Shown here: positions 1-64,000 of the stretch, one piece after another
Position numbering within the stretch: the first letter of the stretch is position 1
Layout of the letters: each line of letters opens with the position of its first letter
Source: Gottfriedia acidiceleris
Lineage (GTDB): Bacteria; Bacillota; Bacilli; Bacillales; Bacillaceae_G
Length of the DNA: 64,000 bases
Assembly (NCBI RefSeq): GCF_002128425.1
Contig: NZ_NESS01000004.1
Coordinates: 186,001-250,000 of the forward strand
Reading direction: 5' to 3'
Notes under the pieces: generated by a model
Databases searched by the model: none
Seen by the model: the letters and a program-made list of their open reading frames with translations, nothing else
What the model was told of the DNA's origin: nothing
Made by a program: the position numbers and the translations under genes

Positions 1-652
1 TTTTTTCATTTATTACTACACCTAATATTTTGATACAATTTGTTAATTTTTTTTGAGCTAATGCTATTTCTTTATTTTTCGTTCTACCCCACTGTGCAAT
101 TAGTATTAGTCCATCACAATTACTAGCTATAATTTTTGTATCTGCAAATTCAAGTGCGGGTGGGGTATCAATTAGGACTACATCATATTCATCCGTCACC
201 TTATTAATTAAACTTTTTAATGTTGCTAATCCTAATAAATCTGCCGGATTATATGGAACTGGACCACATGGCAATAAATTTAATCCACTAACCTCCGTTT
301 CTACAATTACTTCCTCAAGAATTGTTTTGCCTAATAAGATACTACTTAGCCCTACAAAATTACTCTTATTGAAAGATGTATGTAATGTTGGTCTTCTAAG
401 ATTTGCATCTATTAAAAGAACCTTTTTTCCTAATTGCGCTAATGATATTCCAATGTTAGCAACTGTAGTAGACTTGCCTTCCCCTTGATTCGGAGAAGTT
501 ACAATTAAAGACTGGTTTTCTTGTACCTCCATGGAAGTAAGAAAATTAGTACGAATCGTTCGGTATTCCTCTGATATTTTGCTATTTTTGTACCTCGCTG
601 TTACTAAATTTAAATTAGTTAAGTGAGATAACTTTCTGTTCACTATTCCCAT
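1..652 (-). CDS. CpsD/CapB-family tyrosine-protein kinase, 3' end outside window
   Basis: Bacterial tyrosine kinase (BY-kinase) that with its membrane partner controls exopolysaccharide chain synthesis and phosphorylates proteins such as UDP-glucose dehydrogenase. I translated the reverse strand by hand: about 217 residues are visible and remain open to the window edge. Walker A (SPNQGEGKST) lies near residue 53, Walker A' (LLIDANLRRP) near 79 and Walker B (VVLIDTPPA) near 158, the three-part nucleotide site of the family. The C-terminal tyrosine cluster is not in view. The ATG at 652 overlaps the end of the chain-length gene by about 38 bases, so the two are translationally coupled. It resembles B. 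subtilis YwqD; orthology is inferred. Confidence 0.9.
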   Translation of the reverse strand, partial: MGIVNRKLSHLTNLNLVTARYKNSKISEEYRTIRTNFLTSMEVQENQSLIVTSPNQGEGKSTTVANIGISLAQLGKKVLLIDANLRRPTLHTSFNKSNFVGLSSILLGKTILEEVIVETEVSGLNLLPCGPVPYNPADLLGLATLKSLINKVTDEYDVVLIDTPPALEFADTKIIASNCDGLILIAQWGRTKNKEIALAQKKLTNCIKILGVVINEK

Positions 653-1337
653 ATGTTTCTCCCCTATCTTCACGTCTTATCATTTCGCCCTTCTCAAGAG
701 TTGTATTTCTTTTATTAAATTTTGAAATAATTCCAAAGACTGGGATACCTAATAATAGTTCAGTGTTCTCCTCAGATTTTACCGTATCGTCGAAAAAGTC
801 TAGTAAAAATATAATACCAGCGCCTGAAATAATTCCTACTACAAGGCCAAGTAGAGCTTTCTTTATATAATCATTGTTTGTAGGTTGTTCATTTATTTGA
901 GCATATGAATAAATTTTTGAGTCTTTAAATCCTAAAATTTTTGGTATTTGACTTACGAATACATCAGCTGTTGAATTCGCAATTTGCGCCGCTAAACTAG
1001 GATTCGTATTAACAACTTTTATTTCAACAAGCTGTGATCCTGATACATTTTCAGGAGTTATATTAGTACTTAATTCTTCGGGAGATATACTTAAATCAAG
1101 TTCTCTAACAACGCCCTCTAATAATGTTGGCTCTTTTATCATAACTAAAAGAGTATTCATCATTTCAGGAGTGGTTGCATTTACAATTAGTTTAGAAGAT
1201 GTTTCATATTGAGTCTTTGTAAAATAATAACTATAAACTCCCCCTAATGTAGAAAAGAAGATAGAAAATATCACTAATATCCAAATTCGTTGTTTAATAA
1301 GCTCAAATATCATTTTTACGCTTAACTCGTTTTCCAT
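615..1337 (-). CDS. Wzz/YveK-family polysaccharide chain-length determinant, kinase activator
   Basis: Membrane modulator of capsule or exopolysaccharide synthesis, and activator of the adjacent tyrosine kinase. About 241 residues: an N-terminal membrane segment at about 20-40 (LVIFSIFFSTLGGVYSYY), an extracytoplasmic Wzz domain, and a second membrane segment at about 160-182 (LLGLVVGIISGAGIIFLL) ahead of a short cytoplasmic tail. This is the split-kinase arrangement usual in Firmicutes. I prefer the ATG at 1337 (MENELSV) because GGTGG lies just before it; an in-frame ATG at 1379 has no visible ribosome-binding site. It is first in a reverse-strand operon with the kinase. Likely YwqC-like. 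Confidence 0.88.
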   Translation of the reverse strand: MENELSVKMIFELIKQRIWILVIFSIFFSTLGGVYSYYFTKTQYETSSKLIVNATTPEMMNTLLVMIKEPTLLEGVVRELDLSISPEELSTNITPENVSGSQLVEIKVVNTNPSLAAQIANSTADVFVSQIPKILGFKDSKIYSYAQINEQPTNNDYIKKALLGLVVGIISGAGIIFLLDFFDDTVKSEENTELLLGIPVFGIISKFNKRNTTLEKGEMIRREDRGETYGNSEQKVISLN

Positions 1338-1714
1338 GTTTCCACCACTTTCAACATTTTTGTTCTTATTAAAGAACATCTCAGTAAAAATTTACCATTA
1401 CCTAATTAAATTAGTGCATTTTTCATATGAATATTGTATGTAAACATGATAATTCTTTATAACGAACAAGTCAATCACACTTCCTCTGTTATTGTTTGAT
1501 TTTTTAAAAATTTACAAACTTTATAAATTTATTTACTTTTCATCCATTAATCTACCAATTAAATATATTAAAAATTACTTAATCTAATTCCATTTTTCTT
1601 AACTGAAACCTTCAAAATATATTAAAAATTTTTAACAAAATTTTATTTAAGAGGAAGTGAATTCTCATTAAAGAATATATTTGAGGAAACCATTTGATTT
1701 TAGGAGAGATTACT
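1338..1714. other. AT-rich divergent intergenic region
   Basis: It separates the reverse-strand polysaccharide genes from the forward-strand broken acyltransferase and should hold promoters for both. It is extremely AT-rich and contains two near copies of an 'atattaaaaatt' string, near 1563 and 1619. I could not pick a convincing promoter or operator. Confidence 0.4.
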
Positions 1715-2879
1715 ATGAAAAACCGAATTGAACAATTAGACTCGATTAGTGGAATTGCGGCTTTTTGTGTTTTAGTAAGTCACGCAATTTCATTAATACC
1801 GCTATCAATAATAATAGACAAAGTGCTTAAGGCAACAGGTGCAACCAATGCCCATGGCGCAGTAATGTTATTTTTTGTATTAAGTGGCTTTGTTTTATCA
1901 ATACCCTTCTTTACAAAAAAATAAAGTAGATTATCCCTCGTTTCTCATAAAAAGATTATTTAGAATCTATGTTCCGTACATTATCTCAATTTCACTTGCA
2001 ATTACTTTATCTCAACTATTTATAACGAAGAGTATTACAAATATAAATGGGTATTTGATAGCCAGTGGAAATCTCATCTAACAGGAAAATTAATTATTGA
2101 ACATATCTACTTAATTGGAAATATTCATGCTGATGCATTTAATGGCGTAATCTGGACATTAATCCATGAGCTAAGGATAGCTTTAGTTTTCCCATTTATC
2201 GTACTACTAATTAAACGTGTTAAACTGGAAAATAAGTATACTAATTTGTTTTGTTTTTACTAGTGTGAAAGCACTGGATATAGTATTTAATATAGAGCAA
2301 TCAAATGGATTTCATATCTCATACATTGATACTTTATCATATCTTTCAATCTTTATTATTGGCATTCTTTTCGCTAAACATAGATTGGAACTTGTTAGCT
2401 TTTTCGAAAAACTAAAACTAAAGTATAGAATATTGTTCTTTCTATTTTCTATATTTCTATTTAATTTTTCTGGCCTAGCTATGTATGATATATATGAGGT
2501 AACTAAGCTACGTGCATTTACGGAGTTTTCGTTAATTACTCAAGAATATGGAATGGGCTTAGGTGCAACTGGTCTCTTTATAATAGCAATTGGATCAACA
2601 AAAGTTAAAAAAATTCTAATGTATAGACCTATTCATTTTGTTGGAAAAATTTCTTTTAGCTTATACTTATACCACCCATTAGTTCTATTATATTTTGTTC
2701 ATCTCTTCTATAACATATTTCCTTTATGGATCGTATTCATAATGACAATCGTCTTTTCTATAGCAATCGCTTATATAGCTTGGAGATTCGTCGAGGTTCC
2801 GAGTATGCAATTAGGTAGAAAGGTGGCAAAACGAAAAAATTCGTTTCAATCAAATCAATTATTGACAAAAAATCAATAA
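1715..2879 (+). pseudogene. acyltransferase 3 family (OafA/YrhL-like) gene with three frameshifts
   Basis: Integral membrane O-acyltransferase of the type that acylates polysaccharides or peptidoglycan. The start is supported by TAGGAGAG 7 bases before the ATG at 1715. The N-terminus (RIEQLDSISGIAAFCVLVSH) and C-terminus (SFSLYLYHPLVLLYF, RFVEVP) are typical of the family, but the frame changes three times. The first change is at a run of seven A at 1915-1921, the second near 2070-2080 and the third near 2215-2235. Joining the pieces gives one continuous family member of roughly 385 residues. As the sequence stands no full protein can be made. Real decay, a sequencing error at the A7 run, or phase variation there cannot be separated. 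It lies next to the exopolysaccharide genes, where such an enzyme would make sense. Confidence 0.85.
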
Positions 2880-2919
2880 ATAGATTTTTAGTAAAGTAAT
2901 TAATACTTACCGGAATAAA

Positions 2920-2958
2920 GAGTAAAAACCACTTCAAAAATGAAGTGGTTTTTACTCT
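2920..2958. terminator. bidirectional intrinsic terminator
   Basis: A perfect stem of about 16 bp (agtaaaaaccacttc paired with gaagtggtttttact), with A-rich and T-rich flanks, lies between convergent genes. It can stop the acyltransferase transcript and the signal peptidase transcript. The signal peptidase stop codon at 2952 lies inside the stem. Confidence 0.85.
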
Positions 2959-3467
2959 TTTTTATTAATCAACTTTAACCCATATGATATAAGAATTAAC
3001 CCTAAAATAGTTAATAGTAAAGATATACTAAAGCTCTTATGAATCTGTTTTAAAAAATATCCTACTATTGGAAGCTTAACTCCGCTATATACCGAAACAA
3101 TACTCTCTTTCTCAATAATCCAGGGGTCTTGAATCGGGTTTGCGTCACCCTTTGTTCGATATACTAATTGTCCATTTTCATTAATAACCTCATTTATTCG
3201 ATGTGTTACAAGGATATCTTCATTATATGGCATTTTGAAAGTAATAATATCTCCTAAACTAAGTTTCGTTTCACTAGTAATATCTTTTACAATTATTATT
3301 GATCCCTTTGGAAGTGTTGGCTCCATCGAGCCTGATAACACATAGTAAACTTGATGGCCAAAAAACGTTGGAGGTTTTCCTTCTATCTTACTTTGTATTA
3401 TCTTATATCCTAAAATTAGCAGTATGATAACTAGTAGAATATTTATAAATCTACCAAATACTCTCAT
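2952..3467 (-). CDS. sipW: signal peptidase I, SipW (ER-type) family
   Basis: Membrane peptidase that removes signal peptides at the outer face of the membrane. An N-terminal membrane anchor is followed by the nucleophile motif SGSMEPT and then GDIITF, VTHRI and KGDANPIQDP; a second membrane segment lies near the C-terminus (SLLLTILGLILISYGL). The usual catalytic lysine position is occupied by the histidine of VTHRI. That marks the archaeal/ER-type Ser-His enzyme represented by SipW rather than SipS. In B. subtilis SipW processes the biofilm proteins TasA and TapA, but no such substrate gene is visible here. I prefer ATG 3467, just after AGAAGG, over ATG 3497, though the spacing is short. Confidence 0.87.
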   Translation of the reverse strand: MRVFGRFINILLVIILLILGYKIIQSKIEGKPPTFFGHQVYYVLSGSMEPTLPKGSIIIVKDITSETKLSLGDIITFKMPYNEDILVTHRINEVINENGQLVYRTKGDANPIQDPWIIEKESIVSVYSGVKLPIVGYFLKQIHKSFSISLLLTILGLILISYGLKLINKKE

Positions 3468-3768
3468 TATCCTTCTTCTTTCTACTAAAGACCGCATTCT
3501 TAATGCAGCTATTAAACTTAATCACTTCCTGTCCTATTATCTTATGCTCAGGCTATCAACTTGTTCCCCGTTATGTAAAAATAGACCACCCCAAAAAAAG
3601 TGTTTAGCATAGATTAGCTAAACACTTTTTCTATTCTAACTTAACTTATGTTCTCTTCTCTGAACTTTTTAAGCAATGTTCTTAAAAAAAATTCATTCAT
3701 AATTCAGGTTATATTTAACCATTTTATGGGAATTCTACTTCTATCTTATATTGAAAGGAAGCTACTAA
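3468..3768. other. intergenic region between sipW and the haemoglobin gene
   Basis: About 300 bases between divergent genes. Apart from a hairpin terminator at 3592-3632 I see no coding signal. The terminator has no evident gene feeding it from either side, so it may end a small transcript or be a relic. Confidence 0.35.
3592..3632. terminator. orphan hairpin terminator
   Basis: Stem aaaaagtgtttagc / gctaaacacttttt with an 8-base loop, symmetric and with T-rich tails on both strands. Neither neighbouring gene reads into it, since sipW and the haemoglobin gene diverge from this region. Confidence 0.6.
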
Positions 3769-4131
3769 ATGGAGCAAACTATTTATGAAAAATATGGTGG
3801 AGAAGAAACAGTTGGAAAAGTAGTCGATTATTTTTATGATGAACTGGTACTAAAAGATGAAACAGTCAATCATTTCTTTGAAAAAACAGATATGGATAAG
3901 CAACGCCGTCATCAAACAAAATTTATTAGCTTTGCTTTAGGGGGACCTAACAAGTATACTGGTAAATCCATGTCAAAAGCTCATGAGGGAATGAATATCC
4001 AGCCTGAGCATTTTAATGCAATTGCAACCCACCTCCATGATGCACTGGCTCACTTTGGAGTAAGCGAGGCAGACATTGATCAAGCCTTAACGAAGGTCGA
4101 ATCACTTAGAGATGACATACAATATAAATAA
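3769..4131 (+). CDS. group I truncated haemoglobin
   Basis: Small haem protein (120 residues, the usual length) that binds oxygen or nitric oxide, often linked to NO detoxification. Visible features are the N-terminal helix with YEKYGGEETVGKVVDYFY, the FALGGP turn, and the proximal histidine context AHEGMNIQPEHF near residue 76. This fits the group I (GlbN) type better than the group II YjbI type of B. subtilis. The start follows GAAAGGA. It is monocistronic and convergent with the lipase-like gene; a weak bulged hairpin lies at about 4145-4173 after its stop. Its role in this organism is not shown by context. Confidence 0.9.
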   Translation: MEQTIYEKYGGEETVGKVVDYFYDELVLKDETVNHFFEKTDMDKQRRHQTKFISFALGGPNKYTGKSMSKAHEGMNIQPEHFNAIATHLHDALAHFGVSEADIDQALTKVESLRDDIQYK

Positions 4132-4187
4132 TAATTTCATTAAGAAAGCTACTACTTATACAGGTAGAGCTTTCAAATTGTTCGATT

Positions 4188-5108
4188 TTATTTCCAAAAC
4201 GCACTTTCAAACTCAACCAAATCGTGATATGGGTATAAAGGTTTCAATAATCTTGCTTTTGTCCATAGATCTGTTGTTTTATCTAAAGCAGCTAAAGACG
4301 TTTTATAATTCTCATCAACTGTAATATATTTTACATTACCAATATGCTTGAGTGAGTATCCAGTTATTTGTTTAAAGAAGGTTTTATTGGCGTAGTCCAA
4401 TGGGTCACCTTTAACAATATAGTTTGTAAATAGTGGTTTAAAAGCTATTTGGACTTTTTGTGACTTTGCATGAAGTTTTTTCGAACCATCATCTAATAGT
4501 ACACCTAATGAGTTAAATGTAACGCCCTGTACAAATAGATGATTTTTCAATTTTTTATCATTTTTAAGTTGGTAACCTACATATTGGGCCAAATAACCTC
4601 CAAAGGAATGACCAGTAACATACACACTTGAATGTTTGTTCTCTTTTTTATTTAATATCGATGTAACCCATTCATATGCTTGCTGAGCTTGTTGATCTAC
4701 GACAACGGGCGAACCATTCTCTGGAGTTTCAAATTCGACTAATCTTTGATAAATATCTTGTAAGTTGATTTTCTTTAGTCCACTAAATGCAAATAGTAAA
4801 CTATTGTTTTTATTGTTTTTTAATGCAATTGCTGAAAATCCAATATTACCAGATGTCATCGAAACAAGCCCATAATCACTAAGATTTTTATGAACTTGAG
4901 TAAGTAATGGATCAACAATCCCTTTATGTTCTCTTAAGCTTTTACCTATTTCTTTATTTATAAATGCTTCATAAGAAAGTTCGGATGCTGCTAGTAATAC
5001 GCCATCAGGAAGTTTTTCTAGCTCTCTTTGCTCTTGTTGGCTACATCCGGTGGTCGTTGTGAAAAAAGTAAGTACTGTAACGATAAAAATAACTACACGA
5101 AAATTCAT
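4188..5108 (-). CDS. lipase-like alpha/beta hydrolase lipoprotein
   Basis: 306 residues. A signal peptide ends in a lipobox (TTTTGC, cysteine at 22), so the protein should be anchored to the outer face of the membrane. The nucleophile elbow GHSFGG lies near residue 167 and is followed by YLAQYVGYQL, as in class 3 lipases and related alpha/beta hydrolases. The rest is poorly conserved, so substrate and true activity (lipid, ester, or polysaccharide-linked) are unknown. The start is well supported by AAAGGAGG upstream of ATG 5108. It is transcribed away from the CarD-like gene, with a shared promoter region of about 200 bases. Confidence 0.8.
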   Translation of the reverse strand: MNFRVVIFIVTVLTFFTTTTGCSQQEQRELEKLPDGVLLAASELSYEAFINKEIGKSLREHKGIVDPLLTQVHKNLSDYGLVSMTSGNIGFSAIALKNNKNNSLLFAFSGLKKINLQDIYQRLVEFETPENGSPVVVDQQAQQAYEWVTSILNKKENKHSSVYVTGHSFGGYLAQYVGYQLKNDKKLKNHLFVQGVTFNSLGVLLDDGSKKLHAKSQKVQIAFKPLFTNYIVKGDPLDYANKTFFKQITGYSLKHIGNVKYITVDENYKTSLAALDKTTDLWTKARLLKPLYPYHDLVEFESAFWK

Positions 5109-5310
5109 TAGTAACCTAACCTCCTTTCGACAGTCTCTCTCTTCATATTATGTCCATGACCATATGACATGTTCATCTTTTCCCCAAAAAAGCAAAAAAA
5201 TATACATAAAATTATTGACAGTTTTATTTTACAAATGTTATCATATAAATTTTGATATTTCATTTATTAATGTTATACTTAACTTATAAGAATTTTCGGA
5301 GGTGGGTACA

Positions 5311-5787
5311 TTGTTCAAAATTGGCGATCAAATTATTTACCCAATGCAGGGAGCTGCAGTAATTGATTCCATCGAAGAGAAAGTTATACAAGGTGTAACA
5401 CAACAGTACTACATAATCAACATACCATCCAGTAATTTAAAATTGATGGTCCCTCAAGGGAATGTTTCAAACACGAAAATTCGTTTAGTCGAAGACAGTG
5501 AACATTTAAGTAATGTATTAGATGATTTTTCAAATGGTCTTCCCGACGATTCCTTATCTTGGAAACAAAAATATGATTTAAACATGAAAAAATTAAAGTC
5601 TGGCGAATTACTCGCTGGTGCTCAAGTTGTACGTGATCTAACGCTTCAAAGTAGAGAGAAACCTTTAAATCCAAGTGAAAGAGAAATGCTCGACACAGCC
5701 AAACGAATGTTTGTTGGCGAACTTAGCTTAATTAAAGGCATATCGCAGCTTGAGGCAACCGAGTTAATTGATTCTGCATTAAAATAA
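5311..5787 (+). CDS. CarD/CdnL/TRCF-domain transcription regulator
   Basis: About 158 residues. The N-terminal CarD/TRCF RNA-polymerase interaction domain (FKIGDQIIYPMQGAAVI, residues 1-60) is followed by a helical C-terminal domain (DLTLQSREKPLNPSEREMLD, then a KRMFVGEL segment). Family members bind the RNA polymerase beta subunit and stabilise open promoter complexes; B. subtilis YdeB is the comparable protein. The chosen start is TTG 5311, preceded by GGAGGTG with 6 bases of spacing; an upstream GTG at 5302 overlaps that ribosome-binding site. Its spacing from neighbours suggests a single-gene unit ending at the hairpin at 5801-5841. Confidence 0.85.
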   Translation: MFKIGDQIIYPMQGAAVIDSIEEKVIQGVTQQYYIINIPSSNLKLMVPQGNVSNTKIRLVEDSEHLSNVLDDFSNGLPDDSLSWKQKYDLNMKKLKSGELLAGAQVVRDLTLQSREKPLNPSEREMLDTAKRMFVGELSLIKGISQLEATELIDSALK

Positions 5788-5800
5788 AAATGTATTTAAG

Positions 5801-5841
5801 AAAAAGAGCTTACTTAAGCTCTTTTTTTAAGCTCTTTTTTT
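5801..5841 (+). terminator. terminator of the CarD-like gene
   Basis: Stem aaaaagagct / agctcttttt with a T tract, followed by a second copy of aagctcttttttt, which makes a doubled terminator tail. Confidence 0.75.
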
Positions 5842-5911
5842 GTTGATTAATTTTAATCGTTACTATCTTGAATAAGCCGACGCTCAACCACTCCGCTTTC
5901 CCAAACAAAAT

Positions 5912-5943
5912 AAAAAAGACTGCTAACAAATATGCTAGCAGCC
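5912..5943 (-). terminator. terminator of the cold-shock gene
   Basis: On the reverse strand the stem CTGCTAGC / GTTAGCAG is followed by TTTTTTATTTT, directly after the csp stop codon. Confidence 0.8.
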
Positions 5944-5966
5944 CTTTATTCACTCAGAAGTGAAAA

Positions 5967-6167
5967 TTATAATTTAACTACGTTTTCAGCTTGAGCGCCA
6001 CGGTTACCTTGAGTGATCTCAAAGCTTACTTTTTGGCCTTCTTCAAGAGATTTGAAACCTTCGCCTTGGATAGCTGAGAAATGTACGAATACATCGTCTC
6101 CACCTTCAACAGCGATGAATCCGAAACCTTTTTCTGCATTAAACCATTTAACTGTACCTGTGTTCAT
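5967..6167 (-). CDS. cold-shock protein, CspA/CspB family
   Basis: 66-residue single-domain nucleic-acid chaperone that melts RNA secondary structure at low temperature. The RNA-binding motifs KGFGFI and VFVHF are both intact, and the length is standard. The start is ATG 6167 (MNTGTVKWF), placed by TGGAGG 8 bases upstream, and not the in-frame ATG at 6182. The intergenic region upstream leaves room for the long 5' leader typical of csp genes. A TATAAT-like -10 on the reverse strand at 6302-6307 would give a leader of about 130 bases. Which Csp paralogue this is cannot be decided. Confidence 0.95.
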
Positions 6168-6400
6168 TGTACGAACCTCCATTTATTCCTGTTTTTTTAC
6201 ACTTAATGAGTATTGTTAAGAAAAAATACACACATTAGAACAGGATGAAAATTCGTCCCTTTTAACACATGAATTGAATTAACCAATATATTAAGTATGT
6301 CATTATAATAACACAGAATGAAATGAAAAACAAATTGCGCACGAAGAATAATTAAATTTAATTAATTTAATATAAAAAATGAACTTATTTTTACTTTTCG
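6168..6400 (-). promoter_or_regulatory. putative csp promoter and long leader
   Basis: AT-rich region upstream of the cold-shock gene with TATAAT on the reverse strand at 6302-6307. No clear -35 box at ideal spacing was found. Long structured leaders are usual for csp mRNAs; here that is inferred only from length. Confidence 0.35.
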
Positions 6401-6588
6401 TTAGCAAGTATTTATTAATCCAACTGGTAAGTTCTTCTGCATAAAGCCAATGACATAACTATCTGGAACTGGTTTTTTCCTTACAAATGGAGAAATTCCA
6501 ATAAGATTCTGGTCTTTTTTTCAGCATCATACTTACCTTTATATCCACTGCCTCCGCCTTTTGCTGCAACAATCAATAGCCAATCCAT
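6401..6588 (-). pseudogene. short unidentified gene remnant with a homopolymer frameshift
   Basis: The reverse strand encodes MDWLLIVAAKGGGSGYKG near its start. If one base is added to the run of seven T (plus strand 6515-6521), it continues as DQNLIGISPFVRKKPVPDSY and ends VGLINTC, about 62 residues in all. Without that base the frame stops after about 36 codons. The composition looks protein-like and both halves join at one point, so I think it is a broken gene or the end of one. I do not recognise the family, and no ribosome-binding site precedes the ATG. Confidence 0.4.
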
Positions 6589-6720
6589 AGACGAATTCTA
6601 CAAAAATCTAAAGAATTTTTTTAAAAAATCATTCCTTTCTTTTTAAATTTCGTATGTTTTTATATATTTTGGTTGAAACTATGAGGATTTTACATATAAA
6701 AAGATTGATGTGTTGAATTT

Positions 6721-6880
6721 ATTGCGATTTGGTGCTTTTTTATTGCGATTCTCGAAATATAATTGCGATTCACCTTTTTTATTTGCGTTCCTAAGTTTTA
6801 TAGCGATTTACCTTTTTATTTACTATTCCTTAATTTTAATGCGATTCCAAAACCTTAACTACGACTAAATAAAACAATCT
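6721..6880 (+). repeat. degenerate array, 20-bp period, TTGCGATT core (array 1)
   Basis: About eight units recur at spacings of 18-21 bases: cores at 6724, 6745, 6765, 6785, 6803, about 6822, 6841 and 6861. The unit is roughly TATTGCGATT followed by a variable stretch and TTTT. The array lies just upstream of ywqB. A closely related array occurs at 47821-48050. It is non-coding, since frames are broken, and units are contiguous with no unique spacers. Confidence 0.75.
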
Positions 6881-6975
6881 AGGTCAACTTTCACTTTTTC
6901 CCTTTTCGGCTATGTGTATCGTATTTGTTTAGGGTATAATTACCAATAAGAATGTTTCGAGTAAGGAGGCATCGA

Positions 6976-8607
6976 ATGCTTCAGCGTGATTTAAGTAAAG
7001 ATATTATTTATGAACTTTCATATTCACTTTTTTCAAAGCTTTCTCCCCAAAATACTAGGGATGCGGAGCTTGTCGAAGCTGGCCTGCAGTTGTATCGAAT
7101 GGGTCAAGTATATAATGTATCGGTTCGCGAAGGTCGACTTGTTGGTGTTGTCGAAGAAGGCGATCATATTCATTTACCAATTTTACATATTGAAAACCAT
7201 GATCAAAATGGATGTGATTGCTACGAAGCTCCACCATGCCAACATCAAATTGCACTACTTTGCTATGCTGCCGCTTCATTTTCTTTAGTCGGAGATATAA
7301 TGAGGAAGTTTAAGCAGTCTTCTTTAAAAAGTATCCCAAATATCATGACTGGTCGCCAACTGCTAGATCAAATGAGTATGTTTGAGCAGGATCGACCGAA
7401 AGAGACAGTGGCGTTGTTTGAGAAAAAGTATGAGGAGTATATTGAACAGCAAAGGACGTCATTTTACCAGGATGTTTATTTTGTTTATCCATTATATGAA
7501 CGGTTTTATCATGGATTATTGAATCAACAACCACGTCAAGAAAAAGAAAAGCTTCAATACCAGTTACTTGCGTCAATTTTTACAATGAATAAAATGGTCG
7601 GACAAATAGAAATTCAAAGTACAGTATACGACAATGCGCATTTACCGCGCGAAATGACAATGTTAGAAAATCAAATTGAAGCAGTTAGTAGGCAATTACA
7701 TAATCTAACTGGAGGTTCAGTTTCTACTCAGTATGAAGAGGTTCTTCGTGAGCAGTTGCAAGCTCTTTTATTAGAAAGAAATCTTTGTTTAATTCCTCGA
7801 TATAACTCTTTTCGTCATGTTTATAAAGAGCTATTAAATAATCCAAAGATTTTATATAAGGATTTAGAAACTTTATCAAAGGTTGAGGACAATTATTATG
7901 CGAATTTAGGAAAAGCTCATCTATATTATTTATTAAAAGAAGATGAAACAATGTTGTCCATTATAAAGCAATACAGCAATAATGAACGTACTCTTTATTG
8001 CTATACTTACTGGATAGAAATTCTTCGAAAAAACAATGAAACAGAACGTCTAACATTATTTTTGCCATTATATTACGAGATGCTTTTACACTTTTTAAAA
8101 AATGGCGATGATGAATATGCAAAAACTACTTTTGCGAAACATTTCCTTACTAATTATGAGTATAATAGTTTTTACATTAATGAAACAGCTGGTCTAGAAG
8201 TAGTTTATCAAGCATTACTTCCATATAGTGTGATGCAGTATACTGATTACTTAATGCATAATCGAGAATATAATCGATGGGCTGAGTTGCAAATGTACTT
8301 ATATTCTTACAATCCTGATTACATTGATAAACATGATCTTCAGGAGGTACATAAGTACTCACCTCAATCTGTATTACCTATATATCACCACTTAGTTCTT
8401 TATTACATTGAATTAAAAGGCCGAGCAAACTATAAAATAGCTGTTCGATATTTAAAAAAACTAAGAACAAATTATAAAAAATTAAAGCGTATGAATGAGT
8501 GGGAAGACTATATTCAATATGTTGAATCTCAATTTATTCGTTTACGTGCACTTCAAGAGGAATTAAAGAAAGGAAAATTAGTCAATGAAGCGACTAGCAA
8601 ATCTTAG
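6976..8607 (+). CDS. ywqB: SWIM zinc-finger protein, YwqB-like
   Basis: About 543 residues. A SWIM zinc-binding motif near residues 80-92 reads CDCYEAPPCQH (CxC...CxH), the signature of this family. The rest is helical, with many paired basic and aromatic residues and no catalytic motif I recognise. SWIM proteins are usually found next to SNF2 helicases, as here: the helicase start overlaps this gene's end by 23 bases. The pair is adjacent in B. subtilis too (ywqB-ywqA), and a joint role in DNA repair or remodelling is inferred from that linkage. The start ATG 6976 is set by AAGGAGG; the in-frame ATG 6952 lies upstream of that site. Confidence 0.85.
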   Translation: MLQRDLSKDIIYELSYSLFSKLSPQNTRDAELVEAGLQLYRMGQVYNVSVREGRLVGVVEEGDHIHLPILHIENHDQNGCDCYEAPPCQHQIALLCYAAASFSLVGDIMRKFKQSSLKSIPNIMTGRQLLDQMSMFEQDRPKETVALFEKKYEEYIEQQRTSFYQDVYFVYPLYERFYHGLLNQQPRQEKEKLQYQLLASIFTMNKMVGQIEIQSTVYDNAHLPREMTMLENQIEAVSRQLHNLTGGSVSTQYEEVLREQLQALLLERNLCLIPRYNSFRHVYKELLNNPKILYKDLETLSKVEDNYYANLGKAHLYYLLKEDETMLSIIKQYSNNERTLYCYTYWIEILRKNNETERLTLFLPLYYEMLLHFLKNGDDEYAKTTFAKHFLTNYEYNSFYINETAGLEVVYQALLPYSVMQYTDYLMHNREYNRWAELQMYLYSYNPDYIDKHDLQEVHKYSPQSVLPIYHHLVLYYIELKGRANYKIAVRYLKKLRTNYKKLKRMNEWEDYIQYVESQFIRLRALQEELKKGKLVNEATSKS

Positions 8608-11341
8608 TATTGCCGTAAAATGGGTTGAGCGAAAAGGCTTGCTCATTTATGGAATGCAAAGTCACGGTGTCATTTTACCGGTAACCGCATGGAAGCATCT
8701 AGTGTTTCAATGGCATGAACCTTCATATTATGGGACATTATTGCAGCCGACCCGAGTCGGTCAGATTGAAGGAACTCTTTTAACTCCAATCGAAGCACTT
8801 ACTTTTTTTAAGGAACATCAAGAAAACTCATTAGTAGAGATTACTTATTTAGATGAAGCAAATGAGTTTCATACGGCAATCTCACGGTTATACGAAGATT
8901 TTAACGAAGGCCACGTCTCGCCAAGTTTTGCTCATTATCAGAATGGCGAAGAGTTATGGAAAATTGATGGATTTGAACAATTAGAACCAACTTTAAAAGA
9001 ATTGGTTTCTTCTGCAATTAAACAGCAGTTTGAAATTAATACATTACATTCTAAACGATGGGATATTGCAAGAGGCTTGTATCACAATCCAAGTTATATA
9101 AAACAGCAACTCACTCATAGTATTGATGAAGACGATTGGCATGTAAAAATCGGACTAAGAGATGATGATGTTCCATTTTCAATTCGACTAGTACTTGAAG
9201 AGCCAATGAGTGAACACGATGACTGGAATTTACGTACATACTTAACTGATGAGCGTAAAACAATAAAACCTTATGAATATACCGGACATGAATCATTACA
9301 TAAAAAGCATTCATCTTATGCTGAGTATTTAGATCGAACGTTTCAAGGAGTTGGATTATTAGCACCAAACTTAATTGACGATCATAAGCCGAAAGAAGTT
9401 TTAAGTGAACAAGAAGCTTGGACATTTTTGACAGAGGATAGTGAAAAAGTACTTTCTGCAAATATTCAGGTACTTTTACCAAGCTGGTGGCAAGCTTTAA
9501 AACAAAATAAGATGACTTTAAAAGCAAGTGTAAAAGGTAAGCCCGCTGGAAATTCATTTTTCAATATGGAAACATTAGTTGACTTCAACTGGCGAATATC
9601 AACAAATGGGATGGAGCTGTCGGAGCAACAATTCCAGCAATTCGTTGAAAATCAAAGACGTTTAATTCAATTTAACGGTCAGTGGATTGCACTTGACCCT
9701 GCTTTTATTGCACGTATGAAGAAAATGATGGCAAAGGCTGAAAAGCAAGGACTTAGATTCCATGAAGTTCTTCAACATGAACTACTACAAGGAACTGAGA
9801 AACCTGAGGACGAGAACTCGCCTTTTGCTGATGTTGAAATTGAAGTTGATGATGTTTTCCGAGAATTAACTAAACGATTAACATCCATTTCAGAGGTTCC
9901 CGAGCTTAATACTCCTAGTGGTCTGCAAGCAACATTACGTGCATATCAGCAAAAAGGGTTTGAATGGTTAGTTCATTTGAAAAATATGGGATTCGGTGCA
10001 TTACTTGCTGACGATATGGGTCTTGGTAAAACAATTCAATCGATCTCTTATTTGGCTTATCGTAAAGAAATTGAAGAAAAACGTGGGGCTTCATTGATTG
10101 TCTGCCCTACTTCTGTTATCAACAACTGGAAACGAGAAATTGAACTATTTTATCCCGATTTAACTGTTCATGTTCACTATGGGGGTAATCGTTTAAAAGG
10201 TGAAGATTTATTTTCAGTAATTAGAGATGTCGATATTGTCATAACTTCCTATGCTTTAAGCGTATTAGATTATGAGGACCTTAAGCAATATGTTTGGAAA
10301 AGTATCATTCTTGATGAAGCTCAAAACATAAAAAATCCAACGACAAAGCAGTCTCGTGCAGTTCGTGGATTAAACGCTGAACACCGCATTGCTCTTACCG
10401 GTACTCCAATGGAAAACCGCTTAACGGAGCTTTGGACAATATTTGATTTTATAAATAGAGGATATCTTGGTTCACTAAACCGTTTCGCTAGCAATTATGT
10501 AAACCCTATTGAGAAGGACCGAGATGAAGAAAAAATTAATGCTGTTCATCGGTTAATTTCGCCTTTTTTACTAAGACGTACAAAGCAAGACGAAGACGTG
10601 GCATTAAATCTCCCGCCAAAACAAGAACAAAAGATGCTTTGTCCTTTATCTGTTGAACAAGCGGCATTATATGAACAAGTTGTTCAAGACAGCTTAAAAC
10701 AAATCGATACATTAACTGGTATCGAACGTCGAGGCCGTATATTATGGATGCTAAATAAATTAAAACAAATCTGTGATCACCCTTCTTTATTCTTAAAAGA
10801 ATCACAGTTAGTTGAATTTGAAGAGCGATCAAGCAAAGTAGAACGACTATTCGAATTAATAGACCCAATACTTGAACAAAATGAAAGCTGTCTAATCTTT
10901 ACTCAATACGTGCGAATGGGTGATATGCTTAAAGAAGCAATCCAAGCAAAATTTGGTGAAGAAGTATTATTCTTGAACGGTAGCGTTCCTAAAACAGCCC
11001 GTGATAATATGATTTCTCGCTTTCAAAACGGGGATGTAAAAGTGTTTATTCTTTCACTAAAAGCTGGTGGAACAGGACTAAACTTAACAGCAGCAAATCA
11101 CGTTATGCACTTTGACCGTTGGTGGAATCCAGCAGTTGAAAATCAAGCAACTGACCGAGCATACAGAATCGGACAAACAAAATTCGTTCAAGTACATAAA
11201 TTTGTAACGATCGGAACGCTAGAAGAAAAAATTGATGAAATGCTACAACGTAAACAATCACTTAACGATACAATCATAACGAGCGAGCAATGGATTACTG
11301 AATTATCTATGGATGAGCTTGTTGAGTTGTTAGGTGTTTAA
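8585..11341 (+). CDS. ywqA: SNF2-family DNA-dependent ATPase/helicase, YwqA-like
   Basis: 918 residues. The long N-terminal half matches the bacterial SNF2-associated region. The motor starts near residue 460: motif I ADDMGLGKT at about 474, motif II LDEAQ at about 576, motif III ALTGTPMENR, motif V LSLKAGGTGLNL and motif VI QATDRAYRIGQ. All key motor residues are present, so ATP-driven translocation on duplex DNA is expected; helicase unwinding is not implied. ATG 8585 follows AAAGAAAGGAAAA and overlaps ywqB, so translation is coupled. A hairpin at 11350-11390 follows the stop. Confidence 0.93.
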   Translation: MKRLANLSIAVKWVERKGLLIYGMQSHGVILPVTAWKHLVFQWHEPSYYGTLLQPTRVGQIEGTLLTPIEALTFFKEHQENSLVEITYLDEANEFHTAISRLYEDFNEGHVSPSFAHYQNGEELWKIDGFEQLEPTLKELVSSAIKQQFEINTLHSKRWDIARGLYHNPSYIKQQLTHSIDEDDWHVKIGLRDDDVPFSIRLVLEEPMSEHDDWNLRTYLTDERKTIKPYEYTGHESLHKKHSSYAEYLDRTFQGVGLLAPNLIDDHKPKEVLSEQEAWTFLTEDSEKVLSANIQVLLPSWWQALKQNKMTLKASVKGKPAGNSFFNMETLVDFNWRISTNGMELSEQQFQQFVENQRRLIQFNGQWIALDPAFIARMKKMMAKAEKQGLRFHEVLQHELLQGTEKPEDENSPFADVEIEVDDVFRELTKRLTSISEVPELNTPSGLQATLRAYQQKGFEWLVHLKNMGFGALLADDMGLGKTIQSISYLAYRKEIEEKRGASLIVCPTSVINNWKREIELFYPDLTVHVHYGGNRLKGEDLFSVIRDVDIVITSYALSVLDYEDLKQYVWKSIILDEAQNIKNPTTKQSRAVRGLNAEHRIALTGTPMENRLTELWTIFDFINRGYLGSLNRFASNYVNPIEKDRDEEKINAVHRLISPFLLRRTKQDEDVALNLPPKQEQKMLCPLSVEQAALYEQVVQDSLKQIDTLTGIERRGRILWMLNKLKQICDHPSLFLKESQLVEFEERSSKVERLFELIDPILEQNESCLIFTQYVRMGDMLKEAIQAKFGEEVLFLNGSVPKTARDNMISRFQNGDVKVFILSLKAGGTGLNLTAANHVMHFDRWWNPAVENQATDRAYRIGQTKFVQVHKFVTIGTLEEKIDEMLQRKQSLNDTIITSEQWITELSMDELVELLGV

Positions 11342-11349
11342 TATGCATG

Positions 11350-11390
11350 GAAAATGGGATTATTGTATAAAAGTAATCCCATTTCCTATT
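11350..11390 (+). terminator. hairpin after ywqA
   Basis: Stem aaatgggatta / taatcccattt with an 11-base loop. The T tract is poor, so it may be a weak terminator that allows read-through into the GrpB-like gene 19 bases further on. Confidence 0.5.
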
Positions 11391-11408
11391 TAGATTGGAG
11401 GTTTTAAT

Positions 11409-11945
11409 ATGAGCACACAAAGTGGTATGAACGTAATTATTAAAAACCATGATGAAAATTGGAAATACCTATTTCAAGACGAAGCTAATCAAATACGTGA
11501 AATCTTAAAAGATGAACTCATTGAGATCCATCATATCGGAAGTACATCAGTCCCAAATTTAAAAGCCAAACCAATCATTGATATGTTACCTGTCGTTAAA
11601 AACATAGAAAAAATAGACAAGTATAATGATCAATTGGCTGAAATTGGTTACGAGGGGCTTGGTGAGTTCGGCCTTCCAGGTAGAAGATACTTTAGAAAAG
11701 GTGGCGAGAACCGTACCCATCAAATGCATATGTATCAATTTGATAATGAAAAAGAAATTGAGCGTCATCTAGCTGTACCAGCTTATTTAAGAGCACACGA
11801 GGATGATATGAAAGCATACGGAGAATTAAAAGCACAGCTTGCTGAAAAATTTCCAAAAGATATTTATGGATATATGGATGGAAAAGATGCTTTTGTGAAG
11901 GATTTAGAGCGAAAAGCTATTGAGTGGAGAAAGACGAATAAGTAA
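11409..11945 (+). CDS. GrpB-family protein (nucleotidyltransferase fold)
   Basis: 178 residues, the standard GrpB/UPF0157 length. The family core is visible: IEIHHIGSTSVPNLKAKPII at residues 37-56, where the GST and downstream acidic residues (DMLP) match the nucleotidyltransferase active-site pattern, then GRRYFRK and RTHQMHMY. Members are often fused to or located near CoaE, but the biochemical function is not established. The ribosome-binding site TTGGAGG precedes ATG 11409. It may be cotranscribed with ywqA through a weak terminator. No transcription partner lies downstream. Confidence 0.85.
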   Translation: MSTQSGMNVIIKNHDENWKYLFQDEANQIREILKDELIEIHHIGSTSVPNLKAKPIIDMLPVVKNIEKIDKYNDQLAEIGYEGLGEFGLPGRRYFRKGGENRTHQMHMYQFDNEKEIERHLAVPAYLRAHEDDMKAYGELKAQLAEKFPKDIYGYMDGKDAFVKDLERKAIEWRKTNK

Positions 11946-12070
11946 CCATGAATACAAAAATAAAAAACATGCAATGGGAGTATACTGGGTCATATTTAAT
12001 TTCCTAAATTACAGTTAGTTGAACTTCTGCTAAATCTTTTTAAACCATCTAGTTTACTACTATTACTTAA

Positions 12071-12111
12071 TAAAAAAAGCCTATTTTATTAAAAATAGGC
12101 TTCTTTTTTAT
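12071..12111 (-). terminator. fabZ terminator
   Basis: A strong stem (agcctattttt / aaaaataggct) flanked by A and T tracts on either side, 10 bases past the fabZ stop. Confidence 0.85.
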
Positions 12112-12120
12112 TCACTCTAT

Positions 12121-12543
12121 TTACTTAAGTGCAAATGTAAGTTCAGCTTCACAAGCTATTTGTCCGTCAACTGTTGCGACTGCTTTACCTTTACCAATCG
12201 GTCCACGCATTTTCACTAGTTCGACCTCTAGTCTCAACTGATCACCTGGTACTACTTGTCTTTTAAAGCGGCAATTATCGATACCAGCGAATAATGCTAG
12301 TTTACCTTTATTTTGCTCAAGGCTTAACGCCGCAACTCCTCCAACTTGTGCTAGAGCTTCTACAATTAGTACTCCTGGCATTACAGGATAGTCAGGGAAA
12401 TGACCATTAAAAAACTCTTCGTTAGCTGTTACATTTTTAATACCGGTCGCACGTTTACCTTCTTCGTGCTCAATGATGCGATCTACTAATAAAAATGGGT
12501 AACGATGAGGAAGAATTTCTTTAATTGCTTTAATATCTAACAT
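12121..12543 (-). CDS. fabZ: 3-hydroxyacyl-[acyl-carrier-protein] dehydratase FabZ
   Basis: Dehydrates beta-hydroxyacyl-ACP to trans-2-enoyl-ACP in type II fatty acid synthesis, in the cytoplasm. 140 residues, normal length. The catalytic histidine is in [12 protein letters not shown] (His13) and the partner glutamate in [13 protein letters not shown] (about residue 64); the hot-dog helix GHFPDYP is intact. Start ATG 12543 has AGGAGG upstream. It stands alone between terminators at 12071 and 12583, so it is a single-gene unit. In B. subtilis fabZ also maps in this region (formerly ywpB). No FapR-type operator was identified with confidence. Confidence 0.96.
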
Positions 12544-12582
12544 TTTATGTAGTCCTCCTAATTTGTAAGATTCATTATGTTA

Positions 12583-12616
12583 ATAAAAAAGAAGCAAGTC
12601 TTAAGACCAGCTTCTA
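12583..12616 (-). terminator. terminator upstream of fabZ
   Basis: On the reverse strand AGAAGC...GCTTCT with a GGTCTTAAGACC-like inner pairing is followed by TTTTTT. It ends whatever is transcribed from 12617-12992, most simply a long 3' tail of the Crp/Fnr mRNA. Confidence 0.75.
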
Positions 12617-12992
12617 TGCGCTATAAATATAATACTATCTTATTTTGTAAGTTAACGCAAACCCATAATGAACTGTACAATTCATCTCAATTGCTATTAC
12701 TTGAGGACTAAACCATATTATTTTTAATCGATTAGAAGATTCGCTATCTTCTATTGATCAAGATTATTAATGGCCTATCGGGTTTTAGAGTTCTACTATT
12801 TCACTTATACTACGCCGACTGAATTAACCCTAATTAAAAAACTTATTTATTCTAGCAACCTATAGTTTTTGAGTAATCTAGGACTAGTATTTATATTATT
12901 TACAGAAAATTTTAAACAATTAGATATTTTGTAAAGTATTTGACAGATTTACGCGGTCGAATTTCTTAAGATTAAGTTATTACAAGAAAATA
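12617..12992 (-). other. 376-base non-coding stretch between Crp/Fnr gene and its terminator
   Basis: No open frame of note, tRNA or repeat. The terminator lies at the far end, so this is either an unusually long 3' untranslated region or contains an independent small RNA. Confidence 0.3.
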
Positions 12993-13637
12993 CTAACACT
13001 CCAAGGCTAGTAGGGTGTATCGTCCATTTTGTTTCTCGATAATTCCTTTTTCACATAGTTCGTTCATTACATAAGATACGCTTACACGTGATGAACCAAC
13101 TACATAAGCTAGTTCCTGATGAGTAAATGGAATCGAAATTGTTATACCTTTAGTCGTTTTTTTGCCATATGAGGATGCTAATTGTCGCAGCATTGTTAGA
13201 ACGCGCTCTCCTATATCTGAAAAACTCATTAACTTCGTTTGGAGAAGTAGAGCTGATTGTTTGTTGCTTAATGATCTTAGCACTTTTTGAATAAGCACTG
13301 GCTCTCTCATAACAATATCATGAAATGCTGGCTTTGGTATTCGAAGAACACGTGCTGTTGATGAAGTAGATGCGTTGTAACCATATACTTCATCTGCCCA
13401 TACATTTGATTCACCAATAATATTTCCAGGTCCAACGATATATAAATGGCGCTCAGCCCCATTAGGCGATAACAAATAAATGCGAATTCGCCCTTCTAGG
13501 ACGAGATACACAAAAGGATGTCTCTCATCTTGTTGAAATAATACGATTTCACGTGAAAAAGATAGTTCTTTAGCTATTTCAATAAAAGGAGTTGCTGTCC
13601 ATTCCCCTTGTTCAAACCATAAGGATTGATGATTCAT
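12993..13637 (-). CDS. Crp/Fnr-family transcription regulator
   Basis: 214 residues. An N-terminal cyclic-nucleotide-binding-like beta barrel (about residues 20-130, with VYLVLEGRIRIYLLSP and GPGNIIGESN) is followed by a C-terminal winged helix-turn-helix (TIPFTHQELAYVVGSSRVS-like segment near residues 165-190). There is no N-terminal cysteine cluster, so it is not an iron-sulfur Fnr, and the effector is unknown. It is divergent from the aminotransferase-permease pair with only 68 bases between starts, which makes those genes the likely target. Ribosome-binding site GAGGTGACAT precedes ATG 13637. Confidence 0.88.
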   Translation of the reverse strand: MNHQSLWFEQGEWTATPFIEIAKELSFSREIVLFQQDERHPFVYLVLEGRIRIYLLSPNGAERHLYIVGPGNIIGESNVWADEVYGYNASTSSTARVLRIPKPAFHDIVMREPVLIQKVLRSLSNKQSALLLQTKLMSFSDIGERVLTMLRQLASSYGKKTTKGITISIPFTHQELAYVVGSSRVSVSYVMNELCEKGIIEKQNGRYTLLALEC

Positions 13638-13668
13638 ATGTCACCTCATATTAATTAAGTACCAAAAA

Positions 13669-13682
13669 TGAAAACGCTATCA
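13669..13682 (+). promoter_or_regulatory. putative cre (CcpA) site
   Basis: TGAAAACGCTATCA matches the cre pattern TGWNANCGNTNWCA at every fixed position. It sits in the 68-base gap between the Crp/Fnr gene and the aminotransferase start, 23 bases before the ATG, where binding would block transcription. Confidence 0.55.
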
Positions 13683-13705
13683 AATTATTGAAAGGATGAT
13701 TTAAA

Positions 13706-14845
13706 ATGATAAACCCATTTATAGAAAAACGCTCTCTTTTTCCGACCTTATCGGAAACAATTCATTTATCAAGTTGTTCCCAAAGTGCCATTTCATCACC
13801 GGTGAAGGAAAGTATTCACTCTTATTTAACGAGCTGGACCGAAAAAGGCATGGATTGGGAGGGATGGATGGACAAGGTCCATGAAGCTAAAGTTGCTTTC
13901 GCTACTTTAATAAATGCTTCTGTTGATGAAATTGCGGTCCTTTCAAGCGTATCTGATGCTGCTTCTTCTTTTGCATCATCATTAGATTTTGCTGGAGATC
14001 GCAATAAAGTGGTTACAACCGATATTGATTTTCCATGCATTGGTCACGTATGGCTATCACAAGTACAGCGTGGCGCAAACGTCATGTTTTTAGATGAAAA
14101 CCTTCATCAAATTCAAATTGAACAATATGAAAAAGCAGTGGATTCAAACACACTTATAACATCTGTTCCACATGTGTCTTATTATAATGGGTTTATTCAA
14201 GATATCAAAGCTATTTCAAACATTACAAAAGCGAATGGATCACTACTGTTTGTCGATGCCTATCAATCTGCTGGAAGTGTTCCAATCGATGTTAAGGAAA
14301 TGGGAATCGATGCACTCGCAACAGGTGCACAAAAGTTTTTACTTGGTATGCCTGGGATTAGCTTTTTATATGTTAGAAAAGAGTTAGCAGATACACTAAA
14401 TCCTCCAACTACTGGTTGGTTTAGTCGGGTAAATCCATTTGCGTTTAATCACCGTCTTCTTGATTATGCTGAAGGAACAAGGCGTTTTGATACTGGAACT
14501 CCAATGATGATAAATGCCTATGCAGCTGAAGCGGGTATTTCTTTATTAAACCAAATTGGCGTACCAGCCATTCAGGACTATCTAACCTACTTATCATCAG
14601 TTGCAATTGAAACTGCTCATTCACTTGGAGTGAAGGTGGTAAGTCCGACAGATTTATCAATAAAAGGCAGTAACACTGCAATACGAATAGAACAAGCATC
14701 CTCCATCGAACAATACTTAAAAACAAAGAAGATTATTGTCTCAGCTCGAAATGATGTCCTACGCATAGCTCCTCATTTCTACAATACAGATGAAGAAGTT
14801 GTACGTGCAATTGAAGAAATTGCTTTTGCGATTAGAAAAGGCTAA
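13706..14845 (+). CDS. class V aminotransferase family PLP enzyme
   Basis: 379 residues. PLP-dependent fold of the cysteine desulfurase/kynureninase/serine-glyoxylate aminotransferase group. The catalytic lysine is in GAQKFLLGMPGISF (about residue 211), the PLP-binding aspartate lies in LLFVDAYQSAGSVP (about 188), and the C-terminal small domain has VLRIAPHFYNTDEE. No mobile catalytic cysteine loop is evident, so IscS-type desulfuration is not implied; the substrate is unknown. It precedes an amino acid permease by 56 bases and is divergent from a Crp/Fnr regulator. That suggests an inducible amino acid uptake and breakdown unit. Start ATG 13706 has AAAGGATG upstream. Confidence 0.85.
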   Translation: MINPFIEKRSLFPTLSETIHLSSCSQSAISSPVKESIHSYLTSWTEKGMDWEGWMDKVHEAKVAFATLINASVDEIAVLSSVSDAASSFASSLDFAGDRNKVVTTDIDFPCIGHVWLSQVQRGANVMFLDENLHQIQIEQYEKAVDSNTLITSVPHVSYYNGFIQDIKAISNITKANGSLLFVDAYQSAGSVPIDVKEMGIDALATGAQKFLLGMPGISFLYVRKELADTLNPPTTGWFSRVNPFAFNHRLLDYAEGTRRFDTGTPMMINAYAAEAGISLLNQIGVPAIQDYLTYLSSVAIETAHSLGVKVVSPTDLSIKGSNTAIRIEQASSIEQYLKTKKIIVSARNDVLRIAPHFYNTDEEVVRAIEEIAFAIRKG

Positions 14846-14901
14846 CGAAACTGCTAGACCTTAATCTATAGTAAACAATTTAAGAAAGGTGGCGAAATAA
14901 T

Positions 14902-16317
14902 ATGAATGAAAATAAAACTCTAATTGATCGAGAAGGCGGGCTTAATCGTTCGCTTACTAGTAGTCAACTGACTATGATCGGAATTGGTGGAGCAATAGGT
15001 ACTGGATTATTTATGGGAAGTGGTATTGCAATAGGATATGCCGGTCCTGGGGTTATAATAAGCTATATTATTGCTGCATTTATAGCAGTCATAATGATGT
15101 TCAGTTTATCTGAAATGGCTGTTGTACATCCAACGGCGGGTTCATTTGGAACTTATGCTGAGATGTATTTAAATCCATGGGCAGGTTTCCTAATTCGTTA
15201 TACATATTGGGCAGCTCAAGTAATTGCAATCGGCGGAGAAGCCGTTGCTGTTGGTCTATATATGCAGTATTGGTTTCCTGATATTCCTGTTTGGTTATGG
15301 ACACTTGGATTTGGTGTAGCTATAGTTCTTATAAACAGTAGATCAGTTGCTAACTTTGGCAATATTGAGTACTGGTTTGCAATGATTAAAGTTGTCGCGA
15401 TCGTACTGTTCATAATATTTGGTATTTCACTCCTTTTTGGAATTGGTCACTCACACTCTGTAGGATTTCATCATTATACTGATCAGCATGGATTCCTCCC
15501 TAATGGTTTTAAAGGAGTCTGGATGGCCGTACTTATGGCAATCTTTAGTTTTTATGGTGTAGAAATTGTTGCAGTTACGGCCGGAGAGTCAAAAGATCCA
15601 AAAAAAGCAATACCAAAAGCAATGAGGAGCATGGTTCTACGTTTATTTTTATTCTATATTTTATCGTTGGGAATTATAGTTGCTGTTGTTCCTTGGATGC
15701 AAGCCGGTGCTCATGAAGTTTCGGGATCACCATTTGTAAAAATCTTCGAAAGTTCTGGAGTGAAATATGCGGCTGGTATTATGAACTTTGTTATCTTAAC
15801 AGCTGCATTATCTAGCATGAATACTAATCTTTACTTAACATCCCGTATGTTATTCTCATTATCTCGCGGTGAATATGCACCAAAAACGTTAGGTAAATTA
15901 TCTAAAAACGGTACCCCAGTGACAGCAATATTCATTTCAAGTGGTGGCGTATTGATTGCAAGTGTCTTATCCATGTATTATCCAGACACATTTAACAAAT
16001 TATTTGGTATCTCAATCTTTGGAGGAATTCTAGTATGGCTTATGATTCTAATTAGTCATCTCCGTTTTAGAAAAACTGTTCACCTTCATTTTCAAGGGGC
16101 ACTACCTGTTAAAGCACCGCTCTTTCCAGTTCTGCAATGGATCGGTATTCTTTTACTTAGTGGTATTTTGATTACTATGGCATTTTCACCAGATTGGAAT
16201 TCAGCATGGAAAATCGGAATTCCATGGGTTATCTTAGTATCTATTGGTTACTGGGGACAAAAAAGTCGCAAATCGTTTTTATACAAAAATAATCCAAATA
16301 ATAAATCTGCACTTTAA
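14902..16317 (+). CDS. APC-superfamily amino acid permease (AAT family)
   Basis: 471 residues with 12 predicted membrane segments. The family signature near the N-terminus reads MIGIGGAIGTGLFMGSG (about residues 25-42), and FYGVEIVAVTAGE in helix 6 matches the GabP/ProY/AnsP branch. Proton-coupled uptake of an amino acid across the cytoplasmic membrane is expected; specificity cannot be read. It follows the class V aminotransferase and shares its likely promoter and cre site. Start ATG 14902 has AAGAAAGGTGG. It ends before a strong hairpin at 16362. Confidence 0.9.
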   Translation: MNENKTLIDREGGLNRSLTSSQLTMIGIGGAIGTGLFMGSGIAIGYAGPGVIISYIIAAFIAVIMMFSLSEMAVVHPTAGSFGTYAEMYLNPWAGFLIRYTYWAAQVIAIGGEAVAVGLYMQYWFPDIPVWLWTLGFGVAIVLINSRSVANFGNIEYWFAMIKVVAIVLFIIFGISLLFGIGHSHSVGFHHYTDQHGFLPNGFKGVWMAVLMAIFSFYGVEIVAVTAGESKDPKKAIPKAMRSMVLRLFLFYILSLGIIVAVVPWMQAGAHEVSGSPFVKIFESSGVKYAAGIMNFVILTAALSSMNTNLYLTSRMLFSLSRGEYAPKTLGKLSKNGTPVTAIFISSGGVLIASVLSMYYPDTFNKLFGISIFGGILVWLMILISHLRFRKTVHLHFQGALPVKAPLFPVLQWIGILLLSGILITMAFSPDWNSAWKIGIPWVILVSIGYWGQKSRKSFLYKNNPNNKSAL

Positions 16318-16361
16318 TGAAATTACTCACGATTCTTTTAATATAGCAATTACAAATAATA

Positions 16362-16404
16362 AAGACAGATTTAAAAGATTTCGTCACCTTTTAAATCTGT
16401 CTAA
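16362..16404. terminator. bidirectional terminator
   Basis: Perfect 15-bp stem agacagatttaaaag / cttttaaatctgtct with a 10-base loop between the convergent permease and MFS genes. Confidence 0.85.
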
Positions 16405-16415
16405 TTATTATTCAT

Positions 16416-17687
16416 TTATTGATTTACCGAATTCTCAATCTCTACCGTTTTAATAGCCTCAGCTCTAAGAAACTTTGGAAGTACGAATAAATAGTAAATA
16501 CCAACAATCGATAAACTAGCTCCGACGATGGCATGGAGCCATTCAATTTTTAAAATTGATGGATAAAATGCTGCAATTAATCCTAATGTGATGCTTTGAG
16601 AGAATAAAATAATGGGGGATATCCAACCTTGAACCCTTCCCATCATCCTTTTTTCAACAATTTTAGGGAACCATCCACCAATACCAATATTGATAACAGG
16701 TAATGCTAAACCGATTATGAATTGCCAAATGATATAGGCAATTGCAGAGTTAGAAAACCCTCCGACGACCACACAAATACCGGAAACAATTAACCCAATT
16801 ATGATCATATACGGTAGTGGCATTTTCTTAGCAAGGATTGAGCCAATTATACTTCCAATTAAAACACCCGAACCAAAGGCTACTCCGATATATATTAACA
16901 TTTCCTCGTAGTTAGTTGGTACCAATTTATACTTTAAAATAAATGATGGCATGACAGAGAATCCACCATTAATTACACCAAATAAAAAGAAACCAGATAG
17001 AAGTGATCTAAGTAATGAATGATTCATTATGTAGTAAATTCCCTCTTTAAAATCCTTTAAGACTAATGTAAATTTCAAATCTTTTAGTTTGTGCTCTCCA
17101 TTTGGATTCGTAATGTCCTTTGAAACTTTTGCTAATAAAATAAATAGTCCCGATGCAATGAAAGAAAGTGTATCAATGATAATGGCTGCTTCTACTCCCA
17201 ATGTCCAAAATATGAATGTCCCAATTGCTCCGCCAAAAAGCATAAATAAGCTACTAACTAGCTGGTTTAAACCGGCTGATATTGCATATTGATCTTCTGT
17301 TAGTATCCCCTGTAATAAAGAAGACTGAGCCGGTTGGAAAAACTTCGAAACGCCACTTCTTAAAAAGAGAATCCCGAATGATAGGTATATCCAATCCTGC
17401 ATAATCGTTATTAGCAGAATAATTGATAAAATCGCACTTACAAGGTCACAATTAACAGCTATTTTCTTTCGATTTAAACGGTCTGCTACTACACCTACTA
17501 AAAAGAAAACAAAGATCATTGGTAGGGTATACATTAGCTCAGTTATAGTAGCATAGTATGGCTGACTTGAAAATTTTCGTAATAAGTACAACATAAATGC
17601 TGTCATCCCTACTACAGAACCAAGCTGAGAAGTAAAATTCGCTAAAAATAACCAGGAAAAGTTCTTATTTTTAAATATTTGTATCAA
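16416..17687 (-). CDS. MFS transporter, MFS_3/macrolide-efflux-like
   Basis: 423 residues, 12 predicted membrane segments. N-terminal NKNFSWLFLANFTSQLGS and the loop motif VADRLNRKKI (about residue 65) match the MFS_3 group that includes Mef-type macrolide exporters and enterobactin exporters. Substrate export by proton antiport is inferred; the drug or metabolite is unknown. The start is TTG 17687, preceded by AAAGGAGTG, the only plausible ribosome-binding site. It is a monocistronic gene sharing a terminator with the amino acid permease. Confidence 0.87.
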   Translation of the reverse strand: MIQIFKNKNFSWLFLANFTSQLGSVVGMTAFMLYLLRKFSSQPYYATITELMYTLPMIFVFFLVGVVADRLNRKKIAVNCDLVSAILSIILLITIMQDWIYLSFGILFLRSGVSKFFQPAQSSLLQGILTEDQYAISAGLNQLVSSLFMLFGGAIGTFIFWTLGVEAAIIIDTLSFIASGLFILLAKVSKDITNPNGEHKLKDLKFTLVLKDFKEGIYYIMNHSLLRSLLSGFFLFGVINGGFSVMPSFILKYKLVPTNYEEMLIYIGVAFGSGVLIGSIIGSILAKKMPLPYMIIIGLIVSGICVVVGGFSNSAIAYIIWQFIIGLALPVINIGIGGWFPKIVEKRMMGRVQGWISPIILFSQSITLGLIAAFYPSILKIEWLHAIVGASLSIVGIYYLFVLPKFLRAEAIKTVEIENSVNQ

Positions 17688-17841
17688 TTAGTTCACTCCT
17701 TTTTACACTCCCTTCATTATATACTAAATTTTCAGATAAAAACTCATACACTTTTGTTGAAGTTTCCCTAATTTCTCGTATAATCACTGCCATCATATAC
17801 CAAAATAATTGTAATTAGTGATTATAAATGGGGTGTGGGTT

Positions 17842-18105
17842 TTGAAAGTGTTTTGGGTATTTCTATGTTTATTTATATTAGAGATGTGTTTATTGGAAGG
17901 AATCGACTTATATAATGGTGATAAATTTCCTCACTTACTAACGAATATAAAACTTAGCAAAACAGAGCTAGTAGGTGAAGATTATGTATTAATTTTCTTT
18001 TTTACTGTACCATTCGGCGTTGCAAAAATCGTCCTGCAGTATTTGAAAAAACTAAAAAAGAAACGAAGTCAGGAACAAAATGCAGGTCAAAATACTTCTA
18101 ATTAA
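17842..18105 (+). CDS. small membrane protein of unknown function
   Basis: About 87 residues. Two hydrophobic segments (VFWVFLCLFILEMCLL near the start and YVLIFFFTVPFGVAKIVL in the middle) flank a short extracytoplasmic loop; a lysine-rich tail (KKLKKKRSQ) should lie in the cytoplasm. I do not recognise the family. TTG 17842 with GGGGTG upstream is preferred; GTG 17818 is the longer alternative. It is convergent with the germination operon and shares its terminator. Whether it is linked to germination is unknown. Confidence 0.55.
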   Translation: MKVFWVFLCLFILEMCLLEGIDLYNGDKFPHLLTNIKLSKTELVGEDYVLIFFFTVPFGVAKIVLQYLKKLKKKRSQEQNAGQNTSN

Positions 18106-18158
18106 AACAAAAGAGAATGCAGTTAGAGTTTCTATTCTGCATTCTCTTTTGTTTTTGA
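18104..18158. terminator. bidirectional terminator between small membrane gene and ger operon
   Basis: A long perfect stem (aaaacaaaagagaatgcag / ctgcattctcttttgttttt). The GerKB stop codon lies within the loop side of the hairpin. Confidence 0.85.
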
Positions 18159-19244
18159 TTTTTTTTGGATGATTGCTATGACCAACAGAACAGTAGGAAT
18201 AATGATTTGTAAAGGTATGTGTAAATAGTAAGGAACAATATCGAACCCTTCTTTATAATGTTCTAAATAATCAGGTGCCATCCATACGGAACAAATTAAT
18301 ATGATTACTGCTATTGGATAAGTAAGTGTATCAGATTTTTTCACTTTAAATAAATCTGCCGCTCCTACTATCGCACAAAAGAAAAAAACCGTTATCTTAA
18401 TAAATCCCCCTATAGTGATAATAATGACAACGACTGAATCGAGCCTTTGAATAAAATCAGCAATATTGATATAACTAATAGAAGTTAATATAGGATAAGT
18501 AGCCCTCGCCACAGTGTTTGCTCCTAAAACACATATATTAATCATTGTTACTAATGTTAAAACCAGACCTGCAAAGATTAATCCAGGAATGCCAACTTTC
18601 CATGCATATTCTGGTTTCTTTAAATAAGGCAAAAGCATTGTAAATACAACCATTTCACCAAAAGGAAATGTAACGCTTAAAGGGTAAGCCTCTGTTATAA
18701 CTTTTTTCCACCCGGTCTCTAGTACGGGTCTTAAATTATCAGTTTTTATTAAACCAGCAATTACTTCAAAACCAATAATTGTAACCGTTATGGCGATGAT
18801 TACAAAAAACAGAAACTCACATACTCTACCGAATACTTCAAAGCCTTTAAAGATGGCATACATACATAAAAACATAAATAAAATACCGATTGAAATAAGT
18901 GAGGACGCATTGTAAAGTGTAATCACTAGTAATTCTTCAAAATCTCTAAGAACTCGTGCCCCAATATAAATAAAATAGAGAATATAAACCATTGCTAGTA
19001 TTTTGCCTGCAAACTTCCCTAAAATAGATTGAACATATCTAGTAAATGGTAATTCAGGATACAGTTCAAATAATTTAATGTAAACATAAAATAGTAAGCA
19101 TCCAGTAGCCAAAGCTATTAAAACACTAATCCAAGCATCTTGCATTGCTCCAGATGCAAGACCTACTAATGTAGCGCTCCCCATTTCAAATAAATATATA
19201 ATACTAAAGAATTGGTAAGCACCTATTGATAATTTTCGATTCAT
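18132..19244 (-). CDS. gerKB: spore germination permease-like protein, GerB family (GerKB-like)
   Basis: About 370 residues with ten predicted membrane segments, of the endospore germination permease family within the APC superfamily. The B subunit of a nutrient germinant receptor in the inner spore membrane, thought to form the ligand-binding part. It is third in an A-C-B ordered operon, the order of B. subtilis gerK rather than gerA (A-B-C). The ATG at 19244 lies 8 bases after GAAGGGA and is preferred to ATG 19250, which almost touches that site. Expression late in the forespore is expected for the family but was not read from a promoter here. Confidence 0.88.
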   Translation of the reverse strand: MNRKLSIGAYQFFSIIYLFEMGSATLVGLASGAMQDAWISVLIALATGCLLFYVYIKLFELYPELPFTRYVQSILGKFAGKILAMVYILYFIYIGARVLRDFEELLVITLYNASSLISIGILFMFLCMYAIFKGFEVFGRVCEFLFFVIIAITVTIIGFEVIAGLIKTDNLRPVLETGWKKVITEAYPLSVTFPFGEMVVFTMLLPYLKKPEYAWKVGIPGLIFAGLVLTLVTMINICVLGANTVARATYPILTSISYINIADFIQRLDSVVVIIITIGGFIKITVFFFCAIVGAADLFKVKKSDTLTYPIAVIILICSVWMAPDYLEHYKEGFDIVPYYLHIPLQIIIPTVLLVIAIIQKKSKTKENAE

Positions 19245-19261
19245 TAGCATTCCCTTCTTTT

Positions 19262-20443
19262 CTAAAATGGATAAGCTTTTTTTCTCATACCTACATTATT
19301 TATTTGGACATCAACGTTAACTTTCACTTTAGCCTTTTGAAATTGGTCATTCCAGTTTTTCTCATATTTTTTAAATACCTTTGGTTCTGATAAATGTAGT
19401 TTTTCTCCAAATCCAAAAATATCTGCCCCATATCCTTGTGCTTCTTTAATCCCTGTTTCTATTGTTTCCTTTACCGCTTTCTCACTTAATTTTTCATATT
19501 TTTCTAGTGTTTTTGCTTGATCGAAATTGTCATTACAAAGTACTTCATCAATAACTGCAATGGCTTTTACACTTATGTTAATCATTGGTACTTTATCCTT
19601 CATTTTTATCTTTGTGTCCGTTTTCAAACGTGTGATTTCCATCGAATCAAATTCTTTTTTGCTGCATTTTATCTGTATATTTGTTTCCTTTATTAAATTA
19701 TCAACTATTTGTACCGATTTTGCTGGTGGACCATCTAACCATCCTACTAACTTTCCCTTTTTAAAAACCCCAAGGCCATTAATCTTGTTATAGGATGATT
19801 TCACATCAGAAAAATTATCAAGTGTTTCGGATTTCTTAGTTACATCCTCTAAAGTTGTACCATTAACGACTGGTTCTCTACCACTACTTGAAAGGGCTGA
19901 AATTACTTGACGCATTTGCATTTCTTGATTTTCTCCTAATAGAGAAGAAGTATTTTTAATTTTTCCTACGATCGATTTAGCAGGTAATTTATCAAGAGCT
20001 GGTAAGTTATTCATTACTCTATAAACACTTTCGTGCCTTGCAATAATGACCGGAATATTAACACGTATTTTGGAGTCCCTTTCAAATACATCAAATATAA
20101 AGTTTAGTGATTTTTCTTTTGCTAAGTTTTCACCAATAACAACAAGTGCTACATGAGAATATATATTTGATCGAGAAACACTTTTTGTAACATTTCGTGC
20201 CGCTTCCGAAATCGTTCTACCTTTTTGTTGTACTGAAACAATTGGTGTACCTATAGAACCAGTCACACTGGCAATTGCACTCGGATTAATGATTTGAAGA
20301 ACCATATTGTATTTATTTTCTTTAGGTAAATAATCGATACCCATAGCAACCACAATTGACACACTGTTTAATTCTTTATAATTAGAACAACTCACCAAAA
20401 GTAAACTTGTAATAAGAATTAAGATCATACTTTTTCGTTTCAT
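19262..20443 (-). CDS. gerKC: Ger(x)C family germinant receptor lipoprotein (GerKC-like)
   Basis: 393 residues. The signal peptide ends in a lipobox (LLLVSC, cysteine near 20), so it is anchored by lipid to the inner spore membrane. The family core is visible: VAMGIDYLPKENKYNMVLQI near residue 35, and a C-terminal YGADIFGFGEKLH segment that marks Ger(x)C proteins. The start follows GGAGAATAAGT, which overlaps the end of the A gene, giving coupled translation. C subunit of a nutrient receptor with the flanking A and B genes. Confidence 0.9.
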   Translation of the reverse strand: MKRKSMILILITSLLLVSCSNYKELNSVSIVVAMGIDYLPKENKYNMVLQIINPSAIASVTGSIGTPIVSVQQKGRTISEAARNVTKSVSRSNIYSHVALVVIGENLAKEKSLNFIFDVFERDSKIRVNIPVIIARHESVYRVMNNLPALDKLPAKSIVGKIKNTSSLLGENQEMQMRQVISALSSSGREPVVNGTTLEDVTKKSETLDNFSDVKSSYNKINGLGVFKKGKLVGWLDGPPAKSVQIVDNLIKETNIQIKCSKKEFDSMEITRLKTDTKIKMKDKVPMINISVKAIAVIDEVLCNDNFDQAKTLEKYEKLSEKAVKETIETGIKEAQGYGADIFGFGEKLHLSEPKVFKKYEKNWNDQFQKAKVKVNVDVQINNVGMRKKAYPF

Positions 20444-20445
20444 AC

Positions 20446-21969
20446 TTATTCTCCAGTACTTTGTTCTTTAACGGTTTTTATGTTTCCTTGACTAGGTACA
20501 ACTAAAATAGTATCTTTTTGACTTTTTATACGGAATGGTGCAAATGGTGCAAAATATGGTTCCCCAAAAGATCGCAAGCTACACATATGTAATAATATAA
20601 TTAAACCACCAATCAACATTCCAAATAACCCAATATAAGCTGCCGCCAATAATAATATAAACCTAAGAATCCTAGCGGCAATTGACATATTATAATAAGG
20701 TATCGTAAAGCTAGCAATCGCAGTAATTGATACGATGATTACCATTGATGCAGATACAAATCCTGCTTGTACAGCTGCTTGCCCTAAGATTAAGGCTCCA
20801 ACAATTGAAAGCGCCTGCCCAACCGCTCTTGGCATTCGAATTCCAGCTTCACGTAATACTTCAAAAATTAGTTCCATACCAAGAGCTTCAACAATCGCTG
20901 GCAAAGGCACACCTTCACGTTGAGCAGCTAAGCTTACTAATAAAACCGTTGGAACTACAGCCTGATGAAACGCAGTAATCGCAATGAAAATTCCAGGTGC
21001 AAATAAAGCGGTCCAAAATGACATATAACGAAGCAATCTTAAAAATGTGCCAATATAGGAGCTTTGATAATAATCCTCTGGAGATTGAAAAAACTGCGTA
21101 AATGTAGCTGGCATAATTAAGACAAATGGTGTACCAGCTGTGAAAATAGCTACACGTCCTTCAAGTAAGTTACCTACTACAGCATCAGGTCTCTCGGAAT
21201 TAATCATTGTAGGAAAAATGGTCTTTTGGTCGTTTTGAATGTAGTTTTCAATATAGCTGGATTCTAAGATTTCATCTGCATTAATAGCCTCTAAACGATG
21301 TTTTACTTCTTTTAATAACTCTTCATCTACAACTCCTTTTATATACATTATTTCTACATCAGTTCTCGTTACTTCCCCTATTTTCATTGATTCAATTCGG
21401 AGTGCTGGGTGTTGAATTCTATTACGAATTAGAGAAGTATTTGTACGTAAGCTTTCTGTGAAGCTATCCTTTGGTCCTCTGATTACAGTTTGCGTTGACG
21501 GTTCTGAAATACTTCTAGATTGCACCATTTTTGTACATGCAACTAAGAAATTACTATCATGATCTAGAAGAACAACGGTATCACCGATTAGTAATGCTGA
21601 TAGGAGATTTGTGTAGCTTGATTGTGATTTTAAACTTGAAACGGCGATTACGCTTTTTAGCCCATTCTCTAAATCTGTTAATGACAGCGTTGTATCTTTT
21701 TCTGCATTAATTCGAACGATTTTATTAATGATTCCATCGTTCACTAATTTCTCATTTGAAATTCCGTCAATATGAATCGTCGCAAAAGAATACTGCATTC
21801 CTTCCCCAAGTGTTTCATGACGAATCACAAGGTCGGAGCTATCTCCAAAATCATCTTTTATTCTTTTTATATTTTCTAAAATGTCCTTACTTAAAGAACG
21901 CGATATATTACTTTGAAATGGAATTTTTTTATTTGTAGCTGCACTATTGGTTTCTTTGTAGTTAAACAC
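20446..21969 (-). CDS. gerKA: GerA family spore germination protein (GerKA-like)
   Basis: 507 residues. A large N-terminal cytoplasmic domain (about 1-290) is followed by membrane segments containing the family hallmarks PFVLIMPATFTQFFQSPEDY and FHQAVVPTVLLVSLAAQREG, then GLFGMLIGGLIILLHMCSLR. The A subunit of a nutrient germinant receptor; recent work on the family describes it as an ion-channel subunit. The start is GTG 21969 with GGGGTGG 7 bases upstream. It heads an A-C-B operon. Which nutrients trigger it cannot be predicted. Confidence 0.92.
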   Translation of the reverse strand: MFNYKETNSAATNKKIPFQSNISRSLSKDILENIKRIKDDFGDSSDLVIRHETLGEGMQYSFATIHIDGISNEKLVNDGIINKIVRINAEKDTTLSLTDLENGLKSVIAVSSLKSQSSYTNLLSALLIGDTVVLLDHDSNFLVACTKMVQSRSISEPSTQTVIRGPKDSFTESLRTNTSLIRNRIQHPALRIESMKIGEVTRTDVEIMYIKGVVDEELLKEVKHRLEAINADEILESSYIENYIQNDQKTIFPTMINSERPDAVVGNLLEGRVAIFTAGTPFVLIMPATFTQFFQSPEDYYQSSYIGTFLRLLRYMSFWTALFAPGIFIAITAFHQAVVPTVLLVSLAAQREGVPLPAIVEALGMELIFEVLREAGIRMPRAVGQALSIVGALILGQAAVQAGFVSASMVIIVSITAIASFTIPYYNMSIAARILRFILLLAAAYIGLFGMLIGGLIILLHMCSLRSFGEPYFAPFAPFRIKSQKDTILVVPSQGNIKTVKEQSTGE

Positions 21970-22068
21970 TTTTTATTACCACCCCATTATCATGGCTTAT
22001 CATTCTTATACTTTTTCCAAATTATTTCATTTAATGTATTGTTTTCTAACTGATTTATATTAGTACAC

Positions 22069-22099
22069 AAAAAAGGATGTCTCATAGAGACACCCTTTA
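22069..22099 (-). terminator. terminator of ugd
   Basis: On the reverse strand AAAGGGTGTCTC / GAGACATCCTTT is followed by a T tract. It separates ugd from the germination operon. Confidence 0.75.
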
Positions 22100-22187
22100 A
22101 CTAGTATTATAAGAATTTTTTATTTTCCCAACCAGGGTGAACGATCTTCTTTGGTGGCTTGTTTTATCCTTACAGCTTAGAGTCCAA

Positions 22188-23519
22188 CTATTTACTAATA
22201 AGCTGTGGAATTGGGTTCACAGGCTTTCGGCCGATTGAATAATAGTGGATGTTCCTTTTTTGAATTTTATTTAATTCAAAACAATTACGTCCATCAATTA
22301 TTAACGGAATCTTCATTAGCTCCTCATACAATTGGAGATCAGTTTCTACAATTTCTCTCCATTCAGTCAAAATTAATGTGGCCTCTTTTTCATGAATAGC
22401 ATCCTTCACATTAATTGAATAATTTATGGAGTCCCCGAATACCTTTCTTAATTCAGGTAAGGCATATGGATCATATACTGTAATCTTAGTGCCTTCTTTT
22501 AAGAAGTGATTAATTATATCGATAGATGGTGCATGTCGTATATCATTTGTATTTGGTTTAAAGCTTGCTCCTAGAATTGCAATTTCTTTATTTTTTAAAT
22601 TTCCAAAAAGTGATTTTGTTAATTCTAATAATTTTATTTTCTGTTGGTTATTAATTGTAATGACGGATTTTAATAATTTTAAGTCTACACCTACTAGCTC
22701 AGCTTCTTTTACTAAAGCAGTCGTATCCTTTGGGAAACAAGATCCTCCATATCCAATTCCAGCTTTTAAAAACTTTGAACCGATTCGATGGTCTAGCCCA
22801 ATTCCATGAGCAACATGATCAACATCAGCATCCAATTTTTCACAAATCATGGCAATTTCATTAATAAAACTTATTTTGGTAGCTAAAAAAGCATTAGATG
22901 CATACTTAATCATTTCTGCACTTCTTACATCTGTTGTGTAAATAGCAGTATTAAATGATTTATATAATTCCTTTATCAAATCCGTTGCACTTTGACTCTC
23001 GGAACCAATGACAATTCGATCACTGTTAAATAGATCATATAGTGCAGAACCTTCCCTTAAAAACTCAGGGTTTGACACTATATCAATTGTTAAATGTCGG
23101 GGAGCATTTTCCAACATGATCTTCTTAACTGCCTCATTCGTTCCAACTGGAACAGTGCTTTTAATGACAACTATGAGATTTTTTTTAGCATTAATAGCTA
23201 TATCTTTTGCAACAACTTTTAAATATTGCAGATTTGCAGTTCCATCTGGAAGTTCTGGTGTGCCGACCGCAATAAATATGATATCTGCCTTGCCATAAGC
23301 TGCTTTGTAATTTGTTGTAAACTCAATTTTATTAAGGAGAATATTTTCTAATAGTGATTCTTTCAATCCCGGTTCAAAAATAGGGCAAATTCCTTTTTGT
23401 AGTAATTCAATTTTTTCAACATCAATATCAACACACGTTACATTGTAGCCAACTGTAGCAAATGAAACTCCTGTAGTAAGACCAACATATCCCGTACCAG
23501 CAACAACTATATGCGTCAT
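22188..23519 (-). CDS. ugd: UDP-glucose 6-dehydrogenase
   Basis: Oxidises UDP-glucose to UDP-glucuronate in two NAD-dependent steps, feeding exopolysaccharide or teichuronic acid synthesis in the cytoplasm. 443 residues. An N-terminal Rossmann motif (VVAGTGYVGLTTG), IVSNPEFLREG, and the catalytic cysteine in YGGSCFPKDT (about residue 260) are all intact, and the C-terminal UDP-binding domain ends near GRNCF. B. subtilis relatives are Ugd (YwqF) and TuaD; YwqF is a substrate of the YwqD tyrosine kinase, and a YwqD-like kinase lies at the start of this window. It is monocistronic, ending at the hairpin at 22069. Confidence 0.93.
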   Translation of the reverse strand: MTHIVVAGTGYVGLTTGVSFATVGYNVTCVDIDVEKIELLQKGICPIFEPGLKESLLENILLNKIEFTTNYKAAYGKADIIFIAVGTPELPDGTANLQYLKVVAKDIAINAKKNLIVVIKSTVPVGTNEAVKKIMLENAPRHLTIDIVSNPEFLREGSALYDLFNSDRIVIGSESQSATDLIKELYKSFNTAIYTTDVRSAEMIKYASNAFLATKISFINEIAMICEKLDADVDHVAHGIGLDHRIGSKFLKAGIGYGGSCFPKDTTALVKEAELVGVDLKLLKSVITINNQQKIKLLELTKSLFGNLKNKEIAILGASFKPNTNDIRHAPSIDIINHFLKEGTKITVYDPYALPELRKVFGDSINYSINVKDAIHEKEATLILTEWREIVETDLQLYEELMKIPLIIDGRNCFELNKIQKRNIHYYSIGRKPVNPIPQLISK

Positions 23520-23810
23520 GGTTCATCCCCATCCTATACAATTAATCTGTTCCCTTTTCAATCCTAAAGGAGGTTTTCACATATTTTTAAATTGGAAGAG
23601 TTTTCGTATTAAATCATATGTACTGGTTAACTAGGTAATCTCCGTTTTACAAATACTTAATTTAGACTTTAAATGGAGCTTTTTAAACAAGAGTTTTGAT
23701 ACTTTCCTTTTCTCTATTCCGACTTTGACTACCTTCTTGTTCAACTTAACTTTACAAAACCTAAACACTTTCCTTACAAAAGTTAATTGATCCTAATAAA
23801 ATTCGAACAA

Positions 23811-23872
23811 AAAAATCCCAAGCTTTTAAACTTGAGATTTCAGTGTGTAATCAAGCTTAAAAGCCTGAGATT
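23811..23872 (-). terminator. tandem hairpins after mbl
   Basis: Two related imperfect hairpins lie side by side. The promoter-distal one (aaatctcaag / cttgggattt on the reverse strand) has a strong T tract; the proximal one (about 23849-23872) is a diverged copy built on the same CTCAGGCTT/AAGCTTGA arms. They look like a duplicated terminator. Confidence 0.65.
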
Positions 23873-23873
23873 T

Positions 23874-24875
23874 TTATTTTAAATAACGACTTGGAATTTT
23901 ATCAATATTTTCTAACATAATTCCAGTACCTACTGCAACACATTGCATTGGATCTTCAGCGATGAAAACAGGTACTTTTAATTCTTCAGCAAGTAAAATA
24001 TCTATTCCATGTAGTAATGCTCCGCCACCAGTTAGAATAACTCCACGATCAATAATATCAGCTGATAATTCAGGTGGAGTACGCTCTAATACAGTTTTTG
24101 CAGCTTGTACGATTAAGTAAACTGGTTCACTTAATGCTCTTTGGATTTCATCTGATTGTACAGTAATTGTACGAGGTAATCCAGTTACCATATCACGTCC
24201 ACGGATATCGATTGATTCATTCCTTGCACCTGGGAAAACAGTACCTACTTCAATTTTAATTTGCTCTGCAGTACGCTCCCCGATTAGTAGCTTGTATTCA
24301 CGCTTGATATAGTTTAGAATCTCCATATCAAACTTGTCCCCTGCCATTTTAATTGAAGAGGCGGTGACGATATCTCCCATCGATAAAACTGCGACATCGG
24401 TTGTCCCACCGCCAATATCAATTACCATGTTACCACTTGGTTGGAATATATCCATTCCAGCACCGATTGCAGCAACCTTTGGCTCTTCTTCAAGATAAAC
24501 TTGTTTACCGCCACTTTTTTCAGCAGCTTCACGAATTGCTTTTTGTTCAACAGATGTGATGTTTGTTGGACAACAAATCAAAATACGCGGCTTTGACATG
24601 AATCCTTTTACATCTAATTTATTTATAAAATGACGTAGCATTGCCTCAGTAATATCAAAGTCAGCAATTACACCGTCTTTAAGTGGACGAATTGCTACGA
24701 TATTACCAGGTGTACGACCTACCATGCGGCTTGCTTCTTCCCCTACTGCTAAAACTTTACCGCTACTACGCTCTATTGCAACTACAGAAGGTTCGTTTAA
24801 AACGATTCCCTTACCTTTAACATGTATTAAGACATTGGCTGTACCAAGATCTATTCCGATATCCTTAGAAAACAT
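23874..24875 (-). CDS. mbl: MreB-family rod-shape actin homologue Mbl
   Basis: Bacterial actin that assembles at the membrane and guides lateral wall synthesis with the Rod complex. 333 residues. Actin-fold signatures: phosphate 1 DIGIDLGTANVLIHV at the start, phosphate 2 MVIDIGGGTTDVAV (about 157-170), adenosine motif GVILTGGGALLHG (about 285). The sequence and the adjacent spoIIID identify it as Mbl rather than MreB or MreBH. Start ATG 24875 (MFSKDIG) is chosen because AAGGAGG precedes it and Mbl proteins begin here; an in-frame upstream ATG (24938) would add 21 unlikely residues. It probably also receives read-through from spoIIID. Confidence 0.95.
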   Translation of the reverse strand: MFSKDIGIDLGTANVLIHVKGKGIVLNEPSVVAIERSSGKVLAVGEEASRMVGRTPGNIVAIRPLKDGVIADFDITEAMLRHFINKLDVKGFMSKPRILICCPTNITSVEQKAIREAAEKSGGKQVYLEEEPKVAAIGAGMDIFQPSGNMVIDIGGGTTDVAVLSMGDIVTASSIKMAGDKFDMEILNYIKREYKLLIGERTAEQIKIEVGTVFPGARNESIDIRGRDMVTGLPRTITVQSDEIQRALSEPVYLIVQAAKTVLERTPPELSADIIDRGVILTGGGALLHGIDILLAEELKVPVFIAEDPMQCVAVGTGIMLENIDKIPSRYLK

Positions 24876-25031
24876 TCCTTTTGGCTCCTCCTTATTCACT
24901 ATACTCATGAGCAGTTCCCCGAATACGTTCCATACCAAAATATAATTTTACCATAAAGAACTACTTTTAGTAATTAATATTTGTGAACAGGAGGTTAAAT
25001 ATTTCTAATTTTGTTTTCAAGGCTCAGAAAC

Positions 25032-25301
25032 CTATTTAGTTACTTTTTCAACGTCTTCTTTTTGATACTTTTGCTTTGTAGCCTCTCCACCGCGTAAATG
25101 ACGAATTGATTTGTGATAATCCAATATTTCTTTTACTTCATTTGCCAAATCTGGATTGATTTCCGGAAGGCGTTCTGTTAAATCTTTGTGTACTGTACTT
25201 TTTGACACTCCAAACTCTTTAGCTATTACGCGTACTGTTTTCTTCGTCTCCACGATATATTTCCCAATCTTGATCGTTCTCTCTTTGATGTAATCGTGCA
25301 C
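25032..25301 (-). CDS. spoIIID: sporulation transcription regulator SpoIIID
   Basis: Small DNA-binding protein that activates and represses mother-cell genes at the transition from sigma-E to sigma-K. About 89 residues starting at GTG 25301 (HDYIKERTIKIGKYIVETKK), with GAGGAGG 8 bases upstream. The open frame continues further upstream but that part is not conserved. A helix-turn-helix near residues 23-43 contains VRVIAKEFGVSKSTVHKDLT, and the C-terminal basic segment HLRGGEATKQKY needed for DNA binding is present. Directly upstream of mbl, as in B. subtilis. Confidence 0.95.
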   Translation of the reverse strand: MHDYIKERTIKIGKYIVETKKTVRVIAKEFGVSKSTVHKDLTERLPEINPDLANEVKEILDYHKSIRHLRGGEATKQKYQKEDVEKVTK

Positions 25302-25510
25302 ACTACTCTCCTCCTCTAAATGGATGTGAGAAGCGTGAAATGAGACTCGTTTTGACTGACTAAGCTGCTCTTTTTCCTGCTCTGACTGACCTGCTGAGGT
25401 ACATTTATTTTGACTAGGTAGAAAATCCACGATTCCTCACCTCAAACACCTCTTTGATGGGTTTATAACATTGTATTAGCAAAAGTGTCTAACTATGCAC
25501 AATTATCAGA

Positions 25511-25564
25511 AAAAAACAAGTGCCCAACACATATGGGGTATGATTCCCACGTGTTGGGCACTTT
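25511..25564 (-). terminator. spoIIQ terminator
   Basis: Long hairpin: aagtgcccaacac pairs with gtgttgggcactt, with additional inner pairing, then a T-rich tail on the reverse strand. Confidence 0.85.
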
Positions 25565-25580
25565 GTGAAATGCTTAATTA

Positions 25581-26375
25581 TTATTGTTGAATTTTATTTC
25601 CATCTGAATCGCTATTAGATGAACCTTCTTCATTGTCATCTGATACATTTCCAGAAGTATTCATTGTATTAGATTCTTTTGTTTCGCTTTTTGTATTTTC
25701 AGAACTAATAATTGATGAAACCGCTTGTCCTTGGTATTTCTCTGGATTAATTGCTACACCATCTTTACGTAATTCATAGTGAACATGAATGCCATTTTCT
25801 TTGCCAATTAAAGCTGTTCCAGCTGCGCCAAGAACTTGTCCTTGTGAAACTTTTGTACCTGGTTCAACACTTACAGATTTTAAGCTTTGATAATATGAAA
25901 CTAATCCGTTACCACTTTCTACTACAACTACATATCCTAGCTCAGCATCTTTTTGAGCTTTTGTTACAGTTCCACTAAGAGCTGCAGTCACATCAAATTC
26001 TTTACCACTTTTATTAACTAAATCCATACCAGTGTTGATCGTGAAAGTATTATTATCCATTTGAATTAAAGATGCTTGTTGCTCATTTTTTGAAGCAGAA
26101 TCATCATAATAATGACTTTTAACTTGAACTGTTGCATCCTTTGAAACTGGGTAAGTTAATTTTTCTTCTGGCTGTGAAGCTGGAATTGCTTCAGGCTCTC
26201 TCGTATCAACTGTAGTTCCAGTTTTTGTTGGAGTTGGAGCATTACTGTATTGATACCATAACGCACCTGTTAGAATTACTGCTGCACTCACTAAATAAAT
26301 TGCTGGTACTACCCAACGCTTTCTTAACATTTTAATAACTTTTTGAGAAGTTTTTTTGTTTTGTTCCTCTCTCAT
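25581..26375 (-). CDS. spoIIQ: stage II sporulation protein SpoIIQ
   Basis: Forespore membrane protein that binds mother-cell SpoIIIAH through the intermembrane space, forming the channel needed for engulfment and sigma-G activity. About 264 residues: a short cytoplasmic N-terminus, one membrane segment (WVVPAIYLVSAAVILTGALW, about 22-41), a linker, and an M23 (LytM) domain at about 115-220. The first zinc ligand position reads NTGMD instead of HxGxD, and YYQSL replaces the usual YxHL, while GIHVHYE keeps HxH. It is therefore a degenerate, non-hydrolytic M23 domain, as known for SpoIIQ. The tail is Ser/Asn/Asp-rich. ATG 26375 follows GAGGTGATAAGG. Confidence 0.93.
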   Translation of the reverse strand: MREEQNKKTSQKVIKMLRKRWVVPAIYLVSAAVILTGALWYQYSNAPTPTKTGTTVDTREPEAIPASQPEEKLTYPVSKDATVQVKSHYYDDSASKNEQQASLIQMDNNTFTINTGMDLVNKSGKEFDVTAALSGTVTKAQKDAELGYVVVVESGNGLVSYYQSLKSVSVEPGTKVSQGQVLGAAGTALIGKENGIHVHYELRKDGVAINPEKYQGQAVSSIISSENTKSETKESNTMNTSGNVSDDNEEGSSNSDSDGNKIQQ

Positions 26376-26459
26376 CCTTATCACCTCTGCAATCATTGTC
26401 AACAGTTTTCTGGAATTATATACGCAATTTAGAAAATTTTAGTTCGACAAAATTCTTAT

Positions 26460-26576
26460 TTTTCCACACAATTTCAAACTAATTCACACTAATCCACAAA
26501 ATAATAGAAAAATATTAACAAATGAAAGCGATTTATCCACAATTCCACAACATTTATACACAATATTTGTGGATAA
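26460..26576. other. DnaA-box cluster
   Basis: Two perfect DnaA boxes (TTATCCACA at 26533-26541 and its reverse complement at 26568-26576) plus one-mismatch boxes at 26460 (TTTTCCACA), 26490 (TAATCCACA) and 26554 (TTATACACA) lie within 117 bases. The window holds no dnaA or other oriC genes, so this looks like an extra-origin DnaA-box cluster. Such clusters in B. subtilis titrate DnaA. Confidence 0.6.
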
Positions 26577-26714
26577 GTTAATAAGTCTAATTATGAAGTT
26601 AATAAAATATTTTTCTTGCATTTTTCTTTTTTACAAAATATAATCACACTACAAGCTTGTACGATGTATTAAAAACTTAAACTTAAAATTATTTCAGTCA
26701 TTATATATTTTTTG

Positions 26715-27026
26715 CGATGATGAAGAAGAGTAGATTATATGAAAGTTTCAGAGAGCTGACGGTTGGTGCAAGTCAGTACGGACATATTTTTGAATGGGCT
26801 TCTGAGCACCCAAACCGAACCATTTATTTATGCAGTAGGCTTTGGCGGACGTCTCACCGATAAAAGAGACAGGTATTCAAACTCATGTTTCGATACTGCT
26901 TTTTGTCACAAGGTAGTTCAATTCATTTGTTTTGATACTGTAAAGTGAGTCTAAACGTTTTTAGGCTAATTAAGGTGGCACCACGGGAGTCCTCGTCCTT
27001 TCTATAAGGCGGGGACTCTTTTTTTG
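26715..27026 (+). promoter_or_regulatory. T-box riboswitch
   Basis: tRNA-sensing leader. Stem I elements are present: the AGTA box near 26728, AGAGAGCTGACGGTTGGTG from 26751, and GAATGGGCTTCTGAGC from 26791. The T-box core TAAGGTGGCACCACG is at 26971-26985, and the terminator GGGAGTCC / GGGGACTC with a T7 tract is at 26985-27026. The variable base of the TGGN bulge is C, which pairs with tRNAs having discriminator G. In the specifier region GAATGGG, codon TGG (tryptophan) fits that discriminator; this assignment is inference. It controls the peptide-binding lipoprotein gene 28 bases downstream. Confidence 0.93.
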
Positions 27027-27053
27027 TACCCAAAAATAAGGAGAGAAAATAAA

Positions 27054-28673
27054 ATGATATTTACTAAGAAAAGATTCGTATCAATTACTTTATTACTCAC
27101 ATTGGCACTAGCAGGTTGTGGACAACAATCAAATCAGGCAGCTTCGAAGTCAAATGATCATACGCTACACTTAATGGATACTTCAGATATTGTAAGTCTT
27201 GATAGTTCACTAGCTTTAGATGGACCATCATTAAACGCACTTAATAGTGTAATGGAAGGTCTATATATGCCAAACGAAAAAGGAGAATACGTTCCAGCTG
27301 CTGCTTTATCACATAAAGTTAGTACGGATGGTAAAGTCTATACATTTACTTTAAGAGATGCTAAATATTCAAATGGAGATCCAGTAACTGCAAAGGATTT
27401 TGTTTTTGCAATGAAACGAGCAATTGATCCAAATACTAAAGCTCAGTTTGCATACGACTTATATGATATTGAAAACGCAAAAGAAATTAACCAAGGAAAG
27501 TTACCTGTGGATAAACTTGGGGTAACTGCATTAGACGATAAAACATTACAAATTAAACTTGAGCGCCCTATTCCATATTTCATTCAGCTGACTAGTTTAC
27601 CAATGTTCTTCCCACTAAATGAAAAATTCGTTAAGGAGCAAGGTAGCAAATATGGTTTAGAAGCAAATACTACTTTATATAATGGTCCTTACGTTGTAAG
27701 TAAATGGGATCATGAAGCTGGATTCACAATGACAAAAAATCCACAATACTATGATAAAAAGAATGTCCATGTAAATAAAATTGACGTCAAAATCATGAAA
27801 GAAACAACAACTGCAGTTAATCTCTATGAAACTGGTGAACTAGACCAAGCAATTATTGATTCAAATGTGATCGATCGTTATAAAGGGAATAAAGAATTAA
27901 ACAAATTAGCTATGCCAATTGTCTCTTACATTAGCTTTAATCAAAAAAATCCATTTTTAGCAAATCTAAAAGTACGTAAGGCAATCGCAAATGGCTTTAA
28001 TAAAGAGGATATTAGTAAAACGTTATTAAATGATGGTTCTATTCCTACTGACCGAATCATCCCTAAAGGTTTAGTAAAAAACTCTAAAGGTGTGGACTTT
28101 GTTAGCTCAACATCTCATCCTTCTACAGTAAGTTTAGAGGAGGCTAAATCACTCTTTAAAGAGACTTTATCTGAAAGTGGTAAATCAAAAGCTACAATTT
28201 CATTACTAGTTAGTGATAGCAATACGTCACGTAAAATCGGTGAATATCTAAAATCACAATTAGAAACGAACTTAAAAGGTTTAACAGTTAATATTGTCGT
28301 ACAACCTGCACAACAAAAATTCGAATTGCGTCAGCAAGGAAACTATGATCTTTCTTTAGATACATGGGGTGCAGATTATCCGGATCCAACGACTTATTTA
28401 GAGCTATTCACATCTAAATCAGCTTTAAATGTATTAAATTATAAAAACGCACAATATGACGAATTTGTCCAAAAAGCCAATACAATCAGCTTACAAAACG
28501 AATCAGAACGTACTCAACTCCTTCATAATGCAGAAGACCTTTTACTAGATGATGCTGCGATCGCTCCAGTTTACCAAGCTGGCTATGTGTACTTGCAAAA
28601 ATCAAATGTAACAAACATAAAAGTACGTCCATTCGTTGGCTATTTTTATTATAAGTATGCAGAGAAGCAGTAA
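27054..28673 (+). CDS. oligopeptide ABC transporter substrate-binding lipoprotein (OppA/DppE family)
   Basis: 539 residues. Signal peptide with lipobox LALAGC (cysteine near 22), so it is a membrane-anchored extracytoplasmic receptor. SBP_bac_5 hallmarks include VYTFTLRDAKYSNGDPVTAKDFVF near residue 90-115 and LSLDTWGADYPDPTTYLELF near 440. It binds peptides and hands them to an ABC permease encoded elsewhere, since no permease or ATPase gene is adjacent. Start ATG 27054 has AAGGAGAG upstream; the ATG at 27024 lies in the terminator tail. It is controlled by the T-box, so it is induced when one aminoacyl-tRNA runs low. Confidence 0.92.
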   Translation: MIFTKKRFVSITLLLTLALAGCGQQSNQAASKSNDHTLHLMDTSDIVSLDSSLALDGPSLNALNSVMEGLYMPNEKGEYVPAAALSHKVSTDGKVYTFTLRDAKYSNGDPVTAKDFVFAMKRAIDPNTKAQFAYDLYDIENAKEINQGKLPVDKLGVTALDDKTLQIKLERPIPYFIQLTSLPMFFPLNEKFVKEQGSKYGLEANTTLYNGPYVVSKWDHEAGFTMTKNPQYYDKKNVHVNKIDVKIMKETTTAVNLYETGELDQAIIDSNVIDRYKGNKELNKLAMPIVSYISFNQKNPFLANLKVRKAIANGFNKEDISKTLLNDGSIPTDRIIPKGLVKNSKGVDFVSSTSHPSTVSLEEAKSLFKETLSESGKSKATISLLVSDSNTSRKIGEYLKSQLETNLKGLTVNIVVQPAQQKFELRQQGNYDLSLDTWGADYPDPTTYLELFTSKSALNVLNYKNAQYDEFVQKANTISLQNESERTQLLHNAEDLLLDDAAIAPVYQAGYVYLQKSNVTNIKVRPFVGYFYYKYAEKQ

Positions 28674-28770
28674 GGACCAAAGAGAAGTGGAATTGAAGAG
28701 TAATCATATCTATCTGACTCGCTTAATTGAAATTGAACCAGAGTACTGTAATTAACTCGCCTATACAAAA

Positions 28771-28804
28771 AAAAAAAACAGACCTTCGTGAGGTCTGTTT
28801 TTTT
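28771..28804. terminator. bidirectional terminator
   Basis: aaaaaacagacctt / aggtctgtttttt with a CGTG loop, between the convergent peptide-binding protein gene and spoIID. Confidence 0.9.
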
Positions 28805-28815
28805 CCGTACCTTTC

Positions 28816-29829
28816 TCAAAGCTTCTCCAATGCATCATAATCCTTCTTACTAAGCTTATTAATGTTAATTCCCTTATAATAATACTTAACGATCTCATCG
28901 TATGTTTTTCCTTGCTTAGCGAGTTCGTTTGCTCCGTATTGACTCATTCCTACTCCATGGCCAAAACCCTTTGTTGTAATGATGATTTCATTACCTTTAC
29001 GCTCCCATGAAAAATCTGTTGAGCGTAGGTTTAGTTTTTCTCTAATTTCTTTTCCTGAAAGAGTCTTTTTCCCAAACGCCACTCGTTCTACTCGTTTACC
29101 TTGTGTTCTTGATGTAACTTTCCCGATATCTGACTTATTAATTTTTACATTAAGTTTTTTTTCAAAATCACTTATTGTAAAAGCTTTTGTTGATATATAA
29201 TCTGGAGCTACGGAATCCCAAGGACTCGGTACACTTTTCAAATATGGTACACTGGTTTTCCAATATTCTTCGGAGTTTTCTGTGTAACCATTGCTTGTGG
29301 AGAAGAATGAAGCAGTTATAGGTTGTCCATTGTATGTTAATATTTGTCCTTCAGTAGCTTTTACAGCCTTTTCTATTTTGGCAATGTTTTTATCGTATTG
29401 TGCGCCATATCTTTTCTTGAGGTCGTCGCGGTCCTGAAAGACTTGAAAATTAACAGTATCATCAACGATTCCACCTTCTTCAAGTGGTTTCCCTTCTTTT
29501 AATCGTTTGATGATAAATGTTCTTGCACTTAAACTTTGTGCTTTTAATGCTTCTGGTTCAAATTTTGCTGGCATTTCTGATGCTACTACCCCTAATACGT
29601 ATTCCTCGATTGGTAGTTTTTCAACTTTTTGTGTTTTTGTTCTAAAAACTTCAATACTTAGATTGTCATTTTTGTTCGCTGCTGCGACTTGGTTTGCTTT
29701 TTTCTGGAGCTGATCAACCAATCTACCATCTGTATGGCTATGAAATGGTAGAACAAGCAATGTAGGGATAATAATAACGACTGAGCAAGTAGTTAATCCT
29801 GCAGTGATTAATGTTTTAAATGACTTCAT
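28816..29829 (-). CDS. spoIID: stage II sporulation protein D, septal peptidoglycan lytic transglycosylase
   Basis: Mother-cell membrane enzyme that, with SpoIIM and SpoIIP, degrades septal peptidoglycan during engulfment. 337 residues. An N-terminal membrane anchor (ITAGLTTCSVVIIIPTLLVL) is followed by the SpoIID domain with IEEYVLGVVASEMPAKFEPEALKAQ (about 78-102), where the catalytic glutamate is expected in ASEMPA, and later KGFGHGVGMSQYGA. The start has AGGAGGAAAAT. It is transcribed from the same strand as murA but separated by a terminator. It is expected to be sigma-E dependent. Confidence 0.95.
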   Translation of the reverse strand: MKSFKTLITAGLTTCSVVIIIPTLLVLPFHSHTDGRLVDQLQKKANQVAAANKNDNLSIEVFRTKTQKVEKLPIEEYVLGVVASEMPAKFEPEALKAQSLSARTFIIKRLKEGKPLEEGGIVDDTVNFQVFQDRDDLKKRYGAQYDKNIAKIEKAVKATEGQILTYNGQPITASFFSTSNGYTENSEEYWKTSVPYLKSVPSPWDSVAPDYISTKAFTISDFEKKLNVKINKSDIGKVTSRTQGKRVERVAFGKKTLSGKEIREKLNLRSTDFSWERKGNEIIITTKGFGHGVGMSQYGANELAKQGKTYDEIVKYYYKGININKLSKKDYDALEKL

Positions 29830-30044
29830 ATTTTCCTCCTATCCATTTCAAAACAACTTTAAATGACAATTTTCAACTAATTGCCCTTTCTAAAGTTAAT
29901 TTATGTATATGGACAAGCATTTAGAACAATATAGATTGATTTCAAATTAGATTCTTTTAACAAATTGTATTATTTTTTTATTATTTTTAGAATATTTTAT
30001 AAGGTTTCTGCCTATAACTGATAGTAGAAAGTTGCATGAAAATG

Positions 30045-30092
30045 CAAAAATGCCCGACCCTATGTGGTGTAACACAAAGTGCCAGGCATTTG
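30045..30092 (-). terminator. murA terminator
   Basis: Hairpin with outer arms AAATGCC / GGCATTT, inner pairing over GTGTTACACCAC, and a T-rich tail on the reverse strand, 15 bases past the murA stop. Confidence 0.8.
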
Positions 30093-30106
30093 AATTAGTT
30101 TTTAGT

Positions 30107-31411
30107 TTACGCTTGTAAGTCTTTTAGTGTTTCTTCCTCTACAGCTGTGCTTGGTTCGTTTACACGTTCAATGTCCGCTCCAAGTGCAGCAAGCTTTTCA
30201 TGGAAATTTACATAACCACGATCTAAATGTTTTAATTCAGTAACACGAGTATATCCATCAACAACAAGACCAGCAAGGATAAGTGATGCAGCAGCACGTA
30301 AATCAGTAGCAGCTACTTCAGCTCCTTGAAGATCATTTGGTCCATGAATAATAGTTGATCGACCTTCAATTTTAATATTTGCATTCATGCGACGGAATTC
30401 TTCCACGTGCATAAAACGATTTTCGAATACTGTTTCAGTAATCATGCCTGTTCCATTAGCTTTTAATAGAAGTGCCATCATTTGTGATTGCATATCTGTT
30501 GGGAAGCCTGGGTGAGGCATTGTTTTGATGTCTACAGGTTTTAAATTGTCAGTACCAATTACACGAAGACCTTCTTCCTCTTCGATAATAGTTACTCCCA
30601 TTTCACGCATTTTCGCTACAACTGAGCTTAAGTGCTCTGGAACTGCATTTTCAATTAATACATTTCCATTCGTAATTGCTGCTGCTACCATAAATGTTCC
30701 AGCTTCAATACGGTCTGGAATAATGTGATGAGTTGTACCAAATAATGTTGGTACACCTTCAATTCGGATAGTGCCTGTTCCAGCACCACGAACTTTACCA
30801 CCCATTGCATTGATGAAGTTTGCTAAGTCAACAATTTCAGGTTCCTTAGCAGCATTTTCAAGAACTGTTGTTCCTTCTGCAAGAGCTGCTGCAGACATAA
30901 TATTTTCTGTTGCACCTACGCTTGGGAAATCTAAATAGATTTTTGCCCCTTTTAAACGACCGTTTGATTTTGCTTCTACAAAACCATTACCAACCGTAAT
31001 TTGAGCTCCCATTGCTTCAAATCCTTTTAAGTGTTGTTCAATTGGTCTAGATCCAATCGCACATCCACCTGGTAACGCTACTCGTGCATGACCATTTCTT
31101 GCTAAAAGTGGCCCCATTACAAGAATTGATGCTCGCATTTTACGAACATATTCAAATGGTGCTTCAACATGTAAATCCTTTGAAGCGTCAACTGTTACTG
31201 TATTATTTTTGAACCCAACCTCTGTATTTAAATTACGAAGAACTTCGTTAATCGTGTAAACGTCAGATAGAGTTGGTACGTCATGAATTATATTTTTTCC
31301 TTCACTAGCTAGTAGCGCTGCAGCAAGAACTGGTAAGACAGCATTTTTTGCACCCTCTACACGAACTGTGCCTTGAAGCTGTTTCCCGCCACGGACAATG
31401 ATTTTATCCAA
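30107..31411 (-). CDS. murA: UDP-N-acetylglucosamine 1-carboxyvinyltransferase (MurAA)
   Basis: First committed step of peptidoglycan synthesis: transfers enolpyruvate from PEP to UDP-GlcNAc in the cytoplasm. 434 residues, normal length. The catalytic loop [10 protein letters not shown] has Cys117 (the fosfomycin target), and the N-terminal [10 protein letters not shown] and C-terminal HLDRGYVN segments are intact. The start codon is TTG 31411 behind GGAGGGG. It lies between ywmB and spoIID as in B. subtilis, so this is the MurAA paralogue. It is likely cotranscribed with ywmB (33-base gap). Confidence 0.95.
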
Positions 31412-31443
31412 ACTTTTCCCCTCCGTGTCCTAAAATAGATCTA

Positions 31444-32163
31444 TCAATATTCTACTGTTATAATCGGTGTGCCAATAATAATTGTCGTTGATTTATCAAC
31501 ATTGTCTTCACGTATTGCAATTTGTAAATTAATTTTTTTGCCATTTGCAACCAGAGCGTCATTCCACTGTTCAGTATATGCTGAAACAGAGACGAATGCC
31601 CCTTCTTTTATTTCTTCAATTTTTGTTGCTTTAAAAGTCTCCAAAAAATCATTTTTTATACCCTGCAAAACACCTTCAAGTTTACCACCCATTGTCCCCT
31701 TTATACAAGTAAAAAAAGTGGGTTCTTTACTAAAAATATTTTCCAATGAGTTCTTTATAAGTTTATTTGTTTCTTTTTCAACCTGTTGGTCCCATTTAGT
31801 CCCACTGAGTTCATAAATTACATAGCTGCTGTTATTGCTAGTAGATGTAACAACGATTCTTTCCGTGACCAAGTGATGGTTAAATGTACCAATTATTTTA
31901 TTACCATTGTCAGCTTTAGTCCACTTAAATTTTTTAAAATCCTCTTTATATTTACTGATTATTTTGGACACCGAAGTATTCATTTTAGCTTCTCTTGCAT
32001 ATAAATTCCAACTTGTAACCGAAATGTCTTTTTTATTTAATACGTCTGCAAAACGGTTCAATTGGCCTACACCTGTATCAGCCATACCGATTTTACCCCA
32101 ATTAAAAAAAAGTGCAGAAACAAAAGTAATAGTAATTAATAATAAGTACATAGTCTTTTTCAT
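31444..32163 (-). CDS. ywmB: YwmB-family TATA-box-binding-like protein
   Basis: 239 residues with an N-terminal signal or anchor segment (MYLLLITITFVSALFFNWG), so it should act outside the cytoplasm. The family (YwmB, TATA-box-binding-protein-like fold) is assigned from the C-terminal region (ISVSAYTEQW-type segment near 195 and QIAIREDNVDKSTTIIIGTP near 212) and from location directly before murA. Despite the family name there is no evidence it binds DNA, and its function is unknown. RBS AGAGGGGAT precedes ATG 32163. Confidence 0.85.
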   Translation of the reverse strand: MKKTMYLLLITITFVSALFFNWGKIGMADTGVGQLNRFADVLNKKDISVTSWNLYAREAKMNTSVSKIISKYKEDFKKFKWTKADNGNKIIGTFNHHLVTERIVVTSTSNNSSYVIYELSGTKWDQQVEKETNKLIKNSLENIFSKEPTFFTCIKGTMGGKLEGVLQGIKNDFLETFKATKIEEIKEGAFVSVSAYTEQWNDALVANGKKINLQIAIREDNVDKSTTIIIGTPIITVEY

Positions 32164-32243
32164 AAATAATCCCCTCTCTTACTTCCATTTTTCACAGGTA
32201 GAGAGGGGTTTATACGGTACATCGTAACATACTTTTTGACAAA

Positions 32244-32480
32244 TTATTTCAATAAATATGTAATGTTTTTTGTATATTGAAGATAGTCCAAGAAAAAACT
32301 ACTTACAGCAGAAGAAATCGTAATCGTCAATAGCACCATAAAAAGTCGAATTTGGGCGACATGACCTTTTTTCATAATACTCTCCCACTTAATTGCTGTT
32401 AATGCCCACCAAGTTAAAATAATGAAAAATAAATGGACAATTATTGCTAGTAACGCTTCTGTTCCTACTAAAGCTTCCAT
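32244..32480 (-). CDS. ywzB: DUF1146 family small membrane protein YwzB
   Basis: 78 residues with two membrane segments (ALLAIIVHLFFIILTWWAL and IRLFMVLLTITISSAVSSFF). It matches the DUF1146/YwzB family by topology, the WWAL segment and its position between the respiratory genes and ywmB-murA. Function unknown; membrane location predicted. Start ATG 32480 with GAGGACG upstream. It is probably cotranscribed with ywmB and murA, as no terminator separates them. Confidence 0.85.
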   Translation of the reverse strand: MEALVGTEALLAIIVHLFFIILTWWALTAIKWESIMKKGHVAQIRLFMVLLTITISSAVSSFFLDYLQYTKNITYLLK

Positions 32481-32610
32481 TTTCCACGTCCTCTATTCGC
32501 TCGATTTTTATAGAAAAAGCTTTCAGATTGTGCAGTTCAACTTCAGCTTTTATATTTTTAGTGACATGCAATTCAAACAGTCTGAAAACCAATTTTTTTA
32601 TTTTCTCTAC

Positions 32611-32649
32611 AAATTAAAAAGTGTAGGAATCACCCTACACTTTTAATTT
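32611..32649. terminator. nuo operon terminator
   Basis: Stem aaattaaaaagtgtagg / cctacacttttaattt, symmetric, just past the nuoN stop. Confidence 0.85.
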
Positions 32650-32658
32650 AAATTTATT

Positions 32659-34155
32659 TTACGCCATAAAGAAGTCTTTCACAATGTCTAGCTTATGAAA
32701 TACGTCTAATGCTAAAGATGGTTTAATACCTAAAACAATTGTTAAGACAGCACAAACCAATATAACGAATAGATGAGTCTTAGGAAGTACTATTTTACGC
32801 TCTTCACCACTTCTAAAGAAAATATTTTGAAGGATGCCAAAATAGTAAAAGTAAGATACTACTGTTGTTAATAGTAAGATACCACCTAATACATAATATC
32901 CTTTAACTTGGACGAAAGCCCCCATGAAAATATTTAACTTTCCTATAAATCCTGCAGTTAATGGGATACCTGCTAGCGATAAAACAAATATTGTCATTGT
33001 AATCGCTAAAAATGGGTTCGTTTTAATTAGACCTGCAAATGATGATAATGAGTCAGATCCCCTTTGTTGTTGTACATTATAAACAATTGTTAAAATTCCG
33101 ATTGTCATAAATGTATAGGCTAATAAATAGAACCAAATACTCTCAAACATAAATGGTGAAATACTTACAAATGCAACTAAAACATAGCCTCCATGTGCAA
33201 TACCAGAGTATGCAAGTATACGCTTTAGACTGTCTTGTTTTAGAGCAATTGTATTACCTATAATCATCGATAACGCTGCCAATGTAGCAATAACTGGTTG
33301 CATTACTTCAAATACAGATTTTTGTTCTTTCATCAATAATGCACCAGTGAAGATCGCTAAGAAGATACGTAGTACGATAATAAATCCACCTGTTTTTGAA
33401 ACGGTTGCTAAGAATGCCGTTACAGGTGTTGGAGCACCTTCATACACATCTGGAGCCCACATATGGAATGGAACAGATGCAAGTTTAAATGATAATCCAA
33501 CGAATACTAGTACAAACGCTAGAATCATTAGAAATTCATTACTACTTGGAATTCCTTGAGAAAGTGCCATATTCATTTCAGTAATGTTCGTTGTACCTGT
33601 TAAGCCATAAGTATAGCTTAATCCGAATAATGTAATTGCAGTTGAAATACCACCTTTAATTACATACTTAAGTGCGGCCTCAGAAGAGCCCTCTCTTCTC
33701 TTTTGAATTCCAACTAGAATGTAAGATGAAATCGAAAGTAGCTCTAATCCAACAAATAGTGTAATTAAATCACTACTTGATGCCATATACATTGCTCCAA
33801 TTAACGCTGTAATAAACAATGTGTAGTATTCTGAGCGCTCTGCAATTGTTTTATCACCTAGTGCAAGTAATAAAACTAAGATTGCTCCGATTAATAAAAT
33901 AGTTTTAAAGAGAAGCCCAAACGAATCAAGTTTGAACGATCCCGCTAATAGACTTATTGGTTTATGTGAATAAAGTGTGATTAACCATACAAGTGATCCA
34001 ACAACGCTTAGTAAGCCAACCCAACCGACTATTTTACGACTTGCATTTTTAGGTAGTAAGAGTTCAAGAGTTAATAGAAGAAGCGCAGCAGCTACTAGAA
34101 TGATCTCAGGACCCATAGTTCCCCATTGAAATTCAGATAATGCTTTTCCTGTCAT
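32659..34155 (-). CDS. nuoN: NADH-quinone oxidoreductase subunit N
   Basis: Antiporter-like membrane subunit of complex I that carries one proton channel. 498 residues, about 14 membrane helices. Conserved segments LFVGLELLSISSYILVGIQ (helix 5 glutamate) and FKLASVPFHMWAPDVYEGAP (broken helix, lysine) are intact. Last gene of the nuo operon, 3 bases after nuoM, followed by the operon terminator. Confidence 0.95.
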   Translation of the reverse strand: MTGKALSEFQWGTMGPEIILVAAALLLLTLELLLPKNASRKIVGWVGLLSVVGSLVWLITLYSHKPISLLAGSFKLDSFGLLFKTILLIGAILVLLLALGDKTIAERSEYYTLFITALIGAMYMASSSDLITLFVGLELLSISSYILVGIQKRREGSSEAALKYVIKGGISTAITLFGLSYTYGLTGTTNITEMNMALSQGIPSSNEFLMILAFVLVFVGLSFKLASVPFHMWAPDVYEGAPTPVTAFLATVSKTGGFIIVLRIFLAIFTGALLMKEQKSVFEVMQPVIATLAALSMIIGNTIALKQDSLKRILAYSGIAHGGYVLVAFVSISPFMFESIWFYLLAYTFMTIGILTIVYNVQQQRGSDSLSSFAGLIKTNPFLAITMTIFVLSLAGIPLTAGFIGKLNIFMGAFVQVKGYYVLGGILLLTTVVSYFYYFGILQNIFFRSGEERKIVLPKTHLFVILVCAVLTIVLGIKPSLALDVFHKLDIVKDFFMA

Positions 34156-34158
34156 CTT

Positions 34159-35667
34159 CTATACACCTCTAATCCCTTGAATGATAAAGTCCACTGATGA
34201 CACAATCATATCATTTATGAAAGCTGGGTATACACCAAGCAGGGCAATCGCAAATACTAAAATAACTGCAGCGATTGCTTCACGTTTTGATAAATCAGTG
34301 AATGATGAAATAAATTCACTACTTTTACCGAAGCTTAATTGTAGAATTGCTCTTAAAATATAAGCTGCTGTTAAGATAATCCCTAGCGTACCAACAGTTG
34401 CAATAGCTTTATGTGATTGGAAAAGACCTACAAATGATAGCCACTCTCCAACAAATCCTGACAGACCTGGTAAACCTAGAGAAGCCATACCACCAAAAAG
34501 TAATAAGCCCGCTAGTCTTGGTGCAGATTTTGATAGACCAGAAATACGGTCAAAACTAGTAGTATCACCTCGGTTTTCTAGCATTCCAACTATTAAAAAT
34601 AGAAGTGCAGCAATTAACCCGTGAGATACTGATTGTAAAATTGCTCCTTGAATTCCAGCGCTATTCATAGCAGCTAATCCAATAATAACAATCCCCATGT
34701 GTGAGAAACTTGAATATGCTAACACAGAACGTAATTCCTTTTGAATTAAAGCAATATAAGCTCCGTAAAGTAAATTAATTACACCAATAATCGCAAGAGC
34801 TACCGACATTTTTTCAAATTGCTCTGGGAAAACCCCTAAAGCAAAACGAATTAAACCGTAAGTTCCAATTTTTAATAGGATACCAGCGTGAATGATAACT
34901 ACAGCAGGATTTGCTTGTGTATGAACATTCACCATCCATCGATGGAACGGGAATAATGGTAGTTTAATTGCAAATGCAATTAATAAACAAATTAATAGAA
35001 CCATTTTTAAATGCTCTGAAATTGGACTAATTGTTTGTTGTCCCGTTGGAATGATGTTTGCTAAAACTTCATAATTTGTTGTGCCTGTACGAGCAAATAG
35101 AACAGCAATAACAAATAATAAGAATGCAGACCCTAATCCGTTATAAATTAAGAATTGGTATCCAGCACGTTCACTATCAAATCGGCCCCATTTACCAATT
35201 AAGAAGAACATTGGAACTAGCGTTAATTCAAAGAATAAGAAGAATAATACTAAGTTCTGAGCTGCAAATACACCAAACATACCTACTTGTAAAATAAATA
35301 GTAGTTGATAGAAGCCCTTTGAACCTTTATTAATTGAGTAACCTGCTATTACAGCGATTAATGAGATAATACCAGTAAGTAATATCATCACTAATGATAG
35401 ACCATCTACTCCAAGCTCAAATTTAACTTGAAACAATCTAGTTGATCCAGCGAAAAATTTTCCAAATGAAAACCAATCATATGAAATATTCCAATCTTTT
35501 AAACTAGAATGATTTTGGCCTGCTATATAAGCAAGTATAGTAACTGCAAATGATAAAACCGAAGTCAATAATGCCCAAAGCTTATAAGAATTCTTTGGTG
35601 CAAAAGAAACTAGTAATAATCCCAATAGAGGTGAGAAAACAACCCATAATAAGAAATGAGACATCAT
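34159..35667 (-). CDS. nuoM: NADH-quinone oxidoreductase subunit M
   Basis: Second antiporter-like proton-channel subunit. 502 residues, about 14 helices. FFLFFELTLVPMFFLIGKWG contains the conserved helix-5 glutamate, and AFAIKLPLFPFHRWMVNVH holds the conserved lysine and HRW motif. The start overlaps the nuoL stop (ATGA), so the two are translated together. The protein is complete. Confidence 0.95.
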   Translation of the reverse strand: MMSHFLLWVVFSPLLGLLLVSFAPKNSYKLWALLTSVLSFAVTILAYIAGQNHSSLKDWNISYDWFSFGKFFAGSTRLFQVKFELGVDGLSLVMILLTGIISLIAVIAGYSINKGSKGFYQLLFILQVGMFGVFAAQNLVLFFLFFELTLVPMFFLIGKWGRFDSERAGYQFLIYNGLGSAFLLFVIAVLFARTGTTNYEVLANIIPTGQQTISPISEHLKMVLLICLLIAFAIKLPLFPFHRWMVNVHTQANPAVVIIHAGILLKIGTYGLIRFALGVFPEQFEKMSVALAIIGVINLLYGAYIALIQKELRSVLAYSSFSHMGIVIIGLAAMNSAGIQGAILQSVSHGLIAALLFLIVGMLENRGDTTSFDRISGLSKSAPRLAGLLLFGGMASLGLPGLSGFVGEWLSFVGLFQSHKAIATVGTLGIILTAAYILRAILQLSFGKSSEFISSFTDLSKREAIAAVILVFAIALLGVYPAFINDMIVSSVDFIIQGIRGV

Positions 35668-37520
35668 AAGTTGTACCCCCCTGTCATAACGATTGCTAAT
35701 AAGATTAGAGCAAGACCAAGTAATGTAATAAATCCATAAGTTTGGACTTGACCACTTTGAAGCCTTGAACCAATTCCACCGATACTACTTACAATTCCTT
35801 TTACTAGAACAGCAAGCCCTTCAATTATAAAACGTTCAATTGCAAACATTACATGTCCGATTGCAAACATACCTTTTACGATCGATCCGTTATATAATTC
35901 GTCAATATAGTATTTATTAAGAAGAATTTCATAAAATAATCCGTTTTCTTCTTGTTTAGTTTCGTTAGTTTTTCTTCCATACATATTATATGCAAGCGTA
36001 ATTCCCGCTAAAGAAACAAGCGTTGCTACGACCATAACCCAAACCGGCTCATGACTATGCTCAACAATTTTAAATGGAGCACCATCTAATAAAAACTCGT
36101 TTAAGTGACGACCAAAGAATGGTGTATTAATATAACCTGCAAATATAGCAAGGATACCTAATAATGACATTGGAAGAACCATTGACATTGGTGACTCATG
36201 GGCACCTTTTGTTTTTTCTTCGCCAGTAAAGACTAAGAAAAATAATCGGAACATATAAAATGAAGTAAAGAATGCCGCAATTAAAGCAACAACGAATAAA
36301 ACGTAATTTCCATTTTCCCAAGTTGCTGCTAAAATCTCATCCTTACTAAAGAAACCAGATAGTAATGGTACACCCGTAATGGCTAATGTACCGATTAAGA
36401 ATAGTGCAGATGTCCATTTCATTTTCTGACGTAATCCGCCCATTTTAAAGATGTCTTGAGTGTGTACAGCATGAATAACACTACCTGCAGCTAAGAATAA
36501 CAATGCTTTAAAGAATGCATGAGTAGTTAAGTGGAAAATACTTGCTGTATATCCCCCTACACCTAACGCAAGCATCATATAACCTAATTGACTGACTGTA
36601 GAGTATGCAAGTACACGCTTAATATCTCTTTGCACAAGTCCAATACTTGCTGCAAAGATCGCAGTAAATCCTCCGACAATCGCAACAACAGTTAAGGCAG
36701 TTCCACTAGCAATAAAGATTGGATAAGTCGTTGCTACTAAGTAAACGCCGGCAGCTACCATTGTTGCTGCATGAATTAATGCAGAAACAGGTGTTGGACC
36801 TTCCATCGCATCAGGAAGCCATGTATGAAGTGGGAATTGACCTGATTTACCCATTGCTCCTACGAAAATTAAAATAGCAATAAGTGTTAACATGCCACTA
36901 CTTACCTGTCCACCTTGGATTACATTGAAAATTTGATCGAAATCAAAGCTCTTTGTCTTCCAAAATAAAAGTACCATCCCAATAAATAAACCAACGTCCC
37001 CTATTCTTGTCATAATGAACGCTTTTTTAGCCGCTGCTTTTGCTTCTTCTTTGTAAAAGTAGAAACCAACAAGTAAAAATGAACCTAAACCTACTAACTC
37101 CCAGAATACATAAAGTTGTAGAATACTAGGTGAAATAACAAGTGCTAACATCGCAAATGTGAATAAGCCTAAGTATGCGAAGAACACTGTGATACGGTCA
37201 TCCTCTTCCATATATGCTGTTGAATAAATATGTACTAATGTACTAACAAACGTAACGATTACTAGCATTAACGCATTTAGTGCATTTACTACATATCCAA
37301 CGTGAATATCGATATTTCCAATTGTTAACCAAGTATATAATTTCTGCACTGTATCCCCTTGTAGACGGTCAAATAAGACGAACAAGGAGATGATGAATGA
37401 GATTCCTGTTAAAGTTGCTCCTAAAATCCCACTACCTTTCTTTCCTCTTGTACCAGCTAATATTAGGATTAGAAAGGAAATTAGCGGAAGTACCGGAACA
37501 AGCCAAGCATACTGCATCAT
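35664..37520 (-). CDS. nuoL: NADH-quinone oxidoreductase subunit L
   Basis: Largest membrane subunit, distal proton channel with the long lateral helix. About 618 residues. Signatures: LYVFWELVGLGSFLLVGFYF (glutamate), KSGQFPLHTWLPDAMEGPTP (lysine and HTW) and FFSKDEILAATW. RBS GGAGGTGG precedes adjacent TTG and ATG codons; ATG 37520 is chosen. A 14-base gap separates it from nuoK. Confidence 0.95.
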   Translation of the reverse strand: MMQYAWLVPVLPLISFLILILAGTRGKKGSGILGATLTGISFIISLFVLFDRLQGDTVQKLYTWLTIGNIDIHVGYVVNALNALMLVIVTFVSTLVHIYSTAYMEEDDRITVFFAYLGLFTFAMLALVISPSILQLYVFWELVGLGSFLLVGFYFYKEEAKAAAKKAFIMTRIGDVGLFIGMVLLFWKTKSFDFDQIFNVIQGGQVSSGMLTLIAILIFVGAMGKSGQFPLHTWLPDAMEGPTPVSALIHAATMVAAGVYLVATTYPIFIASGTALTVVAIVGGFTAIFAASIGLVQRDIKRVLAYSTVSQLGYMMLALGVGGYTASIFHLTTHAFFKALLFLAAGSVIHAVHTQDIFKMGGLRQKMKWTSALFLIGTLAITGVPLLSGFFSKDEILAATWENGNYVLFVVALIAAFFTSFYMFRLFFLVFTGEEKTKGAHESPMSMVLPMSLLGILAIFAGYINTPFFGRHLNEFLLDGAPFKIVEHSHEPVWVMVVATLVSLAGITLAYNMYGRKTNETKQEENGLFYEILLNKYYIDELYNGSIVKGMFAIGHVMFAIERFIIEGLAVLVKGIVSSIGGIGSRLQSGQVQTYGFITLLGLALILLAIVMTGGYNL

Positions 37521-37537
37521 CAAATTCCACCTCCTAA

Positions 37538-37852
37538 TTATCTTTTCAATGAATCAGCTTCATCAATATTAACTGTCTGACGATGACGATACCATGCAAT
37601 TAAAATTGCCACGCCCACTGCAGCTTCAGCAGCTGCAACCGAAATTGTAAATAATGAAAAAATTTGTCCAGTTAAAGACGGTGCTACTCCAAGCTTACTA
37701 AATGCCACTAAATTAATATTTGCAGCATTTAACATTAACTCAATACAAATTAACACGATTACTGTGTTTCGTTTTGTTAATGCACCATATAATCCGATAC
37801 AAAATAATATTAGCGCTAAAAGAAGATAAGCATTAATTGGAACTGAACTCAT
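37538..37852 (-). CDS. nuoK: NADH-quinone oxidoreductase subunit K
   Basis: 104 residues, three membrane helices. The conserved buried glutamates are present: [15 protein letters not shown] (Glu near 36) and [12 protein letters not shown] (Glu near 72). Links the quinone site to the proton channels. It overlaps nuoJ by 4 bases (ATGA). Confidence 0.95.
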
Positions 37853-38367
37853 TCCTTCGTACCCTCCTCTTTTGAAACATCTGATTTTGCTAAAATGATC
37901 GCACCTACTAAAGCAATTAGTAATAATACAGACATTACTTCAAATGGCACGATATGATTTGAAAATAATTGTAATCCAATATTTTTTGTATTATTTGTTG
38001 CTAAATCAACATCTGATGCGTCGATTGAAAGTCCGTTTACACCTAAAAACATAACGACTCCAAATGCAACAATACCGATTAATGCAGCAATATTTCTCCA
38101 ATTTCTTTTTGGCTTTTCACTTTCAATATCATGTTTCGTTAACATGATTCCAAAAATCATAAGTATGGTTACTGCACCTGAATAAATAAGAATTTGAACA
38201 ACAGCCACGAATTCCGCTGATAAAAGGACATAAATCCCTGCAATGCTAATGAATGTTAAAACAAGTGAAAGCATCATATGCATAACTTTCGTTGAGTTTA
38301 ACATCATTACGCCACCTAAAATGGCCGATAAGGAAAGAAGAAAGAAAGCAACTACAAAACCACTCAT
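37849..38367 (-). CDS. nuoJ: NADH-quinone oxidoreductase subunit J
   Basis: 172 residues, five membrane helices. [21 protein letters not shown] matches the conserved helix-3 region with its pi-bulge. It overlaps nuoI and nuoK by 4 bases each. C-terminal charged tail (KEEGTKE) is short. Confidence 0.94.
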
Positions 38368-38783
38368 GCTTTATTCTCCTTTCGAATGTTTTGATCATTT
38401 TCATCAAGCCATTGAAGGTCTTTAAACAATTCATCACGTGAATATTCAGCAAGTTCAAAGTTATTTGTCATAATAATCGCTTCTGTTGGACAAACTTCTG
38501 TACATAAATCACATAAAATACAAATTTCGAAATTAATATCGTATGTGTCGATAATTTTTCCTTTTTTCGTAGGATCAGGATGTTTTTTCCCAGTCAATGT
38601 AATACAGTCTGTTGGACAGATAGCTGAACATTGATTACAAACAATACATTTTTCTGGATAAAACTTTTGAATTCCACGAAAACGATCTGGTAACGGAATC
38701 GGCTGATTTGGATAATCATACGTCACTTTTTCGCGCGTTAAATTTTGAAGAGTATATTTTAAACCTTTTACTAACCCAATCAT
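38364..38783 (-). CDS. nuoI: NADH-quinone oxidoreductase subunit I, two [4Fe-4S] clusters
   Basis: 139 residues. Two complete ferredoxin motifs, CIVCNQCSAICP (about 47-58) and CILCDLCTEVCP (about 92-103), hold clusters N6a and N6b, passing electrons to the N2 cluster of NuoB. Peripheral subunit on the cytoplasmic side. 32 bases downstream of nuoH. Because NuoE, NuoF and NuoG are absent here, NuoI may receive electrons from a soluble donor such as ferredoxin; that is inference. Confidence 0.95.
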   Translation of the reverse strand: MIGLVKGLKYTLQNLTREKVTYDYPNQPIPLPDRFRGIQKFYPEKCIVCNQCSAICPTDCITLTGKKHPDPTKKGKIIDTYDINFEICILCDLCTEVCPTEAIIMTNNFELAEYSRDELFKDLQWLDENDQNIRKENKA

Positions 38784-38815
38784 GACTCACACCCCTTTAG
38801 ATTGGTCTATATTGT

Positions 38816-39817
38816 TTAGAAGAACAAGCTTTTTACTAATGCTGTTATTAAAATATTAGCTAATGAAACTGGTAACAGTACTTTCCAACCGAACTCCATT
38901 AATTGGTCAGCACGTAAACGTGGAAACGTTACACGGAACCAAATTAATAAATATAAAATTACACTAAACTTTAAAGAGAACCAAACTGCTCCAGGAATAA
39001 TATCTAGACCCGCAATTGGATTCCAACCGCCTAAAAATACAATCGTAATTAAAGAACACATTGCAAAAAAGTAAACATACTCTGAAAGCATAAAGAATGC
39101 CCAACGGAATCCTGAAAACTCTGTATGATAACCTGCTACTAGTTCTGACTCAGCTTCTGGTAAGTCAAATGGTGTACGATTTAATTCAGCTACAGCTGCA
39201 ATTAGGAAAACGATAAAAGCAATTGGCTGAGTTACAATGAACCATACATTTTCTTGTGCATTAACAATATCATTTAAATTTAAGCTTCCAGTTAATAAAA
39301 TAACACCTAATACACTCATTACTAACGGAATTTCATATGAAATCATCTGTGCTGCTGCACGCATACCACCAATAAGTGAGTACTTGTTATTTGAAGCCCA
39401 ACCCGCTGTAACGACACCAACAGTTGTTAATCCTGAAACAGCAATATAGTAAAGTAATCCAACACCTATATCTGCAAACTGTAAGTTCTCTGTGAATGGT
39501 AGAGTTGCTAGTACCATAAACGCCGGTGCAAAAGCAATGATTGGTGCAAGTATAAATAGTGGCTTATCTGCTGCTTTTGGAATTGTATCTTCTTTTAAAA
39601 GTAGCTTTAATACGTCAGCAACAGTTTGAAGTAAACCATACCGTCCACCAACTTGGTTTGGTCCAATACGCCCTTGCATGAAACCCATTACTTTACGTTC
39701 TGATAGGATTCCAAACGTAACGAAGCCTAAAACTACAAATAGGAAAATAACGCCTAAGCCTAAATAGATGAGAAAATTTATCCAAGACGGTGTACTTTGT
39801 AGAAGATTTTCTATCAT
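38816..39817 (-). CDS. nuoH: NADH-quinone oxidoreductase subunit H
   Basis: 333 residues, about eight membrane helices, forming part of the quinone chamber. [20 protein letters not shown] (loop 1) and [20 protein letters not shown] (loop with acidic residues) are intact. The start overlaps the nuoD stop (TAATG). Confidence 0.95.
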
Positions 39818-40917
39818 TATCCGTCTACCTCCCCAAGTACAATATCAATACCACCTAAAATAGTAATTAAGTTTGCGATGTTTTCACCTTGTAATAACTT
39901 TGGAAGAATTTGTAGGTTATAAAAAGATGGTCGTCTAAACTTCAAACGATACGGTTCTTTTTTTCCATCACTTGCAATATAGCAACCGATTTCTCCACGC
40001 GGTGACTCGATTCTAACGTATCCTTCACCTTTAGGAGCTTTGATGATTTTAGGAACTTTTGCTAAAATATCGCCTTCAGCAGGGAATTGTTCAACAGCCT
40101 GTTCTAAAATCTTTAATGACTCTTCAATTTCTAGCATTCTGCACATATAACGATCCCATGCATCGCCAACAGTTCCTACTGGTACATCGAAATCAAAGCG
40201 ATCGTAAATCGAATATGGAGCATCTTTTCGTAGATCATATTTAACACCAGTACAACGAAGATTTGCACCACTTAATGAGAAATTAATTGCATCTTCTTGT
40301 GAATATGCACCAATACCTTTTACCCGATTAATAAAGATTTCATTACCAGAAACTAAATCATGATATCCTTTTAATTGCTCTCTCATATATGGAATAAACT
40401 CTTTTACTTTTTCAATCCATCCTTCAGGAGCATCCCACTTAACCCCACCTACACGCATGTAGTTAAAAGTCAATCTCGCTCCACAAAGTTCGTTTAATAG
40501 ATTGATAATCATTTCACGCTCACGGAAAGCATAAAGGAATGGACTCACTGCTCCAATATCTAGAAGGTTTGTACCCCACCAAACTAAGTGACTAGCAACA
40601 CGTCCTAATTCCATTGAAATAACGCGTAAATACTCCGCGCGATCTGGAACTTTAATATCCATCATTGTTTCAACAGCATGGCAGATAACATAGTTATTTG
40701 TCATTGCTGATAGATAATCCATACGGTCTGTATATGGAATAATCTGTGTATATTGAAGATTTTCAGCGATTTTCTCTGTACCACGGTGTAGATAACCGAT
40801 GACAGGTGTCGCCTCTTTAATGATCTCTCCATCAATCTTTAACACAAGACGAAATACACCGTGTGTACTTGGATGCTGAGGTCCGACATTTAATAGCATT
40901 TCTTCCGTACGAATCAT
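39817..40917 (-). CDS. nuoD: NADH-quinone oxidoreductase subunit D
   Basis: 366-residue 49-kDa-type subunit that with NuoB forms the quinone-reducing site. [20 protein letters not shown] near the start contains the conserved histidines, and [10 protein letters not shown] follows. Ends normally at EVDG. As a separate gene it shows that NuoC and NuoD are not fused here. 8 bases after nuoC. Confidence 0.96.
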
Positions 40918-40925
40918 GGCTTATC

Positions 40926-42119
40926 CTACACCCCCTCGTCAAATTGAACGTAATCTTTTCTTAGCGGATAGCCGACCCAATTATCTGGCAGTAAGATACG
41001 TTCCAATTTTGGATGTCCATTAAACTGAATACCAAGTAAGTCGTAAGTCTCACGCTCTGGCCAGTTTGCACCTTCCCAAATTGGAGTAATACTATCAACA
41101 ATCGGTTGTTCACGGTCTGCTCTTACTTTTAAAGCGATTCCATGTTTACGTTTATAAGAATATATGTAAGAGTAAACTTCCATGTAATCCACAAAATCAG
41201 TTCCATGTAATCCAGATAAATAAGTAAATTGTAACTGTTCATTATTCTTTAAGAACTGTGCTACTTTAAAATAAGCATCCCTTTTAATTGTAAAAGTTGG
41301 ATCATGTTTAGACAGCATATTAATAATTGCTTCCTCAATAACTTCCGCTCCAAACTCTTTTTCAATTAATGCTTTTACTTCATCTAATAATGGTTGATTG
41401 TGAGAAACTTTTACTTCTTCAACTGGAGCTTCTTTACCACCATCTGTTTTGCCTTTCGCTTTTGCCGCTGCTGCCGCTTTTGCCTTCGCAATTGCAATTG
41501 CCTTCGCTTTCGCTTTCGCCGCTTCATCGTCGGAGCCAGCAGCTGCAGTATCTTCTCCACCCGCTGCTTTTTGTTTTGCCAATGCCGCTGCCTTTGCTTT
41601 TGCTGCTGCTACTGCTTTTGCCTTTGCTGCTGCAATTGCTTTCGCTTTTTCATCATCTGCACCATCTGCTGGGTCTTCTCCACCTTCTGCTGCTTTTTGT
41701 TTTGCTAATGCCGCTGCCTTTGCTTTTGCTGCTGCTACCGCTTTTGCCTTCGCCGCTGCTAATGCCTCTGCCTTATCATCTTCAGAAGCAGACTCGTTCT
41801 CTTCTACTTGTGCCTGTTCGCCCGCTTCTGCAGCTTTTTGTTTCGCGATTGCCGCTGCTTTTGCTTTTGCTGCCGCTACTGCTTTTGCTTTCGCTAGTGC
41901 AAGTGCTTTCGCTTTTTCATCTTCTGAAGCTGGTTCTTCTTGTTTAATTTCATTTTCAACAGTTGGTTCCTCAACAACAGGAACTTCTCCTTGTTTAACT
42001 TCAGAGCTATTTGCAGCTTCCTTTTCAGCCTTCAACTGTTCCATTTTAAGTCGAGCTGCTTCTTTTGCCCGCTCGGCTGCTTCCTTCTTTAACTGTTCTT
42101 TTGACTTATCTTCACTCAC
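40926..42119 (-). CDS. nuoC: NADH-quinone oxidoreductase subunit C with long Ala/Lys repeat N-terminal extension
   Basis: 30-kDa-type subunit of the peripheral arm. The NuoC domain occupies about residues 245-390 and ends with the family signature [16 protein letters not shown] and [15 protein letters not shown]. In front is an extension of about 240 residues, starting with a Lys/Glu-rich coiled-coil-like helix (1-35), then an acidic linker and four repeats of about 30-40 residues built on [20 protein letters not shown] separated by acidic linkers. Total 397 residues, about twice the usual length. The start overlaps the nuoB stop (ATGA). The function of the extension is unknown. Confidence 0.93.
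41445..41918 (-). repeat. intragenic repeats encoding Ala/Lys helices of NuoC
   Basis: Four imperfect tandem units of about 120-140 bases encode alternating blocks of Ala-Lys-Ala and acidic linkers (residues about 68-96, 115-145, 157-187, 199-225). The repeated GCT/AAA codons make long open frames on the opposite strand, which I regard as artefacts. Such repeats can expand or contract by slippage or recombination. Confidence 0.8.
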
Positions 42120-42634
42120 TTATTCGTCACCTGCTTTCCAGTTTTAGCTTCGTAACGAATCTTCTCTTTCAATTTGTTTATACCATATATTAGTGCAGCT
42201 GGATTCGGAGGACATCCAGGGATATACACGTCCACAGGAACAATCTGGTCCACTCCTTTAACGACTGCATACGAGTTAACATATGGTCCACCAGCAGTTG
42301 CGCATGAGCCCATCGCAATTACCCATTTTGGTTCAGGCATTTGATCGTATAAGCGTTTAACAATTGGCGCCATCTTTTTCGTAACAGTTCCTGAAACAAT
42401 CATACAGTCAGATTGACGAGGAGAAGTACGGAAAAATGATCCAAAACGGTCTAAGTCATAATGTGATGAACCTACACCCATCATTTCAATTGCACAACAA
42501 GCTAACCCGAATGTTAGTGGCCATAACGAGTTACTTCTTGCCCATGCCTTCACTTCTTCCAAAGTCGTGAAGAAAATATTCTTTTGGAGTTCTTCCATTT
42601 CGGCAACAGAAATTCCATCTAACTTCATAACCAT
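42116..42634 (-). CDS. nuoB: NADH-quinone oxidoreductase subunit B
   Basis: Holds the terminal N2 [4Fe-4S] cluster. About 172 residues. Cluster ligands: the tandem cysteines in [10 protein letters not shown], the cysteine in MGSCATAGG and that in [14 protein letters not shown]; all four are present. ATG 42634 follows GAAGAAGGTG; an in-frame ATG at 42655 is less well placed. Overlaps the nuoA end by about 10 bases. Confidence 0.95.
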
Positions 42635-42993
42635 TTCAACACCTTCTTCTTCCAAGCATAAATAAGTCCAAGTAGTAGCATAAAAATAAAAATAATCATC
42701 TCTACAAAAGCAAAAAGCCCTAATTGATCATATGCAACCGCCCACGGATATAAGAAAACAGTTTCAACATCAAAAATAACGAATAATAGTGCAAAAATGT
42801 AATAACCAGCGTGGAAACGAACCTTCGCATCATGAAATGGTTCAATACCACTTTCATAGGTCGTTGCTTTTGCTTCAGTTGGTACATTCGGTCTTAAAAT
42901 TTTTCCTATTACCGAGAGTGCGACAACTGGAAGTGCAATTCCTATAACTAGAAACACAACTACGATCACATAATTATTTAAATAAGCATTCAC
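42625..42993 (-). CDS. nuoA: NADH-quinone oxidoreductase subunit A
   Basis: 122 residues, three membrane helices. The conserved loop [19 protein letters not shown] and [16 protein letters not shown] mark subunit A. Start GTG 42993 with GGAGGG upstream. First gene of the 11-gene nuo operon (A-B-C-D-H-I-J-K-L-M-N), driven by a good sigma-A-like promoter at about 43097-43126. Confidence 0.95.
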
Positions 42994-43096
42994 GAAACTT
43001 GTCCCTCCTCTAACTAAAGAGCTCTACATTATATACTTATTATAAATATAATGTATTTTTCATTAATTTTTACTATTCAGTTTTGTAATCGTATCC

Positions 43097-43126
43097 ATTA
43101 TAACAAATGTGACAAAAACGTGTCGA
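43097..43126 (-). promoter_or_regulatory. sigma-A-type promoter of the nuo operon
   Basis: On the reverse strand TCGACA (43126-43121), an 18-base spacer, then TATAAT (43102-43097), about 104 bases before the nuoA start. One mismatch in the -35 box, a perfect -10 box. Confidence 0.6.
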
Positions 43127-43276
43127 TATTTATTGCCAATAATCATAAAATTGAATAATATAGCTGGAAAATAAATTCCATTAACCTAAATTTGTCTTAT
43201 ATGTACGTCGTTCTAATAAATTTCTAATATTTTAATTGTTATTACCAGTAACTAAAATTATATATCAGTATAAGAG

Positions 43277-43307
43277 TTATCCACAAATCCACAGAAAGTT
43301 ATTCACA
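43277..43307 (+). other. DnaA boxes upstream of the nuo promoter
   Basis: A perfect TTATCCACA at 43277-43285 and TTATTCACA (one mismatch) at 43299-43307, with a weaker ATCCACA between. They sit about 150 bases upstream of the nuo promoter and after the efflux operon's terminator. Confidence 0.45.
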
Positions 43308-43343
43308 ATTCCCACAAATTGAAAAATAGTGATAATTGTCGAA

Positions 43344-43380
43344 CAAAAAAACCAGTTCAAAACATGAACTGGTCTTTTTT
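43344..43380 (-). terminator. efflux operon terminator
   Basis: accagttca / tgaactggt stem with T tract on both strands, directly after the EmrB-like stop. Confidence 0.85.
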
Positions 43381-43381
43381 C

Positions 43382-45154
43382 TTAAGATGCAATCGTTTCT
43401 GAAGACTGCTTATTTTGATTTTTAGATTTAGGTTGTGCAAACTTTCTGCTCTTTGTACTTCCCATAAAGAATGAAAGTACCAATGCAATACCAGACAATG
43501 CAGTTGCAAAGATAAATGCATCATTGATTCCATTAATAGATGCTAATTTAGACGCCTGGCTATATAGCGTTGTAACCGCTAAAGATCCACCTTGTGTTGG
43601 TGTTAATCCAGCTACGGCAGCTAGCTGTGCGCCAGTTTGATGAACCCAATCCATGATGAATGGATTCGTTGAAGTGACTTCATTCGAGAAGTCAGCCATG
43701 TGATTTGTCGTTTGAGTCGTCATGATTGTAACAAGAATTGCTGTACCTACCGAACCAGCAACTTGTCGCAATGTATTTTGGGTTGCAGTACCATGCGAAA
43801 TCATTTTAACTGGTAATTTATTTAAACCAGCAGTCATAATTGGCATCATAATAAAAGACATACCAAATGAACGTAATGTATAGAAAAGCATAATTTTTAA
43901 ATACGGTGTATCAATTGATAATTTAGTGAACTCATAAGTTGTAAATGTCATAATGAGTAAACCAAAAATGGCTAACGGACGGATACCATATTTATCAAAT
44001 AACTTACCTGTAAGTGGACCAAGAGCACCCATGATTAATGAACCAGGAAGTAATAATAATCCTGCTTTAATAGGTGTAAATCCACGGATGTTTTGTAAAT
44101 ATAGAGGTAGTAAAATCATCCCCCCATATAATGCTGTTGTAACGATTAAGTTAATTAATAATGTATAAGAAAACGAAAAAGATTTAAATACTTTTAAATT
44201 TATTAAAGGTTGTTTTGCTGTTAATTCTCTCCATACAAATAAACTTAAGCTTATACAAGCAATTAATAAAGAAAGAACAACTTCCGTACTACCCCAACCT
44301 TTATTACCTGCTTCACTAAATCCATATAATAAACTACCAAATCCAAGAGACGAACTTAGTACTCCCCAAATATCCAAAGTCGGGAATGAACGTTTACGTG
44401 AAATATGAAACCATGAATTAGCCAAAATAATCGAAATGACACCAAACACAGCCATTCCATAAAATAAGAAATGCCATGAATAATCTTGTACTACATACCC
44501 AGTTATTGTTGGGCCAATAGCTGGTGCCAGTATCATTGCAATCCCCATTAATCCCATTGCCGCCCCACGCTTTTCAGGCGGGAAGATCGTCATAAAGATA
44601 TTCATACCAAGAGGCATTAAAATACCGGCCCCGACTGCCTGAACTACGCGACCTGCCATCATAACTGGGAAGTTACCTGATAAAGCACAAATAATTGAAC
44701 CAATTGTAAAGGCAATCATCGAAAAGATAAATAATTTTCGATACGTAAATGTATCAACTAAATAAGCACTGACCGGAATTAAAATACCATTCACTAACAT
44801 GAAACCAGTAGATAACCATTGTGCAGTCGAAGTAGTTACATTAAAATCTGCCATTAACTTCGGTAAAGCAACATTTATTAATGTCTGATTTAATATAGAC
44901 ACGAACATACCAAGTAATAGTACTGTCAAAACTTTTCCCATACTAAAGCTTTGTTTTTCACTCGACTCAGATGGAATTGGTTTCTTTTGAACTTCTTCAA
45001 TTTTTTCTATTTTATTTGGTTCTTCGGATTGGACCATTTCTTCTATTTTATCTATTTTTATGTCATTTTCTTTATTTCTTAATGCAATTCGATTAATAAT
45101 AAAGAAAACAATTAAGCAAAACCCTCCATATGCTATGATCATTCCTGTAGACAT
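43382..45154 (-). CDS. DHA2-family MFS drug exporter (EmrB/QacA-like)
   Basis: 590 residues, 14 predicted membrane helices preceded by one extra N-terminal segment (MIIAYGGFCLIVFFIINRIA) and a charged linker of about 50 residues. DHA2 features: LNQTLINVALPKLMADFNV in helix 1, motif GRVVQAVGAGILMPLGMNIF, and the antiporter motif C region GPTITGYVVQ. Expected to pump hydrophobic drugs or metabolites using the proton gradient. 12 bases downstream of an HlyD-like adaptor and controlled by the divergent TetR-family gene. The extra N-terminal segment is unusual for EmrB. Confidence 0.9.
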   Translation of the reverse strand: MSTGMIIAYGGFCLIVFFIINRIALRNKENDIKIDKIEEMVQSEEPNKIEKIEEVQKKPIPSESSEKQSFSMGKVLTVLLLGMFVSILNQTLINVALPKLMADFNVTTSTAQWLSTGFMLVNGILIPVSAYLVDTFTYRKLFIFSMIAFTIGSIICALSGNFPVMMAGRVVQAVGAGILMPLGMNIFMTIFPPEKRGAAMGLMGIAMILAPAIGPTITGYVVQDYSWHFLFYGMAVFGVISIILANSWFHISRKRSFPTLDIWGVLSSSLGFGSLLYGFSEAGNKGWGSTEVVLSLLIACISLSLFVWRELTAKQPLINLKVFKSFSFSYTLLINLIVTTALYGGMILLPLYLQNIRGFTPIKAGLLLLPGSLIMGALGPLTGKLFDKYGIRPLAIFGLLIMTFTTYEFTKLSIDTPYLKIMLFYTLRSFGMSFIMMPIMTAGLNKLPVKMISHGTATQNTLRQVAGSVGTAILVTIMTTQTTNHMADFSNEVTSTNPFIMDWVHQTGAQLAAVAGLTPTQGGSLAVTTLYSQASKLASINGINDAFIFATALSGIALVLSFFMGSTKSRKFAQPKSKNQNKQSSETIAS

Positions 45155-45166
45155 AGAAATTCCTCC

Positions 45167-45829
45167 TTACTTATGGATACGAACAGAAGCATTCATTCCT
45201 GGAACAATTTCAAATGACTTATTATGATCTAAAGCAATTCTTACAGGTACAACCTGCTCTACTTTCGTATAGTTTGCATTAGAGTTTCCAGAAGGTAATA
45301 AACTAAATGTATTTGCAGTTGTTAAGCCAACAAATTCTACAGTACCTGTTAAAGTAGTATCTGGATATGCATCAACATACACATCAACCTCTTGACCTTT
45401 TTTCACATCTTCTACTTCAGTTTCTTTAATATTTGCGGTAACCCAAAGATTATCTAAATTATATGCATAACCAAGTGTTGAACCTGTTCCAACTAATTGA
45501 TCTTTAATTGCATTTGCTTGAACAATCGTAGCATTTGTTGGCACTGAAACTGATACTTCATGTGCAGTATCTCCAGCTCCTTGAGGCGCAGTTAAAACTT
45601 TACCGATTGATTGATTTGGTGAAAATGTTTTTCCAAATGTACCTGACCATGACTCAAGCTTACCAGCAGCAGGAGATGAAATTACAATTTGTTGCCCATC
45701 TATTTTGGCATTATCAGTTTTTATATAATTTGTTGATTGATCATAATAGTAATAACCTGCAAATCCACCAGCAACTAATATGATTAAAGTAATTATGTTA
45801 ACAAACACCATTTTCTTCATGTTCCCCAT
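45167..45829 (-). CDS. HlyD/EmrA-family membrane fusion (adaptor) protein
   Basis: About 220 residues. One N-terminal membrane anchor (MVFVNIITLIILVAGGFAGYYYY) and an HlyD/biotinyl-lipoyl-like body (TDNAKIDGQQIVISSPAAGKL, later YAYNLDNLWVTANIKETEVEDVKKGQ). Short for the family: the long coiled-coil hairpin is almost absent, replaced by an acid/glycine-rich loop near residues 80-95. It should partner the adjacent DHA2 exporter. ATG 45829 lies 10 bases after AGGAGG. Upstream in-frame codons have no ribosome-binding site. Confidence 0.88.
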   Translation of the reverse strand: MGNMKKMVFVNIITLIILVAGGFAGYYYYDQSTNYIKTDNAKIDGQQIVISSPAAGKLESWSGTFGKTFSPNQSIGKVLTAPQGAGDTAHEVSVSVPTNATIVQANAIKDQLVGTGSTLGYAYNLDNLWVTANIKETEVEDVKKGQEVDVYVDAYPDTTLTGTVEFVGLTTANTFSLLPSGNSNANYTKVEQVVPVRIALDHNKSFEIVPGMNASVRIHK

Positions 45830-45968
45830 AAATAAAATTCCTCCTAATATTTTAATCGTTTCTCTATATAGGTTACAAAAGTAAAGCAACACATTGTCGG
45901 TTTACTTCTCATAGTTTTTAATTATAATTGATTTATAAACGTACTCAACCGTTAATAATTAAAATTTT

Positions 45969-45982
45969 GTTGCTTAAGCAAC
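45969..45982. promoter_or_regulatory. 14-bp perfect palindrome, putative TetR-family operator
   Basis: GTTGCTTAAGCAAC lies between the divergent efflux operon and the TetR-family gene, 55 bases before the regulator start. Position and symmetry suit an operator for that regulator. Confidence 0.5.
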
Positions 45983-46037
45983 ACTACTATTATCAATTGT
46001 TTAATTTCTTAAAGTTATTTAATAAAGGAGTTTTAAA

Positions 46038-46658
46038 ATGAGCATAAAGAATAATCTTGACCCTCGTGTCATTCGAACTAGACAACTTTTACAAGATGCA
46101 TTAATTACTCTATTAGCTGATAATGAATTCGAATCGATTAGTGTTCAAGATATAACTAAAAAAGCAAATGTTAACCGAGCAACTTTTTATAGCCACTATG
46201 AAGACAAATACCAAATGATCCGCCAAATCGTTAGAGAAAAACTAGTGGATTTGGACAGCGCCATGAAGAATGCAGACTTTAGAATATATGACGGAAACTC
46301 GAACACACTTGATGAAATTGCCTTTCAATCCTACTTCCATCTATTCGAACATATTGAAAAAAACAGTTACTTCTACAAAGTCCTACTTAGAAGACAAGGG
46401 CCAAATATATTTAGAAGAAGACTTTATGAGGTGCTATCAACCACGTTCGAAAAGGGCATTCTATTCATACAACCGAAAAAGAATAAATATCTTGTTCCAG
46501 GTGACCTGCTTATAAGTTATATTTCTGGAGCCACTCTAAGCGTAATCTCATTTTGGGTTGAAAATGATATGCCATACACAAAAAAACAAATGGCAGAGTA
46601 CCTTTTAAAAATCTCAAGAAATGGAATTTTAACAACAGCGGGATTGGAGTTAAACTAA
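46038..46658 (+). CDS. TetR/AcrR-family transcription regulator
   Basis: 206 residues. N-terminal helix-turn-helix in SVQDITKKANVNRATFYSHY (about 34-53), the family recognition helix. The C-terminal ligand domain is variable. It is divergent from an EmrA/EmrB-like efflux pair, which it probably represses until a substrate binds. Start ATG 46038 with AAAGGAG. Its end overlaps the end of the broken NERD gene by 4 bases on the opposite strand. Confidence 0.9.
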   Translation: MSIKNNLDPRVIRTRQLLQDALITLLADNEFESISVQDITKKANVNRATFYSHYEDKYQMIRQIVREKLVDLDSAMKNADFRIYDGNSNTLDEIAFQSYFHLFEHIEKNSYFYKVLLRRQGPNIFRRRLYEVLSTTFEKGILFIQPKKNKYLVPGDLLISYISGATLSVISFWVENDMPYTKKQMAEYLLKISRNGILTTAGLELN

Positions 46659-47640
46659 CAAGAAGATTGCTGTGACAATTCGTCTAAATAGTGTGTTTTG
46701 TCTTTTTTTGGTCCTGATGATGGCAGGTTAAGTTTGCGAAGGTGTACTGAAGCTGAATAAATTGAAGATATATGTAGGAATTCGCGAAGTTGGCTATTTT
46801 GCATGGTATTTCCAATTAATAAATAAAAATCATATAACGATTGTAAATGAGCATCTTTTGAAACACAACAACAATGCGAACAATACCAAGAGCCCTTGGT
46901 TCTGACCATCGAATATAAATTGCAATTTTGACATATTACTCCAGTAAATAATTCGTTTTTTGCAATATTGTATTTTTCGAGTATATTTTGATCTAATAGT
47001 TGATTTTGCTTTATTCAAAGCTTTGCTAACTTACGATTTTCCTTATATGCATATAAATTTTTAGAATATTTTTTTTCGAGTTCTTCTATTTTCTTATAAA
47101 GCGAATCTGAATGAATAACCCTACTAGAAATCTCTTGGATATTGGTAGAAGCTTTTATAATAGATTTTGAATTACTTAATACAACAAGTGGAACTATTGG
47201 GTAATTCGAATACTTATATTGCACTAACAAATTGCGAAGTTTAAGCTTTTGCCGATCAATTTGAATTATTGGATTTATAAAGGCTTCTTCTTTCCCTTCA
47301 GTTTTACGAATAAGCTGATTAAAGCTTTGATCAAAATAAAGTGTTCCAACAAAATTCTTCTCTTCTATAATTAATAAAAGGCTTGGCGAAAGGATAATAG
47401 TATCGATCTGGAAAAAACGCTTTTCATTGTCTACTAGTCTTAAATCATGAATAATAATATACCTTTCCTTATTGAAAAAGCTCAAATGATAATCTAAAGA
47501 CTTTTCACCTTAATATCCAGCCTTAAACTTTGCGAATCCTCTTCTATTTTAACTCTTTGATTATAATCTACAGGGATTCTCTTCAATAAAGCTTCTAACT
47601 TCTTTATAGTAAGCGGAATAGATCTTTCTTTTAAAATCAT
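46655..47640 (-). pseudogene. NERD (nuclease-related) domain gene with zinc ribbon, disrupted
   Basis: A ribosome-binding site (TTGGAGG) and ATG at 47640 begin MILKERSIPLTIKKLEALLK. A frameshift near 47535 moves to a frame with a TAA at 47512-47510. The same frame continues as EKSLDYHLSFF, YIIIHDLRLVDNEKRFFQID, LIIEEKNFVGTLYF (NERD core), and then a TGA at 47017-47015. Reading continues as CQNCNLYSMVR and WYCSHC, a C-terminal zinc ribbon, to a final stop at 46655. NERD proteins are predicted nucleases of unknown role common in bacilli. Three disabling changes make this a true pseudogene more likely than a sequencing error. Confidence 0.85.
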
Positions 47641-47820
47641 TTAACCTCCAATCAAGATTTTAGAAAAGTTAAGTGAAATGTTGACTTTTCTAAAGTTTTT
47701 AAGCTGTTTAAAAGTAATTTAATCTGAACTTAGATAATTCTTTAATATGTGAATCTAAATCTAAAAAAATATGATGTTTTAAGTAATATTTTTGCTTAAT
47801 TTTAAAAAATAACGGTTTGT

Positions 47821-48050
47821 ATTTGCGACTTGTATGATTTTAATTGTGATTTCCTAGTTTTAATTGCGATTTGAGCTTTTTATTTGTGATTCTCAGATTT
47901 TATTTGCGATTCACTATTTTTATTTGCCATTTTCAATTTTTATTTGCGATTTGACTTTTTTAATTGCGATTTTTGATTTTTATTTACGAATCGAGATTTA
48001 ACTTGCGATTAGCCCATGTTTATTTGCACTCTTCAACGGATTATTGTCAA
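47821..48050 (+). repeat. 20-bp-period array, TTGCGATT core (array 2)
   Basis: About twelve units with almost exact 20-base spacing: unit starts at 47821, 47841, 47861, 47881, 47901, 47921, 47941, 47961, 47981, about 48000, 48020 and 48041. The consensus unit is about TATTTGCGAT followed by a variable 5-6 bases and TTTT. Variation is concentrated in the bases after TTGCGAT. Non-coding region between the broken NERD gene and the atpC terminator. Related to array 1 at 6721-6880 and in the same orientation. Confidence 0.85.
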
Positions 48051-48072
48051 TCCACATCAATTTGCAAAACAC

Positions 48073-48101
48073 AAAAAAAGAGCCCAACAAGGGCTCTTTT
48101 T
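48073..48101 (-). terminator. atp operon terminator
   Basis: aaagagccc / gggctcttt hairpin with T tracts on both sides, 3 bases past the atpC stop. Confidence 0.9.
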
Positions 48102-48103
48102 AA

Positions 48104-48505
48104 TTACTTATATTGTGCTACGTTTAAACGGTTCATTGCTTTGTGTAAAGCAAGTTCTGCACGTTTGATATCTGTGTCAGGGCGTCTGTCTTGTAGACGT
48201 TGTTCTGCACGTTTTTTTGCTTCTACTGCACGCTCAACGTCGATTTCAGTTGATGCTTCAGCAGATTGAGCCAATATTGTAACGGCTTCAGGTCGAATTT
48301 CAATGAATCCTCCACTAACTGCAACGTAATCTGTTCCAGCTGGTGATTTAATTTTAACAGGTGCTGTTGCTAACGGCGCCACAGTTGAAATGTGTCCTGG
48401 TAAAATACCTAGCTCACCGCTAGTTGCTTTCGTGCTAACGAATTCTGTTTCGCCTTCATAAGCCGGTCCATTAGGAGTGACGATACTGACTTTCATTGTC
48501 TTCAT
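48104..48505 (-). CDS. atpC: F1Fo ATP synthase subunit epsilon
   Basis: 133 residues. N-terminal beta sandwich ([34 protein letters not shown]) and C-terminal helical hairpin ([14 protein letters not shown]) are both present; it links F1 to the c-ring and inhibits ATP hydrolysis. Start ATG 48505 has CAGGAGGAG; an internal ATG lies 3 codons later. Last gene of the atp operon. Confidence 0.95.
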
Positions 48506-48587
48506 AGTGAACTCCTCCTGTCTAGCTTCGTGAGCTAATCAAGTTCATCCAAATAGAATGATGAACAAGCCTTCGATTAGACAATTA

Positions 48588-50036
<1,449 letters not shown>

Positions 50037-50063
50037 TCAATTTATATAGCCGTTGTAAGCAGA

Positions 50064-50924
<861 letters not shown>

Positions 50925-51003
50925 TCACCACCTTTTGGTAAACAGTTAAATGAAGGACGAGCTAGAGCCCGATCCTTCAAATCCAGATATTTAAATCGCC
51001 TTC

Positions 51004-52527
<1,524 letters not shown>

Positions 52528-52534
52528 CTACAAA

Positions 52535-53074
52535 CTATTTTGCGATTAATTCACGTTCAATTCGAACAAGTTTATTTTTTATACTTCCGTCAAAAATACG
52601 GTTTCCAACACGAACTTTGTAACCACCGATTAAAGATGGATCAATTTCGTTTTTCAAACGTATTGAGCTTTTACCTAATTTAGAAGCGAATAACGCTCCA
52701 ATTTTATCTAGTTCTTCAGAAGACATTGCCGTTACAGAGTAAACTGTTGCATCTGCAATATTACGAGTTTCATTCGCAATTTTTACATATTCAGTTACTA
52801 AGTTAGATATAGTGCTTATTCGCCCACGATCAACTAGTAAGCAAACTAGATTTAATACCGTTTCAGAAATTGAAGCAAACGTGTCATTTAAGACAGACTT
52901 CTTGCTTTCTTTTGTGATTCCAGGATGTTTTAAAAACTTATTTAATTCTAAGTTTCCTACGTATTCCTTTTTCACTACTTGTAGGTCATGTTCAACAGTT
53001 TCTACTAAATTTTGTTCTGTTGCTAATTCAAAAAGAGCGTTTGCGTAGCGTTTTGCAACTAATTCGTTACTCAT
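52535..53074 (-). CDS. atpH: F1Fo ATP synthase subunit delta
   Basis: 179 residues, peripheral-stalk subunit. N-terminal helical domain (VAKRYANALFELA), and C-terminal GYKVRVGNRIFDGSIKNKL are typical. ATG overlaps the atpF stop (4 bases). Confidence 0.95.
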   Translation of the reverse strand: MSNELVAKRYANALFELATEQNLVETVEHDLQVVKKEYVGNLELNKFLKHPGITKESKKSVLNDTFASISETVLNLVCLLVDRGRISTISNLVTEYVKIANETRNIADATVYSVTAMSSEELDKIGALFASKLGKSSIRLKNEIDPSLIGGYKVRVGNRIFDGSIKNKLVRIERELIAK

Positions 53075-53598
53075 TTAGCTTCGCCTACTTCTTTAAGATA
53101 TTGATCAAAAATAGCAGATTGGTCTTCAGACTTCACTTCTTTTTCAAGTACTTTAGAAGCGATTAATACAGATAATGAAGCCACTTGTTGTTGAACTGAT
53201 TGTACTGCAAGCTCTTTTTCACGAGTAATTTCACGTTTAGCGCTTTCTTTCAAGTTTTCAGCTTCTGCTTTTGCTGCTGCAACGATTTCTTCACGTTGTA
53301 CATCAGCTTGCTTTCTAGCTTTCTCAAGAAGCTCACGAGCTTCTGTACGAGCAGCAACTAACTCTTGCTTTTGCTCTTCAACTAGTTTCATTGCATCAGC
53401 GTTGTTTTTCTCAGCTGAATCTAATTGATTTGCGATGTGATCTTCACGTTGTTTCATAATTCCCATAACTGGTCCTAATGCATACTTACGTAATAAAGCA
53501 AGTAGGATTAAGAAGATTACTAATTGAAACGCTACATCGCCCCAAGGTATACCATGTCCGTGTGCTTCACCTATTACGAATAATGATCCGTTTAACAC
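53071..53598 (-). CDS. atpF: F1Fo ATP synthase subunit b
   Basis: 175 residues. One N-terminal membrane helix (VAFQLVIFLILLALLRKYAL) then a long charged coiled coil (EKNNADAMKLVEEQKQELVA). Peripheral stator. Start GTG 53598 behind AAGGGAGTG. It is separated from atpE by 181 bases, unusually far for this operon. Confidence 0.93.
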   Translation of the reverse strand: MLNGSLFVIGEAHGHGIPWGDVAFQLVIFLILLALLRKYALGPVMGIMKQREDHIANQLDSAEKNNADAMKLVEEQKQELVAARTEARELLEKARKQADVQREEIVAAAKAEAENLKESAKREITREKELAVQSVQQQVASLSVLIASKVLEKEVKSEDQSAIFDQYLKEVGEAK

Positions 53599-53721
53599 AA
53601 GCCTTCACTCCCTTCGAGGGTATCATTTAATAATTTTTCTTTTTATACCATAGCCTAGGACACTAACCGACCTATGCTTTACTTTCAAAATTTAAACTTC
53701 ATAACTAAAGTGTCATAAAGG

Positions 53722-53762
53722 AATGGCGAAGTAAATGTGAACACAAACTTCGCCATTTTTTT
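53722..53762 (+). terminator. hairpin between atpE and atpF
   Basis: aatggcgaagt / acttcgccatt stem with 14-base loop. The T tract follows on the plus strand, so as an intrinsic terminator it faces against the operon; in the operon's own mRNA it is a stem-loop without a T tract. It could stabilise or process the atpB-atpE message. Confidence 0.6.
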
Positions 53763-53779
53763 AACTGCTTGTATAAATC

Positions 53780-54016
<237 letters not shown>

Positions 54017-54075
54017 TCATAAGAAATATATTTTTTTTTATAATTTTTATCAAACTACCAAATTTAATGAGCAGA

Positions 54076-55192
<1,117 letters not shown>

Positions 55193-55196
55193 GTAA

Positions 55197-55421
55197 CTAG
55201 TCCCCTGGTGTAAATTGCTTAACTAATTTAAGCGTGCCGTAGATTCCAGTAAATAATCCTAAGAGTAAAAAGATGATCATAAATACTGGTACTGGCCAAT
55301 TAAAAAATGAATCAATCCATCTTCCTAAAAAGATGCCTATGAGAATCGAACCGACAAGCTGAGCTAGAATGGAAGACATGAGTGCCATTGCTTTAAGAGG
55401 ATGTTGATTATTGTTTTTCAT
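55197..55421 (-). CDS. atpZ: AtpZ/AtpI-family small membrane protein
   Basis: About 74 residues with two membrane helices (SSILAQLVGSILIGIFLGRW and FMIIFLLLGLFTGIYGTLKL). AtpZ-like proteins precede atpI and are proposed to act with it in magnesium or calcium transport. ATG 55421 behind GGAGGG is preferred to the longer frame to 55454. First gene of the operon. Confidence 0.85.
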   Translation of the reverse strand: MKNNNQHPLKAMALMSSILAQLVGSILIGIFLGRWIDSFFNWPVPVFMIIFLLLGLFTGIYGTLKLVKQFTPGD

Positions 55422-55518
55422 ACAAAATCCCTCCATGTCAATTATCATTCTCAAAAAATTGCCAAAAGTCTTATCATGGTTAATTCTACAACAAATATTT
55501 GCTAAAATCTCTAAACAT

Positions 55519-55532
55519 TGAAAACGTTCACA
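55519..55532 (+). promoter_or_regulatory. putative cre (CcpA) site upstream of the atp operon
   Basis: TGAAAACGTTCACA agrees with every fixed position of TGWNANCGNTNWCA. It lies about 98 bases upstream of the first atp gene and overlaps the first of the TTCACA repeats. Confidence 0.5.
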
Positions 55533-55565
55533 AATTGTTCACATAACGTTCAAAAAATTTTAATA
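55527..55565 (+). promoter_or_regulatory. 11-bp-phased TTCACA repeats, PhoP-box-like
   Basis: TTCACA at 55527, TTCACA at 55538, TTCAAA at 55549 and TTAATA at 55560, each 11 bases apart with 5-base spacers. This is the layout of PhoP boxes in B. subtilis (TTHACA repeats every 11 bases). They are on the strand opposite to the atp genes. Confidence 0.45.
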
Positions 55566-55682
55566 ACATAGTATTTACATACATTGAAAACCCTTTTAAA
55601 CATTCATGTTAAGCATACAATATGTTACAAAAATGTGTCAATTACCTAAATTAAAAAACTATTAAAAATTACTTACCAATTT

Positions 55683-57887
55683 TTAGTCTTCTACATAAAT
55701 TTTAGCGACATTAACGTAAGATTCCGTTGCACTTTCATATTGTTTACGTTTATAGAAGATTACAAACTTGTAAATCCCATTTTTAGGAAAGTCCTTTAAA
55801 ACTAGTTCCTTCTTGATAATTCCTCTTTTACTATTCTTCTGTTCATCAATTACACCTAACAAACGGAATGTTTCGGATTCAAAAACTGCAATTTTGTATT
55901 CCTCAACCTTACTTGGTAAATAGAGTTCATATTTATAGCGATTCTTACCTTTTACTCTTCCAAAGTGAAATCCCATTACTGACGGAAAGTTCGGTTCTCC
56001 TTGTAGTAATAAAAACGGCATTCTTAAATTTTCCTCATCATTTGTACTGAACGTAATTGCCCCATCATAAAATCCATCTTTTAATACTTTCGTATCTACT
56101 GTTGCAGTAAGACTAATCTTTTTGCTAGTATGTGCTGGAATTGTAAAAGGCTTTGGTAATACCCATTGTATTCCAGTGGTTGGCTGATTATTTATAGCTG
56201 TAACTTGTTTTGGCATATTTGATTTATTAGAAATTCTTACTACAAAATCTTTCTTTAGTTCTAAATCTGTTTTTCTAGTTACTCCTAAAGATAAAGACAT
56301 TGGGAATAATGTTATCTCAGTCTCTAGTGCTTTTTCAATATCTAATCTTCCAGCCCCCTGTTCGTATGCATGATACATCTTTTTATTATTCTTATATAAT
56401 GGTGTTGCTGTATTGACTAGCACACTTTTTAAATCATCCATACTCCAATCTGGGTGTAATTGTTTTACTAGAGCTGCTGCCCCTGCAACGTGTGGACTTG
56501 CCATACTCGTTCCTTGAAGTGCTAAATACCCACCTGGTATTGTACTTTTTATTTGTACACCTGGAGCTAATAAATCCGGTTTCATTTGCCAAGTGCCTGT
56601 CACCGGTCCTCTTGAGCTGAAATCCGCAAGAACATCAACCTTCTTTTCATTTCCGGTTTTAGCCTCTACCTTATCTTTTTCAATGATCTTCTTAATCATT
56701 AAGCCTTCTTTTCTTGAAATAGTCGCTGCTGGAACAGTAAATTTCCCTTTAATTTGTCCGATGAAATTTCCATTAATATTATTAAATACTATAACTGCCT
56801 TCGCACCAGCATCTTGAGCATTTTTTACTTTATCAGTAAATGTTATTTTTCCCCTTTCAAGCAAGACAATTTTGTCTTTCACTCTTTTTAAATCACCTTT
56901 TTCTCCATATTTCTTAAATACGAATCGTCCATTTAATCCTTTACTCCATTTAGCTGATCCGATCATTGGACTAATAATTGTTTCTTTATTTTTCACGTGT
57001 ATAGAAGGGAAAAGAACAGGTGGGTAGCTCGCACCAACCGTTAAAGCCTTTGATGCCGTTGCGGGAGAACCAACAGTCCATAATCCTGGACCAGAGTTTC
57101 CTGCAGCCGTAATTGCAAGTACCCCCTTCTCAACTGCCTTATCTAATGCAATACTTGTGGGCCAGTCTGGTCCGTTCACATCATTACCTAGCGATAAATT
57201 AATAATATCTACTTTATCCTTCACCGCTCGCTCAATTGCAGCCATAACAGTTTCAGATGTACCAACGCCACCAGGGCCAAGAGCACGGTATGCATAGATT
57301 TTTGCCTTAGGAGCAACTCCTTTTCTTTTTCCATTAGCCGCTATTACACCAGCTACATGTGTACCATGAAATGTACTTTTTTCTTCAAGCTTAGTTTCCA
57401 TTGGGTCTTTATCTAAATCAATCGTATCGTAACCGCCACCATAATTTGATCTCAAATCGGGATGCCTGTAATCTACACCAGTATCGATTACTCCTACCTT
57501 AACGCCTTCACCAGTAATCTTTCTTCCCCTTTGATCCTTGTATAATTGGGCTTCGTCCGCACCGATAAAAGGGATACTGTCTTCTAAATGGGCTCTATAA
57601 GTTGTAACAAAATGAATATCATTTACTAATGGCATTTTAGCTAACTGCGATAACTCTTCAAGAGAACCCGATACCGAAAAACCATAATACGTCTCCGTAT
57701 ATTGTTGTCTTACAGTTATATTTGGGAAACGTTCACCAATATATTTTATGGCCTGTGTAATCATTCCATCTTTAATCGAAATTAGTGCTACTTGTTTTTG
57801 TTGTTCATGTGCATTTACGTAAACATCTTTAAATGGAAGTAGTAAAAAAACTAAACAAATAATTATTTTAAGAAAATATTTTTTCAT
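55683..57887 (-). CDS. vpr: Vpr-like subtilisin-family (S8) extracellular serine protease
   Basis: 734 residues. Signal peptide (residues 1-26), an inhibitor I9-like propeptide (about 32-97), then the S8 domain. Catalytic triad: Asp in VIDTGVD (135), His in HGTHVAG (174), Ser in GTSMASPHVAG (about 460). A PA-domain insertion lies between His and Ser (about 320-415, GAKAVIVFNN), as in Vpr. A Fn3-like C-terminal domain follows. Expected to be secreted and self-processed. Single gene between the atp operon and the AmiS-like gene. The Vpr name rests on architecture. Confidence 0.9.
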   Translation of the reverse strand: MKKYFLKIIICLVFLLLPFKDVYVNAHEQQKQVALISIKDGMITQAIKYIGERFPNITVRQQYTETYYGFSVSGSLEELSQLAKMPLVNDIHFVTTYRAHLEDSIPFIGADEAQLYKDQRGRKITGEGVKVGVIDTGVDYRHPDLRSNYGGGYDTIDLDKDPMETKLEEKSTFHGTHVAGVIAANGKRKGVAPKAKIYAYRALGPGGVGTSETVMAAIERAVKDKVDIINLSLGNDVNGPDWPTSIALDKAVEKGVLAITAAGNSGPGLWTVGSPATASKALTVGASYPPVLFPSIHVKNKETIISPMIGSAKWSKGLNGRFVFKKYGEKGDLKRVKDKIVLLERGKITFTDKVKNAQDAGAKAVIVFNNINGNFIGQIKGKFTVPAATISRKEGLMIKKIIEKDKVEAKTGNEKKVDVLADFSSRGPVTGTWQMKPDLLAPGVQIKSTIPGGYLALQGTSMASPHVAGAAALVKQLHPDWSMDDLKSVLVNTATPLYKNNKKMYHAYEQGAGRLDIEKALETEITLFPMSLSLGVTRKTDLELKKDFVVRISNKSNMPKQVTAINNQPTTGIQWVLPKPFTIPAHTSKKISLTATVDTKVLKDGFYDGAITFSTNDEENLRMPFLLLQGEPNFPSVMGFHFGRVKGKNRYKYELYLPSKVEEYKIAVFESETFRLLGVIDEQKNSKRGIIKKELVLKDFPKNGIYKFVIFYKRKQYESATESYVNVAKIYVED

Positions 57888-57995
57888 TCAATGCAGGTTC
57901 TCCTTTATATAGATATTTTCTTTTAGCTTTCTCACTAATCGTTCATTCATGTATAAAAAGGAAATTTTCTCTAGTACCTACAAAAATTGCAAAAT

Positions 57996-58052
57996 AAAAA
58001 AAAGACTAACTCTAGGTGAAGCATTAAGCTTGCCTAAAAAGTTAGTCTTTTG
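57996..58052 (-). terminator. terminator after the AmiS/UreI-like gene
   Basis: aaagactaact / agttagtcttt stem with long loop, T-rich on the reverse strand, 12 bases past the stop. Confidence 0.75.
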
Positions 58053-58063
58053 TTGTATTAACA

Positions 58064-58696
58064 TTAATTTTTTAATTCAGGTTGGTTAAACAACTGAAAT
58101 CTTTTATTTGTAATATACGCTTTAACTTCATGTATAACAAAATACAATATTGATGCACCTAATACTACGATCCATGCATTTGAAATTACTGTCTCCTGCC
58201 AAATACCTAAAAGCATAAAAAATGCAGGAAGAGTAATAGTAGTCCAAGATTGAATCATTGCAACGATTCCTGTGTATCGCTCTATTTTCTTACCTAATAC
58301 TAGGCCTGCAAAGAATAGATACCATAAATATGCCCACATAACCCATAATAGTCCGCCTACAACATCATGAATAATAGCGAAGTTCACGAAAGCCCAAAGT
58401 ACAGACATAATTGATACCCAAAGTGAGAACCAACCTAAGCCAGTTCCATTAAAACCTTTAAGATTTGTGAATCCATTATATACATAAGTAATACCAAAAA
58501 AGAAAATGCTTGCCGTATTAAATAATTCCCATTTTCCAGCACCTAAATGCATTAATAAATAGAAAGGAAAAACGATTTGTAATGTACCAACAAATAAGTT
58601 TAATAAAGCTGCACTTTTAGCATTCGCTTTATTTAATAAAACAAGACTATTTAAAAATAGAGTTGCACCTGATAAAAGTAAACCTACAGATCCCAT
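58064..58696 (-). CDS. AmiS/UreI family channel or transporter
   Basis: 210 residues, six to seven membrane segments. N-terminus GSVGLLLSGATLFLNSLVLL and the central NFAIIHDVVGGLLWVMWAYLW segment match the AmiS/UreI family (urea or short amide channels, proton-gated in Helicobacter). No urease or amidase gene is nearby. The start is ATG 58696, but no good ribosome-binding site precedes it; the N-terminus matches the family, so I keep it. Monocistronic. Confidence 0.87.
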   Translation of the reverse strand: MGSVGLLLSGATLFLNSLVLLNKANAKSAALLNLFVGTLQIVFPFYLLMHLGAGKWELFNTASIFFFGITYVYNGFTNLKGFNGTGLGWFSLWVSIMSVLWAFVNFAIIHDVVGGLLWVMWAYLWYLFFAGLVLGKKIERYTGIVAMIQSWTTITLPAFFMLLGIWQETVISNAWIVVLGASILYFVIHEVKAYITNKRFQLFNQPELKN

Positions 58697-58763
58697 AGTG
58701 ACTTGTTAAAAAGAAAATTGTTAAAAATTAACTTTCTAACTCAACCCTCCTACTTTAAGATTA

Positions 58764-58803
58764 GAAAAAAAAATACAAGCGCCTGATCAAAGTCAAACGC
58801 TTG
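58764..58803 (-). terminator. nupC terminator
   Basis: On the reverse strand CAAGCG / CGCTTG followed by TATTTTTTTTT. Confidence 0.7.
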
Positions 58804-58810
58804 GATTTAA

Positions 58811-59995
58811 TTATTTTAAAACGATACCTACGATAATCGCTGTTAAAACACTTACTAATGTTGCACCAAATAATAATTTTAAACCGAAGCGAGCTACAAC
58901 ATTACCTTGTTTCTCATGTAAACCTTTAACTGCACCTGCAATAATACCAATTGATGAGAAGTTAGCAAATGATACAAGGAATACTGATACAATTCCTAAT
59001 GTACGAGCTGAGAATTCTTTACCTTGTTTTGCTAAATCCATCATCGCAACGAACTCATTTGAAACAAGTTTTGTTGCCATAATGCTACCTGCATCAACCG
59101 CTTCCTTAAATGGCACACCCATAATGAACGCGAATGGAGCAAATACATAACCTAAGATTCCTTGGAATGAGATTCCAAAAATCATATCAAAAATATTGTT
59201 GATTCCACCAATTAATGCAACAAATCCGATTAACATTGCTGCAACGATAATTGCTACTTTAAAACCATCTAAAATATATTCGCCAAGCATTTCAAAGAAT
59301 GTTTGTTTTTCTTCTTCTTGAACAGTTAATATATCATCTTCAGCTGTAACAGTGTATGGATTAATAATTGAAGAAATAATGAATCCACCAAATAAGTTTA
59401 ATACAATTGCCGTTACTACGTATCTTGGCTCAACCATTGTCATATATGCACCTACGATTGACATAGATACTGTTGACATCGCTGATGCACAAAGAGTATA
59501 TAAACGATTTTTAGGTAAATGACCAAGTTGTTTTTTTACTGAAATAAATACTTCAGATTGTCCTAAAATTGCAGAAGCTACAGCATTATAAGATTCTAGT
59601 TTACCCATACCATTGATTTTACTTAAAATTAAACCAATATATTTGATGACAAATGGTAAAATTTTTGTAAACTGTAAAATACCAATTAAAGCTGAAATAA
59701 ATACGATCGGTAATAGTACACCTGTGAAGAAAGGAAATGCACCTTTATTTGCCATTCCGCCAAATACGAAATCTACACCTTCACCAGCATATTCTAATAA
59801 CTTTCCAAATCCATTTGAAATACCTTTAATTAGAACTAAACCGACTTCTGTGTTTAATAATAAGAAAGCTAAAATGATTTGAATAACGACCATGATTAAA
59901 ATTGGACGGTATTTTATGTTTTTACGATCACTACTAGCGATGAAAGCAAGACCGAAAACAACTAGTAGTCCAATAAGAGCAATAATATATTTCAT
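58811..59995 (-). CDS. nupC: nucleoside:H+ symporter, CNT family
   Basis: Concentrative nucleoside transporter. About 394 residues with re-entrant and membrane helices: [20 protein letters not shown] and [20 protein letters not shown] are substrate-site signatures. ATG 59995 (MKYIIALIG) with GGGGGAG is preferred over 60016. It is the last gene of a salvage block with cdd and deoC, and carries two putative regulatory elements upstream (cre at 60034 and repeats at 60073/60098). Probably has its own promoter as well. Confidence 0.92.
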
Positions 59996-60033
59996 GTTTC
60001 TCCCCCGAAAATCCAATAAATTTATTTTTTAAT

Positions 60034-60047
60034 ATAAGCGCTTTCAA
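60034..60047 (-). promoter_or_regulatory. putative cre site upstream of nupC
   Basis: On the reverse strand TGAAAGCGCTTATA matches cre with one mismatch, about 40 bases before the nupC start. In B. subtilis the related dra-nupC-pdp operon is under catabolite repression, which supports the assignment. Confidence 0.5.
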
Positions 60048-60072
60048 AACGAACACAACTTTTTATTTGTTG

Positions 60073-60108
60073 GATGTCAGACATCATATAGAAGTTAGAT
60101 GTCAGACA
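60073..60108. promoter_or_regulatory. repeated palindromic motif GATGTCAGACA upstream of nupC
   Basis: GATGTCAGACA occurs at 60073-60083 and 60098-60108 (25 bases apart). The core TGTCAGACA is palindromic about its centre and resembles GntR/FadR-type operators (TNGTNNNACNA). No GntR gene is present in the window. Confidence 0.4.
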
Positions 60109-60112
60109 AGGA

Positions 60113-60529
<417 letters not shown>

Positions 60530-60656
60530 TTAACGAATTGTTAGGTAATTCTTTATTAAAGTGTGTGAGTTTTGTCTTCGCTTTACCATATTACCAACGT
60601 AAGAGCTAAAGAGCAATAACTCACTCACTTTTTTTTATTTTAAAATTATTTAGAAA

Positions 60657-61322
60657 TTAATAAGCTGTGTTTGCTTCTTCACCTTGAACGATTTTAACAC
60701 CAGAACTTGTTCCGATACGGTTAGCACCAGCAGCTACTACATTTTCTACGTCTTTTAAGTTACGAACACCACCAGAAGCTTTAACGCCTACGTTTTCTCC
60801 AACAGTTTTACGCATTAATGCAACGTCTTCTACTGTTGCTCCACCAGTTGAAAATCCTGTTGATGTTTTTACAAAGTCAGCACCAGCTTTAACAGATAAT
60901 TCACATGCTCTAACTTTTTCTTCATCAGTTAAAAGACAAGTCTCAATAATTACTTTTACTAAAGCTTTACCTTTAGCAGCTTCAACAACTGCACGTACAT
61001 CTCTTTCAACTAATTCGTCATTTTTTTCTTTTAATGCAGAAATATTGATAACCATATCAACTTCCTTGGCACCATTTTCAATTGCGTTTGTAGTTTCGAA
61101 TGCTTTTACTTCAGGTGTGTTTGCCCCTAGAGGGAAACCAATTACCGTACAAACTTTTACAGTTGAATCCTTTAATAATTCACTTGCATAAGAAACCCAA
61201 GTAGGATTGATGCAAACTGATGCAAAGCTAAATTCTTTTGCTTCTTCAGCTAGTTTTGCAATTTCCTCTCTTTTTGCGTCAGCTCGTAATAATGTGTGAT
61301 CTACTAAATTTGCGTAATTCAT
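60657..61322 (-). CDS. deoC: deoxyribose-phosphate aldolase
   Basis: Cleaves 2-deoxyribose 5-phosphate to glyceraldehyde 3-phosphate and acetaldehyde. 221 residues, TIM barrel. The Schiff-base lysine lies in [17 protein letters not shown] (about 153), and the proton-relay lysine in [11 protein letters not shown] (about 181). Start ATG 61322, RBS AAGGGAG. A DeoR-type operator is 107 bases upstream. Equivalent to B. subtilis dra. Confidence 0.95.
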
Positions 61323-61429
61323 ATATAGTCGCTCCCTTAATGGTTTTGTTAAAAATAAATGTTTATTTACTAAGTTACTTTGAATATGTCTTTACTATAA
61401 CACCGCTATGAAATTTTGTAAAATACAAT

Positions 61430-61445
61430 TTGAACTTATGTTCAA
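61430..61445. promoter_or_regulatory. putative DeoR operator
   Basis: TTGAACTTATGTTCAA, a perfect 6-4-6 inverted repeat upstream of deoC. It is close to the ATTGAA...TTCAAT operator reported for B. subtilis DeoR, and the deoR gene is directly upstream. Confidence 0.65.
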
Positions 61446-61470
61446 GGATAATTTTACCTATAAAATATAA

Positions 61471-61523
61471 AAAGAGGCTGTCTCATAAATCAGATTAACT
61501 GACACAGAAGACGCCTCTTTTTT
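61471..61523 (-). terminator. deoR terminator
   Basis: aaagaggctgtct / agacgcctcttt stem with long internal loop and T tract on the reverse strand. It separates deoR from deoC. Confidence 0.75.
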
Positions 61524-61629
61524 AATTGAATGTACAAACGAATTTCTATTATTTCCATTTTAAAAACGAGGGTCTCCAAAAAGTTGGCAATTTTAACACA
61601 CTCTCTCTAAATGTTCGGCAGCATCCCTC

Positions 61630-62571
61630 TTAGCTCTGCTCTAGCAATCTTTTGGCAGTAAATTGATCGGTTATTAATACGTTTGCATATTTACCCATTA
61701 AAGCACCATGAATAGCGTTTATTTTTCTTTCTCCACCTGCAACTAAAATAGACTTTTCTTTACTTCTTAGCTCATCTAACTCAATTCCAATCGTCCGACG
61801 ATTAAGAAGTTCAGAATAAATATTTCCTTCTTTATCAAAAAAGCGTGAGCATATGTCTCCTACAGCAAATGTTTGTAAATCCGTCTCTTCCTTTTCGTTT
61901 AAGTAGCCAACTTTAAATAACAAGGCATCTTTTTTTACAGTTCCTACAGTAAAAATTGCGACATTTGATTGTTTTCCCAAATCGATTAACCGACCAATAT
62001 GGCGGTCTTCCTCGACCATTTGTTTTACTTGTGGATTATCAAATATAACTGGTAGTGGTAAATATCTTGGAACGGTGTTAAATGCTTCGGCAAATAAATT
62101 TACCGTTTCAGATGCATAAGTATTCGTTTTAGAGTAACTTACTCCACCATTTAGCTGAATTACTTCTACACCTTTTACTTGTTTATTACTTAGCTTTGTT
62201 GCAATATGATACATCGTTGTTCCCCAAGTTACACCTACAACATCACCATCATGGACTAGATCTACTAACACATCCGCAGCTTTTTTAGTGATAGTTTGCA
62301 AAACTTCATTGTAGTCATCAATGGGTGAGTAGCAAACTTCAACAGATTGTAAATTATATTTTTTCTTTAACTCTCTGGCTAAATCTTGATTGCCTTCTAG
62401 GGGATCAATAATTTCAATGCGTACATATCCCAATTCCTTTGCTTGTTGAAGTAATCTTGATACAGTTGGACGAGAGATACCTAATTGTGTCGCGATCTCT
62501 TGTTGACTATAATCAGAATCATAGTATAGTCTTGCAGCATCTATTATTAACCTTTGTTTTTCGAGTGACAT
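61630..62571 (-). CDS. deoR: SorC-family deoxyribonucleoside regulator DeoR
   Basis: 313 residues. An N-terminal helix-turn-helix (YSQQEIATQLGISRPTVSRL, about 21-40) and a C-terminal sugar-binding SorC domain (GVTWGTTMYHIATKL, about 105). Represses deoxynucleoside catabolism until deoxyribose-5-phosphate binds. It is a SorC-type protein despite the name DeoR, as in B. subtilis. Start ATG 62571 with AAAGGGGATTA. It is next to deoC and its operator. Confidence 0.92.
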   Translation of the reverse strand: MSLEKQRLIIDAARLYYDSDYSQQEIATQLGISRPTVSRLLQQAKELGYVRIEIIDPLEGNQDLARELKKKYNLQSVEVCYSPIDDYNEVLQTITKKAADVLVDLVHDGDVVGVTWGTTMYHIATKLSNKQVKGVEVIQLNGGVSYSKTNTYASETVNLFAEAFNTVPRYLPLPVIFDNPQVKQMVEEDRHIGRLIDLGKQSNVAIFTVGTVKKDALLFKVGYLNEKEETDLQTFAVGDICSRFFDKEGNIYSELLNRRTIGIELDELRSKEKSILVAGGERKINAIHGALMGKYANVLITDQFTAKRLLEQS

Positions 62572-62764
62572 TCCATTAATCCCCTTTAACTTACCAATCC
62601 TTATTTCACGTTCAAATTTTTAATTATTATACCCCTTTTAAATTAAAGAAAACTCGTCTACTGACGAGCCTTTTAGGCAAAGGCAGAGGCGCAGTTGCAC
62701 TTATACTTAATTCCTAAAATTTGCGACTACGTCGAGCAAGCTACCTCGCTGCTTTCTTAATGTG

Positions 62765-62796
62765 AAAAAAGCTCTCCTATGCTAGGAAAGCTTTTA
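62765..62796 (-). terminator. upp terminator
   Basis: aaaagctttcct / aggagagctttttt on the reverse strand, 8 bases past the upp stop. Confidence 0.85.
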
Positions 62797-62804
62797 AAAT
62801 GTAA

Positions 62805-63434
62805 TTACTTTGTACCGAATAAACGATCTCCAGCATCGCCAAGACCAGGAACAATATAACCATGATCGTTTAATTTTTCATCAAGGGCAGCTATGTAAAT
62901 GTCCACATCTGGGTGTGCTTTTTGTAAAACTTCAACACCTTCTGGAGCTGCAATTAAGCACATAAACTTAATATTTTTAGCACCTCGTGTTTTTAAAGAG
63001 TTAATTGCTTCAACTGCTGATCCACCTGTCGCAAGCATTGGATCAATCACAATGAAGTCACGTTCTTCTACATCCGTAGGAAGTTTAACATAATATTCAA
63101 CTGGTTTTAAAGTCTCAGGGTCGCGGTATAATCCAACATGTCCAACTTTAGCTGCTGGAACTAACTGAAGGAAGCCATCAACCATTCCTAAACCTGCACG
63201 TAAAATTGGTACAATCCCTAATTTTTTACCAGCAATAACTTTTGACTTAGCAATTGCTACTGGTGTTTCGATTTCCACTTCCTGTAATGGTAGATCGCGT
63301 GTGATTTCAAATGCCATTAAGCCTGCAACCTCATCAACTAGTGCACGAAATTCTTTTGTTCCAGTGTCTTTTTTACGAATTAAAGAAACTTTATGCTGAA
63401 TTAACGGATGATCAAAAACGTATACTTTGCTCAC
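62805..63434 (-). CDS. upp: uracil phosphoribosyltransferase
   Basis: Salvages uracil to UMP with PRPP in the cytoplasm. 209 residues. [18 protein letters not shown] at the start, PRPP loop [12 protein letters not shown] (about 130-141) and the C-terminal uracil loop [13 protein letters not shown] are all conserved. Start GTG 63434 (family N-terminus) follows AAGGAG. Monocistronic, upstream of the nucleoside and atp genes as in other bacilli. Confidence 0.96.
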
Positions 63435-63658
63435 TTTTATCGCTCCTTGCAAATACTTAGTAATTTATTATTCTTAAAAAGAATACCGAAAGCGGTTAAA
63501 TAATTCAAGCCACATCATACAATCGCTTTGAATTAATTTAGATCTTACTTCATTATTTCCTTTTTTTACTAATCATTTGCTATTTTCACCCATTTTTTTC
63601 AAAAAACTCCTCTTCTTTATTAATATAAGTGGCAGAAAAATTTTTATTTTATACACAC

Positions 63659-63687
63659 CAAAGAGAGAACCTATTGGCTCTCTCTTC
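63659..63687 (-). terminator. terminator of the DoxX-family gene
   Basis: agagagagcc / ggttctctct stem on the reverse strand, T-rich beyond, downstream of the partial gene's stop. Confidence 0.7.
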
Positions 63688-63715
63688 ATACTTTGCCTAC
63701 ACAACCTGTGTATAG

Positions 63716-64000
63716 TTAAGATGCTTTCCTTAAATTATGATCTGGTACTTTTGGAGTGAAAGAAGTTTTTCGATTTATAAACTTGCTAATATAGTGATCT
63801 AATCCGATTCGACCTGCATTTGAACCAGCAATTATAATGAAGATTCCTAATAATACCATTTGCGGGTTTGTACTAGTTGTACCACTAAACATAAATGCAA
63901 AGTTCATCATTAAACCAAAGAACATTGCTGTTTTTGTAAAACATCCAAGAATAAGTCCAAGTCCGATTACGAATTCTCCAATAGGTACTAGAAAGTTAAA
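63716..64000 (-). CDS. DoxX-family membrane protein, 5' end outside window
   Basis: The visible 94 residues at the C-terminus run from the window edge: VPIGEFVIGLGLILGCFTK, then MMNFAFMFSGTTSTNPQMVL and a basic tail. PxGE in the first segment and the membrane layout match DoxX (DoxX-like terminal oxidase/thiosulfate-quinone oxidoreductase small subunit family). The N-terminus is not in view. Its role is unknown. Confidence 0.8.
   Translation of the reverse strand, partial: FNFLVPIGEFVIGLGLILGCFTKTAMFFGLMMNFAFMFSGTTSTNPQMVLLGIFIIIAGSNAGRIGLDHYISKFINRKTSFTPKVPDHNLRKAS

Follow-up and report, generated by a model that had tools for sequence, protein, structure and literature searches.

The window analysed here, a stretch of 64,000 nucleotides from Gottfriedia acidiceleris, carries on its minus strand the atpC gene for the ATP synthase epsilon chain (PF02823/PF00401; 48104..48505). 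The 3′ end of this gene faces a tandem array of 11 units, each 19-21 bp long (47817..48037, minus strand), which is supported by TRF, by a unit profile and by lag identity. Between the two lies the intrinsic terminator of the atp operon, an 11-pair stem followed by a T tail (48075..48101, minus strand), the hairpin of which scores on the plus strand too. Read along the minus strand, the order is the atpC stop (48104), the hairpin with its T tail (48101-48075), about 40 bp, and then the array. On the far side, and outside the array, lies a gene with a NERD domain (PF08378; 47015..47485, minus strand); by eye its frame looks interrupted (window 46655-47640), and in relatives the start lies further upstream. 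The gap was initially described as holding no coding frame, which is correct in that no frame of 60 aa or longer extends across the array, but one 101-aa frame (47964-48269, plus strand) does enter it, running antisense into atpC.

A second array, of seven units, was detected by unit profile and TRF at 6716..6852 (minus strand). It sits in a divergent gap between a 71-aa cold-shock gene (5967-6182, minus strand) and a 551-aa frame (6952-8607, plus strand), and the same 551-aa gene is adjoined by an array in two relatives (G011 and G002). Two RNA elements in the window score above the Rfam gathering threshold, a T-box leader (26708-27003, plus strand) and a cspA thermoregulator (5914-6217, minus strand); they are the only ones in the window, and the array behind atpC has no match at that threshold.

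A regular array with a recurring core

On the transcript (minus) strand each unit of the atpC array consists of 5-6 free bases followed by AAYYGCAAWTAAAA, which on the plus strand reads as TTTTAWTTGYGATT followed by 5-6 free bases. TRF reports periods of 20, 40 and 60 at 47816-48010, and the unit profile chains the 11 units with a score of 159; the runners-up in the window and in 240 kb of two other genera are the second window array (67.6) and a next best hit of 15.5, with the profile having been trained partly on both window arrays. A test of lag identity, which is independent of the profile, gives 0.594 at lag 20 and 0.60 and 0.61 at lags 40 and 60; shuffles average 0.347, and the highest value that any of 1000 dinucleotide shuffles reaches at any lag from 12 to 60 is 0.484. 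The even spacing of about 20 bases claimed by the initial annotation is thereby borne out, and the first ten units follow each other at 21, 20, 20, 20, 20, 20, 20, 20 and 19 bp; the unit count was put slightly too high, at about twelve. That annotation also proposed counting the core and its spacing: the window contains 16 copies of TTGCGATT where 3.17 are expected, a number reached in 0 of 100 shuffles, and the spacing beats the shuffles as described. Its claim of a kept core stands insofar as a core recurs in the units, but the exact TTGCGATT appears just five times within the array, the remaining units having 1-2 or more mismatches. The observation of a repeat array at 47821-48050 is confirmed.

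Arrays of the same kind are dispersed over the genome. Window positions 47700-48150 have 29 BLAST matches in it (E≤0.001), a three-unit profile has 52, and the unit profile resolves 23 arrays of 2-24 units in 21 stretches, namely the window and 20 stretches taken around matches. Eight of 12 relatives in the genus match the atpC array; the other four (G001, G004, G008, G010) gave no match, so the ladders, as we call these arrays, are dispensable within the genus. Among named contigs, a two-core pattern was found in 20 stretches, all from strains of Gottfriedia luciferensis, G. acidiceleris or Bacillus sp.

Conservation of core, pitch and position in Gottfriedia

The 560 Gottfriedia units show which parts of the ladder are kept. 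Between neighbours exactly 20 bp apart (211 pairs), identity is 0.83-0.97 at core columns 11-13 and 15-18 and 0.51-0.79 at the looser remaining core columns, whereas the six free columns reach 0.24-0.46 against 0.27-0.37 expected from column make-up. In a held-out check, the sole ground for picking a pair was that its TAAA words lie 20 or 21 bp apart within array spans (257 pairs), and the CAA columns, which had no part in the picking, agree at 0.81-0.96 while the free columns agree at 0.24-0.43. Since the array spans themselves were found with the core profile, the core conservation is partly selected for, in the held-out check as well. The bases between the cores do vary freely, as first described, being at or little above chance. 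Core-to-core steps of up to 30 bp, measured without chaining (n=374), are mostly 20 bp (168) or 21 bp (147); 18 steps measure 19 bp, and 41 have other lengths (22 of them 18 bp). In Gottfriedia, hardly anything of the spacers' history has survived substitution, whereas the core has survived it and the pitch has hardly changed.

Position is conserved as well. The atpC ends of 13 genus genomes, chosen via atpC and independently of the presence of an array, carry one in 7 of the 11 relatives scanned with the profile (G003, G005, G006, G007, G009, G011 and G012). By eye, no array was seen at this place in G001, G002, G008 and G010, and G004 has a ladder of about five 20-bp units with another core, of GAATAAC type (L073 ~1960-2080). 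A DNA search with the GAATAAC-type ladder, run without a positive control, matched 0 of 299 genomes; pairs of GAATAAC words in G010 belong to a collagen-like coding repeat. Two subtypes can be told apart by eye in G005, G006 and G007, with YTGCAAWTAAA on the terminator side and ATCGCAAWTAAA farther away. The tree of the 13 Gottfriedia atpD-atpC stretches has one well-supported inner branch out of ten.

Over all loci covered, 13 of the 23 own arrays have a counterpart at the homologous position in one or more other Gottfriedia species, a count that is a lower bound from a selected sample because most loci were picked for holding arrays. Arrays at homologous places comprise 2-28 units and share their orientation in 32 of 32 labelled pairs, some genomes carrying two labels; equal orientation is also expected from plain inheritance. 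A motif-free periodicity scan reported no 20-bp array in G004, G008, G001, G016 and G027, its sole signal being one of 41 bp in G016, and it proved insensitive, as it also missed known arrays in 160 kb of G011. A stretch of G016 beside a terminator hairpin (L098 ~7900-8010) has a 20-21 bp periodicity with CCGAAAA-like words and is possibly another core type. Separate repeat signals appear at lag 52 in the intergenic stretches of the own genome (84 six-mer pairs) and at lag 53 in stretches of G016 (252 pairs).

Placement at gene 3′ ends and occurrence in eight genera

Placement was assessed for 69 arrays of three Gottfriedia genomes (23 from the own genome, 29 from G011 and 17 from G002). With mechanical gene calls, at least one gene 3′ end faces 66 of the 69. 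A co-oriented gene precedes 49, and in 36 of these its stop codon is no more than 102 bp away. Another 17 have the reverse orientation in a tandem gap, and 3 occupy divergent gaps; among array-free gaps that measure 250 bp or more, 30 of 140 are divergent. When frames down to 60 aa are admitted, divergent arrays rise to 5 of 70 and reversed ones fall to 13 of 70, the second window array being one that moves to the divergent class. Given this mixture (17 of 69 reversed, 3 to 5 divergent), orientation relative to the gene is not strict. In Gottfriedia, 34 of the 50 co-oriented arrays (11/16, 13/22 and 10/12 by genome) are separated from the stop codon by a hairpin terminator, and a terminator within 150 nt of the stop was found at 27 of 42 co-oriented array ends, 14 of 36 reversed ones and 90 of 204 array-free ends. 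The neighbouring genes are mixed (ATP synthase, aconitase, DegV, YqeY, an ABC transporter, a LacI-type regulator, cytochrome bd and others), and we accordingly rejected a function specific to a single type of gene. A replication-oriented signal was likewise not supported beyond gene polarity, as 36 of 46 arrays follow the leading strand and so do 248 of 329 frames with 100 aa or more from the same parts of two genomes; in convergent gaps, 16 of 18 arrays follow it.

Outside the genus we searched samples of larger groups under strict filters. The Gottfriedia profile matched 26 of 299 genomes of the order, in 11 of 116 genera, and a broader profile matched 26 of 398 genomes of the class, in 17 of 146 genera. 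Many matches of one or two units look like chance, and such weak matches (L202, L205-L214 and others) were excluded from the array counts. Ladders of at least four units, judged by eye, occur in eight genera (g1, g31, g55, g64, g69, g113, g160 and g173) of seven families. Their cores differ by lineage, among them GCAAATAAA and, in g64, GCCAATAAA, and their pitch is 20 or 21 bp, the 21-bp ladders including those with the cores GCCGATAAA (g173) and GCCAGTAAA (G110); in one genome (G363) as many as 22 units follow each other at exactly 20 bp. Because the search model selects for the core, shared ancestry and convergence are indistinguishable here. The step from core to core measures 20 or 21 bp in 89 of 90 cases from these lineages, and the free columns agree at 0.37-0.66 against 0.26-0.39 by chance, which points to recent duplication at work there. 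For arrays scoring at least 25, a co-oriented gene comes before 28 of 33, in G279 sometimes that of an inserted element; a terminator was detected before 13 of 28 co-oriented arrays, and in L187 and L203 its T tail runs directly into the first unit. In several arrays two units together form a higher-order repeat, 40 or 42 bp long (L192 1281-1720 and L200 1481-1771, also L041 and L043). A search of the literature, mostly without opening full texts, returned no description of these repeats.

What the ladders might be

Three options had been offered initially, namely a protein-binding ladder, a structured RNA and a product of replication slippage. We favour the first, because core and pitch are kept and homologous places are shared. 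That the core and its spacing persist while the intervening letters change is the look of binding sites at a fixed pitch, which slippage alone would not give, and it suggests that a protein grips the DNA. The array behind atpC could well be one of many dispersed one-faced ladders, bound by protein, that insulate gene 3′ ends, although we hold this reading with some reserve. Each unit of 20-21 bp carries one short core (here AAYYGCAAWTAAAA on the transcript strand), so that from one core to the next the helix makes two turns and the cores share almost the same face. A DNA-binding protein, the preferred core of which would change between lineages, might then bind side by side along the ladder, and a bound ladder just past a gene end would form an oriented, protected boundary. 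Such a boundary may stop polymerases that read through or run antisense, or may hold supercoils, and neighbouring transcription units would then disturb each other less. Most of the fully read arrays lie past a terminator, and a role at the level of DNA hence fits better than one in RNA. Several observations count against a protein-bound ladder: 40 of the 374 steps measure 18-19 bp, a pitch of 20 bp falls slightly short of two 10.5-bp turns, and just 13 of the 28 co-oriented arrays outside Gottfriedia have a detected terminator.

The most serious competitor is a neutral satellite, produced by slippage or unequal exchange in the slack DNA behind terminators and never removed, with the core as a relic of the ancestral unit. 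Slippage does account for the adding and removing of units, as in the higher-order repeats and in the range from 2 to 28 units at homologous places, and the absence of arrays from several species and the likeness of free columns outside Gottfriedia fit a satellite too. Neutral decay should, however, erode all columns and the pitch alike, and in Gottfriedia the free columns have nearly lost their likeness, yet the core and the 20/21-bp pitch remain; slippage, the third of the original options, leaves this core-only conservation unexplained. We therefore regard the satellite as unlikely, while the four of 12 relatives without a match are part of the reason why it keeps the weight it has beside protein binding. 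Even a neutral satellite would be one with core-only conservation, which itself needs explanation.

Action at the level of RNA, with an RNA-binding protein or small RNA using the array in read-through transcripts as a series of single-stranded sites, seems improbable to us. Repeated, unstructured A-rich sites would be accessible, and 49 of 69 arrays are read in the direction of the preceding gene, but the reversed arrays in tandem gaps and the terminators that precede most co-oriented arrays speak against it. A structured RNA, as had been proposed, finds no support: the transcript strand of the array folds worse than its shuffles (z +1.03), the other strand has no clear advantage over its shuffles (z -1.38, with 19 of 200 folding as well), and Rfam has no match. 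That the phased A-rich core simply bends the DNA is far less probable still. An A-rich run does recur in each unit, but in a wedge model of curvature the predicted end-to-end ratios of 26 arrays are not below those of shuffles (mean z +0.33), at 0.88-0.98 compared with 0.30 for a phased A-tract control.

About as improbable as the RNA reading is an origin in mobile elements, which would spread or maintain the ladders either because transposons land in them or because they belong to non-autonomous elements. The evidence for it comes from one genome and one genus only. G279 contains eight full copies of an IS256-family element (PF00872), six identical and two at 98%, and all eight lie inside arrays (L220-L227). 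By the profile, seven have units on both sides and one (L224) on the right side only, and seven insertions have a duplication of 8-10 bp that includes core bases; L221 has only 5 bp. With units on both sides, the element landed in pre-existing arrays and therefore uses them rather than makes them. In g64, a group of arrays (L166-L169, L178-L183, L193 and L218) opens with leaders that resemble each other, an imperfect inverted repeat around AACTGGAAAAAA...TTTCCAGTT, seen in 12 of 12 by eye and in 9 by regular expression; a shared leader of this kind would suit a mobile element. The arrays of the own genome and of its relatives, however, keep their places. Plasmids and phages gave no match by BLAST, a weak test as it masks simple repeats, and IMG/VR gave none to two exact patterns, likewise a weak test, limited to TCGC(N)AATAAA words 20 bp apart. 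No known mobile repeat family was found to cover the array, a point on which the initial annotation had made its own reading depend.

If the ladders are bound by protein, these bacteria would have an unrecognised system of 3′ boundaries and a DNA-binding protein whose recognition word varies from genus to genus at a constant two-turn pitch. It would then be possible to test insulation behind terminators directly, and intergenic DNA of a kind now blank in annotations would have an explanation. The Gottfriedia arrays combine a fixed pitch, a conserved core and a free spacer, features expected of a protein-binding ladder. Somewhat more tentatively than for the single array, we propose that such ladders may form an unnamed class of elements in Bacilli, in which oriented two-turn ladders at 3′ ends, with lineage-specific cores and a co-evolving protein, would mark the boundaries of transcription units, with a place like that of REP/BIME elements and an unrelated make-up.

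Known repeat systems resemble the ladders in part. CRISPR arrays are a regular alternation of kept and varying parts, and so are the ladders, but CRISPR was rejected: the free part of 5-6 bp in a 20-bp period is too short for spacers, in agreement with the initial annotation, and the arrays are many and dispersed. The iterons of plasmid origins are direct repeats about two helical turns apart that serve as sites for one protein. The ladders share the direct repeats and the two-turn pitch, and differ in lying at 23 or more chromosomal places without a plasmid match; we rejected iterons, as the window array lies behind atpC, the neighbours of the own arrays are mixed, and a replication initiator gene is not beside them. 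Group IIC introns and other elements insert just past intrinsic terminators, where the ladders are placed too; in contrast to such introns, the array has no coding capacity, and Rfam detects no intron RNA in the window. BIMEs occupy 3′ ends and bind DNA gyrase or IHF, and REP elements have a cognate tyrosine transposase. Like REP/BIME elements, the ladders are extragenic, arrayed and dispersed (23 arrays in the own-genome stretches) and lie mostly at gene 3′ ends. Unlike them, they occur in Bacilli rather than in Gram-negatives and consist of direct repeats of 20-21 bp that have neither a palindrome nor a stable fold, and the palindromic, hairpin-forming REP/BIME unit was rejected for this array on that ground and on its folding scores. 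A further likeness is that the ladders are used as targets by insertion sequences, as REP elements can be (PMC1525189). The element of G279, found in ladders only, offers an example from nature of an insertion that lands where it apparently does no harm.
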